Source: Singulisphaera sp. GP187 (lineage in GTDB: Bacteria; Planctomycetota; Phycisphaerae; Phycisphaerales; SM1A02). Taken from it: 58,313 nucleotides of DNA. The stretch spans positions 1 through 58,313 of the forward strand of contig CAMBWI010000007.1 of assembly GCA_945871445.1 (NCBI GenBank). Direction: 5' to 3'. A program made the translations under genes and the position numbers. How positions within the stretch are numbered: the first letter of the stretch is position 1; each line of letters opens with the position of its first letter. Positions 1-58,313 of the stretch are shown one piece after another. The notes beneath the pieces are model-generated. The model was given only the letters and a program-made list of their open reading frames with translations, made no database searches and was not told the origin of the DNA.

Positions 1-69
1 GGCGCAATGGCTGAAGCTGCAGTTGGTGGACAGCAGTTCAACTTTGTGCCGCTTGATTCTGCGAAATAA
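1..69 (+). CDS. C-terminal tail of an unidentified protein (cut by the window edge)
   Basis: Only the last 22 codons are present, ending in TAA at 67-69. The visible tail is small-residue rich and finishes FNFVPLDSAK. Frame 1 is chosen because it stops just before a strong intrinsic terminator on the same strand. There is too little sequence to name a family. Confidence 0.5.
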   Translation, partial: GAMAEAAVGGQQFNFVPLDSAK

Positions 70-108
70 TTCGCAGCGAAACGTCGGCAAGATTTGGAAA
101 AGAATTCA

Positions 109-141
109 GACCGCAGGAGCAAATCCTGCGGTCTTTTTTTT
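109..141 (+). terminator. Strong intrinsic terminator
   Basis: A perfect 10-bp stem (GACCGCAGGA at 109-118, TCCTGCGGTC at 124-133) with a five-base loop is followed by eight T residues at 134-141. It ends the transcript of the partial gene to its left. Confidence 0.93.
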
Positions 142-152
142 GCGCGGGCACA

Positions 153-372
153 GTGACGGAAACAGCCACGGAAACGCATAAGTGAGCAGCCGTGAAAAGA
201 TCCCGCCGGGCTCAGACAGTCCTCGGCGACCGACACGATCTGGTTTGCGAAATTTTATAACAAGTGCCGTCGGCCACCTGCGGAACTCGCCCGAGAGAAC
301 TTTCCAACCCCCTGGGCACGCAAGCGGATGCGCGACTGATCTGAAAAACGTTCGAGCGAGAATTTGATTCGC
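153..372 (+). repeat. Dispersed palindromic repeat, copy 1
   Basis: This 220-bp intergenic block is collinear with 18456-18675, and its core (186-324) also with 38863-39000. The near-invariant core includes CCTCGGCGACCGACACGAT and CTGCGGAACTCGCCCGAGAG. The ends of the core are imperfect inverted repeats (GCAGCCG...CGGG against CCCGAGAGAACTTTCCA), so the unit could fold into one long hairpin. Here the left arm has decayed. Two 12-bp direct repeats (GACGGAAACA, CCACGGAAAC) precede it. Small ORFs across it are not conserved as proteins. It lies between a terminator and the 3' end of the DUF1501 gene. Confidence 0.85.
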
Positions 373-449
373 TCACGTGGGCAGCGGAATGATTTGAACC
401 CGGGGGCGGATCACTCTGCAGCACACCACTGCATCACAAATGCCGCGCG

Positions 450-1967
450 CTACGCCAGAATCTGTTTGATGACATCACCTTTAACATCGGTCAGTCGATA
501 GTCGCGACCTTGTGCGCGATAGGCAAGTCGTTTGTGATCCATACCAAGTAAGTGCAGCATTGTCGCGTGTAAATCGTGAACTTCGACGGGGTTTTCTACA
601 ATGTTGTACGAATAGTCGTCGGTCTTTCCATAGGAAATACCAGGCTTCACTCCGCCTCCCGCAAGCCAAAGACTGAAGCAACGCGGATGATGATCGCGAC
701 CATAATTTGTTTTCGTCAACACCCCTTGGCTGTATGCAGTTCTGCCGAATTCGCCAGACCAGAGAACAAGTGTTTCGTCCAGAAGACCTAATCTCTTGAG
801 ATCTTTGATTAGCGCAGCTTGCGGTTGATCAACATCTTTGCACTGCGCGCGTAATTCATTTGGAAGATTTCCATGCTGATCCCATCCGCGCATATAGAGT
901 TGGATAAATCGCACGTCTCGTTGCGCAAGTCGCCGTGCCATCAAACAATTTGCAGCAAAACTTCCAGGCGTGCGAACATCAGGTCCGTACATTTCAAGAG
1001 TTTGCTCTGACTCGTCGCTGAAGTCTGTCAATTCTGGCACGGACATCTGCATCCGATACGCCATTTCGAATTGCGAAATACGCGCTTGGACTTCTGGATC
1101 AAGACTCTTCGCAAATTCTTCTTCGTTGATTTGTCCAACCAGATCGAGCATGCGTCTTCGATCATCGCGCGTCACTCCATCAGGGTCGCGCAGATACAGC
1201 ACCGCATCACGACCAGAGCGAAGTCGGCAGCCTTGGTGTTCGCTTGGTAGGAATCCACTCCCCCAAAAACGCGCAGAAAGAGCTTGCATATTGCCTTTTC
1301 CCTGAGTGATCATCACCACGAACGAAGGCATATTTTTATTCCCGCTCCCCAAGCCATAACTCATCCATGAACCAAACGATGGCCTGCCAGGTTGTTCGCT
1401 GCCAGTTTGGAAAAAAGTAATTCCTGGTTCGTGATTGATCGCTTGCGTATGCATCGAGTGGATGAAGCAAATTTCCTTCGCAACCGACCCCGTGTACGGC
1501 AAGAGTTCCGAAAGCATCATTCCACCTTCGTTGTTTTCGTGCCGATCGAATCGAAAGATAGTTGGGGCAACTGGGAAATATGTTTGTCCACTTGTCATCG
1601 TGGTGATGCGTTGACCATTGCGAACCGACGAAGGCAATTCTTTGTTGAATTGATCAACAAGATTCGGTTTGTAGTCATACAAGTCAAGTTGGCTTGGTGC
1701 ACCTTCCATGTGCATATAAATAACGCGCTTCGCCTTCGGAGCGTAGTGCGGTAAATTCGCAATCACACTTTGCGCATTCGGTGCAATAGGTGCAGCACTC
1801 GCAGCGCGTGAACCCATCATCTGTGCGAGCGCAACTCCACCAAGCCCTGCACCAAGCGATCCAGCGACTGAACCAAAGAATCGTCTGCGTGTCAGATTGA
1901 GAAGATATTCTTCAAGCGCATCCGCAGATCCTTCACGTGTTGCTGGCTTCTGTGGTTGTGGACTCAT
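450..1967 (-). CDS. DUF1501 domain-containing protein with Tat signal
   Basis: A 505-residue DUF1501 protein, a sulfatase/alkaline-phosphatase-like fold that is greatly expanded in planctomycetes. A twin-arginine signal (LTRRRFFGSVAG, about residues 25-36) with a hydrophobic stretch predicts folded export. Downstream motifs typical of the family are visible, such as HSMHTQAINHEPG and WSGEFGRTAYSQG. It is the last gene of a four-gene operon, six bases after the PSCyt1/DUF1549/DUF1553 gene, the usual planctomycete partner. The biochemical role of the pair is not established; handling of sulfated polysaccharide or other extracellular substrate is an inference. The family call is firm. Confidence 0.93.
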   Translation of the reverse strand: MSPQPQKPATREGSADALEEYLLNLTRRRFFGSVAGSLGAGLGGVALAQMMGSRAASAAPIAPNAQSVIANLPHYAPKAKRVIYMHMEGAPSQLDLYDYKPNLVDQFNKELPSSVRNGQRITTMTSGQTYFPVAPTIFRFDRHENNEGGMMLSELLPYTGSVAKEICFIHSMHTQAINHEPGITFFQTGSEQPGRPSFGSWMSYGLGSGNKNMPSFVVMITQGKGNMQALSARFWGSGFLPSEHQGCRLRSGRDAVLYLRDPDGVTRDDRRRMLDLVGQINEEEFAKSLDPEVQARISQFEMAYRMQMSVPELTDFSDESEQTLEMYGPDVRTPGSFAANCLMARRLAQRDVRFIQLYMRGWDQHGNLPNELRAQCKDVDQPQAALIKDLKRLGLLDETLVLWSGEFGRTAYSQGVLTKTNYGRDHHPRCFSLWLAGGGVKPGISYGKTDDYSYNIVENPVEVHDLHATMLHLLGMDHKRLAYRAQGRDYRLTDVKGDVIKQILA

Positions 1968-1973
1968 ACAGGT

Positions 1974-4900
1974 TTAGTCTTTCACCAAGGTTGCATCACT
2001 GGAAAGTATGGCATTTGCAAGCAAAGTCCACGCTGCAAGTTCTCGAGAATCTACATTTTCTGGTTGTGGAGAAAGACCAACAGCGACAAATTTAGCTGCA
2101 TCTTCTTTGGAATTTTCATATCGCGATCGATTTGCCTGCAATGCACTGGTCAAACGAGCAAATGTTGCGTCCGATGGGATTTGCCCTGTGCACCGCTTAA
2201 AAAGATCAGCCAATCTCTCCGCATCCGTTGGTCTTTCACGAAGCACGCGCATCGCAACATTACGCGCGGCTTCCACGAATTGTTCGTCATTCCACAAGAC
2301 AAGCGCTTGGAGTGGGGTATTTGTCGTCGTTCGGCGAGTCACGCAATATTCGCGTGTCGGCGCATCAAATGTCAGCAAGGATGGCGGTGGAGATGCGCGC
2401 TTCCAATATGTGTAGAGGCTGCGTCGCCATAACTCGTCGTTCTTCCCTCGCACATATTCGCGAGTGTTCGACGACGGCATTGCAACTTCCTGCCAAAGTC
2501 CATCAGGCTGATACGACTTGACGCTCGGTCCGCCGACGCGTTCATCAAGCAGACCGCTGACATAGAGCGCTTGATCGCGAATCTGTTCCGCGCCGAGGCG
2601 TTGTCGTGGATACCAAGACAAAAGTCGATCATCTGGATCGAATGCAGCGACTTCGGGGCGGACATGAGAAGACTGTGCATAGGCCTCGGTGTTGAGAATC
2701 AGGCGAATCATGTGCTGAACATCCCATCCACTATCTCGAAATTCGGTTGCAAGCCAATCAAGCAATTCGGGATGTGTCGGCCATTCACCTTGAAATCCAA
2801 AGTCGTTTTCGGTGCGAACAATTCCGCGTCCAAAGAATTGTTCCCAAAGTCGATTGATCGCAACGCGTGCAGTCAGCGGATTTTGCGGTGAAATCAACCA
2901 TTGCGCCAATCCCAAGCGGTTCTTCGGCTGATCTTCGCTCAAGATGCCAAAGACCTTTGGTATCGCTCGATTCACCGGACGATCGCGGTCGATCTGATCG
3001 TAAATCCCTCGCTTCAGGACAAAAGTTTCTCGACCCATCGGCTTTTCCATCATCACCATCGTGCGAGGGATTTGAGAGTTGACCATCGCTTGTGATTTCT
3101 GCGCCTCATCAATCTTGTTGGTGATTTCTCGAAAGCGCGGAGAGGTCGTCATTCGCCACGCATCACGCGCAGACATTCGACTTTCAGGGCGAATCGATGT
3201 TGCAGGCAAGGTCAGCGGAATTACTCCACGCGCAAGAATTCCATCCGCCGAAATTGCGCGGTGATAAAATCCTCCAGGTCCTCCCGTGTTGACAACTTTG
3301 CAAACGAGAACATTTTCGCCAGCACGCAAAGCAATCTTGACGCGCTCTTGATCCGCAGCGATAGCTCGATCGATGCGTGCTTCGTGAACTTTCACGCCGT
3401 TGAGATAGACAACCAGTCCATCGTCACTTCCCATCGAAAGTTCAATCTCCCGAGCAGTTGGAGAATAAATCTGACGCGAAAGAAACTCACTTCCCGATCC
3501 TTGCGCAAGACTTACATTCTTACTTTCGAGAATTCCCGGCCCGTGACGCCAGCCATATTCACCCCATTTTTCATTGACATTGAAGGTTGTCGAAGATTCT
3601 GGGCCACGAATGATGTCATATGGATTGTCGCCTAATTCGGATGGCCAGGGTCCTGCGATGTACCAAGCACTTGTGGCATCTGGAAGTTTCGCCATCAACG
3701 AATCGCTGATTTTCGCCAGAGAAATTCCAGTGCGCCCCAATGAATGCTGGGCATACGGAGATTGATATCCCAGTGTGATGCGCAGTTGCGTCCCGCCTAC
3801 GAACCCAAATGGTTCTGTCGATGCAAAGAGTGCAATGCGACTTCCGGGCTGTTTGTGTGCATCGACTGCCCACGTACGGTCATCCTTGGATGTGAGTGCA
3901 TTTGTGACTTGGAAATCCCCGTCGGGTTGCTCGACATCAGCCCACGCCCAATCAAGTTTTACCTTTCGAATTTGTGATGGATCCATTTTCGAAATCGCTT
4001 CGATCTCGATCGACTCCAATATCGCATTCCCATTTCCAGCGCGACCCACCCGACCATTTGGAAGAGATGGATCTTCCATCGCTTTCAATGCGACTAATCG
4101 GATATCAGTCGCATCCGTTTCCATTGTCAGAATGTGCTCATCGTCATTTGGAGTTGTTCCGCTGGCAAGCACAGAACCATCTGGCTGAATCGTCATCGTC
4201 GATCCATGCGTCGACTGCGCAGAAACGATTTGTGCGCTCACCCATTCAAGATCAGTTGGAGCAATAACTGTCTCGCAATACGCCTCAAATTCTTGTGTTT
4301 CTTCGGGGGTTGGCTGATTCCGTTGTTCGGTCAACGCCAACAGACTTTGCTTGAGATCTTCCAGTTGCTTTGTCTGATCTGGTGTCGGTACATCAATCGA
4401 AGGCTCGAGTGATCGAGTGGGATCTGTTGATTGCGTATAAATGCCTGGCTCTTCGTTGGAATTGAAGAATGCGATCATTCCATAGAAATCTTCACTTGTG
4501 ATCGGATCAAATTTGTGATCATGGCATCGTGCACATTGGATACTGAGTCCCATAAATGCAGCGCCTGTCGTTGCGACTCGATCGACTGCGTATTCCAACA
4601 AATATTCTTCATTGATCGCGCCACCTTCGTCACTGGTGACATGAGTGCGATTGAATCCGCTCGCGATCAACTGCGCCGAAGTTGCGCTTGGTATCAAGTC
4701 GCCAGCAAGTTGCTCGATGATGAACTGGTCGTATGGTTTGTTCTCTTTGAAAGCATTGATGACCCAGTCACGGAAAAGCCAAATCGATCTTCCCGCATCC
4801 ATATGGATACCACTTGTGTCTGCGTATCTCGCGACATCGAGCCATGGCACGGCCATTCTTTCTGCGAATCGAGATCGATATGGTTCCTGCGACATCAATC

Positions 4901-5594
4901 GATCGATGAACTTTGCGCGGGCATCTGAACTCGTATCAGCAACGAAACTTTCGATTTCCTCTGGAGTCGGGGGAAGGCCTGTGAGATCAAGAAAAATTCT
5001 GCGAATCAGAGTTGTGCGTTCGGCGGGGGGGCTTGGTGCGACGCCTGCTTTTTCCATAGATGCAAGCAAGAATCGATCAATTTCATTTGCAGACCACAGT
5101 GTATTTTTTGGCGTTGCAACCATTGGTCGCGTTGGCGCAGCAAATGCCCAATGCGATTCATATTGAGCGCCATCATCAATCCACCTGCGAATGATTTCCC
5201 GTTGCGCAGCATTGAGCGAATGCTTCGTGCTGTCGGGAGGAGGCATCATGAACTTTGGATCGTCAGAAATGATTCGATGCCAAACTTTGCTCGCTTGGGC
5301 ACTTCCTGCGACGATTGCCGCTCCTTCAGGCCGAACTTTCGTTGCCTCTTCAAAGCTGTCGAGTCTCAAATCCGCTTGGCGAACTTCTTTGTCAGGACCA
5401 TGACAGGCGAAGCATCGGTCTGAAAGAATCGGCCGAACATCTTTTCCATATCGAATGGGTTCAAGAGGCACAGCACTGATTGGTGTGGGGAGAAAAACAA
5501 TCGCGGTCACGATCCCAACGACAACCAATCCAAAGATGGTCAGGCGAGTTCGCAACATTAGATAGAAGTGTATGAGCCACCGTCCAGTTTTCAC
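1974..5594 (-). CDS. PSCyt1/DUF1549/DUF1553 planctomycete cytochrome c-like protein
   Basis: A large exported protein with a hydrophobic N-terminal segment. It is followed by a planctomycete cytochrome C domain with one heme-binding motif (CFACHG, about residue 62), then DUF1549 ([14 protein letters not shown] onward). A central PA14/beta-sandwich-like insert ([17 protein letters not shown]) comes next, and DUF1553 at the C-terminus ([20 protein letters not shown]). Length and domain order are typical. The start given is GTG; an ATG at 5558 (MLRTRLT) fits the signal anchor as well. It sits 19 bases after the amidohydrolase gene and 6 bases before the DUF1501 gene. Function is unknown in detail; envelope electron transfer coupled to substrate breakdown is the usual proposal. 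Confidence 0.93.
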
Positions 5595-5613
5595 CTCTAA
5601 GTCGCGAAAGTTT

Positions 5614-6711
5614 TTAGAGCCTGTCTGTCGATCCAGATCGGAGCAGGGACTCGGACATCAATTTACGCGCGCTTTGTGCATAAAATTCCCTCAGGATCTC
5701 GGCGGGAAGCGCAATGCCACGAAGAGAAGGCGAGTCCTTTGGAGAATACGCATCAGGGTTGACCATCGCCAAGTCAGGATCGGCGATTGGACTCGGGCCA
5801 GACCAATCCGTTTCCCAGAGCGTTCTGAGTGCCCAATATCTGCTTGCATAGAGGTCAAATGCGCTCTGCGCGGAGTTGGCTTTTGCATCCATTTCAAACT
5901 TCGTCGATTCATCAATCAAGTGCGCGTCGCTTGTGACGATGTCCGATCCGAAGATCAATCGTCCGCTCCAACGACGAAAAAATGAAACGACATCTTCGCG
6001 CGGATGTTTGGATACTTCTCGCACGATCCATTTCGTCGCGCTTGTGTCGAGAGAAAGATTTGGATGCCGCGTCAGCAATCCAGAAAGAAATTTGAGATCT
6101 TCTGGCCATCCACCCATGTGTGCGGCGATCCATTGAGTTGGGAAACGATCGAGCATTCGTTCGAGTGGTTCATATTGCGAAGCTTTTGTTCCGTATCGAT
6201 TGTGATCTGAATAGCGCGTAGCGAACCAAGTATCTGGATCGGCAACATGCACCATGAATGTCATACCTAAGTCGTATGCCGTTTGCATCGCAGCGATTCG
6301 ATTTGGATTGTCGAGTCTCATCAGATTTGGTTCGCCAACATCAGTGCCGATGTCGACACCACGTGGAGCTGCCCAGAACTTTGCGATGCGTACGCCTCGT
6401 GCATAAAACTCTTCAATGCGCTTGGCGTATCCCACACCGTGCGATTGCTTTGGATCCGTATCGCGCCAATTTGGAACAGCTATAAATCGAATGCGATCTG
6501 CGAAGATTTCACGCAAGCCGTCAATGTGTTCGATGGTCGAAGTCATACTCCAAATCTCTGCAATTCCATAGCAATTCATAGCCTCTCGCAGAATGGGCGC
6601 TGCGTTCAGTCCGCCCACATGTGCATGCGCATCGATGATTGGCACGATTGGCTTGCCGAGCTTTTCAGCTTCCAAGCGATAATCAAGATCGAACAAATTC
6701 GAGTCGTTCAT
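5614..6711 (-). CDS. Amidohydrolase family protein (amidohydrolase_2 type)
   Basis: A TIM-barrel metal hydrolase of 365 residues. The N-terminal metal-binding HxH is in IIDAHAHVGG (about residues 25-34). Later barrel-strand ligands are plausible at AHMGGWPE and FGSDIVTSD. There is no signal peptide, so it is cytoplasmic. Relatives include 2-amino-3-carboxymuconate-semialdehyde decarboxylase-like and lactone hydrolases; the substrate cannot be read here. It is second in the operon, with 20-base gaps to the flavin reductase upstream and the PSCyt1 gene downstream, which ties a cytoplasmic hydrolase to the exported DUF1501 pair. Confidence 0.85.
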   Translation of the reverse strand: MNDSNLFDLDYRLEAEKLGKPIVPIIDAHAHVGGLNAAPILREAMNCYGIAEIWSMTSTIEHIDGLREIFADRIRFIAVPNWRDTDPKQSHGVGYAKRIEEFYARGVRIAKFWAAPRGVDIGTDVGEPNLMRLDNPNRIAAMQTAYDLGMTFMVHVADPDTWFATRYSDHNRYGTKASQYEPLERMLDRFPTQWIAAHMGGWPEDLKFLSGLLTRHPNLSLDTSATKWIVREVSKHPREDVVSFFRRWSGRLIFGSDIVTSDAHLIDESTKFEMDAKANSAQSAFDLYASRYWALRTLWETDWSGPSPIADPDLAMVNPDAYSPKDSPSLRGIALPAEILREFYAQSARKLMSESLLRSGSTDRL

Positions 6712-6731
6712 TACAAGTCGATGTTAGTACT

Positions 6732-7334
6732 TCAGCGTTCAGACGGACGGCGACTTTTGGAAAGAGTGCGTTGACGAGTCGAGCCGCTTGGCTTGGGGCT
6801 TGCTGCACTCTTCTTGAAGATTCGTTTGCGCGTTTTGAGATGCGCACGCATCACTCCAGATCTCGGCAACTTTAATTTTGGTTGATCAACCAAGCCTGCG
6901 TGATGCACCATACCGATATAAACCTCGTAATCCGCTTCAATATCAAGATGCCGAATCAGTTCGCACGCGATGTATCCAAGCGCTCGCAATGGAACGGGAG
7001 AACCTCCAGGCACAACAAGATTTGGAATGGTTAAAAACGCATCTATTCCTTGATCTGGAGAAGTCGCAAATGTTTTTGTCGTCACGCGATCATCTTTTGC
7101 AAGCACGCAAATTGCAAAGTTTCGACTGTCACGAATAATCGGCGAAAGCGGTTGACCTTTTTCCATCGCAACGAGCAACATTGGTGGATGCATCGCAACT
7201 TGTTGAACGCATCGAACAATGACGCCGCTTCGTAATTCGCCATAAGCCGATGTCAGTAAAAAGGAAGTTGCAGGAACAAGATTCAATACATGTTCGACGG
7301 TAAGCCGATCGGCAGCTGGTCTGTCAGTTTGCAT
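6732..7334 (-). CDS. Flavin reductase-like protein
   Basis: A 200-residue protein with the split-barrel FMN-binding fold of the flavin reductase-like domain. Visible signatures are the N-terminal PATSFLLTSAYGEL...GVIVRCVQQVAMHPPMLLVAM and the later FAICVLAKDD. Such proteins supply reduced flavin to monooxygenases or act as FMN-binding oxidoreductases. The tail is basic and low-complexity (KTRKRIFKKSAASPKPSGS...SRRPSER), longer than in most relatives. It is the first gene of the minus operon, divergent from mraZ across a 236-bp AT-rich spacer. Confidence 0.82.
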   Translation of the reverse strand: MQTDRPAADRLTVEHVLNLVPATSFLLTSAYGELRSGVIVRCVQQVAMHPPMLLVAMEKGQPLSPIIRDSRNFAICVLAKDDRVTTKTFATSPDQGIDAFLTIPNLVVPGGSPVPLRALGYIACELIRHLDIEADYEVYIGMVHHAGLVDQPKLKLPRSGVMRAHLKTRKRIFKKSAASPKPSGSTRQRTLSKSRRPSER

Positions 7335-7512
7335 AAGTTTGTCTCAACATAAAATAAATTTGCGCCTCGAACAAACTATACGACCAAATTTGTATTTGTC
7401 CACAAATCTTTTATTTGCAGTGCTTTACGTCATGAAATATTGGACTTCAAAAGTTCTCGGACTATAAAATCCAATGCGTTGTGTTGCCAAAAACATTAAT
7501 TTTGTCGAAAAG

Positions 7513-7542
7513 TGTTGCATTGTGGGGCATTGTGGGTATATT
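7513..7542 (+). promoter_or_regulatory. mraZ promoter with embedded MraZ operator repeats
   Basis: Direct repeats TGGGG (7523-7527) and TGGGT (7533-7537) lie exactly 10 bp apart, with a degenerate third copy TGTTG at 7513-7517. This matches the TGGGN-N5-TGGGN operator known for E. coli MraZ. The repeats fall in the spacer of a plausible promoter, -35 TTGCAT (7515-7520) and -10 TATATT (7537-7542) with 16-bp spacing, about 30 bp before the mraZ start. Occupancy there would block RNA polymerase, so autorepression is the natural reading. Confidence 0.7.
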
Positions 7543-7570
7543 AATTGCATCTTCCTCATGGACCAAACTC

Positions 7571-8041
7571 ATGCTCTTCCTCGGCGAATACGAACACAGT
7601 CTCGACTCGAAGCAGCGCCTCGCAATTCCAAGCGAATTGCGAGAGGTGTTGAATCCTGCAGTCAATGGAGACTCATTCGTCGCAGTGCCTGGACCAGACG
7701 AAGTCCTCACACTTTGGCCGAATCAAACATTCGAGAAACTTGCAATGGGTCACGGCGGATCATTGATCGGAGACGAAGTTCTTCGGCGATTCGAACAAGA
7801 ATTCTTCAGTCAAGCCGCACGATGTCCGCTGGATTCAGCTGGGCGCGTGCGCATTCCGGATCGACTCTTGTCGCGATTCGGATTGGCTGGAGCAGTTGTC
7901 ATCTTGGGAGTTCGAGATCACTTGGAGTTGATTGCATCGGCGACATGGAAGGCGCAACAGAAGCAACGGAATTCTTCTGCGAGCGAACTGTGGCGCCAAG
8001 CCAATCAACTGATGAATGCACGGTTGGGTGGAACAAGGTGA
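7571..8041 (+). CDS. mraZ: Transcriptional regulator MraZ
   Basis: A 156-residue protein with two tandem AbrB/SpoVT-like half-domains, each with the family DxxxR signature: DSKQR at residues 12-16 and DSAGR at 88-92. The start MLFLGEYEHSLD is the family-typical N-terminus; an in-frame upstream extension to 7481 would read through the operator and promoter and is rejected. In most bacteria mraZ heads the dcw cluster before rsmH, ftsL and ftsI. Here it is followed by a non-coding structured stretch, a strong terminator and csrA, so it is an orphan. Autoregulation is supported by operator repeats in its own promoter. Confidence 0.95.
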   Translation: MLFLGEYEHSLDSKQRLAIPSELREVLNPAVNGDSFVAVPGPDEVLTLWPNQTFEKLAMGHGGSLIGDEVLRRFEQEFFSQAARCPLDSAGRVRIPDRLLSRFGLAGAVVILGVRDHLELIASATWKAQQKQRNSSASELWRQANQLMNARLGGTR

Positions 8042-8288
8042 TGGATCGCCTGAACCACTTGTCCATCTCATGGGACATCGCTACGACACGGACGTCGTAG
8101 CGCACAGACATATCTCGATTCGCGCATGGAAGCGAGATTCGAGCGAAAAAACGGGTCATGGATGATCCGCAAGGGTCGTACGGTTTAGCCAGGATGGCAT
8201 TTCCGTGCGAATAGTCGAGTTGGAGTCATTCAACTGGATTATTATCGTCGCCCCCCGCGTCACTGGCCCGACGCGGGGGCTTTTTTTT
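8042..8288 (+). ncRNA. Candidate structured RNA with repeated GGA motifs (possible CsrA sponge or mraZ 3' UTR)
   Basis: Between mraZ and a strong terminator are about 210 non-coding bases with several hairpins. An 8-bp stem (GCTACGAC 8080-8087, GTCGTAGC 8094-8101) has the loop ACGGAC. A 7-bp stem (CGTACGG 8177-8183, CCGTGCG 8203-8209) encloses GCC-AGGAT-GGC. Smaller stems are at 8060-8077, 8112-8138 and 8218-8235. Eight GGA trinucleotides occur on this strand, two clearly in tight hairpin loops, AGGAU resembling the classic CsrA/RsmA site. csrA starts 200 bp downstream. No separate promoter was found, so it could be processed from the mraZ transcript. Confidence 0.45.
8252..8288 (+). terminator. 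Strong intrinsic terminator after mraZ region
   Basis: A 10-bp GC-rich stem (CCCCCGCGTC 8252-8261, GACGCGGGGG 8270-8279) with an eight-base loop is followed by C and eight T residues at 8281-8288. It separates the mraZ transcript from csrA. Confidence 0.95.
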
Positions 8289-8489
8289 GCGCCGATAACG
8301 GTGTTTTTTCTCATTTTGTGAATTGGAGATCGGAAAGCGTCCGAACGGGATATACCCTTCAAGAAGGTCAGTCGCTTGGTCGATGAAAGTCATCCAAGGA
8401 TTCGCATGGAGGACGCACGGTGCGTTCGAGGCGAGCTGAGCAAGTCGGTGGGTGAATCCCACCGTTGATGGGCAGGAGGTCCGCGCACT
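8289..8489 (+). promoter_or_regulatory. csrA leader with GGA motifs and hairpin by the ribosome binding site
   Basis: This 201-bp leader contains seven GGA trinucleotides, including CAAGGATTC (8396-8404), CATGGAGGAC (8406-8415) and the Shine-Dalgarno CAGGAGG at about 8473-8479. A perfect hairpin GGTGGG-TGAAT-CCCACC (8447-8463) lies just upstream of the Shine-Dalgarno. CsrA is known in other bacteria to repress its own translation through such sites, so autoregulation is likely here by inference. I could not place a convincing promoter. Confidence 0.5.
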
Positions 8490-8723
8490 ATGTTGGTCAT
8501 TACACGACGCGAAGGTGAAGAAGTCGTCATCGGGAACCCAGCGTCCCCGATCGGTATCGTTCGAATTGCTTCGATCAAAGGTGATCGTGTGCGCATTGCA
8601 TTTGAGTTCCCACGCGAGGTCGCAGTCCACCGGAAAGAAGTTGCAGAGCAAATTCTTGCTGGAGCTGTTGATCCGACTAAGAATGTCATTGGGAAGATTC
8701 GTCCAGCTGAGGGCGGAGCGTAA
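8490..8723 (+). CDS. csrA: Carbon storage regulator CsrA
   Basis: A 77-residue RNA-binding dimer of the CsrA/RsmA family. The start MLVITRREGEEVVIG matches the family, with the RNA-binding beta-1 strand at residues 2-7. The second binding strand is EFPREVAVHRKEV, which holds the conserved VHR arginine. It is longer than the 61-residue E. coli protein by a short C-terminal tail. CsrA binds GGA in hairpin loops near ribosome binding sites and controls translation. A strong AGGAGG lies 10 bases before ATG. No fliW or flagellar gene is next to it. Confidence 0.96.
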   Translation: MLVITRREGEEVVIGNPASPIGIVRIASIKGDRVRIAFEFPREVAVHRKEVAEQILAGAVDPTKNVIGKIRPAEGGA

Positions 8724-8734
8724 TTGTTGTTTTT

Positions 8735-8861
8735 GAGCGCAGACTTCAGTTGAGAGCGCGAATTTCAGTTGAGAGCGCGAACTTCAGTTCAGAGCGCGAA
8801 ATTCAGTTCAGAGCGCGAAATTCAGTTCAGAGCGCGAACTTCAGTTGAGAGCGCGAACTTC
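8735..8861. repeat. 19-bp tandem array, about seven units
   Basis: GAGCGC recurs exactly every 19 bp at 8735, 8754, 8773, 8792, 8811, 8830 and 8849; the unit is close to AGAGCGCGAACTTCAGTTG, the main variation being C/A and G/C at two positions. The last unit runs into the 3' end of the minus-strand NifU-like gene, so the array codes for its final residues EVRALN and stop codon and then continues beyond. Confidence 0.95.
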
Positions 8862-9116
8862 TAGGATTTCAGGAATGCGTTCGCGCAATTGACGAGCGAT
8901 TCCAGATTGCAAAGTCATGTTGCACGAAGGACAACCTACGCAAGCTCCATGAAAGCGAACATCAACAATTCCATCATGAACGGCAACCACTTCGACATCG
9001 CCGCCATCGGCTTGAATGTCGGGGCGAATGAGATCGACAACTGCTCGAACTCGAATAAGCAGTTCATTTGATGAAGGAACGCCCTTTTTGTTGTTTGAAG
9101 ATTTGGACTCAGGCAC
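8841..9116 (-). CDS. NifU C-terminal-like Fe-S scaffold protein
   Basis: A 91-residue single-domain protein of the NifU C-terminal (Nfu) family, which carries and delivers Fe-S clusters. The signature is ADGGDVEVVAVHDGIVDVRF followed by GACVGCPSCNMTL, with cysteines at residues 59, 62 and 65; the first two are the family CxxC and the third is extra. Length is normal for a stand-alone Nfu. The last six residues and stop are encoded by one unit of the 19-bp tandem array, so the natural C-terminus may have been altered by repeat expansion. Divergent from the lipoprotein gene. Confidence 0.92.
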   Translation of the reverse strand: MPESKSSNNKKGVPSSNELLIRVRAVVDLIRPDIQADGGDVEVVAVHDGIVDVRFHGACVGCPSCNMTLQSGIARQLRERIPEILEVRALN

Positions 9117-9140
9117 TCGAAGAGTCTATTCGACTTTTTC

Positions 9141-9146
9141 TATAAT
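9141..9146 (+). promoter_or_regulatory. Candidate -10 element for the lipoprotein/dapF/ast-like operon
   Basis: A perfect TATAAT ends seven bases before the ATG at 9153. No good -35 is visible. If used, transcription would begin almost on that ATG, giving a leaderless message. Confidence 0.4.
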
Positions 9147-9152
9147 GAACCT

Positions 9153-10637
9153 ATGAAATGCGTTCATCCATTCGATCCGAACCACTCAAGTCATGCATCT
9201 CGAATGAATGCGATGCTTGGGGTCGTCTGTGTTTCGATTTCGATTCTCGCATCAATTGGCGGTTGCGCTGCAACCCCTGCGGGCGACCCACTGAAGTCTC
9301 TTAGTCGAACTGATCTCGTACCAGCGCGCCAACTTGCGGCAATGGAAATTCTTGACGCTGAACCTACGAACCCTGAATACCTGAAGGCGCTGAGAAAAAT
9401 TTTGGTCCAGACTGGCTTCGTGCGCGAGTTGCGCGACGAAGCGTGGAATCGATTGATGAAGTACGACCTCTCGGGATTGAAGACATCGCTCGAATTGAAT
9501 CTGCCCAAGATGCAGATGTATGAATGGCGCACGGAAGTTTGCAAGCGCATCGGCGATCTAGGTTGGAAAGATATGACGCCCACACTTGTGCGTGCATGGG
9601 CAGTTGTCCTGCCAATTCTTGGTATGAATCTGATGGAGCGCCCTGAATATCTCGCACTTGTGAAGTTGTATGGAAAGGATCAAGTGCCAGAGGTGCTCTT
9701 TGATTTATTGCTCAAGAGCCATCCGATCAAGGAAGCGAACTTGCGAAGCCGTTGCTGGGAATTGCTGCTCGCAACTGGCGAGCGAGATCGAATACTCGCG
9801 TTGCTTGCTGATGAGAAAATCGCAACGACCGACTCGTTCATTCTTGATATGCGCAGGTCTGCAAGTGATCTGGAAATCGTTCCCAGAAATCGAGAGGAGA
9901 TTCTTTGGATGCGCGCACTACGAACGCCAGCGAAGCGGGCGTTCTGGGATGATGCGCGTGCAGCAGCCGCAAAGTTGCCTAAAGATGTTCGCGCAAACCT
10001 AGAGCCTCGAGATTTGCCGATCATTGTTGCAGTGGCGAAGTATCAGCCAGAACTTCTCACGCAAAGCCGAGATCAGTTATTCGATGAAATTTCGCTGCGA
10101 TTGGCAAAGGAAAAAGACCGCAGATATACCGCAAGTTTTGAAGGATTTGGAGCGCAACTTCCAGAAACGCCGCGTGGTCATGCAAAGGAAATGAAATGGG
10201 GAGATTGTGCGGCGGTCTTGATCGCATTGCAGGCATTCCAACAACCCGCAATCCGCGCACATATATTTGATATTGCAGATCGAGATCTTGCCGATCGGAC
10301 GACCGAGTATGGCGGGTTGATGCGTTTGGACGATCAAGGTCGATTTGAACTGGTCGAGTATCCCCCACAAAATCGTGGCAGCGATGTCAAATTCGAAGCT
10401 TCAAACGCAATGTTCGATCAAGGCTATGACGCGCTCTTTCACTTTCACAATCATGCGCAGGCGTATGACAATCAGCGATATGCCGGACCGCATTTCGGCG
10501 ATTTCAATTATTCCGATGCGACTGGAGTGAACGGACTTGTCTTTACATTCATCGATCGAAGTACGATCAATGCGGATTTCTATCGTCGTGGCCAAGTCGT
10601 GATCGACTTGGGAACCTTCACTCGATCGGAGGAATGA
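9153..10637 (+). CDS. Putative lipoprotein with helical repeats and a possible JAMM/MPN-like C-terminal domain
   Basis: I do not recognise a named family. The N-terminus has a lipoprotein signal (hydrophobic core then lipobox ASIGGC, cysteine near residue 38); the true start may be ATG 9204. Residues about 60-330 are rich in amphipathic helices, as in HEAT-like repeats. The C-terminal 110 residues have an invariant-looking block with TTEYGGLMRLD, FHFHNHAQ, AGPHFGDFNYSD and FIDRSTINADFY. The spacing of Glu, HxH and Asp recalls JAMM/MPN metallopeptidases, which is only an inference. It ends four bases before dapF and so probably heads that operon; it would be membrane-anchored outside the cytoplasm. 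Confidence 0.6.
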   Translation: MKCVHPFDPNHSSHASRMNAMLGVVCVSISILASIGGCAATPAGDPLKSLSRTDLVPARQLAAMEILDAEPTNPEYLKALRKILVQTGFVRELRDEAWNRLMKYDLSGLKTSLELNLPKMQMYEWRTEVCKRIGDLGWKDMTPTLVRAWAVVLPILGMNLMERPEYLALVKLYGKDQVPEVLFDLLLKSHPIKEANLRSRCWELLLATGERDRILALLADEKIATTDSFILDMRRSASDLEIVPRNREEILWMRALRTPAKRAFWDDARAAAAKLPKDVRANLEPRDLPIIVAVAKYQPELLTQSRDQLFDEISLRLAKEKDRRYTASFEGFGAQLPETPRGHAKEMKWGDCAAVLIALQAFQQPAIRAHIFDIADRDLADRTTEYGGLMRLDDQGRFELVEYPPQNRGSDVKFEASNAMFDQGYDALFHFHNHAQAYDNQRYAGPHFGDFNYSDATGVNGLVFTFIDRSTINADFYRRGQVVIDLGTFTRSEE

Positions 10638-10641
10638 ACTG

Positions 10642-11604
10642 ATGCGCTTTTCCAAAATGCATGGCATTGGTAATGACTACATCTATGTCGATGTGGCTCA
10701 GGAAAAAGTGAGCGATCCTGCTGCGCTTGCGCGTGCTGTCAGCGATCGACATATTGGCATTGGCGGTGATGGATTGATCTTGGTTGGTGCGGCAAGCGCT
10801 CGGTCCAACGCTCATGCAAGTATGCGAATGTTCAACGCCGATGGAAGTGAGTCGCAAATGTGCGGCAATGGAATTCGCTGTGTCACGAAATTCGTTGTAG
10901 ACCGCGGGATTTGCGATGAAAATCCGCTGCGAATAGAGACTGGGCGTGGTGTTCTGGAAATGGAGTGGTGGGTTGGCAGCGATGGTCGCGTGTGCGATGT
11001 CGAAGTTGACATGGGTGCGCCAATCCTGAGCGCCAAGGCAATTGGAGTGCGGTGGCCAGGAATCAATGACGATTCGCAGATCGTTGCTTGTCCATGGACT
11101 GATGTGATGTGGCGCGATGCGATGATTGCAGTGAGCAGCGCGGAGGAAACCACTCCGGATCTGAAGTGGTTGAAGTTCGCTGGTGTCAAGTCCACAGCAA
11201 GCGTGGTCTCGATGGGAAATCCTCACATCGTTTTCTGGTGTGAAGATGTTGCAAAAGTGCCACTCGAATCCATTGGCACTGCGATCGAACGTCACGCTTT
11301 CTTTCCACAGCAGATCAATGTTCACTTTGTCCAACTCTTGAGTCGTGGAGAACTTCGGATGAGAACGTGGGAACGCGGCTCTGGAATCACACTCGCATGT
11401 GGAACTGGCGCAAGCGCAGTGTGCGTTGCTGGGGTGCTCGAAGGAAGAAGTGATCGCACGGTTCGCATCCATCTTCCAGGCGGCGAACTCTCGCTGCGAT
11501 GGGACGAGACAGATGGGCGAGTCAGAATGCGCGGACCCGCTGTTCATGTTTTTGATGGGGTGTGGGATGAATCGAAATCGAGTGTGATGCATGCCACTCA
11601 ATAA
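10642..11604 (+). CDS. dapF: Diaminopimelate epimerase
   Basis: DapF interconverts LL- and meso-diaminopimelate, the last step before lysine and a peptidoglycan precursor. Two catalytic cysteines are visible: MCGNGIRC (about residue 73) and ACGTGASA (about residue 253), with the N-terminal signature KMHGIGNDYIYVD. At 320 residues it is slightly longer than the E. coli enzyme (274) because of insertions in the middle. Four bases after the lipoprotein gene; its stop lies inside the next gene (14-base overlap), implying translational coupling with the M20 peptidase. Confidence 0.96.
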   Translation: MRFSKMHGIGNDYIYVDVAQEKVSDPAALARAVSDRHIGIGGDGLILVGAASARSNAHASMRMFNADGSESQMCGNGIRCVTKFVVDRGICDENPLRIETGRGVLEMEWWVGSDGRVCDVEVDMGAPILSAKAIGVRWPGINDDSQIVACPWTDVMWRDAMIAVSSAEETTPDLKWLKFAGVKSTASVVSMGNPHIVFWCEDVAKVPLESIGTAIERHAFFPQQINVHFVQLLSRGELRMRTWERGSGITLACGTGASAVCVAGVLEGRSDRTVRIHLPGGELSLRWDETDGRVRMRGPAVHVFDGVWDESKSSVMHATQ

Positions 11605-12814
11605 CGCTGAGCAAAAAATTGCCGATGGAATTGCATCGCGCTCTGCACAAATGCTTATGGATTTGGCGCATTTGGTGGCAATTCCAACGGGGCATGGATA
11701 TAAAAAGGGGTTAGAAGAAACTCGAGCATGGATGAGCGCACGGCTCTCTGCGATGGGGGCAAAGATTCATCGAACCGCGGGCGGAGATCGACCAGATTGG
11801 TTGCGCGAACCGTGTGTGGATGGCGCAGGAGAAGCCGATAGCAGCGACATTCTGTTTGCGGATCGACTCGCGGGTGGCGTTGATGGCGTTGCGATTCTCT
11901 TGTGTGGGCATATCGATACGGTGCATGATCCTGCAGGAACTTTCCAGAAACTTTCCGATGAGCAGAATGGAATTCGACACGGACCTGGTGCGGCAGATAT
12001 GAAAGGTGGATTAATCGTTGCGCTCAACGCACTCGAGGTGTTGCATGCCCTGGGAATTTCTGTGCGCTGGTCATTTGCGATCAACGCTGATGAAGAGAGT
12101 GGAAGTTTCTGCAGCGCACATCAATTACAGTTGATTGCAAAGAAGCACGATGTTGGATTGGTGCTCGAACCCGCAGGTGGCGAAGGAAAATTTGTCGTAG
12201 AGAGATCTGGCTCTGCACAATTTCGAATTGATGCATTTGGTCGAGCGGCGCACGCAGGTCGCGATGCAGCGCTTGGTATCTCTGCAGTCGCTGCGCTGTG
12301 CGAAGCGATTAGCAAAGTGCTGTCGATTTCCGATCCTGCAGTTGGACGCACAATGAACATCGGTCCACTTGAAGGTGGCGAAGCGACAAACATCGTTCCA
12401 GATCATGCGGCGGCTTGGGGAAATGCGCGTTATCAAAGCGATGAACAGCGGGCAGAAATTGATCGTGCTCTTGCACAAATTGTCACGCATGACCACGCCT
12501 TGCCTCGCATCACAGTCAAGACAATTCATAACCGTCCAAGAAAACCTGCGACAGCGCAGGTGATGGCAATTGCACAAGTCGCTCTCGCTGTCGCACACGA
12601 TCTCTCCGTGCCCGCAGGCACTCTTTCGACAGGTGGAGTCAGCGATGCAAACGTATTGCAGGCTGCAGGTCTTCCGTGTCTTGATGGACTTGGTGTTCGC
12701 GGCGGGAATCTTCATCGAACGGATGAATTTGTTGTCTCTGCAAGCTTGGTCGAGCGTGCGACAATTCTTGCTTTACTCATCAACCGTCTTGTCTCGAGAC
12801 CTTTCGTAACATAA
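11591..12814 (+). CDS. M20 family metallopeptidase/desuccinylase-like amidohydrolase
   Basis: A 407-residue zinc hydrolase of the M20 (ArgE/DapE/carboxypeptidase G2) family. Metal and catalytic motifs are all present: LCGHIDTVHD, PGAADMKGG, NADEESGS (general base and metal ligand) and the C-terminal LHRTDEFV histidine. The dimerisation lid domain lies between about 200 and 320. Overlaps dapF by 14 bases and is four bases before the aminotransferase gene. In this context it is a good candidate for removing succinate from N-succinylglutamate, replacing the unrelated AstE; the alternative is DapE (succinyl-DAP desuccinylase), suggested by dapF next door. The family is certain, the substrate is not. 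Confidence 0.85.
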   Translation: MPLNNAEQKIADGIASRSAQMLMDLAHLVAIPTGHGYKKGLEETRAWMSARLSAMGAKIHRTAGGDRPDWLREPCVDGAGEADSSDILFADRLAGGVDGVAILLCGHIDTVHDPAGTFQKLSDEQNGIRHGPGAADMKGGLIVALNALEVLHALGISVRWSFAINADEESGSFCSAHQLQLIAKKHDVGLVLEPAGGEGKFVVERSGSAQFRIDAFGRAAHAGRDAALGISAVAALCEAISKVLSISDPAVGRTMNIGPLEGGEATNIVPDHAAAWGNARYQSDEQRAEIDRALAQIVTHDHALPRITVKTIHNRPRKPATAQVMAIAQVALAVAHDLSVPAGTLSTGGVSDANVLQAAGLPCLDGLGVRGGNLHRTDEFVVSASLVERATILALLINRLVSRPFVT

Positions 12815-12818
12815 CACT

Positions 12819-14306
12819 ATGACCGCCGGCCCATCACATGTCGCAGCGTCCACAAATGACTCGGATGCATTGCATGGTTTGTCGCATCTTCCAGCTCTCG
12901 CATCAAACGCGGCAGTTCGAAGTGCAATCGACACGATCCTTGCAGAATTGCGGCGCACGCAGGCATCGATCACGGGCGCTCGACCGGCGGATTCTTCCAA
13001 GGCGCATTCATACGCTTCCTGGCTGAAGCGCAACAACGAATTGCGCGGCCGTGCCACGATGTATCCATACGTTGGTGCTGGCATTGGAAATGGCGCGCTT
13101 GTGCAACTCGCTGACGGCAGCGTGAAGTGGGACATGATCAATGGAATTGGTGTGAATATGTTTGGGCACTCGGATCATCGAATGGTCGAGGCTGCTCTCG
13201 AGAGCGCTCTCTCTGATGTGTGTATGCAAGGGCATCTCCAACACAATGTTGACATTCTTGAGATCGCCGAAATTTTGACCGCGCAAGCGAGTCGCACAAG
13301 CCGCCTGCGTCATTGCTTTGTGACCAATTCTGGTTGTATGGCCAATGAAAATGCGCTGAAGATTTGCCAGCAGAAAACCAAGAGTGCGCCGCGAATCATC
13401 GCATTTGCAGATTGTTTTATGGGGCGCTCGACAACGATGAGCCAGATTGGAGATACCGCCGCATATCGGCAGGGACTCGTTCAAAATATTCTTGTTGATT
13501 ACATGCCGTTTTATGATGCGAATCTTGGCGCGCGTTCGACCGAAATTGCAGTGTGGCATTTGAAACAGTTGATCGATCGATATCCAAAGCAACATTCGTG
13601 CTTCATTATGGAGGTCGTACAAGGCGAAGGTGGATTCAATGTTGCGCCGCGCGAATTTCTCGAGGCGCTTATGCGTATGTGTCGTGACGCGTCGATACCT
13701 GTTTGGGTCGACGAGATTCAATCCTTTGGGCGAACAGAAAATATGTTTGCATTCGAAACGATTGGATTGGGCGAATACGTCGATGTCGCCACAGTTGGCA
13801 AGTTGACGCAGGTCTGCGCTTGTCTCTTCACTGAAGATCTCAACCCAGCTGCAGGATTGCTCGCAGGAACTTTCAGTTCGAGCACAAGTGCGTATCACGT
13901 TGGCAGGAGGGCGCTGGAGGTTCTGCGAGATGGGGACTATTACGGTGCGAATGGTCGAATTGCAAAATTGAATGCAGCCTTCCGTACTTGTGCAGAAGAT
14001 CTCGTGCGTCGCCGCCCAGAGTTTTTCCCACCAGTGATCGATGGATTCGGCCGACCTGTGCAGGCGGTCGTCGGTGGAATCGGCGCAATGATGCGATTGA
14101 CTCCACTTGGCGGGAAAAAAGATGCGCTCACGGCGTTACTCAAGGTCATGTTCGAAGAGGGGGTCATTGCACTCACGTGTGGGCATGGGCCATATCACCT
14201 TCGATTGCTTCCACCATTTGGAGTGATGCAGCCTGAACAATTCAAGCCAGTTTTCGAAATCATTGAGAAGTCTCTTGAGAAAATGAAATCTGAGAAAATG
14301 AAATAA
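12819..14306 (+). CDS. Class III PLP aminotransferase (succinylornithine/acetylornithine/lysine-type)
   Basis: A 495-residue fold-type I class III aminotransferase. Visible motifs are the phosphate-binding NSGCMANENALK, the PLP ring-binding VWVDEIQSFGR, and VATVGKLTQVC where the lysine forms the Schiff base. It is longer than ArgD/AstC (about 400) by roughly 80 N-terminal residues, a length closer to L-lysine 6-transaminase. Placed between an M20 hydrolase and astA/astD-like genes it most likely transfers the delta-amino group of N-succinylornithine, the AstC step. The 3' end carries a perfect-looking 15-bp duplication. Confidence 0.85.
   Translation: MTAGPSHVAASTNDSDALHGLSHLPALASNAAVRSAIDTILAELRRTQASITGARPADSSKAHSYASWLKRNNELRGRATMYPYVGAGIGNGALVQLADGSVKWDMINGIGVNMFGHSDHRMVEAALESALSDVCMQGHLQHNVDILEIAEILTAQASRTSRLRHCFVTNSGCMANENALKICQQKTKSAPRIIAFADCFMGRSTTMSQIGDTAAYRQGLVQNILVDYMPFYDANLGARSTEIAVWHLKQLIDRYPKQHSCFIMEVVQGEGGFNVAPREFLEALMRMCRDASIPVWVDEIQSFGRTENMFAFETIGLGEYVDVATVGKLTQVCACLFTEDLNPAAGLLAGTFSSSTSAYHVGRRALEVLRDGDYYGANGRIAKLNAAFRTCAEDLVRRRPEFFPPVIDGFGRPVQAVVGGIGAMMRLTPLGGKKDALTALLKVMFEEGVIALTCGHGPYHLRLLPPFGVMQPEQFKPVFEIIEKSLEKMKSEKMK
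14276..14305 (+). repeat. 15-bp duplication at the 3' end of the aminotransferase gene
   Basis: TGAGAAAATGAAATC (14276-14290) is followed at once by TGAGAAAATGAAATA (14291-14305), giving the repeated peptide EKMKSEKMK at the C-terminus. The second unit differs only where it forms the stop codon. Confidence 0.9.
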
Positions 14307-14309
14307 ACA

Positions 14310-15395
14310 ATGTTCATCATTCGCCAAGCTATGAACGAGGACATGCCGCAACTGTTGAAGTTGTCAAAGTTGGTGCATTCATTCAACCTTCCGCAAGATA
14401 AAGATTCGCTCGCTGCAAAGATTGACCGCAGTCAGCGCGCATTTGCTGGATCGGTCAAGGATCCGAAGGGGCGCGAATTTGTCTTTGTATTGGAGGATCT
14501 CGAAAGCAAATCTGTGATTGGCACGAGTGCGGTCTATTCCAAGATTTCGTGGCCTGGTCATCCGCATTTATTTTTTAAAGTTCGTAAGCACGAGCATTAC
14601 AGCAAGGACCTTGGAACAGGTCAGGTGCATGTCACGATTCAGTTGGATACCGATGAAACTGGGCCGAGTGAAATTGGAGGTTTAATTCTTGCTCCTGGCT
14701 ATCGAGGTCATCCGCAGAAACTTGGATCGCTTCTTTCTTACGCGCGATTTCAATTCATCGGATTGCATCCCAATTGGTTTCAAAAGCGCATCCTTGCCGA
14801 ATTGATGGGGGCGTTGACTCCCGACAGTCATTCATCGCTTTGGGATTATTTGGGGCGGCGATTTATCAACCTTTCGTATACCGAAGCAGATACTTTCAAT
14901 CAGCGAAGCAAAGAATTCATCCTAAAATTATTTCCACCTGTTGAAATTTATATTTCGCTCCTTCCCCCTGAAGCCAGACAGTTGGTTGGAAAAGTTGGCG
15001 ACGAAACATTGCCAGCGTTGCATATGTTGCAGAAATTAGGATTTCAGACGCAGGATCATGTTGATCCATTTGATGGCGGGCCTTATCTGCAAGCGTCGCG
15101 TGATGACATTCCAATCGTGCGGCATTCAGCAAGTCGTACGCTTGCAGGAGCAAGTACAAGCGCAACACATTCTGGTGTTGTTTCGTGTGTCGGAGATTTC
15201 GGATTTCGCGCGATGCGAAGTGATTTTATGGTTTCTGGTGATTCCGTTCGACTTCCTGCCAAGACGATCGCAACACTCGGCGCTCAAACGCGCGCAACGA
15301 TTGGATTGACTGCGCTTGATAAAAGTTCGAACGCAATTGCGCTGACAAGTTCGACCAAATCGAAAGCCAAGCGAGGACCGCGGAGTCGCGGATGA
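14310..15395 (+). CDS. astA: Arginine/ornithine N-succinyltransferase (AstA family)
   Basis: AstA transfers succinate from succinyl-CoA to the alpha-amino group of arginine or ornithine, opening the succinyltransferase catabolic route. Family blocks are clear: IGGLILAPGYRGHPQKLGS (acetyl-CoA-type P-loop region), LWDYLGRRFINLSYTEAD, and GDETLPALHMLQKLGF with HVDPFDGGP. The 361-residue length fits (about 340). The last 25 residues are a basic low-complexity tail (STKSKAKRGPRSRG). The start lies three bases after the aminotransferase stop, and its stop overlaps the aldehyde dehydrogenase start by four bases. Specificity for arginine or ornithine cannot be read from sequence; absence of astB nearby favours ornithine. 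Confidence 0.9.
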   Translation: MFIIRQAMNEDMPQLLKLSKLVHSFNLPQDKDSLAAKIDRSQRAFAGSVKDPKGREFVFVLEDLESKSVIGTSAVYSKISWPGHPHLFFKVRKHEHYSKDLGTGQVHVTIQLDTDETGPSEIGGLILAPGYRGHPQKLGSLLSYARFQFIGLHPNWFQKRILAELMGALTPDSHSSLWDYLGRRFINLSYTEADTFNQRSKEFILKLFPPVEIYISLLPPEARQLVGKVGDETLPALHMLQKLGFQTQDHVDPFDGGPYLQASRDDIPIVRHSASRTLAGASTSATHSGVVSCVGDFGFRAMRSDFMVSGDSVRLPAKTIATLGAQTRATIGLTALDKSSNAIALTSSTKSKAKRGPRSRG

Positions 15396-16912
15396 ATGAG
15401 GCGGTTCGTCGAGGGCTTCTCGCGCATCAACCAAGCGACTTGATTGGTGGGAAGTTTCTTGCGCTGCAATCTGCAGGTGTCGTGGGATCATCGGAGCTTG
15501 TTGCAAGTCACGATCCTGCACATCCAAATGTCCAAGTTTGGTCTGCCGCTGCGCAACTTTCGCATATTGATCTCGCTGTGAAGGCCGCTCGAGCGGCAGG
15601 GCAAGGGTGGATCGATGCTGGCCAAGATGTTCGTCGTGCGGCATTGATGCGCTGGAAGGATGTTGTCTTTGCCAATGAAGATCGAATCGCACGGCTTATT
15701 ACGCTCGAGGCTGGGAAAACTCTCGCCGAGAGTCATCTTGAAGCAAAGGCACTTGCGGACAAAGTCTCAATCACGCTCGAAGCGCAGAACGCAAATCGAA
15801 TTGCAGGATTCGAATTCGCAGTCAATCCAACTCGCCAAGGCATCTGCGCATTTCGCCCTCACGGGGTGATGGCAGTCTTTGGTCCATTCAACTTTCCTGC
15901 GCATCTGCCCAATGGACATTTTGTTCCCGCACTCTTGGCTGGAAACACAGTCATTTTCAAGCCAAGCGAGCGCACGCCTGCGGTCGGTCAGCTCTTGGCA
16001 GAACTTGCCGACCTGGCTTCATTTCCTGCGGGAGTCTTCAATGTTGTCTCTGGAGGTCCACAAGTTGCAGCGAAACTGAGCGATCATCCAGATATCGACG
16101 GCATTCTTTTTACTGGATCGTGGATCACAGGGCGACGCATTCTTGCTGCGAACCTTGACCGCCCAGGTCGAATGATTGCACTTGAAATGGGCGGAAGTAA
16201 CGCTGCGATTGTTTGTGGTGATTGTCATCTCAAGCAAGCGGTGATCGAGTGCGTTCGATCCGCATTTGCGACGGCAGGTCAGCGTTGTTCGTGTACTCGA
16301 CGAATCATTGTCGATGCATCGATCGCAGAGACATTCATACCGCTCTTTGCAAAGGTCGCAAGCACACTACTCATCGGATCTGGTGATTCAAACGAGCCAA
16401 TTTTTATGGGGCCACTTATTTCGAGTGCGGCTCGCGAAAGCGTGCTTGCTTTTCAATCTCGCAAAGTCCGTGAAGGCGCGGTATCTATACTTCCAGCAAC
16501 CAAGTTGGATTGCGACGGTTGGTTTCTTTCCCCAGGCATAATGCAAGTTCAGCGCTTCGACATCATGACTGACGAAGAAGTTTTCGGACCACTTGTGCAG
16601 ATTGCAATTGCGTCAGATGATGACGACGCAATCGCACAAGCCAACGCTTCGCAATTTGGGCTTGCTGCAGCAGTTTTTACTGCAAACGAAGAACGTTGGA
16701 AGCGCATTTCGCCGCACATCCGCGCAGGATGCATCAACTGGAATGTCGGCACTGCTGGTGCGAGCAGTCGCTTGCCATTCGGTGGACTCGGTCGATCAGG
16801 AAACAATCGCCCAGCAGGTGCAATGAGTTTGGAGTATTGCGCCGCGCCAATTGCGCAACTTGAAGAACGCACTGACGCAGTTTCCCTGCCGCAAGGGATG
16901 CGACCGTTCTAG
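15392..16912 (+). CDS. astD: N-succinylglutamate 5-semialdehyde dehydrogenase (AstD-like)
   Basis: A 506-residue NAD(P)-dependent aldehyde dehydrogenase. Motifs are FGPFNFPAHLPNGH (cofactor and oxyanion region), FTGSWITGRR (Rossmann glycine), LEMGGSNAAIV (general-base glutamate) and the catalytic cysteine in GQRCSCTRR. These resemble AstD/SGSDH, and the chain is fused in context to an AstA-like gene by a four-base overlap. It would oxidise N-succinylglutamate semialdehyde to N-succinylglutamate. Last gene of the operon, ending convergently 26 bases from folE. Confidence 0.9.
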   Translation: MNEAVRRGLLAHQPSDLIGGKFLALQSAGVVGSSELVASHDPAHPNVQVWSAAAQLSHIDLAVKAARAAGQGWIDAGQDVRRAALMRWKDVVFANEDRIARLITLEAGKTLAESHLEAKALADKVSITLEAQNANRIAGFEFAVNPTRQGICAFRPHGVMAVFGPFNFPAHLPNGHFVPALLAGNTVIFKPSERTPAVGQLLAELADLASFPAGVFNVVSGGPQVAAKLSDHPDIDGILFTGSWITGRRILAANLDRPGRMIALEMGGSNAAIVCGDCHLKQAVIECVRSAFATAGQRCSCTRRIIVDASIAETFIPLFAKVASTLLIGSGDSNEPIFMGPLISSAARESVLAFQSRKVREGAVSILPATKLDCDGWFLSPGIMQVQRFDIMTDEEVFGPLVQIAIASDDDDAIAQANASQFGLAAAVFTANEERWKRISPHIRAGCINWNVGTAGASSRLPFGGLGRSGNNRPAGAMSLEYCAAPIAQLEERTDAVSLPQGMRPF

Positions 16913-16938
16913 TTACCGATATGCGGCGAATCTCGTGA

Positions 16939-17547
16939 TCACATTCCCGCAGCAGGGGCTTGTCCGATTGAAATCAAGCGTAAGAATTCAGAACGCGTCG
17001 AAGGATCTTCCAAGAAAACTCCAGTCAGCTTGCTTGTCGTTGTCCAAGCATGTGGTTGTCGCACTCCGCGATAACACATACAGAAGTGACGAGCCTGAAT
17101 GACAACTGCTGTGCCAAGTGGTTGTAAGTGTGTTTGAATTGCATTCGCGATCTGCGCAGTGAGTTTTTCTTGAACTTGCAATCGCTTTGCGTAGATGTCG
17201 ACAACTTTGGCAAGTTTGGAGAGACCGACAACTTTTCCATTTGGAATATATGCAACGTGCGCTTTGCCAACGAATGGAACCATATGGTGCTCGCAGTGAC
17301 TGTGCACATCGATTCCAGTCAACAAGACCATTTGATCGTAACCCTCAATCTCAGAAAAAGTTCGAGCAAGTTCTTCGGCAGGATCCATCGTGTATCCGAT
17401 GAAATGTTCCTGCATTGCCTGAATGACACGCTTGGGAGTATCAACGAGGCCCTCTCGTTCAGGATTTTCTCCGATAAATTTGAGCAGTTCGCGCACATGA
17501 GCCATCGCTGCGATGCTCTTTAGATCAGTCGGTTCAGGTCTTGGCAT
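16939..17547 (-). CDS. folE: GTP cyclohydrolase I
   Basis: FolE converts GTP to 7,8-dihydroneopterin triphosphate at the head of folate (or pterin and queuosine) synthesis. At 202 residues it has the typical size. Zinc and catalytic motifs are [10 protein letters not shown] and the C-terminal [11 protein letters not shown], with the GTP-binding STSKL-like segment present as [10 protein letters not shown]. No signal peptide. Divergent from the AsmA-like gene with almost no spacer, and convergent with astD. folD and glyA elsewhere in the window use the folate it helps make. Confidence 0.97.
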
Positions 17548-17574
17548 TGGGCAAGAATGATAGGCTTCTCTGTA

Positions 17575-18441
17575 ATGTCACGCACAAAGCAAACTTCTGT
17601 TGAATCGACCGCTCGCACGCCAGTTTCGCGGATGATTCGCAAGGTCGCCATCGGAATTTTGGCGTTGACTGTTGCGTGCATTCTGACAACCGTCTTTTTC
17701 TTCGACGCCATTGCATCTCGAACTATCTCTACTGCAGGAACTCGCGTTCTTGGAGTGACAACAACTGTTCGATCAACTCATCTCGGGCTGTTCGATGGGA
17801 AGTCGTCACTCTCTGGGCTCAAGATTGCAGAGCCCGCTGGTTTCGGCGAAGGTTCGATGATCAGCGTAGAGACCGCATCAGTGACAGTTGGACTTACGGA
17901 ACTTTTGAGCAGTGACATTGTTATTGAGGAAATATCCATTGATGGAGTGACTGTCAACTTGGTTCAGGCCAACAGCCAAGTCAACCTACAGGTTGTTGCA
18001 ACAAACCTGACCGGCACGGATAAGAGTGATCAAGGAACTCCAACCCCAGCATCTCCAAGCGATAAATCATCAAGCTCTGTAACGATTCGACAATTGAAAG
18101 TTACCAACATCAAAGTCTTTGCAACAGGGGATACAGCACTGGTGGGAAGCAAGCCTATTGAAGTCTCGATTCCTGACATCGTGATCAATGATGTTGGGAC
18201 GAAGACGCCGATCAGCGAAGTTGCTGAGCAAATTTCGACGCAATTGATGAATCATTTGCTTGTCGCAATTGTTGAGGCGAAGATCACTGGGCTGCCGCAG
18301 AGTATGTTGAGTGGATTGAACAGCGCCTCTTCAACTTTGGGGACGGCAGCAGCTTCGTTTCTCAATGGAAGCGGCGACGCAATTAAGAACACTATAGATG
18401 GTGCAGAAAGTGCGATTAAATCAATCTTCGGTGGGAAGTAG
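17575..18441 (+). CDS. AsmA/DUF748-like membrane-anchored protein
   Basis: A 288-residue protein with one N-terminal transmembrane helix (about residues 20-42) and a mainly beta extracytoplasmic region. The segment [19 protein letters not shown] with [15 protein letters not shown] and [16 protein letters not shown] has the pattern of AsmA-like/DUF748 repeats (small beta-taco modules), a family linked to envelope lipid transport and outer membrane assembly. A Ser/Thr/Pro-rich linker near 150-165 precedes a second module. The start ATG 17575 is preferred; ATG 17557 is possible but almost abuts the divergent folE start. Family assignment is by pattern only. Confidence 0.6.
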
Positions 18442-18455
18442 AGCGAGAGAATCGA

Positions 18456-18675
18456 GCGACGGTAACAGCCACGGAATTGCATTCGTGAGCAGCCGTGGAA
18501 AGTCCTCTCGGGGCTCAAACAGTCCTCGGCGACCGACACGATCCGATTGTTCGAAGTTCGATTGCAAGTTCAGTCGGCCGCCTGCGGAACTCGCCCGAGA
18601 GAACTTTCCAGCAGCTGGGAACGCAAGTTAAAGCGCGACAGATTGGAAACACCGTTGAGCGTGAATTCGATTCGC
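18456..18675 (+). repeat. Dispersed palindromic repeat, copy 2
   Basis: Collinear over 220 bp with copy 1 (153-372): the core begins 33 bases in and the terminal GATTCGC is at the same offset of 180 from the core start in both. Arms here are better preserved: GTGGAAAGTCCTCTCGGG at 18495-18512 against CCCGAGAGAACTTTCC. It starts 15 bp after the AsmA-like gene. The remaining spacer to the S9 peptidase (18676-18803) shows nothing I recognise. Confidence 0.88.
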
Positions 18676-18803
18676 ATCTGCAAGAACCTCATTCGAGTCC
18701 AAGCTTGTTTGAACTCAGGGGAAAATCAGCCTGCAACACAACACGGTATTTCTGTGATGTTTGCGCCCGAGGCTGAATCGGTTCGTCTCACAAATCCGCC
18801 GCG

Positions 18804-20843
18804 CTAAAAAATCTTCTTCCACCACGCAAGAATTTCGCCGAGTCGGTGCATTCGAAGATCTGGCGGTCCCGCACGACTCATCCCATGACTTGTCTCGCGT
18901 GGATATTTCACAAAGCGAACTGGAACATTTTGAACCGCAAGCGCGGCATGCACTTGCTCTGATTGTTCGATGTTGCATCGAAGATCGCCTTCGCTGTGAA
19001 TCAGCAACATTGGCGTGCGCGCTTTTGAAAAACTTGCGATTGGACTGGACTTCCAAAGTTGCTTTGGATCCGTGTACGCAGAGCCAGTCCAGTACACGCC
19101 AGGAACATCTGGGAAATCTGAATTGCCAGAGTGACTGACGATGTTTGAAACGCATCGATCGCTGATTGCGCCGCAGAATTCTTGGGAATGTCCTACCGCC
19201 CACAGAGTCATAAAGCCACCATACGAACCACCCATAATTCCAATACGCGCATTGTCGATTGCACGATCGCTGCGCATCGCACGAGTGATTGCTTGAACAT
19301 CCATCCAATCTTTCCCGCCCCAAGTACCTTGAATTGCTTGGCAGAACGCGCGTCCATATCCCTTGGATCCTCGGGGATTTCCATACACCACGGTGTATCC
19401 CGCTGCAGCAAGCAATTGAAACTCATGGAAGAAAGCCCATCCATATTGCGCGTGTGGTCCGCCGTGCACTTCGAGAATGCCAGGAGTTTTTCTTTTCGAA
19501 CGCGCAGACTTTGGCGGACGCATCGTCCAATAGTGGACAGCAACGCCATCTTTTGCTTTTGCCCAAGATTCTTCGGGCACTGCAAGATCAAGTTCATCAC
19601 AGAGCGAACTGTTGAAACGAGTGACTTGGCGAACGGGGAATTCTCTGCCAGTGATATCTGCAACACAAACTTCGGGCGGTTCAGTCGGCGCAGATCGAAT
19701 CAGCGCAATGCGCGAGCCACTGCGAGAAAGTGTGCACGGAAGATGTTCGGCTCCAACAGGTGTGTGAAGAGCAACAAAATTTCCGCCAAGACTAGCGCTT
19801 GCGATATGACCAGAGCCATGCCATCCAATTCGCATCATCAAAGAGTCACCACCAGGCATCCATTGAATCCAAGAAGCAAATGATGTGTCGACGGAGTCGG
19901 AGAGTGTCGTACTCATCAAACAGAAATCGCTTGCGCGAAGCAGATTGCGTGTGACCTTTGTTCGCAGATCGTGCACAAATAATCCAAGATTTTCAGTCGC
20001 ATACATTTCTGTGCGACCAACTCTTCCTGCGTATGCAACCATTGTTCCGTCGGGACTCCACGCAATAGAACTCTTTGGTCCTTCGGGAAGTGCGCTGATC
20101 GCCTTGATTTTCCCATTTCGCACATCAGCGATAACGATTTCAGTCTTCCATGGTTCGAAGAGTGCCCGAGGCGATCGATTGACAGTCGCAGCAATCGTCC
20201 GGCCATCTGGTGACCAATCAAACGAGAACATCCCAAGAGTGTCGCCGAGGTCAATCTCTCGAATGCGGCGCGTTCGAATATTCAAGATGTGCAATCGAAA
20301 GCGCGCCGATCCGAAGACGCCATCTCCGTCGAGTCTGTACCACGGATCATCAATGACAAGCGGGGGAGTGCTTCGGCCACTGGCTTCTCGCGCTTTACCA
20401 GCAGCGCGAGTTCGCTCGGCAAGAGTCAATCGATATGCGAATGCAATCTCGTCGCCTCGTGGAGAGAAACGAAAATTTCCAATCGAACCATCAAGAAGTT
20501 TTGTCAATTTCTTTGGCGTTGCAAGTTTCATCCCACGTATCGCCGCCAACATGATTTGCGGATTGCCTCGCTCTGCTTCACGAATGAACGCAAGTGAAGT
20601 TCCGTCGGGAGACCAGCGCGGCGCGCGATCGCGCGGTCCTGCCGTCAATCGGCGGGCTTTCTTCACGCCATCGGTTGATGTGATCCAAATTTGTGTGCAA
20701 TAGGTGCTTGGCTCATCCGCAACTTTGTGCACGAATGCGATGCGCTCGCCATTGCCATCAATCTGTGGATCGGATGGAACGATAATTTTCCGTACATCTT
20801 CCGCCGTGATTTTCCGCAATTTAATTTGTGCTCGCCGTGCCAT
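18804..20843 (-). CDS. S9 family prolyl oligopeptidase, cytoplasmic type
   Basis: A 679-residue serine peptidase with an N-terminal beta-propeller of TolB/WD40-like blades (repeated WSPDGT motifs) and a C-terminal alpha/beta hydrolase. The nucleophile is in GGSYGGFM, the acid in HSEGDLRCNIEQS and the histidine in ETSHGM, all in the correct order. No signal peptide, so it is probably cytoplasmic, trimming short peptides (acylaminoacyl-peptidase or dipeptidyl-peptidase-like). Divergent from hutG across 26 bp. A second, exported S9 enzyme lies at 48315. Confidence 0.93.
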   Translation of the reverse strand: MARRAQIKLRKITAEDVRKIIVPSDPQIDGNGERIAFVHKVADEPSTYCTQIWITSTDGVKKARRLTAGPRDRAPRWSPDGTSLAFIREAERGNPQIMLAAIRGMKLATPKKLTKLLDGSIGNFRFSPRGDEIAFAYRLTLAERTRAAGKAREASGRSTPPLVIDDPWYRLDGDGVFGSARFRLHILNIRTRRIREIDLGDTLGMFSFDWSPDGRTIAATVNRSPRALFEPWKTEIVIADVRNGKIKAISALPEGPKSSIAWSPDGTMVAYAGRVGRTEMYATENLGLFVHDLRTKVTRNLLRASDFCLMSTTLSDSVDTSFASWIQWMPGGDSLMMRIGWHGSGHIASASLGGNFVALHTPVGAEHLPCTLSRSGSRIALIRSAPTEPPEVCVADITGREFPVRQVTRFNSSLCDELDLAVPEESWAKAKDGVAVHYWTMRPPKSARSKRKTPGILEVHGGPHAQYGWAFFHEFQLLAAAGYTVVYGNPRGSKGYGRAFCQAIQGTWGGKDWMDVQAITRAMRSDRAIDNARIGIMGGSYGGFMTLWAVGHSQEFCGAISDRCVSNIVSHSGNSDFPDVPGVYWTGSAYTDPKQLWKSSPIASFSKARTPMLLIHSEGDLRCNIEQSEQVHAALAVQNVPVRFVKYPRETSHGMSRAGPPDLRMHRLGEILAWWKKIF

Positions 20844-20869
20844 AGGACTTCATCGTAGGATCATCCGTC

Positions 20870-21823
20870 ATGACATGGGTATGGCGAGGTCGAGATGATG
20901 GACCAGATCCAGCGGCACAACGTTGGCATCAAGTGATCCGTCCATGGGATGCTGCTCCGCGAATGCGTGGTCGGAAGCGTCCAATCGTGGTGATCGGATA
21001 TCCAACTGATGCAGGAGTTCGAGCCAACTTCGGACGACCAGGTGCAGTCGATGGTCCAGCAGCGCTGCGAACTGCATGCGCAAATTTGCCTGCACCAACA
21101 ACGCATTCGCTCTTCGATGCAGGCGACGCAAGTGGCGCAGGCGAAGATGTTGAAAGTTGGCAGCAATCACTTGCTGCGGCAGTGTCAGCTGTACGCGCTG
21201 GCGATGGAATCCCACTCATTCTGGGTGGAGGCCACGATCAAGCCTTTGGTCATTGGATTGGAACTGTGCGCGCGGCTGCCGATGGTGCAGTCGTTGGCTG
21301 CATCAACTTCGATGCGCACATCGATATGCGATCGTTGCAATCTGGTCGCGCGCATTCTGGAACTCCATTCTTTCAAGTGCATGCATGGAGCGCAGCCAAT
21401 AGCCGACCATTCAAATACATGCTGCTTGGTATGCAACCTCCGCACAACACACCAGCATTGATTCATACTGCATCCGCTGCAGGAGCACAGCTTGTTGATG
21501 CGGATGCGTTCCATCCTGGCCAAGAGGCATCGTTGTTGCAATTGGTTGATCGTTTTCTGTTGAATGTCGATCTGGTCTGTTTGAGTATCTACTTGGATGT
21601 CTTCAGCGCAGCATCTGCTCCAGGCGTGAGCGCTCCATCACCAATGGGAATCGCTCCTGATGCAACCTTCCGTACGATTCTTCGGCGAATTGCGGCAAGT
21701 GGAAAAGTTGCAGGCATAGAAGTCGCAGAGTGCGCGCCGTCGTTGGATATCGGCGGTCGCACAGCACGCTTGGGTGCTGCGGTCATCGACACAATTGTTC
21801 GCTCGCTCTCGATTCAGTCATGA
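20870..21823 (+). CDS. hutG: Formimidoylglutamase (HutG-like, arginase family)
   Basis: A 317-residue binuclear Mn2+ ureohydrolase. Metal-binding motifs GGGHDQ, INFDAHIDMR and SIYLDVF are in order, and SAPGVSAPSPMG after the last is typical of HutG rather than arginase. It would cleave N-formimidoyl-glutamate to glutamate and formamide, the last step of histidine degradation; hutH and hutU occur at 43235-46486. One oddity is that the last motif reads SIYLDV where the family normally has two metal-binding aspartates (DxD); the first is tyrosine here. Thirteen bases before the ROK kinase. Confidence 0.85.
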   Translation: MTWVWRGRDDGPDPAAQRWHQVIRPWDAAPRMRGRKRPIVVIGYPTDAGVRANFGRPGAVDGPAALRTACANLPAPTTHSLFDAGDASGAGEDVESWQQSLAAAVSAVRAGDGIPLILGGGHDQAFGHWIGTVRAAADGAVVGCINFDAHIDMRSLQSGRAHSGTPFFQVHAWSAANSRPFKYMLLGMQPPHNTPALIHTASAAGAQLVDADAFHPGQEASLLQLVDRFLLNVDLVCLSIYLDVFSAASAPGVSAPSPMGIAPDATFRTILRRIAASGKVAGIEVAECAPSLDIGGRTARLGAAVIDTIVRSLSIQS

Positions 21824-21836
21824 GGATGCAGGCGTG

Positions 21837-22742
21837 ATGCGAATTGGAATCGATCTTGGTGGAACAAAAATCGCAGGCTGTGCATTGAGCGAAGATGGAA
21901 AAGAAATTCTGCGCCGACGCGTCGCAACTCCAAAGGGTGATTATGCAGGGACGGTGGGAGCAATTGCCGCACTCGTGGAATCTATAGAGAAGGATATTGC
22001 CACATCGTGCACTGTTGGTATTGGTTATCCCGGAAGTGTCTCTCCCAAACACGGCACTCATCGCAACGCAAATTCGACTTGTTTGAATGGACAAGATCTC
22101 ATCGGAGATCTTTCAGTAAAACTTTCCAGAGAAATTCGCGGAGCCAACGATGGAAATTGTCTCGCGCTCAGTGAAGCATTCGATGGTGAAGGACGCGATG
22201 CGCGGGTTGTCTTCGCTGTGATCATCGGAACTGGTATTGGTGGTGGAGTTGTTGTTGATAAGCGCATCTTGGTTGGCCACAACGCAATCGCAGGTGAATG
22301 GGGGCATTGCCCGATGCCAGGGACAGATCGCGCTGAGCGTCGCGCTCGACGGTGTTACTGCGGTCAAGATGGTTGTATTGAACAATTTCTTGCCGGTCCT
22401 TCATTGGAGGCAGAATATTTTCGCCATTCAAACGAGCATCGTTCGCTTGATGAAATTGTCGCGCGTAGCGAAAATGAAATTGATCCGATTGCCCATTCCA
22501 TTATCAATTCGCTTTGTCAACGATTCGCAGATGCTCTTGCAGTCGTTGTGAACACGATCGATCCTGATGTCATCGTCGTTGGTGGAGGAGTGAGCAATGT
22601 GAAGGCGATCTTCGAGCGCACGCCTGCATTGGTCGCAGCGCAGATTTTTTCAGATCATTTTGATACGCCGATTGTTCAAGCACAATTCGGCGATGCAAGC
22701 GGAGTCCGTGGCGCAGCGCGCTTGTGGGATGCTCGCTCCTAG
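21837..22742 (+). CDS. ROK family sugar kinase
   Basis: A 301-residue ROK (repressor, ORF, kinase) protein lacking an N-terminal helix-turn-helix, hence a kinase. GIDLGGTKI (residues 3-11) is the ATP-binding start, GTGIGGGVV the second phosphate loop, and CYCGQDGCIE the ROK zinc-binding signature. GEWGH carries the conserved histidine. Candidate substrates are fructose, glucose or N-acetylglucosamine/N-acetylmannosamine; choice between them is not possible. ATG at 21837 is preferred over an upstream start inside hutG. Its stop overlaps the convergent D-amino-acid dehydrogenase gene by four bases. Confidence 0.9.
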   Translation: MRIGIDLGGTKIAGCALSEDGKEILRRRVATPKGDYAGTVGAIAALVESIEKDIATSCTVGIGYPGSVSPKHGTHRNANSTCLNGQDLIGDLSVKLSREIRGANDGNCLALSEAFDGEGRDARVVFAVIIGTGIGGGVVVDKRILVGHNAIAGEWGHCPMPGTDRAERRARRCYCGQDGCIEQFLAGPSLEAEYFRHSNEHRSLDEIVARSENEIDPIAHSIINSLCQRFADALAVVVNTIDPDVIVVGGGVSNVKAIFERTPALVAAQIFSDHFDTPIVQAQFGDASGVRGAARLWDARS

Positions 22743-23995
22743 CGTCTGTCAGGACGCACAGCTGCGAGAATGTCTGGATCAATCGATTGCGTTTGTCCGC
22801 AGATGTCTGCAGCGATGATGCGACCTGTGATCGGCCCGAGCATCAATCCCATCATTGCGTGCCCCGTTGCGATATAGAGTCCTGGCGTTGATCTGGCAAA
22901 GCCGATCACTGGCATTCCATCGGCAGTACACGGTCTATATCCCGCCCATTCTGAGGTCGCACGGCCAGTATCAATACCGTGCAAATATTTTCGTGCGCCA
23001 GCGATGAGTGCATTGAGTCGTCGTCGCATCCAAGGTCGTCCAACAGGTGCAATCTCAAGCGTGCCCGCTAAACGTAATTGATTTCCCATCGGGTTATAGG
23101 CAACAAATGTTTCGTGCATCACGCCACCTGTGATTGGTAATTGACTGACACCTTCCAATTGCACGTGATATCCCCGAGCAGGTTGCATCGGTACCGATAT
23201 TCCAGCAGATTTCGCAAGTTCACTCGACCAAATTCCTGCAGAAAGCACCACATTTTCTCCACGCACAATTTCGCCAGTACTGAGCCGTGCACCGATGCAT
23301 ATTCCTTTCGCATCTCGTTCGATTCCCACAACAGTGACACCAGTTCGAATCGTCACTCCATGTCTTGGAAGTGCATCTGCAAGTCCACGCACAAGTCGAC
23401 CTGGATGAATGATCGCACTGTCGACATAATGAATCGCACCCGCAACTTCATCTTTATATGCCCCATCGCGTCTACGCAATTCAGCTCCAGAAATTCGGTC
23501 AGTGCGATATCCCATCGGTGCAAGCGTGCGTCCTTCGCGTGCAGCAGCATCAAGATTGTTCTCGTCAAGTATGAGATCCATCCAACCAGACCGTCGATAC
23601 AGACAGTCAATCGATTCGGCATCTAGAATCTCTTCGAGTGCTTGAATAGTTCGCCAACCCATCGCGCATAGCGTTCGCAAGCATCGTTCTGTGTGTGCTT
23701 CATTGCAGCTTCGATGAAATGTCCAGAGCCATTGAAGAAGATTTGGGGAGAGACTTGGGCGAATCCAGAGTGGACTCGATGAATTGAACATCCAGCGAAG
23801 TCCTCTCCAAGACGCACCAGGTCTGGTAAGTGGATAATGCCCAATTGAAAAGAGTCCTGCATTTCCGCTTGATGCGCCGTCAAATGTTGTGCTTTGTTCG
23901 AGCACAACAACATCAACTCCGCACTTGGCGAGTTCATATGCCGCGCACAGTCCAACAATTCCTGCGCCGATGATGACCGTCCGTGGTGATCCCAT
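22739..23995 (-). CDS. dadA: FAD-dependent D-amino-acid dehydrogenase (DadA-like)
   Basis: A 418-residue flavoprotein of the DAO family. The N-terminal Rossmann motif is GAGIVGLCAAYELAKCG (residues 8-24) ending in an acidic strand (VVLEQ). The C-terminal FAD-contact segment is TADGMPVIGFARSTPGLYIATGHAMMG, as in DadA. It would oxidise D-amino acids to keto acids and pass electrons to the respiratory chain. The start is divergent from the Gfo/Idh/MocA gene across 13 bp. The symbol is by family similarity; sarcosine or hydroxyproline oxidases are close relatives. Confidence 0.85.
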   Translation of the reverse strand: MGSPRTVIIGAGIVGLCAAYELAKCGVDVVVLEQSTTFDGASSGNAGLFSIGHYPLTRPGASWRGLRWMFNSSSPLWIRPSLSPNLLQWLWTFHRSCNEAHTERCLRTLCAMGWRTIQALEEILDAESIDCLYRRSGWMDLILDENNLDAAAREGRTLAPMGYRTDRISGAELRRRDGAYKDEVAGAIHYVDSAIIHPGRLVRGLADALPRHGVTIRTGVTVVGIERDAKGICIGARLSTGEIVRGENVVLSAGIWSSELAKSAGISVPMQPARGYHVQLEGVSQLPITGGVMHETFVAYNPMGNQLRLAGTLEIAPVGRPWMRRRLNALIAGARKYLHGIDTGRATSEWAGYRPCTADGMPVIGFARSTPGLYIATGHAMMGLMLGPITGRIIAADICGQTQSIDPDILAAVRPDRR

Positions 23996-24008
23996 AGTTC
24001 TCTATGCT

Positions 24009-25100
24009 ATGAAGCTTATGACCCTTGGACTAGGAATGATTGGCTGTGGAGGTATCGGAAATGTTCACGCGCTTGCCGCCCTACGTGCTGGGATAAACAT
24101 TGTTGGAGCGTGGGACATTCTCCCCGATCGTGCTGCGCTTCTCATTCAACAACATGGTGCAAAGGGCAGTCAATCCGCACCGAGTATCGACGCGCTTTTA
24201 GCGATGAAGGGGATTGACGCAGTCGTTGTTGCAGTTCCAAACGATCGGCACTGCGAATGTGCGTGCACAGCGCTGAAGGCTGGAAAACATGTGTTGTTGG
24301 AAAAACCAATGGCGCTCACCACCGCACAGTGTGATGAGATAATCGCCGCTGCATCGCAAAGTGCGGGAAGATTACAAATGGGATTTGTCTGCCGAGGAAC
24401 TCCAGCAGCTTTGACCGTGAAGCAGTGGATCGACGCTGGCAGATTTGGCGATATCTACCACATCAAGGCGAGTCTTTATCGCCGACGGGGCATTCCTGGA
24501 TTAGGTGGTTGGTTCACTACCAAAAAACATTCTGGCGGAGGGCCGCTGATCGATCTTGGAGTGCATGTGATCGATCTCGCGCTTCACCTTGCCGGTCATC
24601 CAAAAGCGCAACGCGTCAGTGGTGCAACGTGGTCAAAGTTCGGTCACCCTATCGGCGAATATCGATATACATCGATGTGGGCTGGACCACCAAAGGTCGA
24701 TGGAATTTTCGATGTTGAAGATGGCGCAGTGGCCCTCATTCGGTGTGCTGGTGGTTTGACGATCGAGGTGAATGTCACGTGGGCTGCGAATCTTCCAGAA
24801 GGATCGACAAAGGACGGAATTTCAATCTGGGGTTCGCGTGCAGGAACAAACTTCGACATCTTTGGTAAGGAAGTTTCGATTGCCACTGAAGAGCAGGGGA
24901 TGTTGGTGGATATCAAGCCCCAGTTTGAAGCAACGAATCCAATGGATCAAGCGTGGGATCAGCAGTACCGACATTTTCAATCAATGGTCTGCCAAGGAAA
25001 AACGCCCTTCGCCACTGGGGCGCAAGGGCGTTCATTGCAAGCGGTCATCGACGCAATTTACGAAAGTTCCAATCTCAACCGCGAAGTCGAAATTGGCTGA
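24009..25100 (+). CDS. Gfo/Idh/MocA family NAD(P)-dependent oxidoreductase
   Basis: A 363-residue dehydrogenase with an N-terminal Rossmann fold (GMIGCGGIGNVHALAAL, residues 8-24) and the conserved catalytic motif EKPMA (about residue 99). The C-terminal alpha/beta domain has GGGPLIDLGVHVIDLALHLAG, typical of the family. No Tat signal, so it is cytoplasmic, unlike many planctomycete relatives. Substrate is probably a sugar or inositol derivative but is not readable. ATG 24009 is preferred, with a second ATG three codons later. Convergent with the TlpA-like gene. Confidence 0.92.
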   Translation: MKLMTLGLGMIGCGGIGNVHALAALRAGINIVGAWDILPDRAALLIQQHGAKGSQSAPSIDALLAMKGIDAVVVAVPNDRHCECACTALKAGKHVLLEKPMALTTAQCDEIIAAASQSAGRLQMGFVCRGTPAALTVKQWIDAGRFGDIYHIKASLYRRRGIPGLGGWFTTKKHSGGGPLIDLGVHVIDLALHLAGHPKAQRVSGATWSKFGHPIGEYRYTSMWAGPPKVDGIFDVEDGAVALIRCAGGLTIEVNVTWAANLPEGSTKDGISIWGSRAGTNFDIFGKEVSIATEEQGMLVDIKPQFEATNPMDQAWDQQYRHFQSMVCQGKTPFATGAQGRSLQAVIDAIYESSNLNREVEIG

Positions 25101-25106
25101 CGACTT

Positions 25107-26228
25107 TCAGATTGCCTTTCCATTTGCGGGCGAATCTGTCTCATACTTCTTCAAAGTTTCTTTCATCTCGTCCAGCATTGGACCAGCTTCTGTGTTTTCG
25201 ATCGCGGACTTCTGTGTTGCGATCGCCAGTTTCTGATCGGCGGAATCCCAATATGCGCGGGCAAGTGTGTCGAGAATCGCACCGTCTTTGCTATTGCTCG
25301 CCGCAGTAGCCGCTTGTGCTGTCTTGAGAGCAAATGGGATGTCACGTGTTTTGACAGCTTTGGAATCAAGCACGAACCAAGCAACTTGATTGAGACCCAT
25401 TGCGTTCTTCTCTGCGATGAGTGCCGAGACAACTTTTTGCCCAAGCGCATACGCCGCTTCTGGTTGATTTGCTGAACCAAGCAAGATCTGAAACTTTTGC
25501 AATTCCATTCCAAGTGCTTCTTGTGGATTCGCTTTCGCAATCGCCGAATCGAGCGCTGCTAGGAATGCAGCGTAGTCATTTGTTTTTTGAGCTTCGCGCA
25601 GGAGTCCAGACATTCTTCGCTGCATTTTATTTGATTGCGCAGCGCCTAGGAATGATTCTTTCGCCGCTGCGATGTCCCACTTCCCATCGACAATCGCTGC
25701 GATAGGCTGGTCCATTTTCATCGGGTGACCGATCCACTGCACGACCGAATCCTTCACAATGAAAGCACAAGGGATTCCATTCTGCATCGCAGGTTTCATG
25801 TACTGCGAATGTGCAGAACGATCCGAATCTACGCAAAGGGTGTATTTCGTCTTCTCTGCCCACTCGGGCTTTGCAAGAAAGGTCGTGACTGTTTCAAGTT
25901 TTTCATCACTGATACCCATAATGACGACACCCTTGTCTGCATAGGTGTGCTGCACTTCTGAAAGATGCGGCATCCCAGATTTGCAAGGCCCGCACCAGGT
26001 TGCCCAGAATTCGAGAACATAAACCTTTCCTGGTTCGAAGCTCGAGATTGAATCTCCCTTTACGAAATTTTCAATTTCAGGAAATGGCGCTGCAGAACCA
26101 GGAAACATTGTTGGTTCTTGCATTTCGGGCTCAACTGTCTTGGCCGCAGGCACGAGCTTTGTGGCAGGCACCGAAGGGGCGTCAGATTGAGGAAGTGCAA
26201 ATGAGGCGGCAAGAATGAGTGTGAGCAT
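25107..26228 (-). CDS. TlpA-like thioredoxin-domain protein, exported
   Basis: A 373-residue protein starting with a signal peptide (MLTLILAASFALPQ). The start is fixed by TTAGGAGAA eight bases upstream. A redoxin/TlpA domain follows with the active site WATWCGPCKSGMP (about residues 73-85) and the characteristic VYVLEFWA strand. Residues about 185-370 form a helical, TPR-like region. Such proteins are extracytoplasmic thiol-disulfide reductases. Lies alone on the minus strand, divergent from folD. Confidence 0.88.
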   Translation of the reverse strand: MLTLILAASFALPQSDAPSVPATKLVPAAKTVEPEMQEPTMFPGSAAPFPEIENFVKGDSISSFEPGKVYVLEFWATWCGPCKSGMPHLSEVQHTYADKGVVIMGISDEKLETVTTFLAKPEWAEKTKYTLCVDSDRSAHSQYMKPAMQNGIPCAFIVKDSVVQWIGHPMKMDQPIAAIVDGKWDIAAAKESFLGAAQSNKMQRRMSGLLREAQKTNDYAAFLAALDSAIAKANPQEALGMELQKFQILLGSANQPEAAYALGQKVVSALIAEKNAMGLNQVAWFVLDSKAVKTRDIPFALKTAQAATAASNSKDGAILDTLARAYWDSADQKLAIATQKSAIENTEAGPMLDEMKETLKKYETDSPANGKAI

Positions 26229-26296
26229 GAAAGTTCTCCTAAGGAATATGAATTTAAGACCAACAAGAGAATAGCGGAAGAGATACATTTCACCCA

Positions 26297-27139
26297 ATGC
26301 CAGCCAAAGTCATCGACGGAAAAGCAATAGGCGCTCAAGTTCGCACCGAGATTCGTAAGCGAATCGAGATTGCCAAGCGCAGTGTTCGATTGGATGCAGT
26401 CTTGGTCGGAGACGATCGTGCGGCTGCGATTTATGCGCAAAATCAAGCGAAAACCTGCGCCGAAGCTGGGATCGAATATCACTTGCACTCATTGCCAGCG
26501 AGTTGCGGATACGACGAAATCGCAGGCCGCATTCTGCTGATGAACACAGAAGAGTCGATCAAAGCAATCATGCTGCACCTTCCACTGCCTGCATTCGTCG
26601 ACACGGAGCGCATTCAATCGCTGATTGCGCCGGAAAAAGATGTTGAGGGAGTGAATCCTGCAAATATCGGCAATGTTGTTTATGGCCATCGAAGTTTGGT
26701 GCCCTGCACCGCCCTTGCAACGCTGGAGATGATCGAATCGACTGGAATTACATTACGAGGTTCGAAGTGCGTCATTGTTGGCGCAAGTAATATTGTTGGC
26801 AAACCAATCGCAGTTTTATTGATGCGCGCAGAAGCGACAGTGGTCAGTGCAAATAAGTTCACCAAGAATCTCTCTGCGCTCACGCGTGAAGCGGATGTCG
26901 TGGTTGCTGCTGCAGGTGTGCCATCACTTATTAAGCCTGATTGGATCAAGCCTGGGGCAGTTGTCGTAGATGTTGGCATCAATCGAATCGTTGGAGCAGA
27001 TGGAAAATCTGTCACAGTTGGTGATGTCGATCCGAAGGTTGCGGAAGTTGCAGGATGGATGAGCCCAGTTCCCGGTGGCGTTGGTCCAATGACCGTCGCA
27101 ATGCTCTTGCGAAATGTTGCAGAAGCTGCACTGCGCTGA
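26297..27139 (+). CDS. folD: Bifunctional methylenetetrahydrofolate dehydrogenase/cyclohydrolase
   Basis: FolD oxidises 5,10-methylene-THF to methenyl-THF and hydrolyses it to 10-formyl-THF. Length (280) is normal. Signatures are IMLHLPLP (substrate loop), PEKDVEGVNPANIG and VIVGASNIVGKPIAVLL (cofactor-binding). The C-terminal PVPGGVGPMTVAMLL is intact. The catalytic lysine position in YAQNQAKTCAEAGI differs slightly from the usual SxxYxxxKxxA spacing but is recognisable. Feeds purC-type purine synthesis next door; convergent with purC across 28 bp. Confidence 0.96.
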   Translation: MPAKVIDGKAIGAQVRTEIRKRIEIAKRSVRLDAVLVGDDRAAAIYAQNQAKTCAEAGIEYHLHSLPASCGYDEIAGRILLMNTEESIKAIMLHLPLPAFVDTERIQSLIAPEKDVEGVNPANIGNVVYGHRSLVPCTALATLEMIESTGITLRGSKCVIVGASNIVGKPIAVLLMRAEATVVSANKFTKNLSALTREADVVVAAAGVPSLIKPDWIKPGAVVVDVGINRIVGADGKSVTVGDVDPKVAEVAGWMSPVPGGVGPMTVAMLLRNVAEAALR

Positions 27140-27167
27140 AGGCAGTTCAAAAAAGCGAGAAGCGTTT

Positions 27168-28115
27168 TTATTGCGCGAAGAGTTTTTGGAGCGCTTCTTT
27201 GTATCTCGCAAGCGTTCCAGCGACAATATCGCTTGGAACGGCTGGCCCTGGTGGGGTCTTGTCCCAAGAGCCAGACTGCACCAATTGCAAAAGCCAATTT
27301 CGCAAAAACTGTTTGTCGAAACTCGGTTGGTCACGGCCAGGTTGAAAATGTGCAAGCGGCCAGTATCGGCTGGAATCTGGAGTCAAGACTTCGTCCACCA
27401 GCATCAGTTCGTTTGTGGCCTTGCCATTTCGGTCGAGCGCAAATCCGAATTCGAATTTTGTATCCGCAAGAATCACTCCTCTTTCAAGCGCATATTGAGC
27501 GGAAATCGAATAGATGTTCAAAGTCAAATCTCGCAAACGCCGCATAAGGTCACCACCGACGATTTCTGCTGCTCGTTCGAAGGAGATGTTTTCATCGTGA
27601 CCTTCAACCGCTTTCGTCGCTGGCGAAAAAATTGGCGTAGGCAATCGATCGCACTGCTTCAGTCCTGGCGGCAACTGCACTCCGCAGACTGTTCCGCTTG
27701 ATTGATATTCCGCCCATCCGCTGCCGGCGAGATAGCCGCGAGCGACACACTCAATCGGCACGACTTGCGCAGCGCGGCAGGTCATCGTTCGGCCACGAAG
27801 TGAATGACGCAAAGATTCCTCTATGCCGGAAATCACAGGAAGTTCGGTCGAGAGCACATGATCTTTCACAAGATTTTGTTTGCGCAAAAAAACAAACCAG
27901 CCGGATGCAATCGATGTTAACAGTCGACCCTTTCCAGGAATCGGGGTGGGCATAACCACATCGAATGCAGAAATTCGATCTGAAGCCACCAGCAATAATC
28001 GCGGACCGCTCGCGTCTGGTGGAAGGTCGTACACATCGCGAACTTTGCCTTGTCTTCGACCTTGAAGAGGCAAATGCGTTTCAAAAACAGCATCATCAGT
28101 TGGAGTCCGCATCAA
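27168..28115 (-). CDS. purC: Phosphoribosylaminoimidazole-succinocarboxamide synthase
   Basis: PurC (SAICAR synthase) joins aspartate to CAIR in purine synthesis. Motifs are GRRQGKVRDVYDLP (ATP-binding glycine loop, residues 19-32), SDRISAFDVVMPTPIPGKG and IECVARGYLAGSGWAEY, with ADTKFEFGF near the C-terminus. At 315 residues it belongs to the longer, yeast-like PurC subfamily rather than the 240-residue form. Divergent from the GH10-like gene over a 103-bp spacer that contains a 13-bp palindrome. Confidence 0.96.
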   Translation of the reverse strand: MMRTPTDDAVFETHLPLQGRRQGKVRDVYDLPPDASGPRLLLVASDRISAFDVVMPTPIPGKGRLLTSIASGWFVFLRKQNLVKDHVLSTELPVISGIEESLRHSLRGRTMTCRAAQVVPIECVARGYLAGSGWAEYQSSGTVCGVQLPPGLKQCDRLPTPIFSPATKAVEGHDENISFERAAEIVGGDLMRRLRDLTLNIYSISAQYALERGVILADTKFEFGFALDRNGKATNELMLVDEVLTPDSSRYWPLAHFQPGRDQPSFDKQFLRNWLLQLVQSGSWDKTPPGPAVPSDIVAGTLARYKEALQKLFAQ

Positions 28116-28146
28116 GCGAAGTGTAAGGAATTGACCACGACATGAG

Positions 28147-28159
28147 TTGCCGACGGCAA
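28147..28159. promoter_or_regulatory. 13-bp palindrome between purC and the GH10-like gene
   Basis: TTGCCGACGGCAA is a perfect inverted repeat (six-base arms around one base) in the middle of a divergent spacer, a typical place and size for a repressor operator. No regulator is known for it; it may be chance. Confidence 0.25.
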
Positions 28160-28218
28160 ATGCAATTCCGGCATAAAACTCTGCAGGTCAGATCGACCGC
28201 TACACTCAAATTGTTTCC

Positions 28219-29718
28219 ATGTTGCGATTCGCATTTCAGCAAGATGAAGGAGCGCCTATAGCGATCAATATCGCTCGTGGATATCTCATGGGAACCAACG
28301 ACGAATCGCTTGCGGGAGAAATTCGCTTCAGCAAAAATCGAGTGGAATGCACCCCATCCATAAAGAGAGCAGCATCCTTGAATCTCGAATGCGAAATGAA
28401 AGAGATGGGGCGACTTTCGATTTCAACATGTTTGCTCGAGCAGCGCAGTGAACCGTATTCGCTCTTGCTCGAATTGGCGCGATATCGCATTAAGCATTTC
28501 ATAGCAAAATGTGAAGATTGGCAAATTTGGGATCACCCTGGCGCCGCCGATGCACTCGCTGAATGGAATGAAGCCAGACTTTTATTTACGAGTGCGTTGA
28601 CAACTCAAGACATGGCGAAGTCGGATGAGCTGAGCAGTCGTGCGCTGATTAAAGGTTTGCAAGCCAGTGAAAAACTTGCCGTTGCGCATTCAAGTATTTG
28701 GTTGCATCGACGCTATGCAGCGAAGTCAGCATCAAAGATGGTCTTGGGTGTACGCATTGACCCTCGTGTGCAACCTGCAGTGGCAGCAGATGCCGCAAAG
28801 TCTTTCGATCTTGTTGCGTTGCCTCTTTCGTGGGCGAAAATTGAGCGAACACCAGGCCAATTCGATTTCAGTTCGGTTGCTTCCTGGTTTGATTGGGCGA
28901 CAAAGGCTGGCAGAACAATCCTTGCGGGTCCTGTCATCGATCTTCAGCCCCAGAATGTTCCAAGTTGGATCGCTGCAAAGCGTGGAGATTTTTCTGTGCT
29001 GCGTGATGGCGTTTGGAAATTCGCAGATGCGATTGGAAAAGAACTTGCGGGGCGAACTGGTATGTGGAATGTCTCGTCTGGGATGAATGACAATAATTGG
29101 TGGCCATTGGATATTGAGCAAATGGTCGAACTCTCTCGGCGCGCCGTCGTGGGATTGCGTCAAGCACGAAAGAATGTGCCGACACTTATGGAAATTCCAC
29201 GACCATTTGGGCACGATCTCTGCGCTCGCAAAGGGGCGATCACGCCTCGCACTTTGGTGGATGCGCTTGTGAATGACGGCATTCACATTGATTGTTTGAT
29301 GTTGCAATTTGTGATGGGAGAGCAGAGTTCTGGGCGATTGACTCGCGATCTGTTGGAATTTTCTGCGCTTCTGGATACCTATCGTCCGCTTCGCAAATCA
29401 ATCTTTGTCGCTTTGGGCGCACCGAGCAGCGTTGTCGATCCATCAGCAGGATATTGGCGAACGCCATGGTCTTCGAAATCGCAAGCAGCTTGGGCGAGTC
29501 GAATGTTTTCGATAGCAATGTCCAAGCCGCATGTTGGGATGGTGATGTGGGAATCGCTGATGGATGTTGATCCCAAAGAACCGACTTACGGCGTTGTTGG
29601 TGGTGATAGAAAGCCCAAGCCAATCTTGGAAACTTTAGTATCCATTCGCAGAGCTCTCACTGTTCCACTTGGGGAGTGGAAATCGATCGAAGGAAAGAGC
29701 GCGCTTTCAGATGATTGA
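28219..29718 (+). CDS. GH10-fold (xylanase-like) protein lacking the catalytic glutamates
   Basis: A 499-residue protein without signal peptide. Residues about 170-490 look like a GH10 TIM barrel: ARIDPR-type start, DLVALPLSWAKIERTPGQFDF, and the C-terminal MVMWESLMDVDP...DRKPKPILETL, which aligns with the GH10 WG-SD-W...KPAY ending. Where GH10 has the acid/base WDVVNE there is MWNVSSG, and where it has the nucleophile TELD there is FVALG. Both catalytic acids therefore seem lost. The N-terminal 165 residues are an unidentified mixed domain. It overlaps the next gene by eight bases. A binding or altered enzymatic role is possible. Confidence 0.65.
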   Translation: MLRFAFQQDEGAPIAINIARGYLMGTNDESLAGEIRFSKNRVECTPSIKRAASLNLECEMKEMGRLSISTCLLEQRSEPYSLLLELARYRIKHFIAKCEDWQIWDHPGAADALAEWNEARLLFTSALTTQDMAKSDELSSRALIKGLQASEKLAVAHSSIWLHRRYAAKSASKMVLGVRIDPRVQPAVAADAAKSFDLVALPLSWAKIERTPGQFDFSSVASWFDWATKAGRTILAGPVIDLQPQNVPSWIAAKRGDFSVLRDGVWKFADAIGKELAGRTGMWNVSSGMNDNNWWPLDIEQMVELSRRAVVGLRQARKNVPTLMEIPRPFGHDLCARKGAITPRTLVDALVNDGIHIDCLMLQFVMGEQSSGRLTRDLLEFSALLDTYRPLRKSIFVALGAPSSVVDPSAGYWRTPWSSKSQAAWASRMFSIAMSKPHVGMVMWESLMDVDPKEPTYGVVGGDRKPKPILETLVSIRRALTVPLGEWKSIEGKSALSDD

Positions 29719-30103
29719 TCTTCGCAAGTCCACATTTCGCACCGCATTTGTTTGGGGATGTTCGCGACGGTGGTGGCGCCTTTCCAAATCCTCGATCACG
29801 ATCTTGGCGATTGGAGGTCTCGCAGTTTCTGTCAGCGCAATCATTCCATTGGTTCTGGATCGAATCTCACCGGCAATTCGAGTCGAAGCTCCATCTTTTC
29901 AGATCGATCTCGATAGAGCAGATGAAGCGACGCTTGCGTTATTGCCTGGCATTGGTCCAGTGCTTGCAGCAAGAATCGTCGAAGATCGCAATCGACTTGG
30001 CGCATTCGGCGGTATTGCAGGATTGAATCGTGTTCGCGGTATCGGTCCTGCGATCAGCGCGGGGATTGAACCGTTTGTTCTGACTGAAGCGCGCAGAAAA
30101 TAG
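29711..30103 (+). CDS. Helix-hairpin-helix (ComEA-like) DNA-binding protein
   Basis: A 130-residue protein with one transmembrane helix (about residues 28-48) and a C-terminal pair of helix-hairpin-helix motifs: LLPGIGPVLAARIVEDR and RVRGIGPAISAGIE. ComEA proteins bind incoming DNA outside the membrane during transformation, and the size and topology match. Starts eight bases inside the GH10-like gene and precedes mfd by 11 bases, so the three are co-transcribed. Whether competence machinery exists elsewhere is unknown. Confidence 0.8.
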   Translation: MIDLRKSTFRTAFVWGCSRRWWRLSKSSITILAIGGLAVSVSAIIPLVLDRISPAIRVEAPSFQIDLDRADEATLALLPGIGPVLAARIVEDRNRLGAFGGIAGLNRVRGIGPAISAGIEPFVLTEARRK

Positions 30104-30114
30104 TTTTCGTTCGG

Positions 30115-33100
30115 GTGGAAAATCTCCCAGCCGCCATCTCCCGTACAGTTCAGAAAATGCAATGGTTTGAACGCATCCGCACATCGAAGTGCATTGACAG
30201 AATGACTGCTCTCTTGAGCGAGTCTTCGGCAGCTGCACGAAAACTGCCGATCGCAATGGTCGGCAGTGCGGGTTCGAGCACATCCGCCATCGTCGCAGCA
30301 CTCGCAAGTCGCACAGGCGTTCCGATTTTGCTTGTGACCGCACACCGCGATGAAGCCGACGAAGCAGTTGCTGAAATCACTGGTCTTGGAATTTCCTGCG
30401 AACTTTTTCCGGCGCTTGAATCTTCTTTCGCAGGTCAAGAAGTTGCCGAGCAATTTGGTGAGCGCATTCGCGTACTTCGTCGACTCGATGCCACGGATTC
30501 GCCGGCAGTCATCGTTGCGCCCGCAACTGCGCTTATGCAGGGAGTTCCTGCAGTTGCAGATATGCATGGGGTGATCACAACCATTCGCAAGGGAGAGAAG
30601 CTTCCCAGAGAGTCAATTCTTGCTTGGATGGCTCAAGGTGGATATGAGCGAATGGCGACTGCCGAAACTCCTGGAAGCTTCGCTGTCCGCGGAGGAATCG
30701 TTGACATCTTTCCTGTTGGAGCAATCACATCTGTGCGGATTGATTTCTTCGGCGATGATGTCGAGCGAATATTTGAAATTGATCTTGCAACACAAGCCGC
30801 AGATCGGCAAATCGATTCGGTTGATTTGGTAAGAGCGGGGGGACTCTTTGATGCGGATCGTGTCGAACCGATCGCGTCGCGCTTGGATCAGCGGACGATC
30901 TTGGTTCTCTGCGAGACATCAGAAATTGCAGAGCAGTCGCGTGGATATCAGGATCGGCTCAGCGACGGTCGCGGTGTTGTTCCGTGGCCAGACACTTTGC
31001 GAGAATTACATAAAAAATGCGTTCAAACAATCGAAACTGGAACTTTGGTGCGATCGGTGGACGCTCAGCGGCAAGTTGATGTTCCTGTCGCTGTACTGAA
31101 TCTATTTCCAGAAGTTATGCCTGTGGCGATCGAGGCTCTTGCTGAAATGTCCAAGACACACGACGCCGTTGTGCTCTGCGAAACTTCAGGCGATCTTTCA
31201 CGCGCTGGCGAAGTGCTCTCTCCCCACATGCAGTCATCGACATTGCGCATCGAAGAGCGACATCTGCATCGCGGTTTTATCTGGTCGGACGAATCTACTC
31301 GTCCACTCGCCATTATTCCGTGGCACGAAGTTCTCAACCGCTTCGGGATTCGCAGAAGAACAACTGCCTCGCAATCTTCTTCGGCGAGCGCTCGATCTCG
31401 CGACGCATTTCTATTTTTCGAACCAGGTGATTATGTCGTGCACCGCGATCACGGCATTGCGAAGTATCACGGCCTAAAGCAACTCACTGAACGCGATCGT
31501 CCTTCGCACAATGACGAGGAATATCTCACCCTCGAATATCACAATGGTTCGATACTTCATGTGCCCGCAAGCAAAGTCTCGCTTGTCCAGCGATACATCG
31601 GTGCCGGATCAATTCGCCCTCAACTCTCAGTTCTTGGTGGTCGTCGATGGAAGAAACAGAAAGACGATGTCGCAGAAGCTGTGCGCGATTTGGCAGGGGA
31701 GTTGATCCGTGTGCAAGCAGTACGCGAATCCACAGCAGGAATCGCGTATCCAGTCGACTCGACGTGGCAGAAGGAATTCGAGGCAGAATTCCCGTTCGTC
31801 GAGACTGCGGATCAAGTGACTTCGATCGCAGCGACAAAACGCGATATGGAAAAAACTCGTCCGATGGATCGGCTGATCTGCGGCGATGTCGGATTTGGAA
31901 AGACGGAGATTGCGCTGCGTGCGGCTTTCAAGGCGGTCGACTCTGGAAGACAAGTTGCACTCTTGGTTCCCACAACGGTCCTCTCCGAACAACACGAAAG
32001 AACTTTTCGCGAGAGGTTGCGCGCCTATCCCTTCGTGGTCGAGGGCGTCAGCAGATTCAAGACTGATCGTGAAGTTCGTGAGATTCTGGATCGTCTCGCT
32101 GCAGGCACTGTTGATATTGTGATCGGGACGCATCGATTGCTTTCCGCAGATGTTCGCTTTCACGATCTTGGACTTGTCATCATTGACGAGGAGCAGCGTT
32201 TCGGTGTCGAGCACAAACAACGATTCTTTGAATTTCGTTTGACTGCAGATGTGTTGACGCTCAGCGCAACGCCGATTCCTCGCACACTTCATATGGCAAT
32301 GCTTGGACTGCGCGACATTTCCAGTTTGACAACGCCCCCACCTGATCGACGCGCGATTGTGACCGAAGTGATTCCATGGAATGAGGAGCGGCTCGCAGGT
32401 GCAATTACGCGGGAATTGGCTCGTGAAGGCCAGATTTTCTGGGTACACAATCGCGTGCATGACATTCAATCTGCCGCTGACGATGTGCGAAGACTTGCGC
32501 CGACTGCGCGAATTGTGGTTGGTCACGGACAGATGCCCGACGGCGAACTCGAGCAAGTGATGCGAACTTTTATGCGCGGAGAAGCAGACATTCTCGTCTC
32601 GACCACCATCATCGAAAGTGGTATCGACATCTCGACTGCAAACACAATGATCATCGACGACGCTCATCGCTTTGGATTGAGCGAATTGCATCAGTTGCGT
32701 GGACGCGTTGGTCGATCCAATCACCGCGCTTATTGCTATCTGCTCCTTCCACAGGATCGCCCCGTTGCACCCGAAGCGATGAAACGACTTCGCGCACTCG
32801 AAGATTATTCCATGCTCGGTGCGGGATTTCGCATCGCTGTTCGCGATCTGGAACTTCGTGGCGCTGGCAACTTGCTTGGTAGCGAACAATCTGGCCATAT
32901 CGCAGCGGTGGGGTATGAGCTGTATTGCAAACTCCTCGATCAAACGGTGCACGAACTGCGCGCCGAACCGCAGATCGTTCCCATCGACACACTCATCGAC
33001 ATTGGCTTGGTGGGTTCAGTTCCCAAGAGTTATGTTCCAAGCGATCGTCGTCGTCTGGAAACATATCGCAGATTGAGCGATTCGATGACTCCTGATGATC

Positions 33101-33465
33101 TTGCAAAGACGATCGCGGATATCGTCAACGCATATGGCGATGCACCACCAACGACGGCGGATCTCTTTCTTCTGGTGGAAATCAGACTGCGCTGCACATT
33201 GCTTGGAATTGAGTCTGTTCAGCGCAGAGATTCGGACATTATCTTTCGATCAGATGGACCCGATGTGATTCAGAAACTATTGCGGGGAACCGCGGGTTCT
33301 GTTCGCACTGTGGGCGAGCGTGATGCTCTGGGAACTTGCCGCGAAGGTTTGAGCGAAGTTTTCTGGAGGTTGCCTGCAGAGTTGCAGTCAACAGCTGCAT
33401 TGAGCAAAGAACTTTTCAGGCGATTGAAGCGACTACAACCAAGCACCTCAACCAAGTCCAGTTGA
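30115..33465 (+). CDS. mfd: Transcription-repair coupling factor
   Basis: Mfd removes RNA polymerase stalled at lesions and recruits UvrA. In order: an N-terminal UvrB-like region (about 1-330, with [12 protein letters not shown]), the RNA-polymerase-interacting domain ([20 protein letters not shown], near 440), and the translocase module with Walker [12 protein letters not shown] and the Walker B/DEEQ motif [13 protein letters not shown]. Then come [14 protein letters not shown], the ESGIDIS-type motif VI region, and a C-terminal TRCF domain. The 1116-residue length is normal. The start is GTG 30115; ATG 30157 is an alternative. Last gene of the GH10-like/ComEA-like/mfd unit. Confidence 0.97.
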
Positions 33466-33489
33466 GCGCTTCGTAGGTCATTCGATCTA

Positions 33490-34137
33490 TCACTTCAAAA
33501 TAACGGAAAGTTTTTGAATCGCAGATTGATAGTCTTGATAGCTGATATGACCTTGTTTGGCGCGTAATGCCTTGATCTCGTTCGCGGCGGCGAAGAGGTC
33601 CTCGGTCATTCGAATTGTGCTTGGCTGATAGTTGATTCGAAGGCGTGGCCATAATCGCTGCAACGTGTCGCTCTGTGACCAGTTTAAGAAATTCCCAAGC
33701 CACACATTTTTGCCAGTCTTATCGTGTGCGCAGATTGTTTTGTAATCCTCAAAGATCTGAAAGACAGAGATGGCGAATGCAACCTGGTGCATATCTTGCG
33801 ATGACTGAATCGTAAGATCTGGATACATCTCTGCTGGCATCGAGCCGAGTTTTTCATAATCATGGGCAAGTCGCAGATTGGGTGTGATCCAGAGATCCTT
33901 GATGATTTTGATCGTGGATAACTCGAGCGCCTTCTCGGTTGCAACTTCTTGGCTTCGCGCTTGGTGATACAGGGTCAATGCCACAAAGAGTCCTGCGCCA
34001 CCGGTGAGCAACATCATCAATCTGTAGATCGTCGATTGTTCGATCGGTTGATTCTGTGATGGGTCTTGTAGCAGTAAAAACACAAACAAGATGCTGAGGC
34101 CGATCATCGCACAGAGTAAATACTTTGAGAAAGTCAT
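33490..34137 (-). CDS. Hypothetical membrane protein with two N-terminal helices
   Basis: I do not recognise the family. Two transmembrane segments (about residues 7-23 and 38-57) precede a 155-residue soluble region, mostly helical, with tryptophan-containing motifs (DLWITPNLRLAHDYE, NVWLGNFLNWSQS). The start is supported by CAGGAGAA seven bases upstream. The layout resembles small DUF4760-like proteins, but that is only a resemblance. It stands alone on the minus strand, convergent with mfd. Confidence 0.65.
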   Translation of the reverse strand: MTFSKYLLCAMIGLSILFVFLLLQDPSQNQPIEQSTIYRLMMLLTGGAGLFVALTLYHQARSQEVATEKALELSTIKIIKDLWITPNLRLAHDYEKLGSMPAEMYPDLTIQSSQDMHQVAFAISVFQIFEDYKTICAHDKTGKNVWLGNFLNWSQSDTLQRLWPRLRINYQPSTIRMTEDLFAAANEIKALRAKQGHISYQDYQSAIQKLSVILK

Positions 34138-34175
34138 TGGAATTCTCCTGGAATTTCGAATTCGTTTTCAATCGT

Positions 34176-34205
34176 AAGTCCTCATTTTATAACAGGACTT
34201 TTTTT
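34176..34205 (+). terminator. Plus-strand intrinsic terminator without an adjacent plus-strand gene
   Basis: A 7-bp stem (AAGTCCT 34176-34182, AGGACTT 34194-34200) with an 11-base AT-rich loop runs into seven T residues ending at 34205. The nearest plus-strand gene upstream is mfd, 710 bp away, with a minus-strand gene in between. Confidence 0.5.
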
Positions 34206-34309
34206 GTGCAAGCGTAGAAGTGGAGCAGTGAACCCTGCGTGCTTGTGGGCGAACACAAAACCGCCGTTCTCAAGTGAGAGTTCAAACGCTTGGCAGTATT
34301 GCGTAGGTA

Positions 34310-34705
34310 TTATTTTGCGCTCGGTTTGGCAGGATTCGCAGTATCGCCAAAGTGCAAATCGAGATACCGCGCGACATAATCAAGAATGCTTGAGCATTCT
34401 GGGATATCAGGATTGCTTGTCGTGCCAAGGGGTTCAAATCTCATTCCGCGAAATCGCTCCGCCGCATCGCGCAACGAAAGACCGTGTTGCAACGAAAGAC
34501 TGAATGCTCTGCAGAAACCCTGGATGAGCCCAGACAAAGTCGAGCCTTCTTTGCTCATCTTGATAAAAATTTCTCCAGGACGCCCATCTGGAAAAAGTCC
34601 GACGGTCAGGTATCCCTCGTAAGCCATGATCGAAAACTTGTGAGTGAGGGAGCGGCGCGTCTCTGGCAGGACTTCACGGCGCACATCGGGCATCAAGGTA
34701 CTCAT
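34310..34705 (-). CDS. TSCPD domain protein, similar to the C-terminus of class II ribonucleotide reductase (NrdJ)
   Basis: A 131-residue protein matching the TSCPD tail of B12-dependent ribonucleotide reductases: MAYEGYLTVGLFPDGRPGEIFI, the long GSTLSGLIQGFCRAFSLSLQ helix and the closing FEPLGTTSNPDIPECSSILDY. The start is fixed by GGAGG ten bases upstream of ATG 34705. As a stand-alone unit it recalls the NrdJb half of split NrdJab, but no nrdJa is in the window. It may be a subunit or paralogue of a reductase encoded elsewhere. The C-terminal cysteines of NrdJ are absent. Confidence 0.75.
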   Translation of the reverse strand: MSTLMPDVRREVLPETRRSLTHKFSIMAYEGYLTVGLFPDGRPGEIFIKMSKEGSTLSGLIQGFCRAFSLSLQHGLSLRDAAERFRGMRFEPLGTTSNPDIPECSSILDYVARYLDLHFGDTANPAKPSAK

Positions 34706-34862
34706 ACGAAAAAAACCTCCATCGAATCGAATCAACATCAGCGAATCCGTGCCGATGAAATCGGGGAAGCGCGGATCGTTCGTCGAACTTAGATCACGCC
34801 GCCGAGATAGTCAATCGTCAAAGTGCGTAGGGATACTGCGAATTTTGTTCGATCAAATTAAA

Positions 34863-34876
34863 GCCGCCGAAGCGGT
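34863..34876 (-). terminator. UUCG-loop terminator of rplI
   Basis: Directly after the rplI stop, the minus strand reads ACCGC-TTCG-GCGGC (with one G-U pair) followed by CTTTAATTT. A short stem with a very stable tetraloop and T-rich tail suggests a moderate intrinsic terminator. Confidence 0.5.
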
Positions 34877-35610
34877 CATTCCTTTGTTGACTTTTCGCGA
34901 CCCTTTCGGGCGCTCTTCGTTCCACGATCCGACTTGCCTTCGTCAGACTTGCTGTCGTCGGACTTGCCCTTGCCCGACTTGCCCTCATCGGACTTGCCCT
35001 CATCGGACTTGCCCTTACCCGACTTGCCCTTGCCCGACTTGCCCTTGCCCGACTTGCCCTGTGGCGCTTCGTCAGTAGGTTCTTCGGATTGAGCGTCATC
35101 TGCTGAAGGTTCTGCAGATCGCTGCGACGGAGAAGGACTCTCCATTTCGATGATTCGATCTGGCTTGACCACAACGGTGATCTCGGCCACGAGATCTCGA
35201 CCGAATTGGATCGTGACTTGTTCTGTGTTAATGCGGCGAATTGGATTGTTCAGGCGAACAGCGCGCATATCGATTCCATAGCCCTCGATGATCAGCTGGT
35301 CACTGATATCTCGTTGTGTGACTGCACCATAGAGCACGCCTTGATCGTTGCAGGCGCGGACAAGAGTCAGCGTCATTCCGGCGAGGCGAGCGATGACAGC
35401 TTCGCGCTCGGCTCGTTGCTTGGAAAGGTGAGCCTCAGCGATCGCGCGGGCTGCCTTCAGCGATTCGATTTTCTCTGGAGTTGGGGCTTCAGCCATCGCA
35501 TTTGGAAGGAGGAAGTTTCGGGCGAAGCCAGGTCGTACCTTGACGACATCGCCAACCAATCCAAGGTTTTCGATCGTTTCGAGAAGCAGAAGTTCGTAAT
35601 TGCGTGCCAT
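34876..35610 (-). CDS. rplI: 50S ribosomal protein L9 with a long repetitive C-terminal extension
   Basis: The first ~150 residues are ordinary bL9: MARNYELLLLETIENLGLVGDVVKVRPGFARNFLLPN at the N-terminus (23S rRNA-binding), then the connecting helix and C-domain (GVLYGAVTQRDI). The next ~90 residues are not L9: an acidic, Ser/Pro/Glu linker followed by repeats of the pentapeptide GKGKS/DEGKS and a basic end. The extension is encoded by about nine 15-bp units. Shine-Dalgarno AAAGGAC precedes ATG. Usual neighbours rpsF, ssb and rpsR are absent. It probably stays functional as L9, with the tail projecting from the L1-stalk base, which is an inference. Confidence 0.95.
   Translation of the reverse strand: MARNYELLLLETIENLGLVGDVVKVRPGFARNFLLPNAMAEAPTPEKIESLKAARAIAEAHLSKQRAEREAVIARLAGMTLTLVRACNDQGVLYGAVTQRDISDQLIIEGYGIDMRAVRLNNPIRRINTEQVTIQFGRDLVAEITVVVKPDRIIEMESPSPSQRSAEPSADDAQSEEPTDEAPQGKSGKGKSGKGKSGKGKSDEGKSDEGKSGKGKSDDSKSDEGKSDRGTKSARKGREKSTKE
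34931..35065. repeat. 15-bp tandem repeat inside rplI, about nine units
   Basis: GACTTG recurs exactly every 15 bp from 34931 to 35051; the unit is close to GACTTGCCCTTGCCC (plus strand). The frame is kept because 15 is a multiple of three, so each unit adds five residues. Neighbouring identical units imply recent or ongoing slippage. Confidence 0.95.
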
Positions 35611-35778
35611 GAGTCGCTGTCCTTTCGGGGGGGAGAGTTAGAGGTGCCGCCAGGCCTCAGCGATGTTCTCGTCGCACATGCGGGAGAAGGCGGCTTCAGA
35701 TGTGACCGCTCTTGGCGAGCGGGGGGCAAAGTATGGCAGAATTCGACTCGGATTGCAAGTGGTTGGCCAAATGACACT

Positions 35779-37170
35779 TTATGAAGCGACTTGCACCCTC
35801 AAGTGATGGATCATGTCAATCTTGGTGATGAGGCCATAAAAAACTTTGCCATCGTGAACCACTGCAACGCGATCAGCCCGAAAAATCGGCATCAAATCAT
35901 CAGCAGTTTTTGATGGGTGGATCGTCTCGACCCTGCTGGTCATGTGTGCGCTGACCAAATCAGTGCTCGCGTGGGGATTTCGACCCAGAGCAAGCAGAAC
36001 ATCGCTTTCGTCCAAGATTCCAACAAGAGCTTCGTTCGAATCAAGCACCGCCATCTGGCTGACTCCAAACATTCGCATCTTGCGAATTGCCAAACTGAGC
36101 GGCAGCGTTGGCTGTAAGACGAAATCTTCGCTGCGATCATGACGACGAGTGATCAAGTCGCGGAGGTCGCCATTTTTTTCGCGCGCAAGAAATCCTTGAT
36201 CGCGCATCCAGAAGTCGTTGTACATCTTGGAGAGATATTTTGCGCCACTGTCGCAGATCAGTGTCACGACGCGCTTGGGAGTTTTTTGTTCGCGACAATA
36301 TTGAAGCGCTGCGTGCATCAGCACTCCAACGCTCGATCCTGCCAAGATGCCTTCTTTGCGCAGAAGTTCGCGCACTGCTGCAAACGCTTCAGCATCTGTC
36401 ACGGTGTATGCATGATCAATCACTTTTATATCAAGGATTGAAGGCACGAAATCTTCGCCGATTCCTTCGACAAGCCACGAACCAGCTTCAATGGTTTTTC
36501 CCTCATTTACAAGCGGTGCGAGGATCGATCCGCGCGGATCAGCGAGAATGATTTGGCAGTTGGGATTGTGCGATTTCAGATACGCCCCAACGCCTGCGAT
36601 CGTTCCGCCAGATCCAACGCCAGCGACAAACGCATCTATCTTTCCGCCCATCTGCTCCCAGATTTCTGGGCCAGTTGTTTCAAAGTGAGCGCGCGTGTTG
36701 TCATCGTTTGCAAATTGATTGACATAAAACGAATTGGGATCTTCGTCCGCCATTCGCTGTGCCATGTCTTGGTAATACTCAGGATGACCTTTCGCAACAT
36801 CAGATCGAGTCAGCACAACTTCTGCGCCCATCGCACGAAGGTGCGCCATCTTTTCATCGCTCATCTTGTCGGGCATCACGACTGTCAATTTGTATCCCTT
36901 GAGCGCACCGATCAACGCAAGTGCAATTCCGGTATTGCCCGCAGTCGCTTCGATGATTCGGCCACCTGGCTTCAGTTTTCCAGAGCGCTCCGCGGAATCG
37001 ATCATCGCAACTGCGATGCGATCTTTGACCGATTGGCCTGGATTGAGATTCTCCAGCTTTACAAAGAGTTTGCAAACTCCAGTGTCAATCTTGCTGATCT
37101 CCACCATCGGCGTATTGCCGATCATCTCCAGAAGGCTGGAATAAATTGGGGCGGTCGTGGCGGTGGTCAT
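35779..37170 (-). CDS. Cystathionine beta-synthase (PLP domain plus CBS pair)
   Basis: A 463-residue fold-type II PLP enzyme. KLENLNPGQSVKDRIA contains the Schiff-base lysine (about residue 45), EATAGNTGIALALIG the phosphate/substrate loop, and GVGSGGTIAGVGAYL the PLP phosphate-binding glycines. Residues about 335-463 are two CBS modules, the usual regulatory tail. This architecture condenses serine and homocysteine to cystathionine; a cysteine-synthase-like activity is a possible alternative. ATG 37170 is preferred over a TTG at 37194 that would overlap the divergent rsmJ start. Confidence 0.92.
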   Translation of the reverse strand: MTTATTAPIYSSLLEMIGNTPMVEISKIDTGVCKLFVKLENLNPGQSVKDRIAVAMIDSAERSGKLKPGGRIIEATAGNTGIALALIGALKGYKLTVVMPDKMSDEKMAHLRAMGAEVVLTRSDVAKGHPEYYQDMAQRMADEDPNSFYVNQFANDDNTRAHFETTGPEIWEQMGGKIDAFVAGVGSGGTIAGVGAYLKSHNPNCQIILADPRGSILAPLVNEGKTIEAGSWLVEGIGEDFVPSILDIKVIDHAYTVTDAEAFAAVRELLRKEGILAGSSVGVLMHAALQYCREQKTPKRVVTLICDSGAKYLSKMYNDFWMRDQGFLAREKNGDLRDLITRRHDRSEDFVLQPTLPLSLAIRKMRMFGVSQMAVLDSNEALVGILDESDVLLALGRNPHASTDLVSAHMTSRVETIHPSKTADDLMPIFRADRVAVVHDGKVFYGLITKIDMIHHLRVQVAS

Positions 37171-37193
37171 CCGTCGAGTGTAATACTCCTGCA

Positions 37194-37871
37194 ATGAGCG
37201 GTTCCAATCAAATTGTCGCAGCGGGATTCGATCCGGATGGACGGATGGAATTGATTGTCTCTGGCGAACAACCCGGTCATGGGGCGGCAGTCGACTTTCG
37301 CCGTGTCACACTGCGTGGAATTTCATCTCAGCCACTCGTGCGAGCATCTGGCGATCGTGGTCGATTGCTTGATGCAACCGCAGGACTCGGTGGAGATTCA
37401 TGGATTCTCGCCGCAGCTGGGTTTTCGGTCACTGCGATCGAGCGATCTGCATTGGTATGTCAAGTTCTGCGCGATGGAGTTGATCGAGCCAAAGCGGATT
37501 CACGATTGGCGACAATTGCAAATCGAATTGATGTGCGCCAGGAAAATGCTGTGAATGTTTTGCAATCCAATTCCGATTCGTGGGCGACCATCTATCTTGA
37601 TCCGATGTATCCGCCGAAACCAGGAAGCGCTCTTGCACCAAAGCCGATTCGTCTTGTGCGGGATGCAGTCGGCGATGACCTAGATTCTGCGGATCTTTTT
37701 TGTGCAGCAGTTGCTGCAAAGTGTGGGAGAATTGTCGTGAAGCGCCCTCATCACGCAGAGCCTCTTTGCGCAAACCCCGACATCGTTTTCAACAGCAAGC
37801 TTGTGCGATACGACGTCTATGTTCGAGAAGGATCAAGCCTGCGGGCATTTCGTGCGAAGGCGAAGTCATGA
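37194..37871 (+). CDS. rsmJ: 16S rRNA (guanine1516-N2)-methyltransferase RsmJ-like
   Basis: A 225-residue class I SAM methyltransferase. The SAM-binding motif I is LLDATAGLGGDSWILAAAG (about residue 57), followed by FSVTAIERSALVCQVLRDG, the catalytic-site motif IYLDPMYPPKPGSAL, and VVKRPHHAEPL near the end. This set is specific for RsmJ (YhiQ), rather than generic methyltransferases. Divergent from the cystathionine beta-synthase gene; its stop overlaps rsmE by four bases, pairing two 16S rRNA modification enzymes in one transcript. Confidence 0.85.
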   Translation: MSGSNQIVAAGFDPDGRMELIVSGEQPGHGAAVDFRRVTLRGISSQPLVRASGDRGRLLDATAGLGGDSWILAAAGFSVTAIERSALVCQVLRDGVDRAKADSRLATIANRIDVRQENAVNVLQSNSDSWATIYLDPMYPPKPGSALAPKPIRLVRDAVGDDLDSADLFCAAVAAKCGRIVVKRPHHAEPLCANPDIVFNSKLVRYDVYVREGSSLRAFRAKAKS

Positions 37872-38578
37872 GTGCACCTTGGGTTTTTGTAACGCAATTG
37901 CCGCCGAGCGCGCCGTCCACTTGCCGCGTGGATGCAGATGAAGCGAAGCACGCTGCAGGAAGTCGCCGATTGCGAACTGGTGATCGCATGCATCTCTTTG
38001 ATGGACGAGGAGTGATCGCAGACGCATCGATGGGAGCGATGAATCGAGATGGGTCGATCGATGCAGAGATCGACGCACTGCGCCCACAACCACCGCTTGT
38101 GCCGATGATGGAAATCGCCAGCGCTGTGCCGAAAGGAGATCGACTTGGCACATTGCTTGAATCGATCGGGCCACTTGGCGCAGCACGATGGACGCCACTG
38201 GATTGCGCGCATTCCGTGGTGAAATGGTCGATTTCGCACGGTCCTCGCGCTCGGCGCGTGCTGATTTCTTCATGCAAGCAATCGCATCAATCTTGGTTGC
38301 CGCAGATCGCCGCTTCGTGTTCGCCCGACGCAGCAGTGCGCGATGCAATTTCTCGTGGATTGCAGGTGTTCATTGCCCATCCTGACGGCGAATCGATTTC
38401 TGTCGCGGGAGGCATTTCTTCGCCAGCAACATTTCTTGTTGGACCCGAAGGTGGATTTACCGATGCGGAAGTGCAAGCCGCCGAAGCGCTCGGTGCGCGC
38501 AGGGTTTCTTTGGGCAGTGCAATACTTCGAATTGAATTAGCAGTCTCGTGCGTGCTGGCGAATGTTCGCCTGGGATGA
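37868..38578 (+). CDS. rsmE: 16S rRNA (uracil1498-N3)-methyltransferase RsmE
   Basis: A 236-residue SPOUT (trefoil-knot) methyltransferase. The N-terminal PUA-like RNA-binding part begins with the DADEAKHAAGSRRLRTGD segment (usual H-x-VLR-x-GD). The knot holds FLVGPEGGFTDAEVQAAE and SLGSAILRIELAV. The last motif usually reads LGxRILRxETA; here the first arginine and ET are replaced, while the following arginine is kept. Four-base overlap with rsmJ. The identification is firm. Confidence 0.9.
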   Translation: MSAPWVFVTQLPPSAPSTCRVDADEAKHAAGSRRLRTGDRMHLFDGRGVIADASMGAMNRDGSIDAEIDALRPQPPLVPMMEIASAVPKGDRLGTLLESIGPLGAARWTPLDCAHSVVKWSISHGPRARRVLISSCKQSHQSWLPQIAASCSPDAAVRDAISRGLQVFIAHPDGESISVAGGISSPATFLVGPEGGFTDAEVQAAEALGARRVSLGSAILRIELAVSCVLANVRLG

Positions 38579-38594
38579 ACTTAGCTTTTGCAAG

Positions 38595-38623
38595 TTCGCC
38601 AATGTAAAAATCCATTTGGCGAA
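38595..38623. other. Inverted repeat after rsmE
   Basis: TTCGCCAA (38595-38602) and TTGGCGAA (38616-38623) form an 8-bp stem with a 13-base A-rich loop, 17 bases after the rsmE stop. No T tract follows on either strand, so it is more likely an RNA-processing or transcript-stabilising hairpin than a terminator. Confidence 0.4.
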
Positions 38624-38648
38624 ATGAAACACGCAAAACGAGACGAAA

Positions 38649-38721
38649 TGGAGCGTATCGGAGTTGAACCGATAACCTCCGCCTTGCAAAGGCGGCGCTC
38701 TGCCAATTGAGCTAACGCCCC
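38649..38721 (-). tRNA. tRNA-Ala (anticodon UGC)
   Basis: The minus strand folds into a complete cloverleaf. Acceptor GGGGCGT/ACGCTCC has one G-U pair; the D arm is TTAGCTCAATTGGCAGAGC. The anticodon stem is CCGCC/GGCGG with loop TTTGCAA (anticodon TGC), and the T arm is ATCGG-TTCAACT-CCGAT. Discriminator is A; CCA is not encoded. It stands alone rather than inside an rRNA operon. Its upstream side faces repeat copy 3. Confidence 0.97.
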
Positions 38722-38810
38722 AGTGGAAACAAATCACTAGGCATTGTCATAGTAACGAACATTTGTGAATGGTGGTGTGGGTGTTGAAGGGATGTGCGCT
38801 ACGTGCGCAA

Positions 38811-38849
38811 TCGACGGAATCGATCGACGGAATCGAGCCACGGAATCGG
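38811..38849. repeat. 13-bp tandem repeat, left flank of repeat copy 3
   Basis: Three consecutive 13-bp units: TCGACGGAATCGA (38811-38823), the same again (38824-38836), and GCCACGGAATCGG (38837-38849). The unit matches the array on the other side of copy 3. Confidence 0.9.
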
Positions 38850-38862
38850 ACAACATTTGGTG

Positions 38863-39000
38863 GCAGCCGCGGAAAGTCCTCTCGGGACTCAAACAGTCCT
38901 CGGCGACCGACACGATCCGGTTTGCGAAAATTTATTACAAGTGCCGTCGGCCGCCTGCGGAACTCGCCCGAGAGAACTTTCCAGCGGCTGGGAACGCAAG
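38863..39000 (+). repeat. Dispersed palindromic repeat, copy 3 (core only)
   Basis: A 138-bp core matching 186-324 and 18489-18627. Both arms are intact here: GCAGCCGCGGAAAGTCCTCT against GAGAGAACTTTCCAGCGGCTG, closing through CTCGGG/CCCGAG. Homology to copies 1 and 2 stops shortly after 39000, where a 13-bp array replaces their right flank. The spacer between rsmE and the SH3 gene (about 580 bp) holds this element, tRNA-Ala, the two small arrays and a terminator, and no gene. Confidence 0.88.
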
Positions 39001-39019
39001 CAGAAGTGCGACTGACACG

Positions 39020-39071
39020 GCCACGGAATCGAGCCACGGAATCGAGCCACGGAATCGAGCCACGGATACAA
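39020..39071. repeat. 13-bp tandem repeat, right flank of repeat copy 3
   Basis: Four consecutive units of GCCACGGAATCGA at 39020, 39033, 39046 and 39059, the last degenerating to GCCACGGATACAA. It has the same unit as the left-flank array; CCACGGAA also occurs singly just before copies 1 and 2. Confidence 0.93.
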
Positions 39072-39100
39072 CTGCATTGCGTGTTCTGAATTTGTGCAAT

Positions 39101-39135
39101 AAAAAAACGGTTCCTCGCTCGAAGCGAAGAACCGT
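39101..39135 (-). terminator. Intrinsic terminator of the SH3-domain gene
   Basis: On the minus strand a stem ACGGTTC...GAACCGT extended by TCGCT/AGCGA with one mismatch and a three-base loop runs into seven T residues (A tract 39101-39107 on plus), 25 bases after the stop. Confidence 0.9.
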
Positions 39136-39160
39136 CACAAATTGAATGAGTTGTATCGAA

Positions 39161-40444
39161 TCAACCACCCGAGCGGGGGGTCAAATAGTCAATTGTTTTG
39201 GGCGTGATCATGTCCAATTTTAGCGCATCGTCATAACACTTTTCGCCCTTGATTCCGATGAGCGTTCCCAACATCGTGGAAAGCTGGAATCCATCTCCTG
39301 GAACAACATAAGAGACAGTCTGTCCTGTCGAAGGATCTTGCAAGCGAAAGAGCAGTGGCAGCGCCACGCCGTCATAGATAAGCGATGCGTTGAGAACGCC
39401 AACGGCCGTGTATTCGCTGCGCGCTTCGATCGCAACTGCAACATCATTGATCTGTTCGCATTCGCCAGTCAGTCGAGCCTTGGTCGCCTGCAATTCGAAA
39501 ATCTTGTTCTGGACTTCTTGTTGAACTTCCAGTTGAGCGATTCGTGATTGAGCGTGTGCATAGAAAGATGGATCGTTTGCAGACTCCGCTGCGAAGACGA
39601 TGTACCGAGCATAGAGCGCGCCGACTTCAGCATCTGCAGTTGGCTGTCCCTTGATTTTCAGCCAAGCAACTTCGAGATCTGCGAAAGTTGCTCTGCGCAA
39701 TTCAGTCGCAATTTGCTCGGGAGATTTCGTTGGCTTCGCTGGTTGCACTTCCACCTCGACGATTTCACCAATCACAGCACCAGGTTCAGATGGTTCGCTT
39801 GATGATCCAATGGCTGCAGTTTCTGCAGTCATAAGCGCAACTTCTTCGCTCACAACAGCCTTGTCGAATGCTGCGGCTTCCGCAGCAGTAGAACGACGGA
39901 GGAAATTCGAATTGATCCATCCCTCGCCCATTTCTGGAAGTCGAACGCTCCACACGGATCCGCGTTCATCATCAATGCGGTCGATCACTGCAAGCGTTGC
40001 GCCCGCTTCGATGCGTCCAATTTGTTTCCAAGAACTATTTGGAGTGGATGCTGCGTTGATATTTGGAGCGCGCAATTCTGTCGATGCATTCGCAGTGATT
40101 GTTGCGCCATCAACAGAAAGTTGAGCACGATCATCAACCGGAATGAATCCGTTCATATCAGCGAATGCGCGACCCGCGGTTTGTACGCGCGCCCATCCGA
40201 AGTTTTCTTCCACGACGCGAACAACTTCGCCGCGATCCATCTTTCCAAATGGATACGAACTCTGGACGCTTGGTCCCGAGCGCACAAAGACGTTGTCTGC
40301 CGTCAATGTTGCGAAGTATGTCGAAGATTGTGATTCCGCCGGAGACGATGCACCTTGATTCGCATTCACACTTTCAGTTTGTGTGGCAAATGCAGCAATA
40401 AAGGCGAACGCAACCAGAAGACCGACTTTGCTTTCTCTATCCAT
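39161..40444 (-). CDS. Exported SH3-domain (SH3_3) protein
   Basis: A 427-residue protein with an N-terminal signal peptide (KVGLLVAFAFIAAFATQTESVNA) and two bacterial SH3 domains: TADNVFVRSGPSVQSSYPFG (about residues 45-105) and a second around ASTELRAPNINAASTPNSSW to GEGWINSNFLRR (about 115-195). The remainder is an acidic linker and a long helical/coiled region followed by a small beta domain near the C-terminus (TGQTVSYVVPGDGFQLS). Bacterial SH3 domains usually bind peptidoglycan or cell-surface peptides. ATG 40444 is chosen because longer starts run into the divergent tolC-like gene and spoil the signal peptide. Confidence 0.8.
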   Translation of the reverse strand: MDRESKVGLLVAFAFIAAFATQTESVNANQGASSPAESQSSTYFATLTADNVFVRSGPSVQSSYPFGKMDRGEVVRVVEENFGWARVQTAGRAFADMNGFIPVDDRAQLSVDGATITANASTELRAPNINAASTPNSSWKQIGRIEAGATLAVIDRIDDERGSVWSVRLPEMGEGWINSNFLRRSTAAEAAAFDKAVVSEEVALMTAETAAIGSSSEPSEPGAVIGEIVEVEVQPAKPTKSPEQIATELRRATFADLEVAWLKIKGQPTADAEVGALYARYIVFAAESANDPSFYAHAQSRIAQLEVQQEVQNKIFELQATKARLTGECEQINDVAVAIEARSEYTAVGVLNASLIYDGVALPLLFRLQDPSTGQTVSYVVPGDGFQLSTMLGTLIGIKGEKCYDDALKLDMITPKTIDYLTPRSGG

Positions 40445-40475
40445 GATCTCATCTTTATCGAGTATTATTGGTCCC

Positions 40476-42254
40476 GTGCTAGAGACGAATTCGAAAATTT
40501 TTTTGGGAGCGGGAGTCCTGACCTTCTCACTCGTCTCTTGCCAGTCTCCGATGTCCCAAGACACGGGCGAAGCTCACCTCCAACAAGCCATCGAAGCGGC
40601 GGTTGCTCGACAGGGGGCATCGCCAATTCCGTCGGGAACTCCCCAAGAACTTCGCACAGTCCAGAGCACTCCAAATTCGGTCTTTGAGACTCTTGCTGGG
40701 CGAATTCCAGAGTTGGACGCCATAGGTCCGCAGGGGGAAAATAGCGGATTAGGGCTTGATTTAGGCCCAAATATCTCTGGTGCCACCGATCCGGAGATTC
40801 AGCTGAGCCTTAAGTCCGCGATTGGCGCCGCAGTAAGAAACAACTTGTCTGTTCAGGGTTCTCGCATCGAACAATCCATTACCGAAACGGATGTGATCAA
40901 GGCCGAAGCGGCGTTCGACGCAGTCTTGGTCGCAGGGTCCGGCTATCAGACGAACAGCGTCCCGCCGCCGCCGATCGTCAGTGGCTTGGCCGACGCTTTC
41001 GCTCCAGACAATAATCAGACATCGCTTTCGACTGGCATCCAGAAGCGGCTCATTTCGGGTGGAACGGTCGCTGCAAGCGTCAACATGGATTACACCCAGC
41101 AGAACGCGAGCATTTATAGCCCCGAGAGTTACTGGACGAACTCTGTCAATTTCAATTTGAGTCAGCCACTTCTGCAGGGTTTCGGCAGCGATGTCAATGA
41201 AGCGCAAATTCGTCTCGCCCGAAATCGGGATCGGGCGTCGGTAGTCAATCTCCGACAGACGCTGTTGAATGTTGTCGAGCAGACAGAAATTCAATACTGG
41301 ACAGTGTTGTCCGCTCGTCAGCAAGTTGTCGCAGCGGCTTGGTTGCTGAAAGTTGGGTCGGAAGTTCGAGATGTATTGAAGAAGCGCTTGAATTTCGATG
41401 CGACAGTCGCAGATTATGCCTTGGCCGTTGCAATCGTCGAGCAACGAAAAGCAAATTTGATTCGAGCGTGGCTGAAATCCCGCGACGAAAGCGATCGGCT
41501 GAAACTTCTGATGAACGATCCTGCTGCTTCGGTTGGTAGTGATTCGCTGATGGTTCCCATCGATCGCCTCTGCCAGCAACCGATCAAATACAACTTGCGT
41601 GATGCAATCGTGACGGCTGTCGAACAAAATCCATCGATTGCGCTTTCGGTTTTGAGAATCGACGACTCTGCGATCGGCATGCTTGTTGCCGACAATGGGC
41701 GTTTGCCACAACTTGGTTTGATTGCTGGTGTTTCGCTTTCTGGGCAGGATACGAACAGCGGTGGTGATGGATCACTGACCGGTGCATTCAGCGAAGTCGC
41801 CGATGCGGATTATGTTTCGTGGCTTGCTCAGTTGGCGTTCAGTCAACCCATCGGAAATCGTGCCGCGGAAGCCCAATATCGGCAAGCGCGATTGCAACGA
41901 TCAGCCGCGGTGATTTCCTATCAAAGCGCAATCGAGAATGCTGTCTTCGAAGTCAAGATCTCACTACGCGGAGTGACAACAAGCTATGAGTTGATTGATC
42001 AATCGCGCGCAAGCCGCTTGGCAGCAGCCGAAAGCCTTCGATCTCTCACAGTGCTCGAACAAACACTAGCTGCGCTGACACCAGAATTTCTTCAAACCAA
42101 ATTTGTCGCGCAGGATCGGCTTGCGGCTTCGTATCTCGCAGAGATCGATTCGATGGTCAATTACAATAATGCGATGGCTCGACTTTATAACGCAATGGGA
42201 ACTGGACTGACGATGAATCGGATTGAAATCGAAGTGTCTGGTGGAGATCTATAA
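40476..42254 (+). CDS. TolC family outer-membrane efflux lipoprotein
   Basis: A 592-residue protein with two outer-membrane-efflux repeats. A GTG start at 40476 gives a clean lipoprotein signal (hydrophobic core then LVSC lipobox), and avoids overlap with the divergent SH3 gene; ATG 40443 is possible. The mature chain is helical with TolC-like segments such as LSQPLLQGFGSDVNEAQIRLARN in the first half and AQLAFSQPIGNRAAEAQYRQARL in the second. It would form the trimeric outer duct of a type I secretion or RND efflux system; no inner-membrane partner is adjacent. Two bases before sua5. Confidence 0.88.
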   Translation: MLETNSKIFLGAGVLTFSLVSCQSPMSQDTGEAHLQQAIEAAVARQGASPIPSGTPQELRTVQSTPNSVFETLAGRIPELDAIGPQGENSGLGLDLGPNISGATDPEIQLSLKSAIGAAVRNNLSVQGSRIEQSITETDVIKAEAAFDAVLVAGSGYQTNSVPPPPIVSGLADAFAPDNNQTSLSTGIQKRLISGGTVAASVNMDYTQQNASIYSPESYWTNSVNFNLSQPLLQGFGSDVNEAQIRLARNRDRASVVNLRQTLLNVVEQTEIQYWTVLSARQQVVAAAWLLKVGSEVRDVLKKRLNFDATVADYALAVAIVEQRKANLIRAWLKSRDESDRLKLLMNDPAASVGSDSLMVPIDRLCQQPIKYNLRDAIVTAVEQNPSIALSVLRIDDSAIGMLVADNGRLPQLGLIAGVSLSGQDTNSGGDGSLTGAFSEVADADYVSWLAQLAFSQPIGNRAAEAQYRQARLQRSAAVISYQSAIENAVFEVKISLRGVTTSYELIDQSRASRLAAAESLRSLTVLEQTLAALTPEFLQTKFVAQDRLAASYLAEIDSMVNYNNAMARLYNAMGTGLTMNRIEIEVSGGDL

Positions 42255-42256
42255 AA

Positions 42257-43222
42257 ATGGCTGCAATTCTGCCGTATACAGATGAAAACATTGACCTCGC
42301 CGTCGCGGAACTGCGCAAAGGTTCGGTTGTCGCATTTGCTACTGAAACCGTTTATGGCCTTGGCGCGGACACATTCAATCCAGATGCGATCGCCAAGATT
42401 TATGAATTGAAGCGTCGCCCAACGGGAAATCCGTTGATCGCTCATGTGGTTGATCTCTCATCTGCGAAGCGCCTTTCAACAGGATGGACGCGAAAGTCTA
42501 TGAATCTCATAAGTGCGTGTTGGCCTGGACCTCTGACAATCATCTTGCCGCGGCGACCAGAAGTACCAGCGATTGCAGCAGGTGGATATGACACGATCGC
42601 CATCCGCAGTCCGCGACATCTTCTTGCGCGCAGTTTGCTTTATGCCTGCGGCGGCGCAATCAGCGCGCCGAGTGCCAATCGAAGTGGGGGAGTTTCGCCC
42701 ACGACCGCGAAGCATGTTGCTCGCGATTATGCAGATAAAACGGACTTGCTGATTCTTGATGGCGGCCCATGCACTCTTGGAATCGAATCGACTGTGATTG
42801 ATCTTTCGGAGTCAAAGCCAGTCGTGCGCAGACTCGGAGCTGTGACGATCGAACGCTTGTCAGAATTGCTTGGACCAATCGAAGTGGATATGCCAGTCGA
42901 ACAGAACGCAAGTCCTGGAAGTTCGATCAGGCATTATGCGCCGACGCTTCCTGCAACAATTGTCCATCATGATTTGCTCGCACAGGATTTAGCAGTCGCA
43001 GGTCGCGCAGCGGTGCTTTGTTTCGCTGGAACAGATATTCCAGAAGGCCACTTTCGTCTAGAAATGCCGGACGATTCTGAAGGTTATGCGGCGGCAATCT
43101 ATGACTCACTCAGACGCGCAGACGAATCTGGATGCGATCGCATTGTCATTGAACGACCACAGCATCAACATGGACTTTGGTCCGCAATCCAAGATCGACT
43201 TCGTCGCGCCACAACAGCGTGA
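42257..43222 (+). CDS. tsaC: L-threonylcarbamoyladenylate synthase (Sua5 type)
   Basis: Makes threonylcarbamoyl-AMP for the t6A37 modification of ANN-decoding tRNAs. The YrdC domain occupies residues 1-200: KGSVVAFATETVYGLGAD, KIYELKRRPTGNPLIAHV, WPGPLTIIL and ISAPSANRSGGVSPTTA. A C-terminal Sua5 domain (about 225-321) follows the linker SPGSSIRHYAPTLPA, so it is the long form. Follows the TolC-like gene by two bases; convergent with hutU. Confidence 0.95.
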   Translation: MAAILPYTDENIDLAVAELRKGSVVAFATETVYGLGADTFNPDAIAKIYELKRRPTGNPLIAHVVDLSSAKRLSTGWTRKSMNLISACWPGPLTIILPRRPEVPAIAAGGYDTIAIRSPRHLLARSLLYACGGAISAPSANRSGGVSPTTAKHVARDYADKTDLLILDGGPCTLGIESTVIDLSESKPVVRRLGAVTIERLSELLGPIEVDMPVEQNASPGSSIRHYAPTLPATIVHHDLLAQDLAVAGRAAVLCFAGTDIPEGHFRLEMPDDSEGYAAAIYDSLRRADESGCDRIVIERPQHQHGLWSAIQDRLRRATTA

Positions 43223-43234
43223 GGGCTGGGGACA

Positions 43235-44911
43235 TCACCAATTTCGAATTGGAATCGGAACATGCAGACGATCTGCGCATTTTTGCGCAATGTCATAACC
43301 CGCATCTGCATGTCGGAAGACGCCCATCATCGGATCATTCGTCAACACTCGCTCGAGTCGTTTCGCAGCTTCTGGCGTGCCGTCTGCAACGGTGACTTGT
43401 CCTGCGTGTTGACTGAATCCGATGCCGACTCCGCCGCCGTGATGAAAACTTGTCCACGATGCGCCACTGGCAATGTTGACTGCAAAGTTGAGCAAGGCCC
43501 AGTCGCTGACTGCATCTGTGCCATCGAGCATTCCTTCAGTCTCTCGGTTTGGACTCGCAACGGATCCGCAGTCGAGATGATCTCGGCCGATCACGATTGG
43601 AGCTTTCAACTCGCCACTCGCAACCATTTGGTTGAATCGCAACCCCGCTCGATTTCGCTCGCCGAGTCCAAGCCAGCAAATGCGAGCAGGGAGTCCTTGA
43701 AATGCGACGCGTTCTTGCGCAGCGCGAATCCATCGGTGCAAAGGTTTATCGTTTGGAAAAAGCGACAAGATCGCTTCGTCAGTCGCACGAATATCCGCAG
43801 GATCGCCTGAAAGTGCGACCCATCGAAATGGACCTCTTCCCACGCAGAATTGCGGGCGAATATAAGCAGGAACAAATCCTGGAAACGAAAACGCATCTGC
43901 ATATCCATTGTCAAGCGCCCGCTGGCGAATGTTGTTTCCGTAATCAAAAACCTTCGTCCCTTTGTTCTGAAATTCAACCATCAGGCGAACATGGCGATCC
44001 ATCGCCGCCATCGATCGCTTGGTGTACTCAGCAGGATCATCGCTCCGCAGTGCATCTGCTTCTTCACGAGTGATTCCATCTGGGTAATAGCCCTCAAGCG
44101 GATCGTGCGCGCTCGTCTGATCTGTCAGCGTTTGTGGAATAATTCTTCGTTCCTTCAATCGTTCGAGCAAGTCGACGGCATTCGCAAGCACGCCAACGCT
44201 GATCGCTTTGCAATCGCGCGCCAATTCGACCGCGCGCGTGATTCCCGCATCGAGGTCTTCATAGATCTCATCGAGATATCGATCGTGCACTCGTTTGGTC
44301 AGACGCTCGTGGCAGACATCTGCAATCAAACATGTTCCTTCATTCATTGTGATCGCAAGCGGTTGTGCTCCGCCCATACCACCGCATCCGGCGGTGACAT
44401 TCAGTGTTCCACGCAGTGAGCCATTGAAAAATTGACGCGCGCATTCGGCGTATGTTTCGTATGTTCCCTGCAAAATTCCCTGCGTTCCGATATAGATCCA
44501 GCTTCCTGCAGTCATCTGGCCAAACATCATCAATCCCCGTGAGGCAAGATCGTCGAAGTGAGATTGCGTCGCCCAGTGCGGAACGAGATTTGAATTGGCG
44601 ATCAGTACGCGCGGCGCATCAGCGTGCGTTTTGACGATGCCAACAGGTTTTCCGCTTTGAACCAAGAGTGTTTCATCTGTTCCAAGCGATCGCAGGCTGG
44701 CAATGATTGCATCAAACGCTTCCCAAGATCGCGCAGCTTGACCGCGCCCACCATAGACAATCAAGTCCTGTGGTCGCTCTGCAACCTCGGGGTCGAGATT
44801 GTTCATCAGCATTCGCATTGCTGCTTCCGCTCCCCAAGTTTTGCATGTCATCGCCATCCCTCGCGGTGCGCGGACGACACGATGCGATCCAGTCATTGGA
44901 ATTGAAGACAT
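43235..44911 (-). CDS. hutU: Urocanate hydratase
   Basis: Second step of histidine degradation, urocanate to imidazolone propionate, using NAD+ as an electrophile. At 558 residues it has the usual size. Signatures include [31 protein letters not shown] (NAD+-binding) and [16 protein letters not shown] with the active-site cysteine. Nine bases after hutH on the same strand. hutI is not in this window; hutG is at 20870. Confidence 0.97.
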
Positions 44912-44920
44912 AGCGACAGT

Positions 44921-46486
44921 TTAGGCAATGTTTGGGGTGAAAGTAGAGAGAGCACCTTGCTCGATCAAAGTCGAAATCGCCGCGATGTCCGGCGACGGCG
45001 AACGATCGTGATCCAATCGAGCAACCACGCTTCGAATCGCATGATGCGCATGCTCAATACCGACGCCGCTCATCAATGGTCGTTGAAATTCCATTGCTTC
45101 AGACATCACCAGCAACTCGCATGCAACCACATCGCGAGCGAGTCGAATTGCATCGCGGGTGTGCAGCGCGCTTGTCGCTCCCATACTGTTGTAATCCTCA
45201 ATTCCAGCGCAGGTGGAAATGTTGCCAACGCTCGATGGATATGCCAATGTTCTGAGTTCATTACAGCACGCCGCTGCGGCATATTGAACAATCATGTATC
45301 CACTTCGCACACCAGGCTGCGTCGACAAATGCGCAGGAAGTTTGCTTTCTTTGTCATGGCTCGACAACGCCCAATAGATTCGGCGTTCTGCAATTCCTGC
45401 AAGATGGCAGAGTGCAATACGAAGAACATCAAGCGATATCGCAAGTGGCATTCCGTGAAAGTTTGCTCCAGACAAGACTTCCCATCCTTGACTTCCGTTG
45501 AAGACCAGTGGATTGTCAGTCACTGCGCCAAGTTCATTGTCGATTGTGCACTGCGTCGACTGCATTGCATCCATCACAGCGCCCAAAATTTGTGGCGAAG
45601 CGCGCAGAGAATATGGATCTTGCACGCGTGGATCGCCCATCTCGTGAGAAGGCCCAATCTGCGAGTTTTCCAGCAACTTTCGAACTGCAGTCGCAATGGC
45701 AATTTGCCCAGGTTGATTTCGCACAAGATGAATTCGATGATCGAAAACACTTGATGCTCCTCGACAAGCATCGATCGACATCGCAGTGGCAACAACTGCT
45801 GCGCGCAGAAGATGGTTCGCATCATGCACAGCAAGCGCTCCAAGAGCGGTCATCAAATGAGTTCCGTTGATCAGCGCAAGACCTTCTTTTTCTGCAAGTC
45901 GAATTGGTGGGATTCCAGCAACTTTGTGCGCTTCTTGCGCGTTCATTCTGCGTCCGCCAAAGTCCATCGGTCCTTCGCCGATCAAACCTTGCGCAAGATG
46001 AGCAAGCGGCGCGAGATCGCCCGATGCTCCAACCGATCCACGCGATGGGATGACCGGCGTCAATCCGTGATTCAGATGGGCAACGAGAGAATCAACCAAT
46101 TCTGCTCGCACTCCCGAATGGGCTCGCGCCAAACTTGCCGCGAGTACAACCATCATCGCACGCACTTCGCATTGATCCAGAGGCGCGCCGACTCCAGCAG
46201 CGTGAGATCGAATCAAATTCGCTTGCAGCTCGGCAAGTTGATCGCTCGGCAACCGCACATGAGCGAAACTTCCAAATCCCGTGTTGATTCCATAGAGAGG
46301 ATCACCAGTCGCTGCGCGTTCGAGCATTCCTGCTCGAGCTTCCGTCATTCGCTTGCGACTTTCTGGGCTCAACTCGACCTTCGCTCCACTGCAAGCAACG
46401 GAGCGCACGGCTTCTATTGAAAGAGGATTTCCATCGAGCATGATTGGCGGAGGGGAGTTTTGCACGGTGCGAGGATACTTCGACAT
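44921..46486 (-). CDS. hutH: Histidine ammonia-lyase
   Basis: Deaminates histidine to urocanate. The MIO prosthetic group forms from Ala-Ser-Gly in GSVGASGDLAPLAHLAQG (about residue 160). Other family motifs are YGINTGFGSFA near residue 70 and the later QDPYSLRASPQ. The start at 46486 (MSKYPRTVQN) gives 521 residues, normal for HAL; longer starts would overlap the divergent membrane-protein gene region. First gene of a hutHU operon. Confidence 0.97.
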   Translation of the reverse strand: MSKYPRTVQNSPPPIMLDGNPLSIEAVRSVACSGAKVELSPESRKRMTEARAGMLERAATGDPLYGINTGFGSFAHVRLPSDQLAELQANLIRSHAAGVGAPLDQCEVRAMMVVLAASLARAHSGVRAELVDSLVAHLNHGLTPVIPSRGSVGASGDLAPLAHLAQGLIGEGPMDFGGRRMNAQEAHKVAGIPPIRLAEKEGLALINGTHLMTALGALAVHDANHLLRAAVVATAMSIDACRGASSVFDHRIHLVRNQPGQIAIATAVRKLLENSQIGPSHEMGDPRVQDPYSLRASPQILGAVMDAMQSTQCTIDNELGAVTDNPLVFNGSQGWEVLSGANFHGMPLAISLDVLRIALCHLAGIAERRIYWALSSHDKESKLPAHLSTQPGVRSGYMIVQYAAAACCNELRTLAYPSSVGNISTCAGIEDYNSMGATSALHTRDAIRLARDVVACELLVMSEAMEFQRPLMSGVGIEHAHHAIRSVVARLDHDRSPSPDIAAISTLIEQGALSTFTPNIA

Positions 46487-46518
46487 TGCGTAGGAACGAG
46501 TGTGCTGATACACCTCGC

Positions 46519-47400
46519 ATGATGGACACATCCTCGCAGACTTCAACATCATCGAATCCTTCCGTGGATTCCGCCGAACGGGGATGGATTCGTGGACTTG
46601 TCCTGACGATCACACTTATTGGCGCACTTTGGCTTGGATCGACCATGTCAAACCGAATGATGGATGTCTGTGGCGAACCAGCTGGTTGCGTCACGATGGC
46701 AACTTCAAAAATAGACGCAATTTTGACATTCGCCGCGGTGATGACACTGCTGTCCATATTGGCAATGGTCGCTGGGCGTTTGGTCAACGCAGTTGTCGGA
46801 GTTTTCGTCTTGGGTGCAGGACTTGCTGCATTGACTTTGCAGAGCGCATCAATCTCTGGCGCAATCTTTAGCGATGCCTCTCTCACTTCACTTGCAATCG
46901 AAACGATCATCTGGACAGTTCCTTGCGCGATTTCAGTTGTGCTCGTCTTTCGCTTTTCAGGAGCGCCACCGGATATCGCGCCGCGATTTCCTGGAGAGTC
47001 AATGTGGAAAGAATATTTTGACAGCGATGCGCTACGCGGTGCAATCGTTGGAGTGCTGCTTCCATTGGTCGCATGGTTGGTCATTCGCTCGATGTCCAAA
47101 GGGCAAGCATTCGGCGGCGCTTGTCTCGGCGGCGTGGCAGTTGGTATCGCTTTCCGCCTTGTCTCTCCACGCGTCCTGCCAGTTCTCGCCTTCATCGCAC
47201 CAATCTTGGTTGCAGGCGTATATCAATTCTTTGTTGCAAGCCGTTTGCCGAGCGATCTTGGGACGCTCTTTGCTACGAACGCGCTTGCGCCTGAGTTGCG
47301 CATGATGCCGCTCGATGTTGTCGCTGGAACATTGACTGGTGTCGCAATCGGTATCGGCTGGGCACGAAGTTTTCGCCGAAGCGATACGATCACCTCGTGA
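46519..47400 (+). CDS. Integral membrane protein of unknown function
   Basis: I do not recognise the family. It has about seven to eight hydrophobic segments: GLVLTITLIGALWLG, AILTFAAVMTLLSILAMVAG, AVVGVFVLGAGLAAL, then IIWTVPCAISVVLVF, GAIVGVLLPLVAWLVI, and three more toward the C-terminus. The first 25 residues are Ser/Thr-rich and cytoplasmic. Its stop overlaps the PfkB kinase start by four bases, and it heads a run with PfkB kinase, DPP4-like peptidase and murQ. Divergent from hutH. ATG 46519 or 46522. Confidence 0.8.
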   Translation: MMDTSSQTSTSSNPSVDSAERGWIRGLVLTITLIGALWLGSTMSNRMMDVCGEPAGCVTMATSKIDAILTFAAVMTLLSILAMVAGRLVNAVVGVFVLGAGLAALTLQSASISGAIFSDASLTSLAIETIIWTVPCAISVVLVFRFSGAPPDIAPRFPGESMWKEYFDSDALRGAIVGVLLPLVAWLVIRSMSKGQAFGGACLGGVAVGIAFRLVSPRVLPVLAFIAPILVAGVYQFFVASRLPSDLGTLFATNALAPELRMMPLDVVAGTLTGVAIGIGWARSFRRSDTITS

Positions 47401-48311
47401 AACTCGTCGTAACAGGGACTATCGGAATTGACACCGTCCAAACACCTCGCGCTAAGCGTGAAGGAGTTTTGGGTGGAAGCGCAGCATATTTCGCGGCCGC
47501 AGCGAGCCAACTTTGCCCAGTCAGACTGGTCGCAGTTGTTGGAGGAGATTGGCCAGCCGAACACCATTCGATTCTGAAAAGTTTTTCAGGCGTGTGCCTA
47601 GATGGATTGGAATCTCGAACAAATTCGAGAACCTTTGCATGGGGCGGAAAATATTTTGAAGATGTGAACCGTCGCGAAACACTTTTTACAGAGGTTGGAG
47701 TTCTGCAAGAAGAACCACCGCGCGTTCCTGCTGCATACGCTGACAGCGAAATTGTTTTTCTCGGCAATACACATCCAGCAGTGCAACTTGGATTCGTAGA
47801 TCAATTTCCAAAGCGAAAGTTGGTCGTTGCGGACACGATGGATTTATGGATTCGCACGGCTCATCCAGAATTGAGCACGCTTCTGCAGCGAGTGGACGGA
47901 CTGATCGTCAACGACAGCGAGGCTGCAGAATTGACTGGCGTGCGCAATGCAATCAGCGCTGGGCGAAAGATTCTCGAAATGGGGCCAAAGTTTGTGGTCG
48001 TCAAGAAGGGCGAGCATGGAGCGATCCTTGTTCATCCCGAAGGAACTGCCGTCATTCCAGCCTTTCCAATCGATGAGTCCTATGTCGTTGATCCAACGGG
48101 AGCAGGCGACAGTTTTGCTGGTGGATTTATGGGATATCTCGCACGCGAAGGACGGTTCGATTTTGCGTCACTGCAGAAAGCAATGGCGTACGGAACAGTG
48201 ATCGCAAGTTTCTCCCTCGAAGCGTTTGGGCTTGATCGCATGCGTTCATTGAAGTCCGAGGAAATCATCAAGCGCCTTGGGCAATTTCAGCAGATGGCTC
48301 GTGTGGGCTGA
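47397..48311 (+). CDS. PfkB family carbohydrate/nucleoside kinase
   Basis: A 304-residue ribokinase-fold kinase. The N-terminal GGSAAYFAAAASQL is the substrate-side glycine motif and DPTGAGDSFAGGF (about residue 229) holds the anion hole and catalytic aspartate. It lacks the long lid insert of fructokinases, closer to adenosine-kinase-like or ribokinase-like members. Substrate undetermined. Couples by four-base overlap to the membrane protein and is followed four bases later by the S9 peptidase. Confidence 0.92.
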   Translation: MKLVVTGTIGIDTVQTPRAKREGVLGGSAAYFAAAASQLCPVRLVAVVGGDWPAEHHSILKSFSGVCLDGLESRTNSRTFAWGGKYFEDVNRRETLFTEVGVLQEEPPRVPAAYADSEIVFLGNTHPAVQLGFVDQFPKRKLVVADTMDLWIRTAHPELSTLLQRVDGLIVNDSEAAELTGVRNAISAGRKILEMGPKFVVVKKGEHGAILVHPEGTAVIPAFPIDESYVVDPTGAGDSFAGGFMGYLAREGRFDFASLQKAMAYGTVIASFSLEAFGLDRMRSLKSEEIIKRLGQFQQMARVG

Positions 48312-48314
48312 GAA

Positions 48315-50462
48315 ATGACACTCTCGCATTCCCAGCGACCTATTCAAATTCTTTCAAAGCTCTTTTTATTTTCTGTGGCATTTCTGCTCTGCGCAATCGC
48401 GCGTGCTGATTGGACACCGTACGAGCAACTGCCTGGGGCAGATCGTGGTGCGTCGATTGCAGGAAATTTCAATCGTTCACCTGCAGGCAATGTTCGAGAT
48501 GTTCGATGGGATATCGCAAAGAATGCAATGTGGTTTCGCAAAACTGGCACTTGGTCGATTGTTGACTTGACTACTGGTGCAATAACTCCCGTAAGCGAAG
48601 GCGAAGACAATGCTCCTGCAGCAAGTCGACCTCGGTCATCTCGTAATGCCCCAATGGCGCCATCGCGTGGGCGTCAGCAGCCGATTGCAGTTTCTGCAGA
48701 CAAGACGATGACCGCAGAATCTCGCGACGGAAATCTCTTTTTGAAATGCGATGGTGCAGCAAAGCGAGCAGTAACAACAGACGGAACAACCACGATGCGA
48801 TATGGAACTGCAAGCTGGGTGTATGGCGAAGAACTTGATCAGACCACCGGGATGTGGTGGAGTCCCACTGGCGAGCAATTGGCGTTTTATCGCTTTGATG
48901 ATGCGCAAGTTCCGATGTACACAATTCTGTCGGGTCTTACAAAGTTGCGGCCAGAAGTCGACATCGAACCCTATCCAAAACCAGGTGACCCCAATCCAAT
49001 TGTTGGATTAGCTGTGCTGGATGTAAAGGCATTTTGCGCTGATCCTGATGGCGATCCCTCGAAACACATCCGAACAATTGATGTGGGGCCAAACGAGCAA
49101 TACATCTATGGCGTGGACTATTCCGCAAACGGCGACCAATTGATTTTTCATCGATTGAATCGTCGGCATGATGTACTCGAACTTTGCTCTGCCGATGCAA
49201 AGAGCACAGCGGTGCGGGTGCTTGTTCGCGAAGAGCAACCCAATTGGAATCACCATATGCCAGAAATGGATTTCCTCGCCGATGGTCGCAGATTCATTTG
49301 GTCAACCGAGCGAACAGGATTCAAGCAGTACGAACTTCGTTCACTAGACTCGCCGAAAGTGATTGCGCTGACAAGCGGCAACTTTCCAGCTGGAAAGATT
49401 GTTGAAGTGAATGAAGAAGCGGGGCTCCTTTTCTATACAGCGTTCCCAGCACAAACTCAGATCAATCCACAATTGATGAGTGTCCATCTTGATGGCACAC
49501 AACAAGCGCGTCTGACTCCAGATGATCTGACATACGCTCGATTTCGAATTTCTCCCAACGGGCGATTCTTCGTTGCCAGTGACGAAACCATTTCAAGTCC
49601 TCCATCGACCAAACTCTATGCGTCAGATGGCAAGATGATCGCAGTGCTCTCGCAAGGGCCAGAGGATCTTTGGTCATCGCGCAACATTCCCAAGCCAGAA
49701 CTTGTCAAACTCAAAGCAGCAGACGGCGAGACGAATATCTATGGAACTCTCCATTTTCCAAGCACATTTGATCCAAAGAAATCGTGGCCGTTGGTCGTTG
49801 ATGCATATGGCGGGCCATACTTTGCAAATGTTTACAACCGCTTTTCGTCGCCTCGAGCAGATTGCGAACTCGGCTTTGTCATCCTGCAGATCGATAATCG
49901 GGGGACGCCAGGTCGAGGCAAGGTTTTCGAGGATGCGACATATCTGAAACTTGGCGGTCCAGATTTGGATGATCAAGCCGCGGCTGTTCGGCAGATCGCC
50001 ACTCGCCCCGGAATAGACGGATCGCGGGTGGGAATCACAGGAATGTCTTATGGTGGATATATGTCCGCGATTGCACTCGTGCGATATCCCGATGTGTTCA
50101 AAGTCGCTGTCGCAAGGTCTGGCCCGATGGATTGGCGGCAGTATGACTCGATCTATACCGAGCGCTTCATGCGAACGCCTCAAGAAAACAAAGCTGGATA
50201 TGACGAGGGCAGTGTGCTTGTCAACGCAGACAAGTTGGCTGGGAAATTTATGTTGATTCACGGGATGCAAGATGACAATGTGCATCCATCAAACGGTTGG
50301 GCCATTGCACAGAAGTTGTACGACCGCAACTTTGCATTCGAGATGCTTTTCTTTCCCAAGGCCTCTCATGGTGGATTCGGTCCAGCGGAAGAGAGTGCCA
50401 TGTGGTCTTTCTTCGTTCGAGAACTGAAGGCAACGCCGGATGGAAGCGATAGCTCTCCATGA
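48315..50462 (+). CDS. Exported S9 dipeptidyl peptidase IV-like enzyme
   Basis: A 715-residue enzyme with a signal peptide (LFLFSVAFLLCAIARA). A DPP4 N-terminal beta-propeller occupies about residues 40-450 and includes GEELDQTTGMWWSPTGEQLAFYRFD, a DPP4 family block. The C-terminal alpha/beta hydrolase has nucleophile GMSYGGYM, aspartate in HGMQDDNVHPSNG and histidine in KASHGGFGP. It removes dipeptides after proline or alanine outside the cytoplasm. Four-base overlap with murQ. Confidence 0.94.
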   Translation: MTLSHSQRPIQILSKLFLFSVAFLLCAIARADWTPYEQLPGADRGASIAGNFNRSPAGNVRDVRWDIAKNAMWFRKTGTWSIVDLTTGAITPVSEGEDNAPAASRPRSSRNAPMAPSRGRQQPIAVSADKTMTAESRDGNLFLKCDGAAKRAVTTDGTTTMRYGTASWVYGEELDQTTGMWWSPTGEQLAFYRFDDAQVPMYTILSGLTKLRPEVDIEPYPKPGDPNPIVGLAVLDVKAFCADPDGDPSKHIRTIDVGPNEQYIYGVDYSANGDQLIFHRLNRRHDVLELCSADAKSTAVRVLVREEQPNWNHHMPEMDFLADGRRFIWSTERTGFKQYELRSLDSPKVIALTSGNFPAGKIVEVNEEAGLLFYTAFPAQTQINPQLMSVHLDGTQQARLTPDDLTYARFRISPNGRFFVASDETISSPPSTKLYASDGKMIAVLSQGPEDLWSSRNIPKPELVKLKAADGETNIYGTLHFPSTFDPKKSWPLVVDAYGGPYFANVYNRFSSPRADCELGFVILQIDNRGTPGRGKVFEDATYLKLGGPDLDDQAAAVRQIATRPGIDGSRVGITGMSYGGYMSAIALVRYPDVFKVAVARSGPMDWRQYDSIYTERFMRTPQENKAGYDEGSVLVNADKLAGKFMLIHGMQDDNVHPSNGWAIAQKLYDRNFAFEMLFFPKASHGGFGPAEESAMWSFFVRELKATPDGSDSSP

Positions 50463-51385
50463 CAAATACCAGCAAATCTCCGCTTCCTCCAGATCGCAGC
50501 CATGTCGCGACAGAACAGCGCAACGCAAGTTCCGAACAATTCGACTTGCTGTCAACCCACGAACAAGTGCGTGCAATGGCGCAAGATCATGCGATTGTGC
50601 ACGCTGCGGTTGCGAACGCTGCGCCTGCGATCGCTAGATTTGTTGATGCGCTTGTTCCTCGCATTCGCACTGGCGGCAGATTGTTTTATTGCGGCGCTGG
50701 AACATCGGGTCGCCTTGGCGTGCTCGATGCAAGTGAATGCCCGCCAACTTTCTGCAGCGATCCAGGTCAAGTGATTGGTTTGATTGCCGGAGGTGATATG
50801 GCTCTTCGAAAGAGCAGCGAACGGCGCGAAGATGAGTTTGGCGGCATCGAAACAGATTTCGTGGCACACTCACTTGGAGCCAACGATGCGCTGTTGGCAA
50901 TCGCGGCGGGGGGTACGACGCCTTACGCGCTCGGTGCGATTACCCTTGCAAAGGTGCGTGGAGCGCTCACCGGATTTCTTGTGTGCTCTGCGCTCAAAGC
51001 GCCAGCGGAATGTGATCATCTGATTGTGCTTGAAACTGGCGCTGAAATGCTGACGGGATCTACGCGTTTGAAAGCAGGATCTGCCACAAAACTTGCGCTG
51101 AATTGCATCACAACAATTCTCTTCACGCAGTTGGGCAAAGTGCACGGAAACTTGATGGTTGATCTCGCTGCGACAAATGACAAGTTGGTTGATCGTGCGA
51201 TTCGCACGCTCTGTATGTTTGATCCATCATTGACTCGCTCGATTGCAGCGGAATTACTCGGCGAATCTGGTGGGCGAGTGAAAGTTGCAATTGTGATGCG
51301 TGCGCTGAATCTTTCAGTGAAACAGGCTGAGACAACACTCGAAGCATCAAATGGAAATCTGCGTACAGCACTGCAAAAACAATAG
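50459..51385 (+). CDS. murQ: N-acetylmuramic acid 6-phosphate etherase
   Basis: Cleaves the D-lactyl ether of MurNAc-6-phosphate to GlcNAc-6-phosphate in cell-wall recycling. SIS-domain protein of 308 residues; signatures are FYCGAGTSGRLGVLDASECPPTF and ALLAIAAGGTTPYALGA, with the catalytic glutamates in DASECPPTF and in the downstream KSSERREDEF region. The C-terminal UBA-like helix is present (LSVKQAETTLEASNGNLRTAL). Ends in a 14-bp tandem array that contains its stop codon. No anmK or murP is adjacent. Confidence 0.95.
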   Translation: MTNTSKSPLPPDRSHVATEQRNASSEQFDLLSTHEQVRAMAQDHAIVHAAVANAAPAIARFVDALVPRIRTGGRLFYCGAGTSGRLGVLDASECPPTFCSDPGQVIGLIAGGDMALRKSSERREDEFGGIETDFVAHSLGANDALLAIAAGGTTPYALGAITLAKVRGALTGFLVCSALKAPAECDHLIVLETGAEMLTGSTRLKAGSATKLALNCITTILFTQLGKVHGNLMVDLAATNDKLVDRAIRTLCMFDPSLTRSIAAELLGESGGRVKVAIVMRALNLSVKQAETTLEASNGNLRTALQKQ

Positions 51386-51418
51386 ATTGCAAACAATAGA
51401 TTGCAAACAATAGATTGC
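51377..51418. repeat. 14-bp tandem repeat at the 3' end of murQ
   Basis: Three perfect consecutive units of AAACAATAGATTGC at 51377, 51391 and 51405. The murQ stop (TAG 51383-51385) lies in the first, so the extra units are untranslated. Confidence 0.95.
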
Positions 51419-51453
51419 AAAAAGAACGCGACCCCGCCGAAGCAGGGTCGCGT
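51419..51453 (-). terminator. Intrinsic terminator of the HU-like gene
   Basis: A 9-bp perfect stem ACGCGACCC (51426-51434)/GGGTCGCGT (51445-51453) with a ten-base loop; the minus strand then reads TTCTTTTTG. It ends the HU-like transcript and may also slow murQ read-through. Confidence 0.85.
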
Positions 51454-51498
51454 GAAGAATTGATTCAATGGATCAATTCAGATTCGTCAGAGAATCAT

Positions 51499-51900
51499 TC
51501 AGCTCACGAGTGAGTTGAGAGTCTTTGTTGGACGAACGCGAACTTTCTTACTTGCTGGCTTTGCCTTGAAAACCTGAGTAAGACCAGTGAATGGGTTGAT
51601 ACCTTCACGTGACTTTGTCGCTGGCTTCTTGACAGTCTTCATCTTCATGAGACCCATGAAGCTGAACACGCCTGGACCACGACCGCTGAGATCGCAACCG
51701 ATCATCGCGCCGAGATTTTCGAACACTTCCTTCACGACCGTCTTCTTGATGTCAGAAGCGGTTGCGAGTTCAGCGATGATTTGACTACGGGTACGAGCCT
51801 TCGTTGTTGTTGTTGGCTTATAAGCTTTCTTTACAACTTTCACTGCCTTTGCAGACTTTGTCGACTTCTTTGCAGTCGACTTCTTGGTCATTGTTGCCAT
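51499..51900 (-). CDS. HU-family DNA-binding protein with lysine-rich N-terminal tail
   Basis: A 133-residue HU/IHF-like nucleoid protein. Residues about 1-35 are a Lys/Ala/Thr tail (TKKSTAKKSTKSAKAVKVVKK) resembling histone-like extensions. From about 36 the HU fold follows: RSQIIAELATASDIKKTVVKEVFENL, the PGVFSFMGLMKMKTVKKPAT beta region, and the DNA-binding arm ending in INPFTG. The C-terminus has a further basic tail. Shine-Dalgarno AAAGGA precedes the start. A candidate promoter TTGTCG/TAACTA with 18-bp spacing is in the 160-bp spacer upstream. Confidence 0.9.
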   Translation of the reverse strand: MATMTKKSTAKKSTKSAKAVKVVKKAYKPTTTTKARTRSQIIAELATASDIKKTVVKEVFENLGAMIGCDLSGRGPGVFSFMGLMKMKTVKKPATKSREGINPFTGLTQVFKAKPASKKVRVRPTKTLNSLVS

Positions 51901-52063
51901 CTTGAGATGTCCTTTCTATTGACAATCTTGCCGAGAAAATGGTCTCGCTCCCATCCGCACTAGTTATGCGGCAGGCGAAATGTACGACAAATGCACTCTC
52001 GTCCGCAAGTCCAAATGGCGAAAAATTGCTATTTTTTTAGGGTTTTTCGGATGGGCGAAAGTG

Positions 52064-53395
52064 TCAGTGCGGACGGACGGTTGCCCGTCCGACCGAGGCA
52101 TAGGTGAACCCAGCCTCTGACATTTGAGCCAATCTGTACAAATTTCGACCGTCGAAAATGATCGGTTTGACCAGTCGACGGCGAATCTCGGCGAAGTCCG
52201 GGGCTCGAAATTCAGCCCATTCTGTGCAAATAATGAGCGCATCTGCACTGTCGAGGGTGGAATACATATCGGTTGATTGTTCAACCTTCGGCATCTCGTG
52301 AGCCAAATGTTCCAAGGCGACAGGGTCGTACGCTCGCACTTTCGCACCCGCGGCCAAGGCTCTTTCCATCAGGGCGATGCTGGGAGCCTCACGAATATCG
52401 TCCGTCTTCGGTTTGAACGCAACCCCCCAGAAAGCCAGGCATTTACCGCTCAAATCCGATCCCAACTCTGACTGGATCTTCGTCCAAAAGTGACTGCGTT
52501 GATCTTGATTCACTTCGTGCACGGCGGCATTCAGTTTGCAAGAGAAGCCGATTTCACGGCCCATCGACACGACGGCTTGGGTGTCCTTGGGAAAGCAACT
52601 TCCACCATATCCCAGTCCGGGATAGAGAAATTGGTTGCCGATTCGCTTGTCGGCGCACATTCCTTCGCGTACCGAATTGATGTCGGCACCATAGCGCTCG
52701 CAGAGATTCGCAATCTCGTTGATAAAGGAGATCTTGCAGGCCAGCATTGCGTTGCTGGCGTACTTGACCATTTCGGCGCTTCGGACATCCAAGATGAAAA
52801 TCGGGTTTCCCTGCCGCACGAAGGGGTCATAGAGAGTCCGCATGATTTCCCCAGTTTCAGGGTTATCCACGCCGCATACGACTCGATCTGGTTTCATAAA
52901 ATCCATAATCGCATCGCCTTCTTTCAAGAACTCTGGGTTATCTGCGATTTGAAATGGAACTTTCGTCTTTGCACGAATTGCATCGCGAACTTTATGACTC
53001 GTTCCAACCGGCACAGTACTTTTGACCACGATCGTTTTCGTCGGCGCATTCAAACCAAGTCGTTCCAATTCAACTGCGATGTCATCTGCGACTTTCAGCA
53101 CATATTTCAAATCCGCACTTCCGTCTTCTCTACTTGGCGTTCCAACGCAGATAAAAATAATCGCAGCATCGCGATATGCCACAGTTCGATCCGTCGTAAA
53201 AGCAAGTCGTCCGGCGTGCATGTTGCGCTGAATCATCTCGGTCAGACCAGGCTCATAGATTGGACTTTCGCCCTTTCGCAGAGTCGCAATCTTTGTTTCG
53301 TCGATGTCCAAGCACGTCACATGATTTCCCATATCAGCAAAGCAAGCGCCAGTCACAAGTCCGACATATCCAGTTCCAACCATCGTGATGTTCAT
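52064..53395 (-). CDS. ugd: UDP-glucose 6-dehydrogenase
   Basis: Oxidises UDP-glucose to UDP-glucuronate for exopolysaccharide or lipopolysaccharide. The N-terminal NAD-binding motif is VGTGYVGLVTG (residues 6-16), the catalytic cysteine is in GYGGSCFPKDTQA (about residue 263), and the C-terminal UDP-binding domain ends at FDGRNLY. The 443-residue length is normal. Starts four bases inside the MGMT-like gene. Confidence 0.96.
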   Translation of the reverse strand: MNITMVGTGYVGLVTGACFADMGNHVTCLDIDETKIATLRKGESPIYEPGLTEMIQRNMHAGRLAFTTDRTVAYRDAAIIFICVGTPSREDGSADLKYVLKVADDIAVELERLGLNAPTKTIVVKSTVPVGTSHKVRDAIRAKTKVPFQIADNPEFLKEGDAIMDFMKPDRVVCGVDNPETGEIMRTLYDPFVRQGNPIFILDVRSAEMVKYASNAMLACKISFINEIANLCERYGADINSVREGMCADKRIGNQFLYPGLGYGGSCFPKDTQAVVSMGREIGFSCKLNAAVHEVNQDQRSHFWTKIQSELGSDLSGKCLAFWGVAFKPKTDDIREAPSIALMERALAAGAKVRAYDPVALEHLAHEMPKVEQSTDMYSTLDSADALIICTEWAEFRAPDFAEIRRRLVKPIIFDGRNLYRLAQMSEAGFTYASVGRATVRPH

Positions 53396-53856
53396 GTTGA
53401 TTTCCTCTTGATTCTCGAACCGATTTTCAATGGATCGAAAGTGTAGTGAACCTTTCCAATCTCATATTGACCGCTGGATTCAATTTCCAGCAATCTGTAT
53501 TTCAGCGCAAGTGCCCAGTTGGTTGTCCGACTCTTGCTTAGAGATTCTTTGAATCCACAAAATCCACCAATGTCATTTACTGCGACAACTCTGTGGCATG
53601 GCACGAAAAGTGCAAGGGGGTTTCGTGCCATCGATTGCGCCGCAGCTCGGTGCGCAGAAGGTTTTCCAGCTGCGGCCGCCAGCCACGCATAAGTCCGCGT
53701 TTCGCCACGAGGGATTTCTAAGGCTGCACGCCAACACGCTGCAAGAAATGGTGGGTCTTTCGGCAACCACGCAGCAATTCGCTTTGGATCCGGAATCTTC
53801 CCTTCGCTCCACATACGAACGAGTGCTTGCAATTCAACTGCCCACTTCTCATTCAT
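53392..53856 (-). CDS. MGMT/Ogt-like DNA alkyltransferase domain protein
   Basis: A 154-residue protein of the O6-alkylguanine-DNA alkyltransferase C-terminal family. It has the active-site motif FVPCHRVVAVN with the alkyl-accepting cysteine and the upstream winged-helix (IPRGETRTYAWLAAAAGKPSAHRAAAQSMARNP). The start ATG 53856 is supported by AGAAGG ten bases upstream; an extension to 53967 is possible but lacks family residues. It is either a repair methyltransferase or an alkyltransferase-like protein; presence of the cysteine favours the former. Overlaps ugd by four bases. Confidence 0.85.
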   Translation of the reverse strand: MNEKWAVELQALVRMWSEGKIPDPKRIAAWLPKDPPFLAACWRAALEIPRGETRTYAWLAAAAGKPSAHRAAAQSMARNPLALFVPCHRVVAVNDIGGFCGFKESLSKSRTTNWALALKYRLLEIESSGQYEIGKVHYTFDPLKIGSRIKRKST

Positions 53857-54059
53857 CGAAGAAACCTTCTTACCCCTCATATGGTCTTGCCACCTTGTGC
53901 GGGGGCGCCCGGCGTCACATTCAGCAACGAGTACTGCGTCTGCGATATGAATAAAAAGTCGTTCCAATCGCTACACAATACATCGATGCGCAGCGGTACA
54001 TTGTGCTGATGACCACCGCACCAGCACGATCCGAAACTTCCTCAAAGCACAACACGAAT

Positions 54060-55319
54060 ATGGGGGACGATCTTCTCGCGCTTCTCAAGCAAGCAGATCC
54101 AGATGTCTCGCGCATTCTTGCCAGCGAGCGCGACCGTCAAGAGACAACTCTCGAACTGATCGCCAGCGAAAATCATGTCAGCAATGCAGTGATGCACGCG
54201 GCAGGATCGTGGATGACCAACAAATACGCAGAGGGATATCCCGGCAAGCGTTACTACGGCGGTTGCGAGTTTCACGATCAAATCGAAAATCTCGCCCGCG
54301 ATCGCGCAAAGAAACTCTTTGGATGCAACTTCGCCAATGTTCAACCGCACTGCGGAGCGAACGCAAACATTGCGGCGTTCATGGCAGTTCTCAATCCGGG
54401 CGACACTGTTCTCAGTCTGCCGATCAAGGAAGGTGGTCATCTCAGCCACGGTTTGAAGGTCAACTTCAGCGGAACTTTTTATCAAATTGTGGATTATGTT
54501 CTTGATCCCAAATCCGAGATGCTGGATTATGACCAGATCGAGCGTTTGGCTTTGGCGCACAAGCCAAAGTTGATCATCTGCGGATATTCGGCATATTCAC
54601 GAGTCATCGACTTTGCTCGCTTTCGTGCAATTGCAGACAAAGTTGGAGCACTCTTGATGGCGGACATCGCACACATCGCAGGACTCTGCGCAACGGGAGT
54701 GCATCCGTCGCCGTTTCCTCACGCGCATCTCGTTACGACTACAACGCATAAAACATTGCGCGGGCCTCGTGGCGGATTGATCATGACCAATGATGCAGAC
54801 ATCGCAACAAAGATTGATCGCAAAGTTTTTCCAGGAGTGCAAGGCGGTCCGCTGATGCACATTATTGCTGCAAAAGCCCTTGCTTTCGGCGAAGCTTTGC
54901 AACCATCGTTCAAAACTTATTGTCAGCAGGTTGTGAAGAATGCGCAGGCACTTGCTGCGGATTTGCAGAGCCGTGGATATCGGTTGTGCTCTGGCGGAAC
55001 GGATAATCATCTCATGCTCTTGGACCTTCGTCCTCGCGATGCAGAACTAACCGGCGCTGATGCAGAGAAATGGCTCGAGACGGCTGGCATCATTTGCAAC
55101 AAGAATGGAATTCCAAATGATCCTCGTTCGCCCGTCTTGACGAGCGGATTGCGGCTTGGAACTCCAGCGCTCACGACGCGCGGACTTGGCGAAGGCGATA
55201 TGAAGCGCGTCGGAGAATGGCTCGACCGTGTGATGGGATCGAAGGGTGACGCTGCGGTATGCGCAAAGGTCCGCGAAGAAATTCGCGGATTCTGCAAGGG
55301 ATATCCGCTTCCGCACTGA
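54060..55319 (+). CDS. glyA: Serine hydroxymethyltransferase
   Basis: Interconverts serine and glycine with THF, supplying one-carbon units to folD and purC. PLP lysine is in [14 protein letters not shown] (about residue 238 from this start), and N-terminal family motifs [11 protein letters not shown] and [15 protein letters not shown] are intact. From ATG 54060 the protein is 419 residues, the normal length; an ATG at 54009 would add 17. Followed after ten bases by a 10-bp tandem array. Divergent from the MGMT-like gene. Confidence 0.97.
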
Positions 55320-55328
55320 AAAATAGTG

Positions 55329-55372
55329 GCGCACTTTGGCGCACTTTGGTGCACTTTGGCGCACTTTGGCGC
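55329..55372. repeat. 10-bp tandem repeat at the 3' end of glyA
   Basis: GCGCACTTTG (one unit GTGCACTTTG) repeats every 10 bp from 55329 for about 4.4 units, starting ten bases after the glyA stop and ending 17 bases before the efp stop. Confidence 0.95.
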
Positions 55373-55389
55373 ACGATTCTCAGATGACT

Positions 55390-55944
55390 TTACGCTCTGC
55401 TTGCGTATGAACCGTCTGTCGTGTTGATTCGAATCATTTCGCCGATCGTAATGAATGGAGGCACGCGGGTCTTCAATCCCGTTTCGCAGGTTGCTTCTTT
55501 CAGTTGGTTTGTTGCAGTCGCACCTTTGATGCCTGGAGCAGTATCGGTCACTTGCAACTCCACAATATTCGGTAACTCGATCGAGATCGGTCGACCATCG
55601 CACCATAAGACAACCAGTTCAGTATTTGGCTTTGCATACAAAGCCATATCGCCTACAACTTTTTCATCGAATTCACTTTGTTCGTAATTGGCCGAATCCA
55701 TAAATACAAAGTTCTTTCCGTTGGCATACAGATATTCCATCGGGCGACGATCGAGTTCGACTTGCTCGACATTCTCGCCAGAGCGCAGTCGCTTCTCCAG
55801 AAGCGTTCCCTTTTCGATGTCCTGAATCTTGATCTGAACAAATGCTCGCAGATTGCCAGGAGTGACATGTGTGTACTCGGTGACTTTGTACATACGGCCG
55901 TCAAGTTTGATTGCGATGCCAGGTCGAATGTCGTTGGAATTCAT
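55390..55944 (-). CDS. efp: Elongation factor P
   Basis: EF-P rescues ribosomes stalled on polyproline. The three-domain protein is 184 residues, typical. In the first domain the loop that carries the modified residue reads HVTPGNLRAFV: the position of E. coli Lys34 is Asn31, with Arg33 two positions on, so neither the EpmA lysine nor the EarP-type arginine site is standard. Domains II and III are conserved (VELQVTDTAPGIKG, TRVPPFITIGEMIRI). Shine-Dalgarno AAAGGAC lies eight bases before ATG. A candidate small RNA or attenuator lies 150-275 bp upstream. Confidence 0.96.
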   Translation of the reverse strand: MNSNDIRPGIAIKLDGRMYKVTEYTHVTPGNLRAFVQIKIQDIEKGTLLEKRLRSGENVEQVELDRRPMEYLYANGKNFVFMDSANYEQSEFDEKVVGDMALYAKPNTELVVLWCDGRPISIELPNIVELQVTDTAPGIKGATATNQLKEATCETGLKTRVPPFITIGEMIRINTTDGSYASRA

Positions 55945-56097
55945 GTTGTGGTCCTTTGGGGAGAACGGGCGATCATAGCCAAGAGTGCATTATTCACTTG
56001 GCAGTCACTCTCGCGAGGTGCATTGGCAGGCGCACTGGCAGGGGCAGTTCAGTTTGAAAAAAGGTTAAAAAGTTAGGAAGATATGGGTGAAAAATAG

Positions 56098-56128
56098 AAA
56101 AAAAACCCCCGAGCACAAGGCTCGGGGG
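56098..56128 (-). terminator. Strong intrinsic terminator, minus strand
   Basis: A perfect 9-bp stem CCCCCGAGC (56106-56114)/GCTCGGGGG (56120-56128) with a five-base loop; the minus strand continues with eight T residues (A tract 56098-56105). No protein gene is encoded on this strand between here and prfA at 58020. Confidence 0.93.
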
Positions 56129-56221
56129 CGGAGGGAGGGAAAAGGGCGTAGTTGATGAGTCGCTTGCAATTTGAAGGAAATTCTTCAAATTGCACAACAA
56201 CTCATGCGGACTCTCATCCGC
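56098..56221 (-). ncRNA. Candidate small RNA (or efp leader attenuator)
   Basis: On the minus strand a promoter (-35 TTTACA, -10 TATGTT) predicts a start at G 56221. The first bases form a hairpin GCGGA-TGAGAG-TCCGC (56221-56206). Next comes an 11-bp perfect stem GCAATTTGAAG/CTTCAAATTGC (56166-56193) extended after an internal loop by ATGAGT/ACTCAT (56155-56160, 56200-56205). A single-stranded C/U tract containing CCCTCCCTCC (about 56129-56148) follows, then a strong terminator. No ORF is present. The nearest minus gene is efp, start 55944, so a terminated efp leader is the alternative. Confidence 0.62.
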
Positions 56222-56227
56222 AATAGG

Positions 56228-56255
56228 AACATAACTCAGATTTCAGGTTTGTAAA
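56228..56255 (-). promoter_or_regulatory. Candidate sigma70-type promoter of the small RNA
   Basis: Minus strand: TTTACA at 56255-56250, 16-bp spacer, TATGTT at 56233-56228; a start seven bases on falls at G 56221, exactly the first base of a hairpin. Confidence 0.55.
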
Positions 56256-56296
56256 ATTTTGTTTGGAAAATTTCCAAATTATTTTTGTGAGGGTCA

Positions 56297-57547
56297 ATGA
56301 CGGCTTTGCGCCGAATGATTAGATATTCTCCACTATCCTTGGATTCAATTATGCAGGCTAAAAGCAGTTATCGGAATATGTTCAATGTCCATCCAACGCA
56401 CTTTTTGAGATCAATCTCTGCTGTTTTTATGGTCATTTTGGCAAATTATGCGCTTGCGCAAGACCCTGTGCAAACCCAGGATCCGCCCGCATTAGCCCCT
56501 ACGAAAGATCCATCGCCTGCGGCCGATCCGTCGCTCGAAGGGACCAAACCTACCCCCAGAACCGCTCCCGCAAGGCGCCCTACGCCGCCAGCGCGCCCCG
56601 ATGCTGTTCAATCTCGCGCAATCGCAGATTTTCCACCCTTGGTCTGTGAGCCAGCAGCTGTCGATTTCGGTTTTCTACTACCCAACACGCCTGGAGAGGG
56701 CGTTGTGCTTCTTCGTAACACCGGCGATAAACCACTCACCATCAATTTGGTTCAGCCTTCTTGCAAATGCACCACAATCTCAGATCTCGTTGGCAAGCAG
56801 ATTCCGCCTGGTGGAAGTGTGGAACTCCAGATCAAACTTGATGGTGCGCCTGCGATGGGAGTTCGTCGCTCATCTGTCAAAGTGATGGTCGATGGATATG
56901 GTCGTGCGCTTGATGTGGCTGTGAAGGGTGAGGTCAGTCTTCCCGTGCGAATCGTGCCGCCGTACATCAACACGATCGAGCAGAAAAATATGACGGGTCG
57001 TCTCATCATTGAATCCACAAACAAGAAGCCATTTCGCATTTTGTCTTCGCAGGGTGGTCCGATTTCGATTCAAGGATTCGATGAAGCACAGGACGAACCG
57101 CGTAGTTCATATGTGGTGCGTTATGACTTGACGGGATTCAGCACCGACCTGCCGTCGTACATTTTCTTCGAGACTGATGTGGTTGGAGCAGGTGTTGTTG
57201 ATGTGCGAGTTCGTCAAATGTATAAGCCAAAGAGACTAAATATCCAAGTAAACGATATTCGCAGTAATGTCGGTTTGATTCCATCTGGAACTTCCAAGGA
57301 AGCACTCTTTACATTTACCGATCCTGAAATTGTTATTGAATCTGTCGCCACAACCAGTACTGATGCAACGGTTTCGCTCGCACGAACAGAACCTACAAAG
57401 GTGGGCGACACCAACGCATTCGTCACGGTCACGCCTCGTGATGGATTCACTGGCATTCTTTTATTGCCTGTCACATTCAAGACTGCAACGCAATCTGAAG
57501 ATTTCCAAATCATCGCAAATGTGCGACCAGCACAAAAATCACAATGA
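56297..57547 (+). CDS. Exported DUF1573 domain protein
   Basis: A secreted protein with a signal peptide ending ANYALAQD, a Pro/Ala/Thr-rich linker, and a DUF1573 (Ig-like) domain at about residues 115-215. The domain includes VDFGFLLPNTPGEGVVLLRNTG and the family SCKCTT motif. The remaining C-terminal ~200 residues are further beta-sandwich. The start at 56297 has a close GAGGG upstream; ATG 56351 or 56378 would place the signal peptide nearer the N-terminus and may be correct. Function of DUF1573 proteins is unknown; they are common in Bacteroidetes and planctomycetes. Coupled to the next gene by a four-base overlap. Confidence 0.85.
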   Translation: MTALRRMIRYSPLSLDSIMQAKSSYRNMFNVHPTHFLRSISAVFMVILANYALAQDPVQTQDPPALAPTKDPSPAADPSLEGTKPTPRTAPARRPTPPARPDAVQSRAIADFPPLVCEPAAVDFGFLLPNTPGEGVVLLRNTGDKPLTINLVQPSCKCTTISDLVGKQIPPGGSVELQIKLDGAPAMGVRRSSVKVMVDGYGRALDVAVKGEVSLPVRIVPPYINTIEQKNMTGRLIIESTNKKPFRILSSQGGPISIQGFDEAQDEPRSSYVVRYDLTGFSTDLPSYIFFETDVVGAGVVDVRVRQMYKPKRLNIQVNDIRSNVGLIPSGTSKEALFTFTDPEIVIESVATTSTDATVSLARTEPTKVGDTNAFVTVTPRDGFTGILLLPVTFKTATQSEDFQIIANVRPAQKSQ

Positions 57548-58032
57548 AAAAAAGCGCGACCTCAAAATCAAAGCCGGCGAAATCACAGCCGACAATCACT
57601 CTCTCGCTTGTCGTTGGTTCCCATCCTTGCGCAGAACAAGATGATCGCCCAACCGTCTCTCGTCTGCAAATTGAAGTAGATCGAGCGATCAGTGAACTTG
57701 TCAATCAGCAGGAGTATCTTGGTCCGCCACTGCGATCGCAGATTCTCACCGATCTCTGGTTTCTCAATGACGCTTCGCTTGTCGCAGCTCCAGCAATCGC
57801 CCTCGGAACCGTCAGCACAAATGCGGCCGTCGCACACTTTGCACTGCGATTGCCGCAGGCGATGGTTGTTGATGGCGGATTCGAGATTCTCTTGGACCGT
57901 TCAGCGGGAGACCACAGAGTCTGCCTGCGCGGAATCGACGGAAAATCAACAGCATCCGCAGTTGATTCTTTCGTCAAGAAATTTCTGCAAGAGTGGATCG
58001 AATCTGTGGCGATGGCATTTCAGAGTTGCTGA
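57544..58032 (+). CDS. Hypothetical cytoplasmic protein
   Basis: I do not recognise the family. A 162-residue protein with a Lys/Ser-rich N-terminus (KKSATSKSKPAKSQ), no signal or transmembrane helix, and a predicted mixed alpha/beta body; SLVVGSHPCAEQDD and HFALRLPQAMVVDGG are the most distinctive segments. Translationally coupled to the DUF1573 gene and overlapping the end of convergent prfA by 13 bases. Confidence 0.7.
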   Translation: MKKSATSKSKPAKSQPTITLSLVVGSHPCAEQDDRPTVSRLQIEVDRAISELVNQQEYLGPPLRSQILTDLWFLNDASLVAAPAIALGTVSTNAAVAHFALRLPQAMVVDGGFEILLDRSAGDHRVCLRGIDGKSTASAVDSFVKKFLQEWIESVAMAFQSC

Positions 58033-58313
58033 ATGCGATCCGCGACATCTTTTAAAGCAAGGGCGTCAAGCAGTCCCTGCATCCGGCCCGCAAGTATTTC
58101 CGTCAGATTGAAACTTTCATCGATGCGGTGATCGACTGCGACATTTTCCTTCGCTCGGTATGTGCGGATTTTTTCTGCACGGCTTCCAGATCCGATCATC
58201 GCACTTCGCTGATCTGCGCGGCGCGCATTCGCTTCGGCTTGACGGCGTTCATAGACTCGAGCGCGCAAAAGTCGCCACGCTTTTTCTCGGTTCTGCAATT
58301 GACTGCGCGTCTC
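58020..58313 (-). CDS. prfA: Peptide chain release factor 1, C-terminal part (cut by window edge)
   Basis: About 97 residues of the RF1 C-terminus: KAWRLLRARVYERRQAEANA, GSGSRAEKIRTY, and VAVDHRIDESFNLTEILAG, which are RF1- rather than RF2-like (RF2 has KDHRTG). The GGQ and PxT motifs would lie beyond the right edge. RF1 terminates at UAA and UAG. Convergent with the unknown protein gene. Confidence 0.9.
   Translation of the reverse strand, partial: ETRSQLQNREKAWRLLRARVYERRQAEANARRADQRSAMIGSGSRAEKIRTYRAKENVAVDHRIDESFNLTEILAGRMQGLLDALALKDVADRIQQL

Follow-up and report, generated by a model that had tools for sequence, protein, structure and literature searches.

The window, meaning the whole 58,313-nucleotide stretch of DNA analysed here, contains a feature that is strongly supported as a stand-alone small-RNA gene, here called RNA-A, lying on the minus strand with its predicted start near position 56221 and its end near position 56098. 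An earlier note on this DNA had proposed a small RNA with its own promoter, a structured 5' domain, an open C/U-rich tract, and a terminator, and comparative evidence strongly supports that proposal. RNA-A is most likely a trans-acting sRNA that is Yfr1-like in architecture. The complete explanation that we prefer, in which an independent sRNA gene carries a frozen tract that pairs in trans with G/A-rich RNA, appears reasonably probable.

All of the elements listed in the earlier note were found, on the minus strand, which that note had left unstated, and together they delimit an RNA of approximately 124 nt. The putative promoter consists of a -35 element, TTTACA (56250 to 56255), that is exact in 13 of 16 aligned homologues, and a -10 element, TATGTT (56228 to 56233), that matches TATNNT in all 16; the spacer between them is 16 nt in the window and in 15 of the 16 homologues (the exception is locus L027). 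The promoter is thus conserved across the homologues, but in one sequence taken alone it is not above chance, with 4 promoter-like sites in 2 kb of both strands compared with 2.1 ± 1.5 in shuffled sequences. At four loci (L045, L050, L053, and L061), a AATTCCAAGAAAAAT-like element was seen by eye 5' of the putative -35 element, approximately 80 to 100 nt upstream of the core; it is possibly a regulator site or an UP element.

The predicted transcript begins with hairpin 1, GCGGAUGAGAGUCCGC (56206 to 56221), for which 5 pairs were counted, with 100% of alignment cells paired and 2 pairs changed on both sides. It is followed by the long, rapidly evolving hairpin 2 (56155 to 56205), in which 89.8% of cells are paired across the 8 outer pairs counted, 7 of these 8 pairs are changed on both sides, and the innermost is unpaired in 7 of the 16 homologues. 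The earlier reading of this second stem as 11 plus 6 bp was not reproduced, the minimum free energy (MFE) structure giving 10 plus 12 pairs with one bulged base. Next come the invariant single-stranded linker GCCCUUUUCCCUCCCUCCG (56129 to 56147), which is the putative seed, and the intrinsic terminator, comprising the stem-loop CCCCCGAGCCUUGUGCUCGGGGG (56106 to 56128; 8 pairs, with 408 of 408 cells paired across 51 sequences) and a U tract encoded by eight T residues in the window sequence (56098 to 56105). The statement that the region holds no open reading frame was nearly right: a mechanically called 68-amino-acid frame with a TTG start (55994 to 56200, minus strand) overlaps RNA-A, but the frame is not kept in relatives.

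Folding of the 124-nt RNA-A gave an MFE of -59.0 kcal/mol, compared with a mean of -28.75 in 200 shuffles (z score of -8.57, with none as low), and left the linker open. The three-hairpin MFE form is common to all 16 close homologues, in which the first 18 nt of the tract, a sequence of pyrimidines only apart from flanking G letters, have a mean unpaired probability of 0.94 to 1.0. The 5' domain of these homologues was aligned over 3 helices with 21 pairs in total. In this alignment, 96.1% of cells were paired, compared with 33 to 46% when the structure was slid by 1 to 3 positions, a percentage that leans upward because the structure was named from the window's own fold. Double changes affected 9 pairs and 24 cells, against 4.7 and 7.5 in shuffles, and none of 500 shuffles was as high; the value for further pair types was reached by 20 of 500. 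Compensatory changes, whose absence from homologues the earlier note had named as grounds for rejecting the RNA, were thus present in both 5' hairpins across the 16 homologues, and the small RNA therefore stands on this count. The terminator hardly varies in the 16-homologue alignment and is little informative there. Across 51 distinct terminator sequences, 54 cells were changed on both sides, compared with 16.3 in shuffles, and the covariation score of 0.382 (0.156 ± 0.015 in shuffles) was reached by none of 500; two further measures, doubly changed pairs (3 versus 2.8) and further pair types (7 versus 8.5), were not above shuffles. More distant homologues keep the tract and the terminator and have different 5' domains.

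Conservation of the tract was followed in 80 efp loci, the best 80 of 252 confirmed loci gathered by EF-P similarity. The exact 21-mer core was found upstream of efp with usable flank in 62 of the 80, and locus L049, where the core lies near a contig end, brings the total to 63; the linker is exact in these 63 of the 80 fetched loci. Four of the remaining loci have less than 350 nt upstream and are too short to tell, and 13 lack the core. An alignment of 63 rows comprised the 62 loci and the window, and identity within the 21-mer is uninformative in it because the rows were selected by that 21-mer. The three positions past the selected 21 carry C in 59 of 63 rows (T in 4), C in 63, and C in 63; upstream, in an ungapped count from -60 to -9, the flank is variable and no letter exceeds 38 of 63. 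When the 18 loci outside the 62 were scanned on both strands with up to 4 substitutions allowed, only L049 matched (0 substitutions), and the 13 informative loci without the tract held no variant within 4 substitutions, synonymous ones included. The tract is therefore either present intact or absent, with no sign of drift.

A search of planctomycete genomes with a covariance model, as the earlier note had proposed, was carried out with a model of the core plus terminator (R1), and its strong matches are confined to one family. Among 397 genomes of the class, 22 matched at an E value of <1e-10, every one of them among the 33 listed genomes of the family to which the window belongs, with the next best genome at 2.2e-5. 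Among 181 genomes of the family, 99 matched at an E value of ≤0.001 and 82 had no match. With five genomes holding weak matches only set aside (G483, which has a contig-edge copy, and G474, G446, G009, and G501), strong matches (E ≤ 1.7e-7) were present in 94 of the 181 family genomes, spanning 14 genera, and absent from 87. There was one strong match per genome except in G459, whose two copies are probably one gene because both sit at contig ends. At the Rfam gathering score, the window yielded no family for RNA-A, its sole match being a tRNA gene (38649 to 38721, minus strand). At E values of up to 5, seven RNA-A loci gave 12 matches, none convincing, two of which were weak SorX matches on the RNA.

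Weak R1 matches revealed a second RNA, RNA-B, in which CATCTTTCTCCCCTCCG is followed by a terminator. In the window's genome, RNA-B lies on the plus strand beside an aminotransferase gene (G000:C12:30550-30618; L202 1489-1557), where the exact tract CAUCUUUCUCCCCUCCGCC occupies C12:30562-30578 and precedes a covarying terminator. The exact pattern occurs in 93 of 181 family genomes and 27 of 45 genera, twice in five genomes, compared with 0 for a reversed-pattern control. In 35 terminator sequences chosen by the 17-mer, 8 of 10 pairs were changed on both sides and 91.1% of cells were paired, the value for further pair types being reached by 95 of 500 shuffles. A simple scan detected no promoter for RNA-B.

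A second model, R2, matched 50 of the 397 class genomes at an E value of ≤1e-7, all of them members of this one order (families f1, f2, f4, f5, and f6), with two to four matches at an E value of ≤0.001 in 21 of the 50; the best match outside the order, at 7.3e-7, was weak at the class level. In 392 genomes of the phylum, 20 matched at an E value of ≤1e-5, 19 of them in the order. Most of the aligned relatives (L339 to L378, mostly from other families of the order) consist of a CUUUCUCCCCUCCGCCCC-like core and a terminator, some are more divergent, and some genomes hold two or more loci. The siblings keep different exact tracts, not repeats of one short motif. The R2 search of the window's own genome is led by RNA-B at 2.3e-20 and RNA-A at 8.1e-5, which are set apart from the next match at 0.003, and RNA-A reached only 21.9 to 28.9 bits against R2 in the five loci tested; common descent of RNA-A and RNA-B is likely but not proven. 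Seven loci of RNA-B or its relatives matched no Rfam family at E values of up to 1. At four loci (L343 981-1047; L346 998-1063, minus strand; L351 960-1027; L353 995-1062, minus strand), a C-rich tract with a terminator follows like-looking genes, the one at L343 encoding a TSCPD domain (the domain test was made in L343 only, and the others are alike by eye). These relatives are possibly a 3'-UTR-derived sibling RNA.

The earlier note had suggested that the linker pairs with GGAGG ribosome binding sites, and this part went unconfirmed. We sampled 340 predicted starts, obtained by crude ORF calling from 458 kb (20%) of the window's own genome. Words resembling the Shine-Dalgarno (SD) sequence precede approximately 25% of these starts, compared with 7 to 13.5% at other offsets, and GGAGG precedes 1.5%, which marks weak use of SD sites. 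No mRNA target emerged: tract A (the RNA-A tract) showed no enrichment, pairing with 34 of the 340 start regions at or below -12 kcal/mol, compared with 59 ± 14 for shuffled tracts and with 48 of 340 regions inside genes. Tract B (that of RNA-B) gave 36 compared with 38.5, and at -18 kcal/mol, the strictest threshold, it showed a slight, nonsignificant excess (6 versus 3.1, reached by 6 of 60 shuffles and equalled by 6 regions inside genes). Anti-SD pairing by RNA-A is plausible by complementarity and unproven. In the window's own genome, the 18-nt antisense of tract A with up to 3 mismatches had no site except the RNA-A gene. In 19 genomes of the genus, antisense patterns gave more nonself matches than reversed patterns (33 versus 10 for RNA-A and 22 versus 8 for RNA-B), and a G-U-tolerant 13-mer gave no excess (26 versus 23 reversed). 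The antisense matches of G009, G011, and G012 lie, by eye, within one coding gene. A search for Hfq (PF17209) found it in none of 41 genomes, while 5 of 14 genomes in the control set were positive, and pairing would therefore be Hfq independent or use another protein.

The recurring complementary sites lie in a candidate RNA, RNA-C, and not at a ribosome binding site. One orthologous locus accounts for 11 of the 33 antisense matches for RNA-A and 4 of the 22 for RNA-B, and the matches for both tracts cluster there in genomes G010, G008, G005, and G002. RNA-C is a purine-rich noncoding candidate of approximately 400 nt (L387 to L390, L392, and L396; L391 in the window's own genome) with repeated hairpin words (GGCGAG...TCGGAG) and a terminator. 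In the four genomes named above, the approximately 400 nt are 84 to 93% identical, and a terminator-like hairpin followed by a T run forms their end. Through antisense matches to tract A, an apparent homologue was reached in each of G004 and G017; that in G017 has upstream gene neighbours in common with G008, and that in G004 is connected solely through blastn (67% over 168 nt). Synteny placed the RNA-C of the window's own genome at about 21700 to 22080 on the minus strand of G000:C2, beside flanking proteins that are 69 to 83% identical, and pieces from both its 5' and its 3' end survive there along with the word GGAGGGTAGGAAAA.

Sites for tract A in RNA-C (at least 15 of 19 pairs, overlaps merged) number 4 in G010, 3 each in G008, G005, and G002, 4 in G004, 5 in G017, and 1 in the window's own genome; for scale, both strands of the 458 kb of own genome hold 33 sites of at least 15 pairs for tract A (the gene included), compared with 21 for the reversed tract. 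Tract B pairs with RNA-C at 18 of 19 positions in G010, G008, G005, and G002. The best duplexes with tract A reached -32.1 to -38.3 kcal/mol in six genomes (0 to 1 of 200 shuffled tracts as low) and those with tract B reached -30.8 to -32.8 kcal/mol in five (1 to 4 of 200), the six strong RNA-C pairings being selected figures because the loci were found through their antisense match. A second set of 300 shuffles in the first four genomes gave 0 to 3 (A) and 0 to 5 (B) as low. Tract B was unremarkable at the G004 locus (129 of 200 shuffles as low). The own-genome locus, found by synteny alone, has the weakest pairing, at -23.8 kcal/mol for tract A (14 of 200 shuffles as low) and -20.0 for tract B (88 of 200). 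The sites are partly open, with a mean unpaired probability of 0.29 to 0.76. Rfam at E values of up to 1 gave nothing related to RNA-C except BjrC68, at 20.5 to 21.7 bits over the terminator end (gathering score of 39). RNA-C could act as a sponge, could itself be regulated, or could be an unrelated purine-rich sequence, and we regard a sponge role for it as rather unlikely.

Comparison supports a model in which the RNA-A gene would be transcribed from its own sigma-70-like promoter into a noncoding RNA of approximately 124 nt that ends at an intrinsic terminator. Covariation and folding support the further reading that the 5' hairpins act as structural caps, whose sequence drifts while their pairing is kept, and that the terminator closes the 3' end, with the C/U-rich tract of approximately 19 nt kept open between them. 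The tract would be the functional site, base-pairing in trans with G/A-rich RNA, probably without Hfq. Among its targets there may be mRNAs whose start regions are purine rich, as candidates only, and the partly complementary sites of the RNA-C candidate could sponge RNA-A and RNA-B. We tentatively entertain, as a minority possibility, a three-part circuit without detectable Hfq in which at least two C/U-rich sRNAs, RNA-A and RNA-B, are titrated by the approximately 400-nt RNA-C array, similar to Yfr1, Yfr10, and Yfr2 but of independent origin and set within an order-wide C/U-rich superfamily. If this were true, RNA-C would be an evolving tandem array of complementary sites titrating frozen-tract sRNAs in planctomycetes.

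In the portions of the published accounts used here, the cyanobacterial sRNA Yfr1 is 54 to 69 nt long and carries an ultraconserved ACUCCUCACAC in an unpaired stretch (PMC2190773), Yfr10 shares the Yfr1 motif on a less conserved body, and Yfr2 bears a nearly complementary motif (PMC6778093). Set against those portions, RNA-A resembles Yfr1 in that stem-loops enclose an unpaired stretch whose pyrimidine-rich motif is ultraconserved and in its lineage-wide occurrence, and RNA-C in some genomes resembles Yfr2 in bearing a nearly complementary motif. However, RNA-A lacks ACUCCUCACAC, its linker reading GCCCUUUUCCCUCCCUCCG both in the window and at every fetched locus that carries the element; and its 16 homologues are 99 to 135 nt long and belong to another phylum with other neighbours. 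The layout of RNA-A is similar to that of Yfr1, in which 16 to 20 unpaired nucleotides lie between two stem-loops, but comprises three hairpins and a linker of about 25 nt in the window. The Yfr1 covariance model was not among the Rfam matches at E values of up to 5 in seven RNA-A loci. RNA-C differs from Yfr2 as described there in being approximately 400 nt long with up to five sites, and it is known here from sequence alone. The alpha-r14/NfeR1 sRNAs, as far as the cited portion describes them, have three hairpins, each bearing CCUCCUCCC (PMC10746234). They share with RNA-A an ultraconserved, unpaired C-rich motif of the anti-SD type and stems that differ strongly in sequence, whereas RNA-A is without three CCUCCUCCC hairpins and has one longer, different tract in the linker between hairpins.

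Two of 7 loci gave matches to SorX (RF02784, Rhodobacter) below threshold over the same segment, scoring 22.3 and 21.4 bits (E values of 0.35 and 0.65), but the gathering score, 46.6, is far higher. According to the cited part of its literature (PMC8625941), SorX originates from the 3' UTR of ompR-1, whereas the promoter of RNA-A is conserved, and we treat the similarity as a chance likeness. Sibling sRNAs in general are alike in that there is more than one related sRNA per genome but are not a homology group. The closest counterparts of RNA-A are Yfr1 in architecture and alpha-r14 in motif idea, and by the features tested neither is a homologue. No account of such an RNA in planctomycetes was found in the literature within reach, subscription papers lying outside it. 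By sequence-based criteria, RNA-A has the attributes of a trans-acting sRNA, namely, its own predicted promoter and terminator, no conserved ORF, and a conserved accessible seed, and we file it as a putative new family of trans-acting sRNA whose frozen tract is unusually long. One table row of a review gives 8 for the Planctomycetes/Verrucomicrobia/Chlamydiae group, compared with 345 for Proteobacteria (PMC9029176), and sRNA regulation in planctomycetes is little charted. With a C-rich sRNA whose frozen tract spans 19 to 24 nt, related RNAs across five families of the order, no Hfq found among 41 genomes, and a candidate complementary RNA, it becomes testable how sRNAs act there without Hfq and whether a paired sRNA/sponge design arose more than once. 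The analysis also yields two covariance models for RNAs that no Rfam family covers.

An alternative to pairing in trans is that an RNA-binding protein (cold-shock, KH, or another CU-binding protein) docks on the tract or is sponged by it, the RNA then acting by titration or scaffolding of that protein. This would accommodate the lack of enrichment of pairing at mRNA starts, a tract that is unpaired and, flanking G letters apart, made of pyrimidines only, the occurrence in some families of multiple related RNAs within a single genome, and the failure to find Hfq in 41 genomes. However, short protein motifs usually need less than the letter-exact conservation over 19 to 24 nt seen here, the siblings hold different exact tracts in place of repeats of a single short motif, and complementary sites recur at one orthologous locus. 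We consider protein docking unlikely.

The C-rich tract might instead be part of the terminator or of 3'-end processing, as a termination enhancer or exonuclease block, and not a seed. In RNA-A and RNA-B, as in the aligned relatives, the tract does abut the stem of the terminator, and some relatives directly follow coding genes, as at L343 after the TSCPD-domain gene. Yet among 40 terminators in the 458 kb of own genome, only 3 have CCTCC or CTCCC within 24 nt upstream, two of these being RNA-A and RNA-B themselves, which led us to reject a general terminator feature. The exact conservation also extends well beyond what a terminator needs, and we hold this role to be quite improbable.

The preferred reading of RNA-A as an independent gene is supported by its neighbours. 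A divergent DUF1573 gene (PF07610; 56297 to 57547, plus strand; Pfam E value of 2.8e-13) lies outside RNA-A and is its conserved syntenic partner. Downstream, efp, encoding elongation factor P (55390 to 55944, minus strand; identified with Pfam), is a frequent but dispensable neighbour, its start codon lying 154 nt past the end of the T tract, as the earlier note had it. The synteny set comprised 70 loci that the model searches had yielded, two of them from G459 and a single one from each of the other genomes, and so covered part of the 94 genomes; L160, which has no exact 17-mer, was left out, leaving 69. The DUF1573 gene is divergent upstream in 66 of the 69, even where efp is missing, the exceptions being L106, L120, and L157, with 1.5, 0.7, and 0.1 kb of upstream sequence, respectively. 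A regulatory region shared by this gene and RNA-A is possible.

The alternative offered in the earlier note, a conditional terminator (attenuator) in the efp leader, has in its favour that efp lies downstream on the same strand, 70 to 1,039 nt from the tract, in 51 of the 69 loci. It is contradicted by the other 18, where efp was not seen: 5 of these have less than 140 nt of downstream sequence, but 13 have 1.1 to 2.8 kb without efp though RNA-A is intact, with genes such as an M50 protease with PDZ domains (L109) or a thiolase (L110) in its place. Since RNA-A stands intact beside DUF1573 without efp downstream, it is not an efp leader; we reject attenuation on this synteny as highly improbable. 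RNA-A is INDEPENDENCE from efp and is not tied to a downstream gene. EF-P relieves polyproline stalls, and the tract reads PFSLPPPP in one frame, open in the window with efp downstream, but a stall leader peptide through which EF-P would control its own terminator is almost certainly wrong and was rejected, given that 26 of 63 rows have an in-frame stop ahead of any ATG, GTG, or TTG, that start codon and frame are not conserved, that informative loci without the tract hold no synonymous or other variant within 4 substitutions, and that efp is not always downstream. A quadruplex or i-motif on the opposite strand, considered by eye only, is not favoured because the letters in the loops vary no more than the G runs do.

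At L349, two related RNAs stand in tandem (978-1043 and 1162-1227), flanked by genes for an amidase and for SHMT; the gene beyond efp in the window likewise encodes SHMT.
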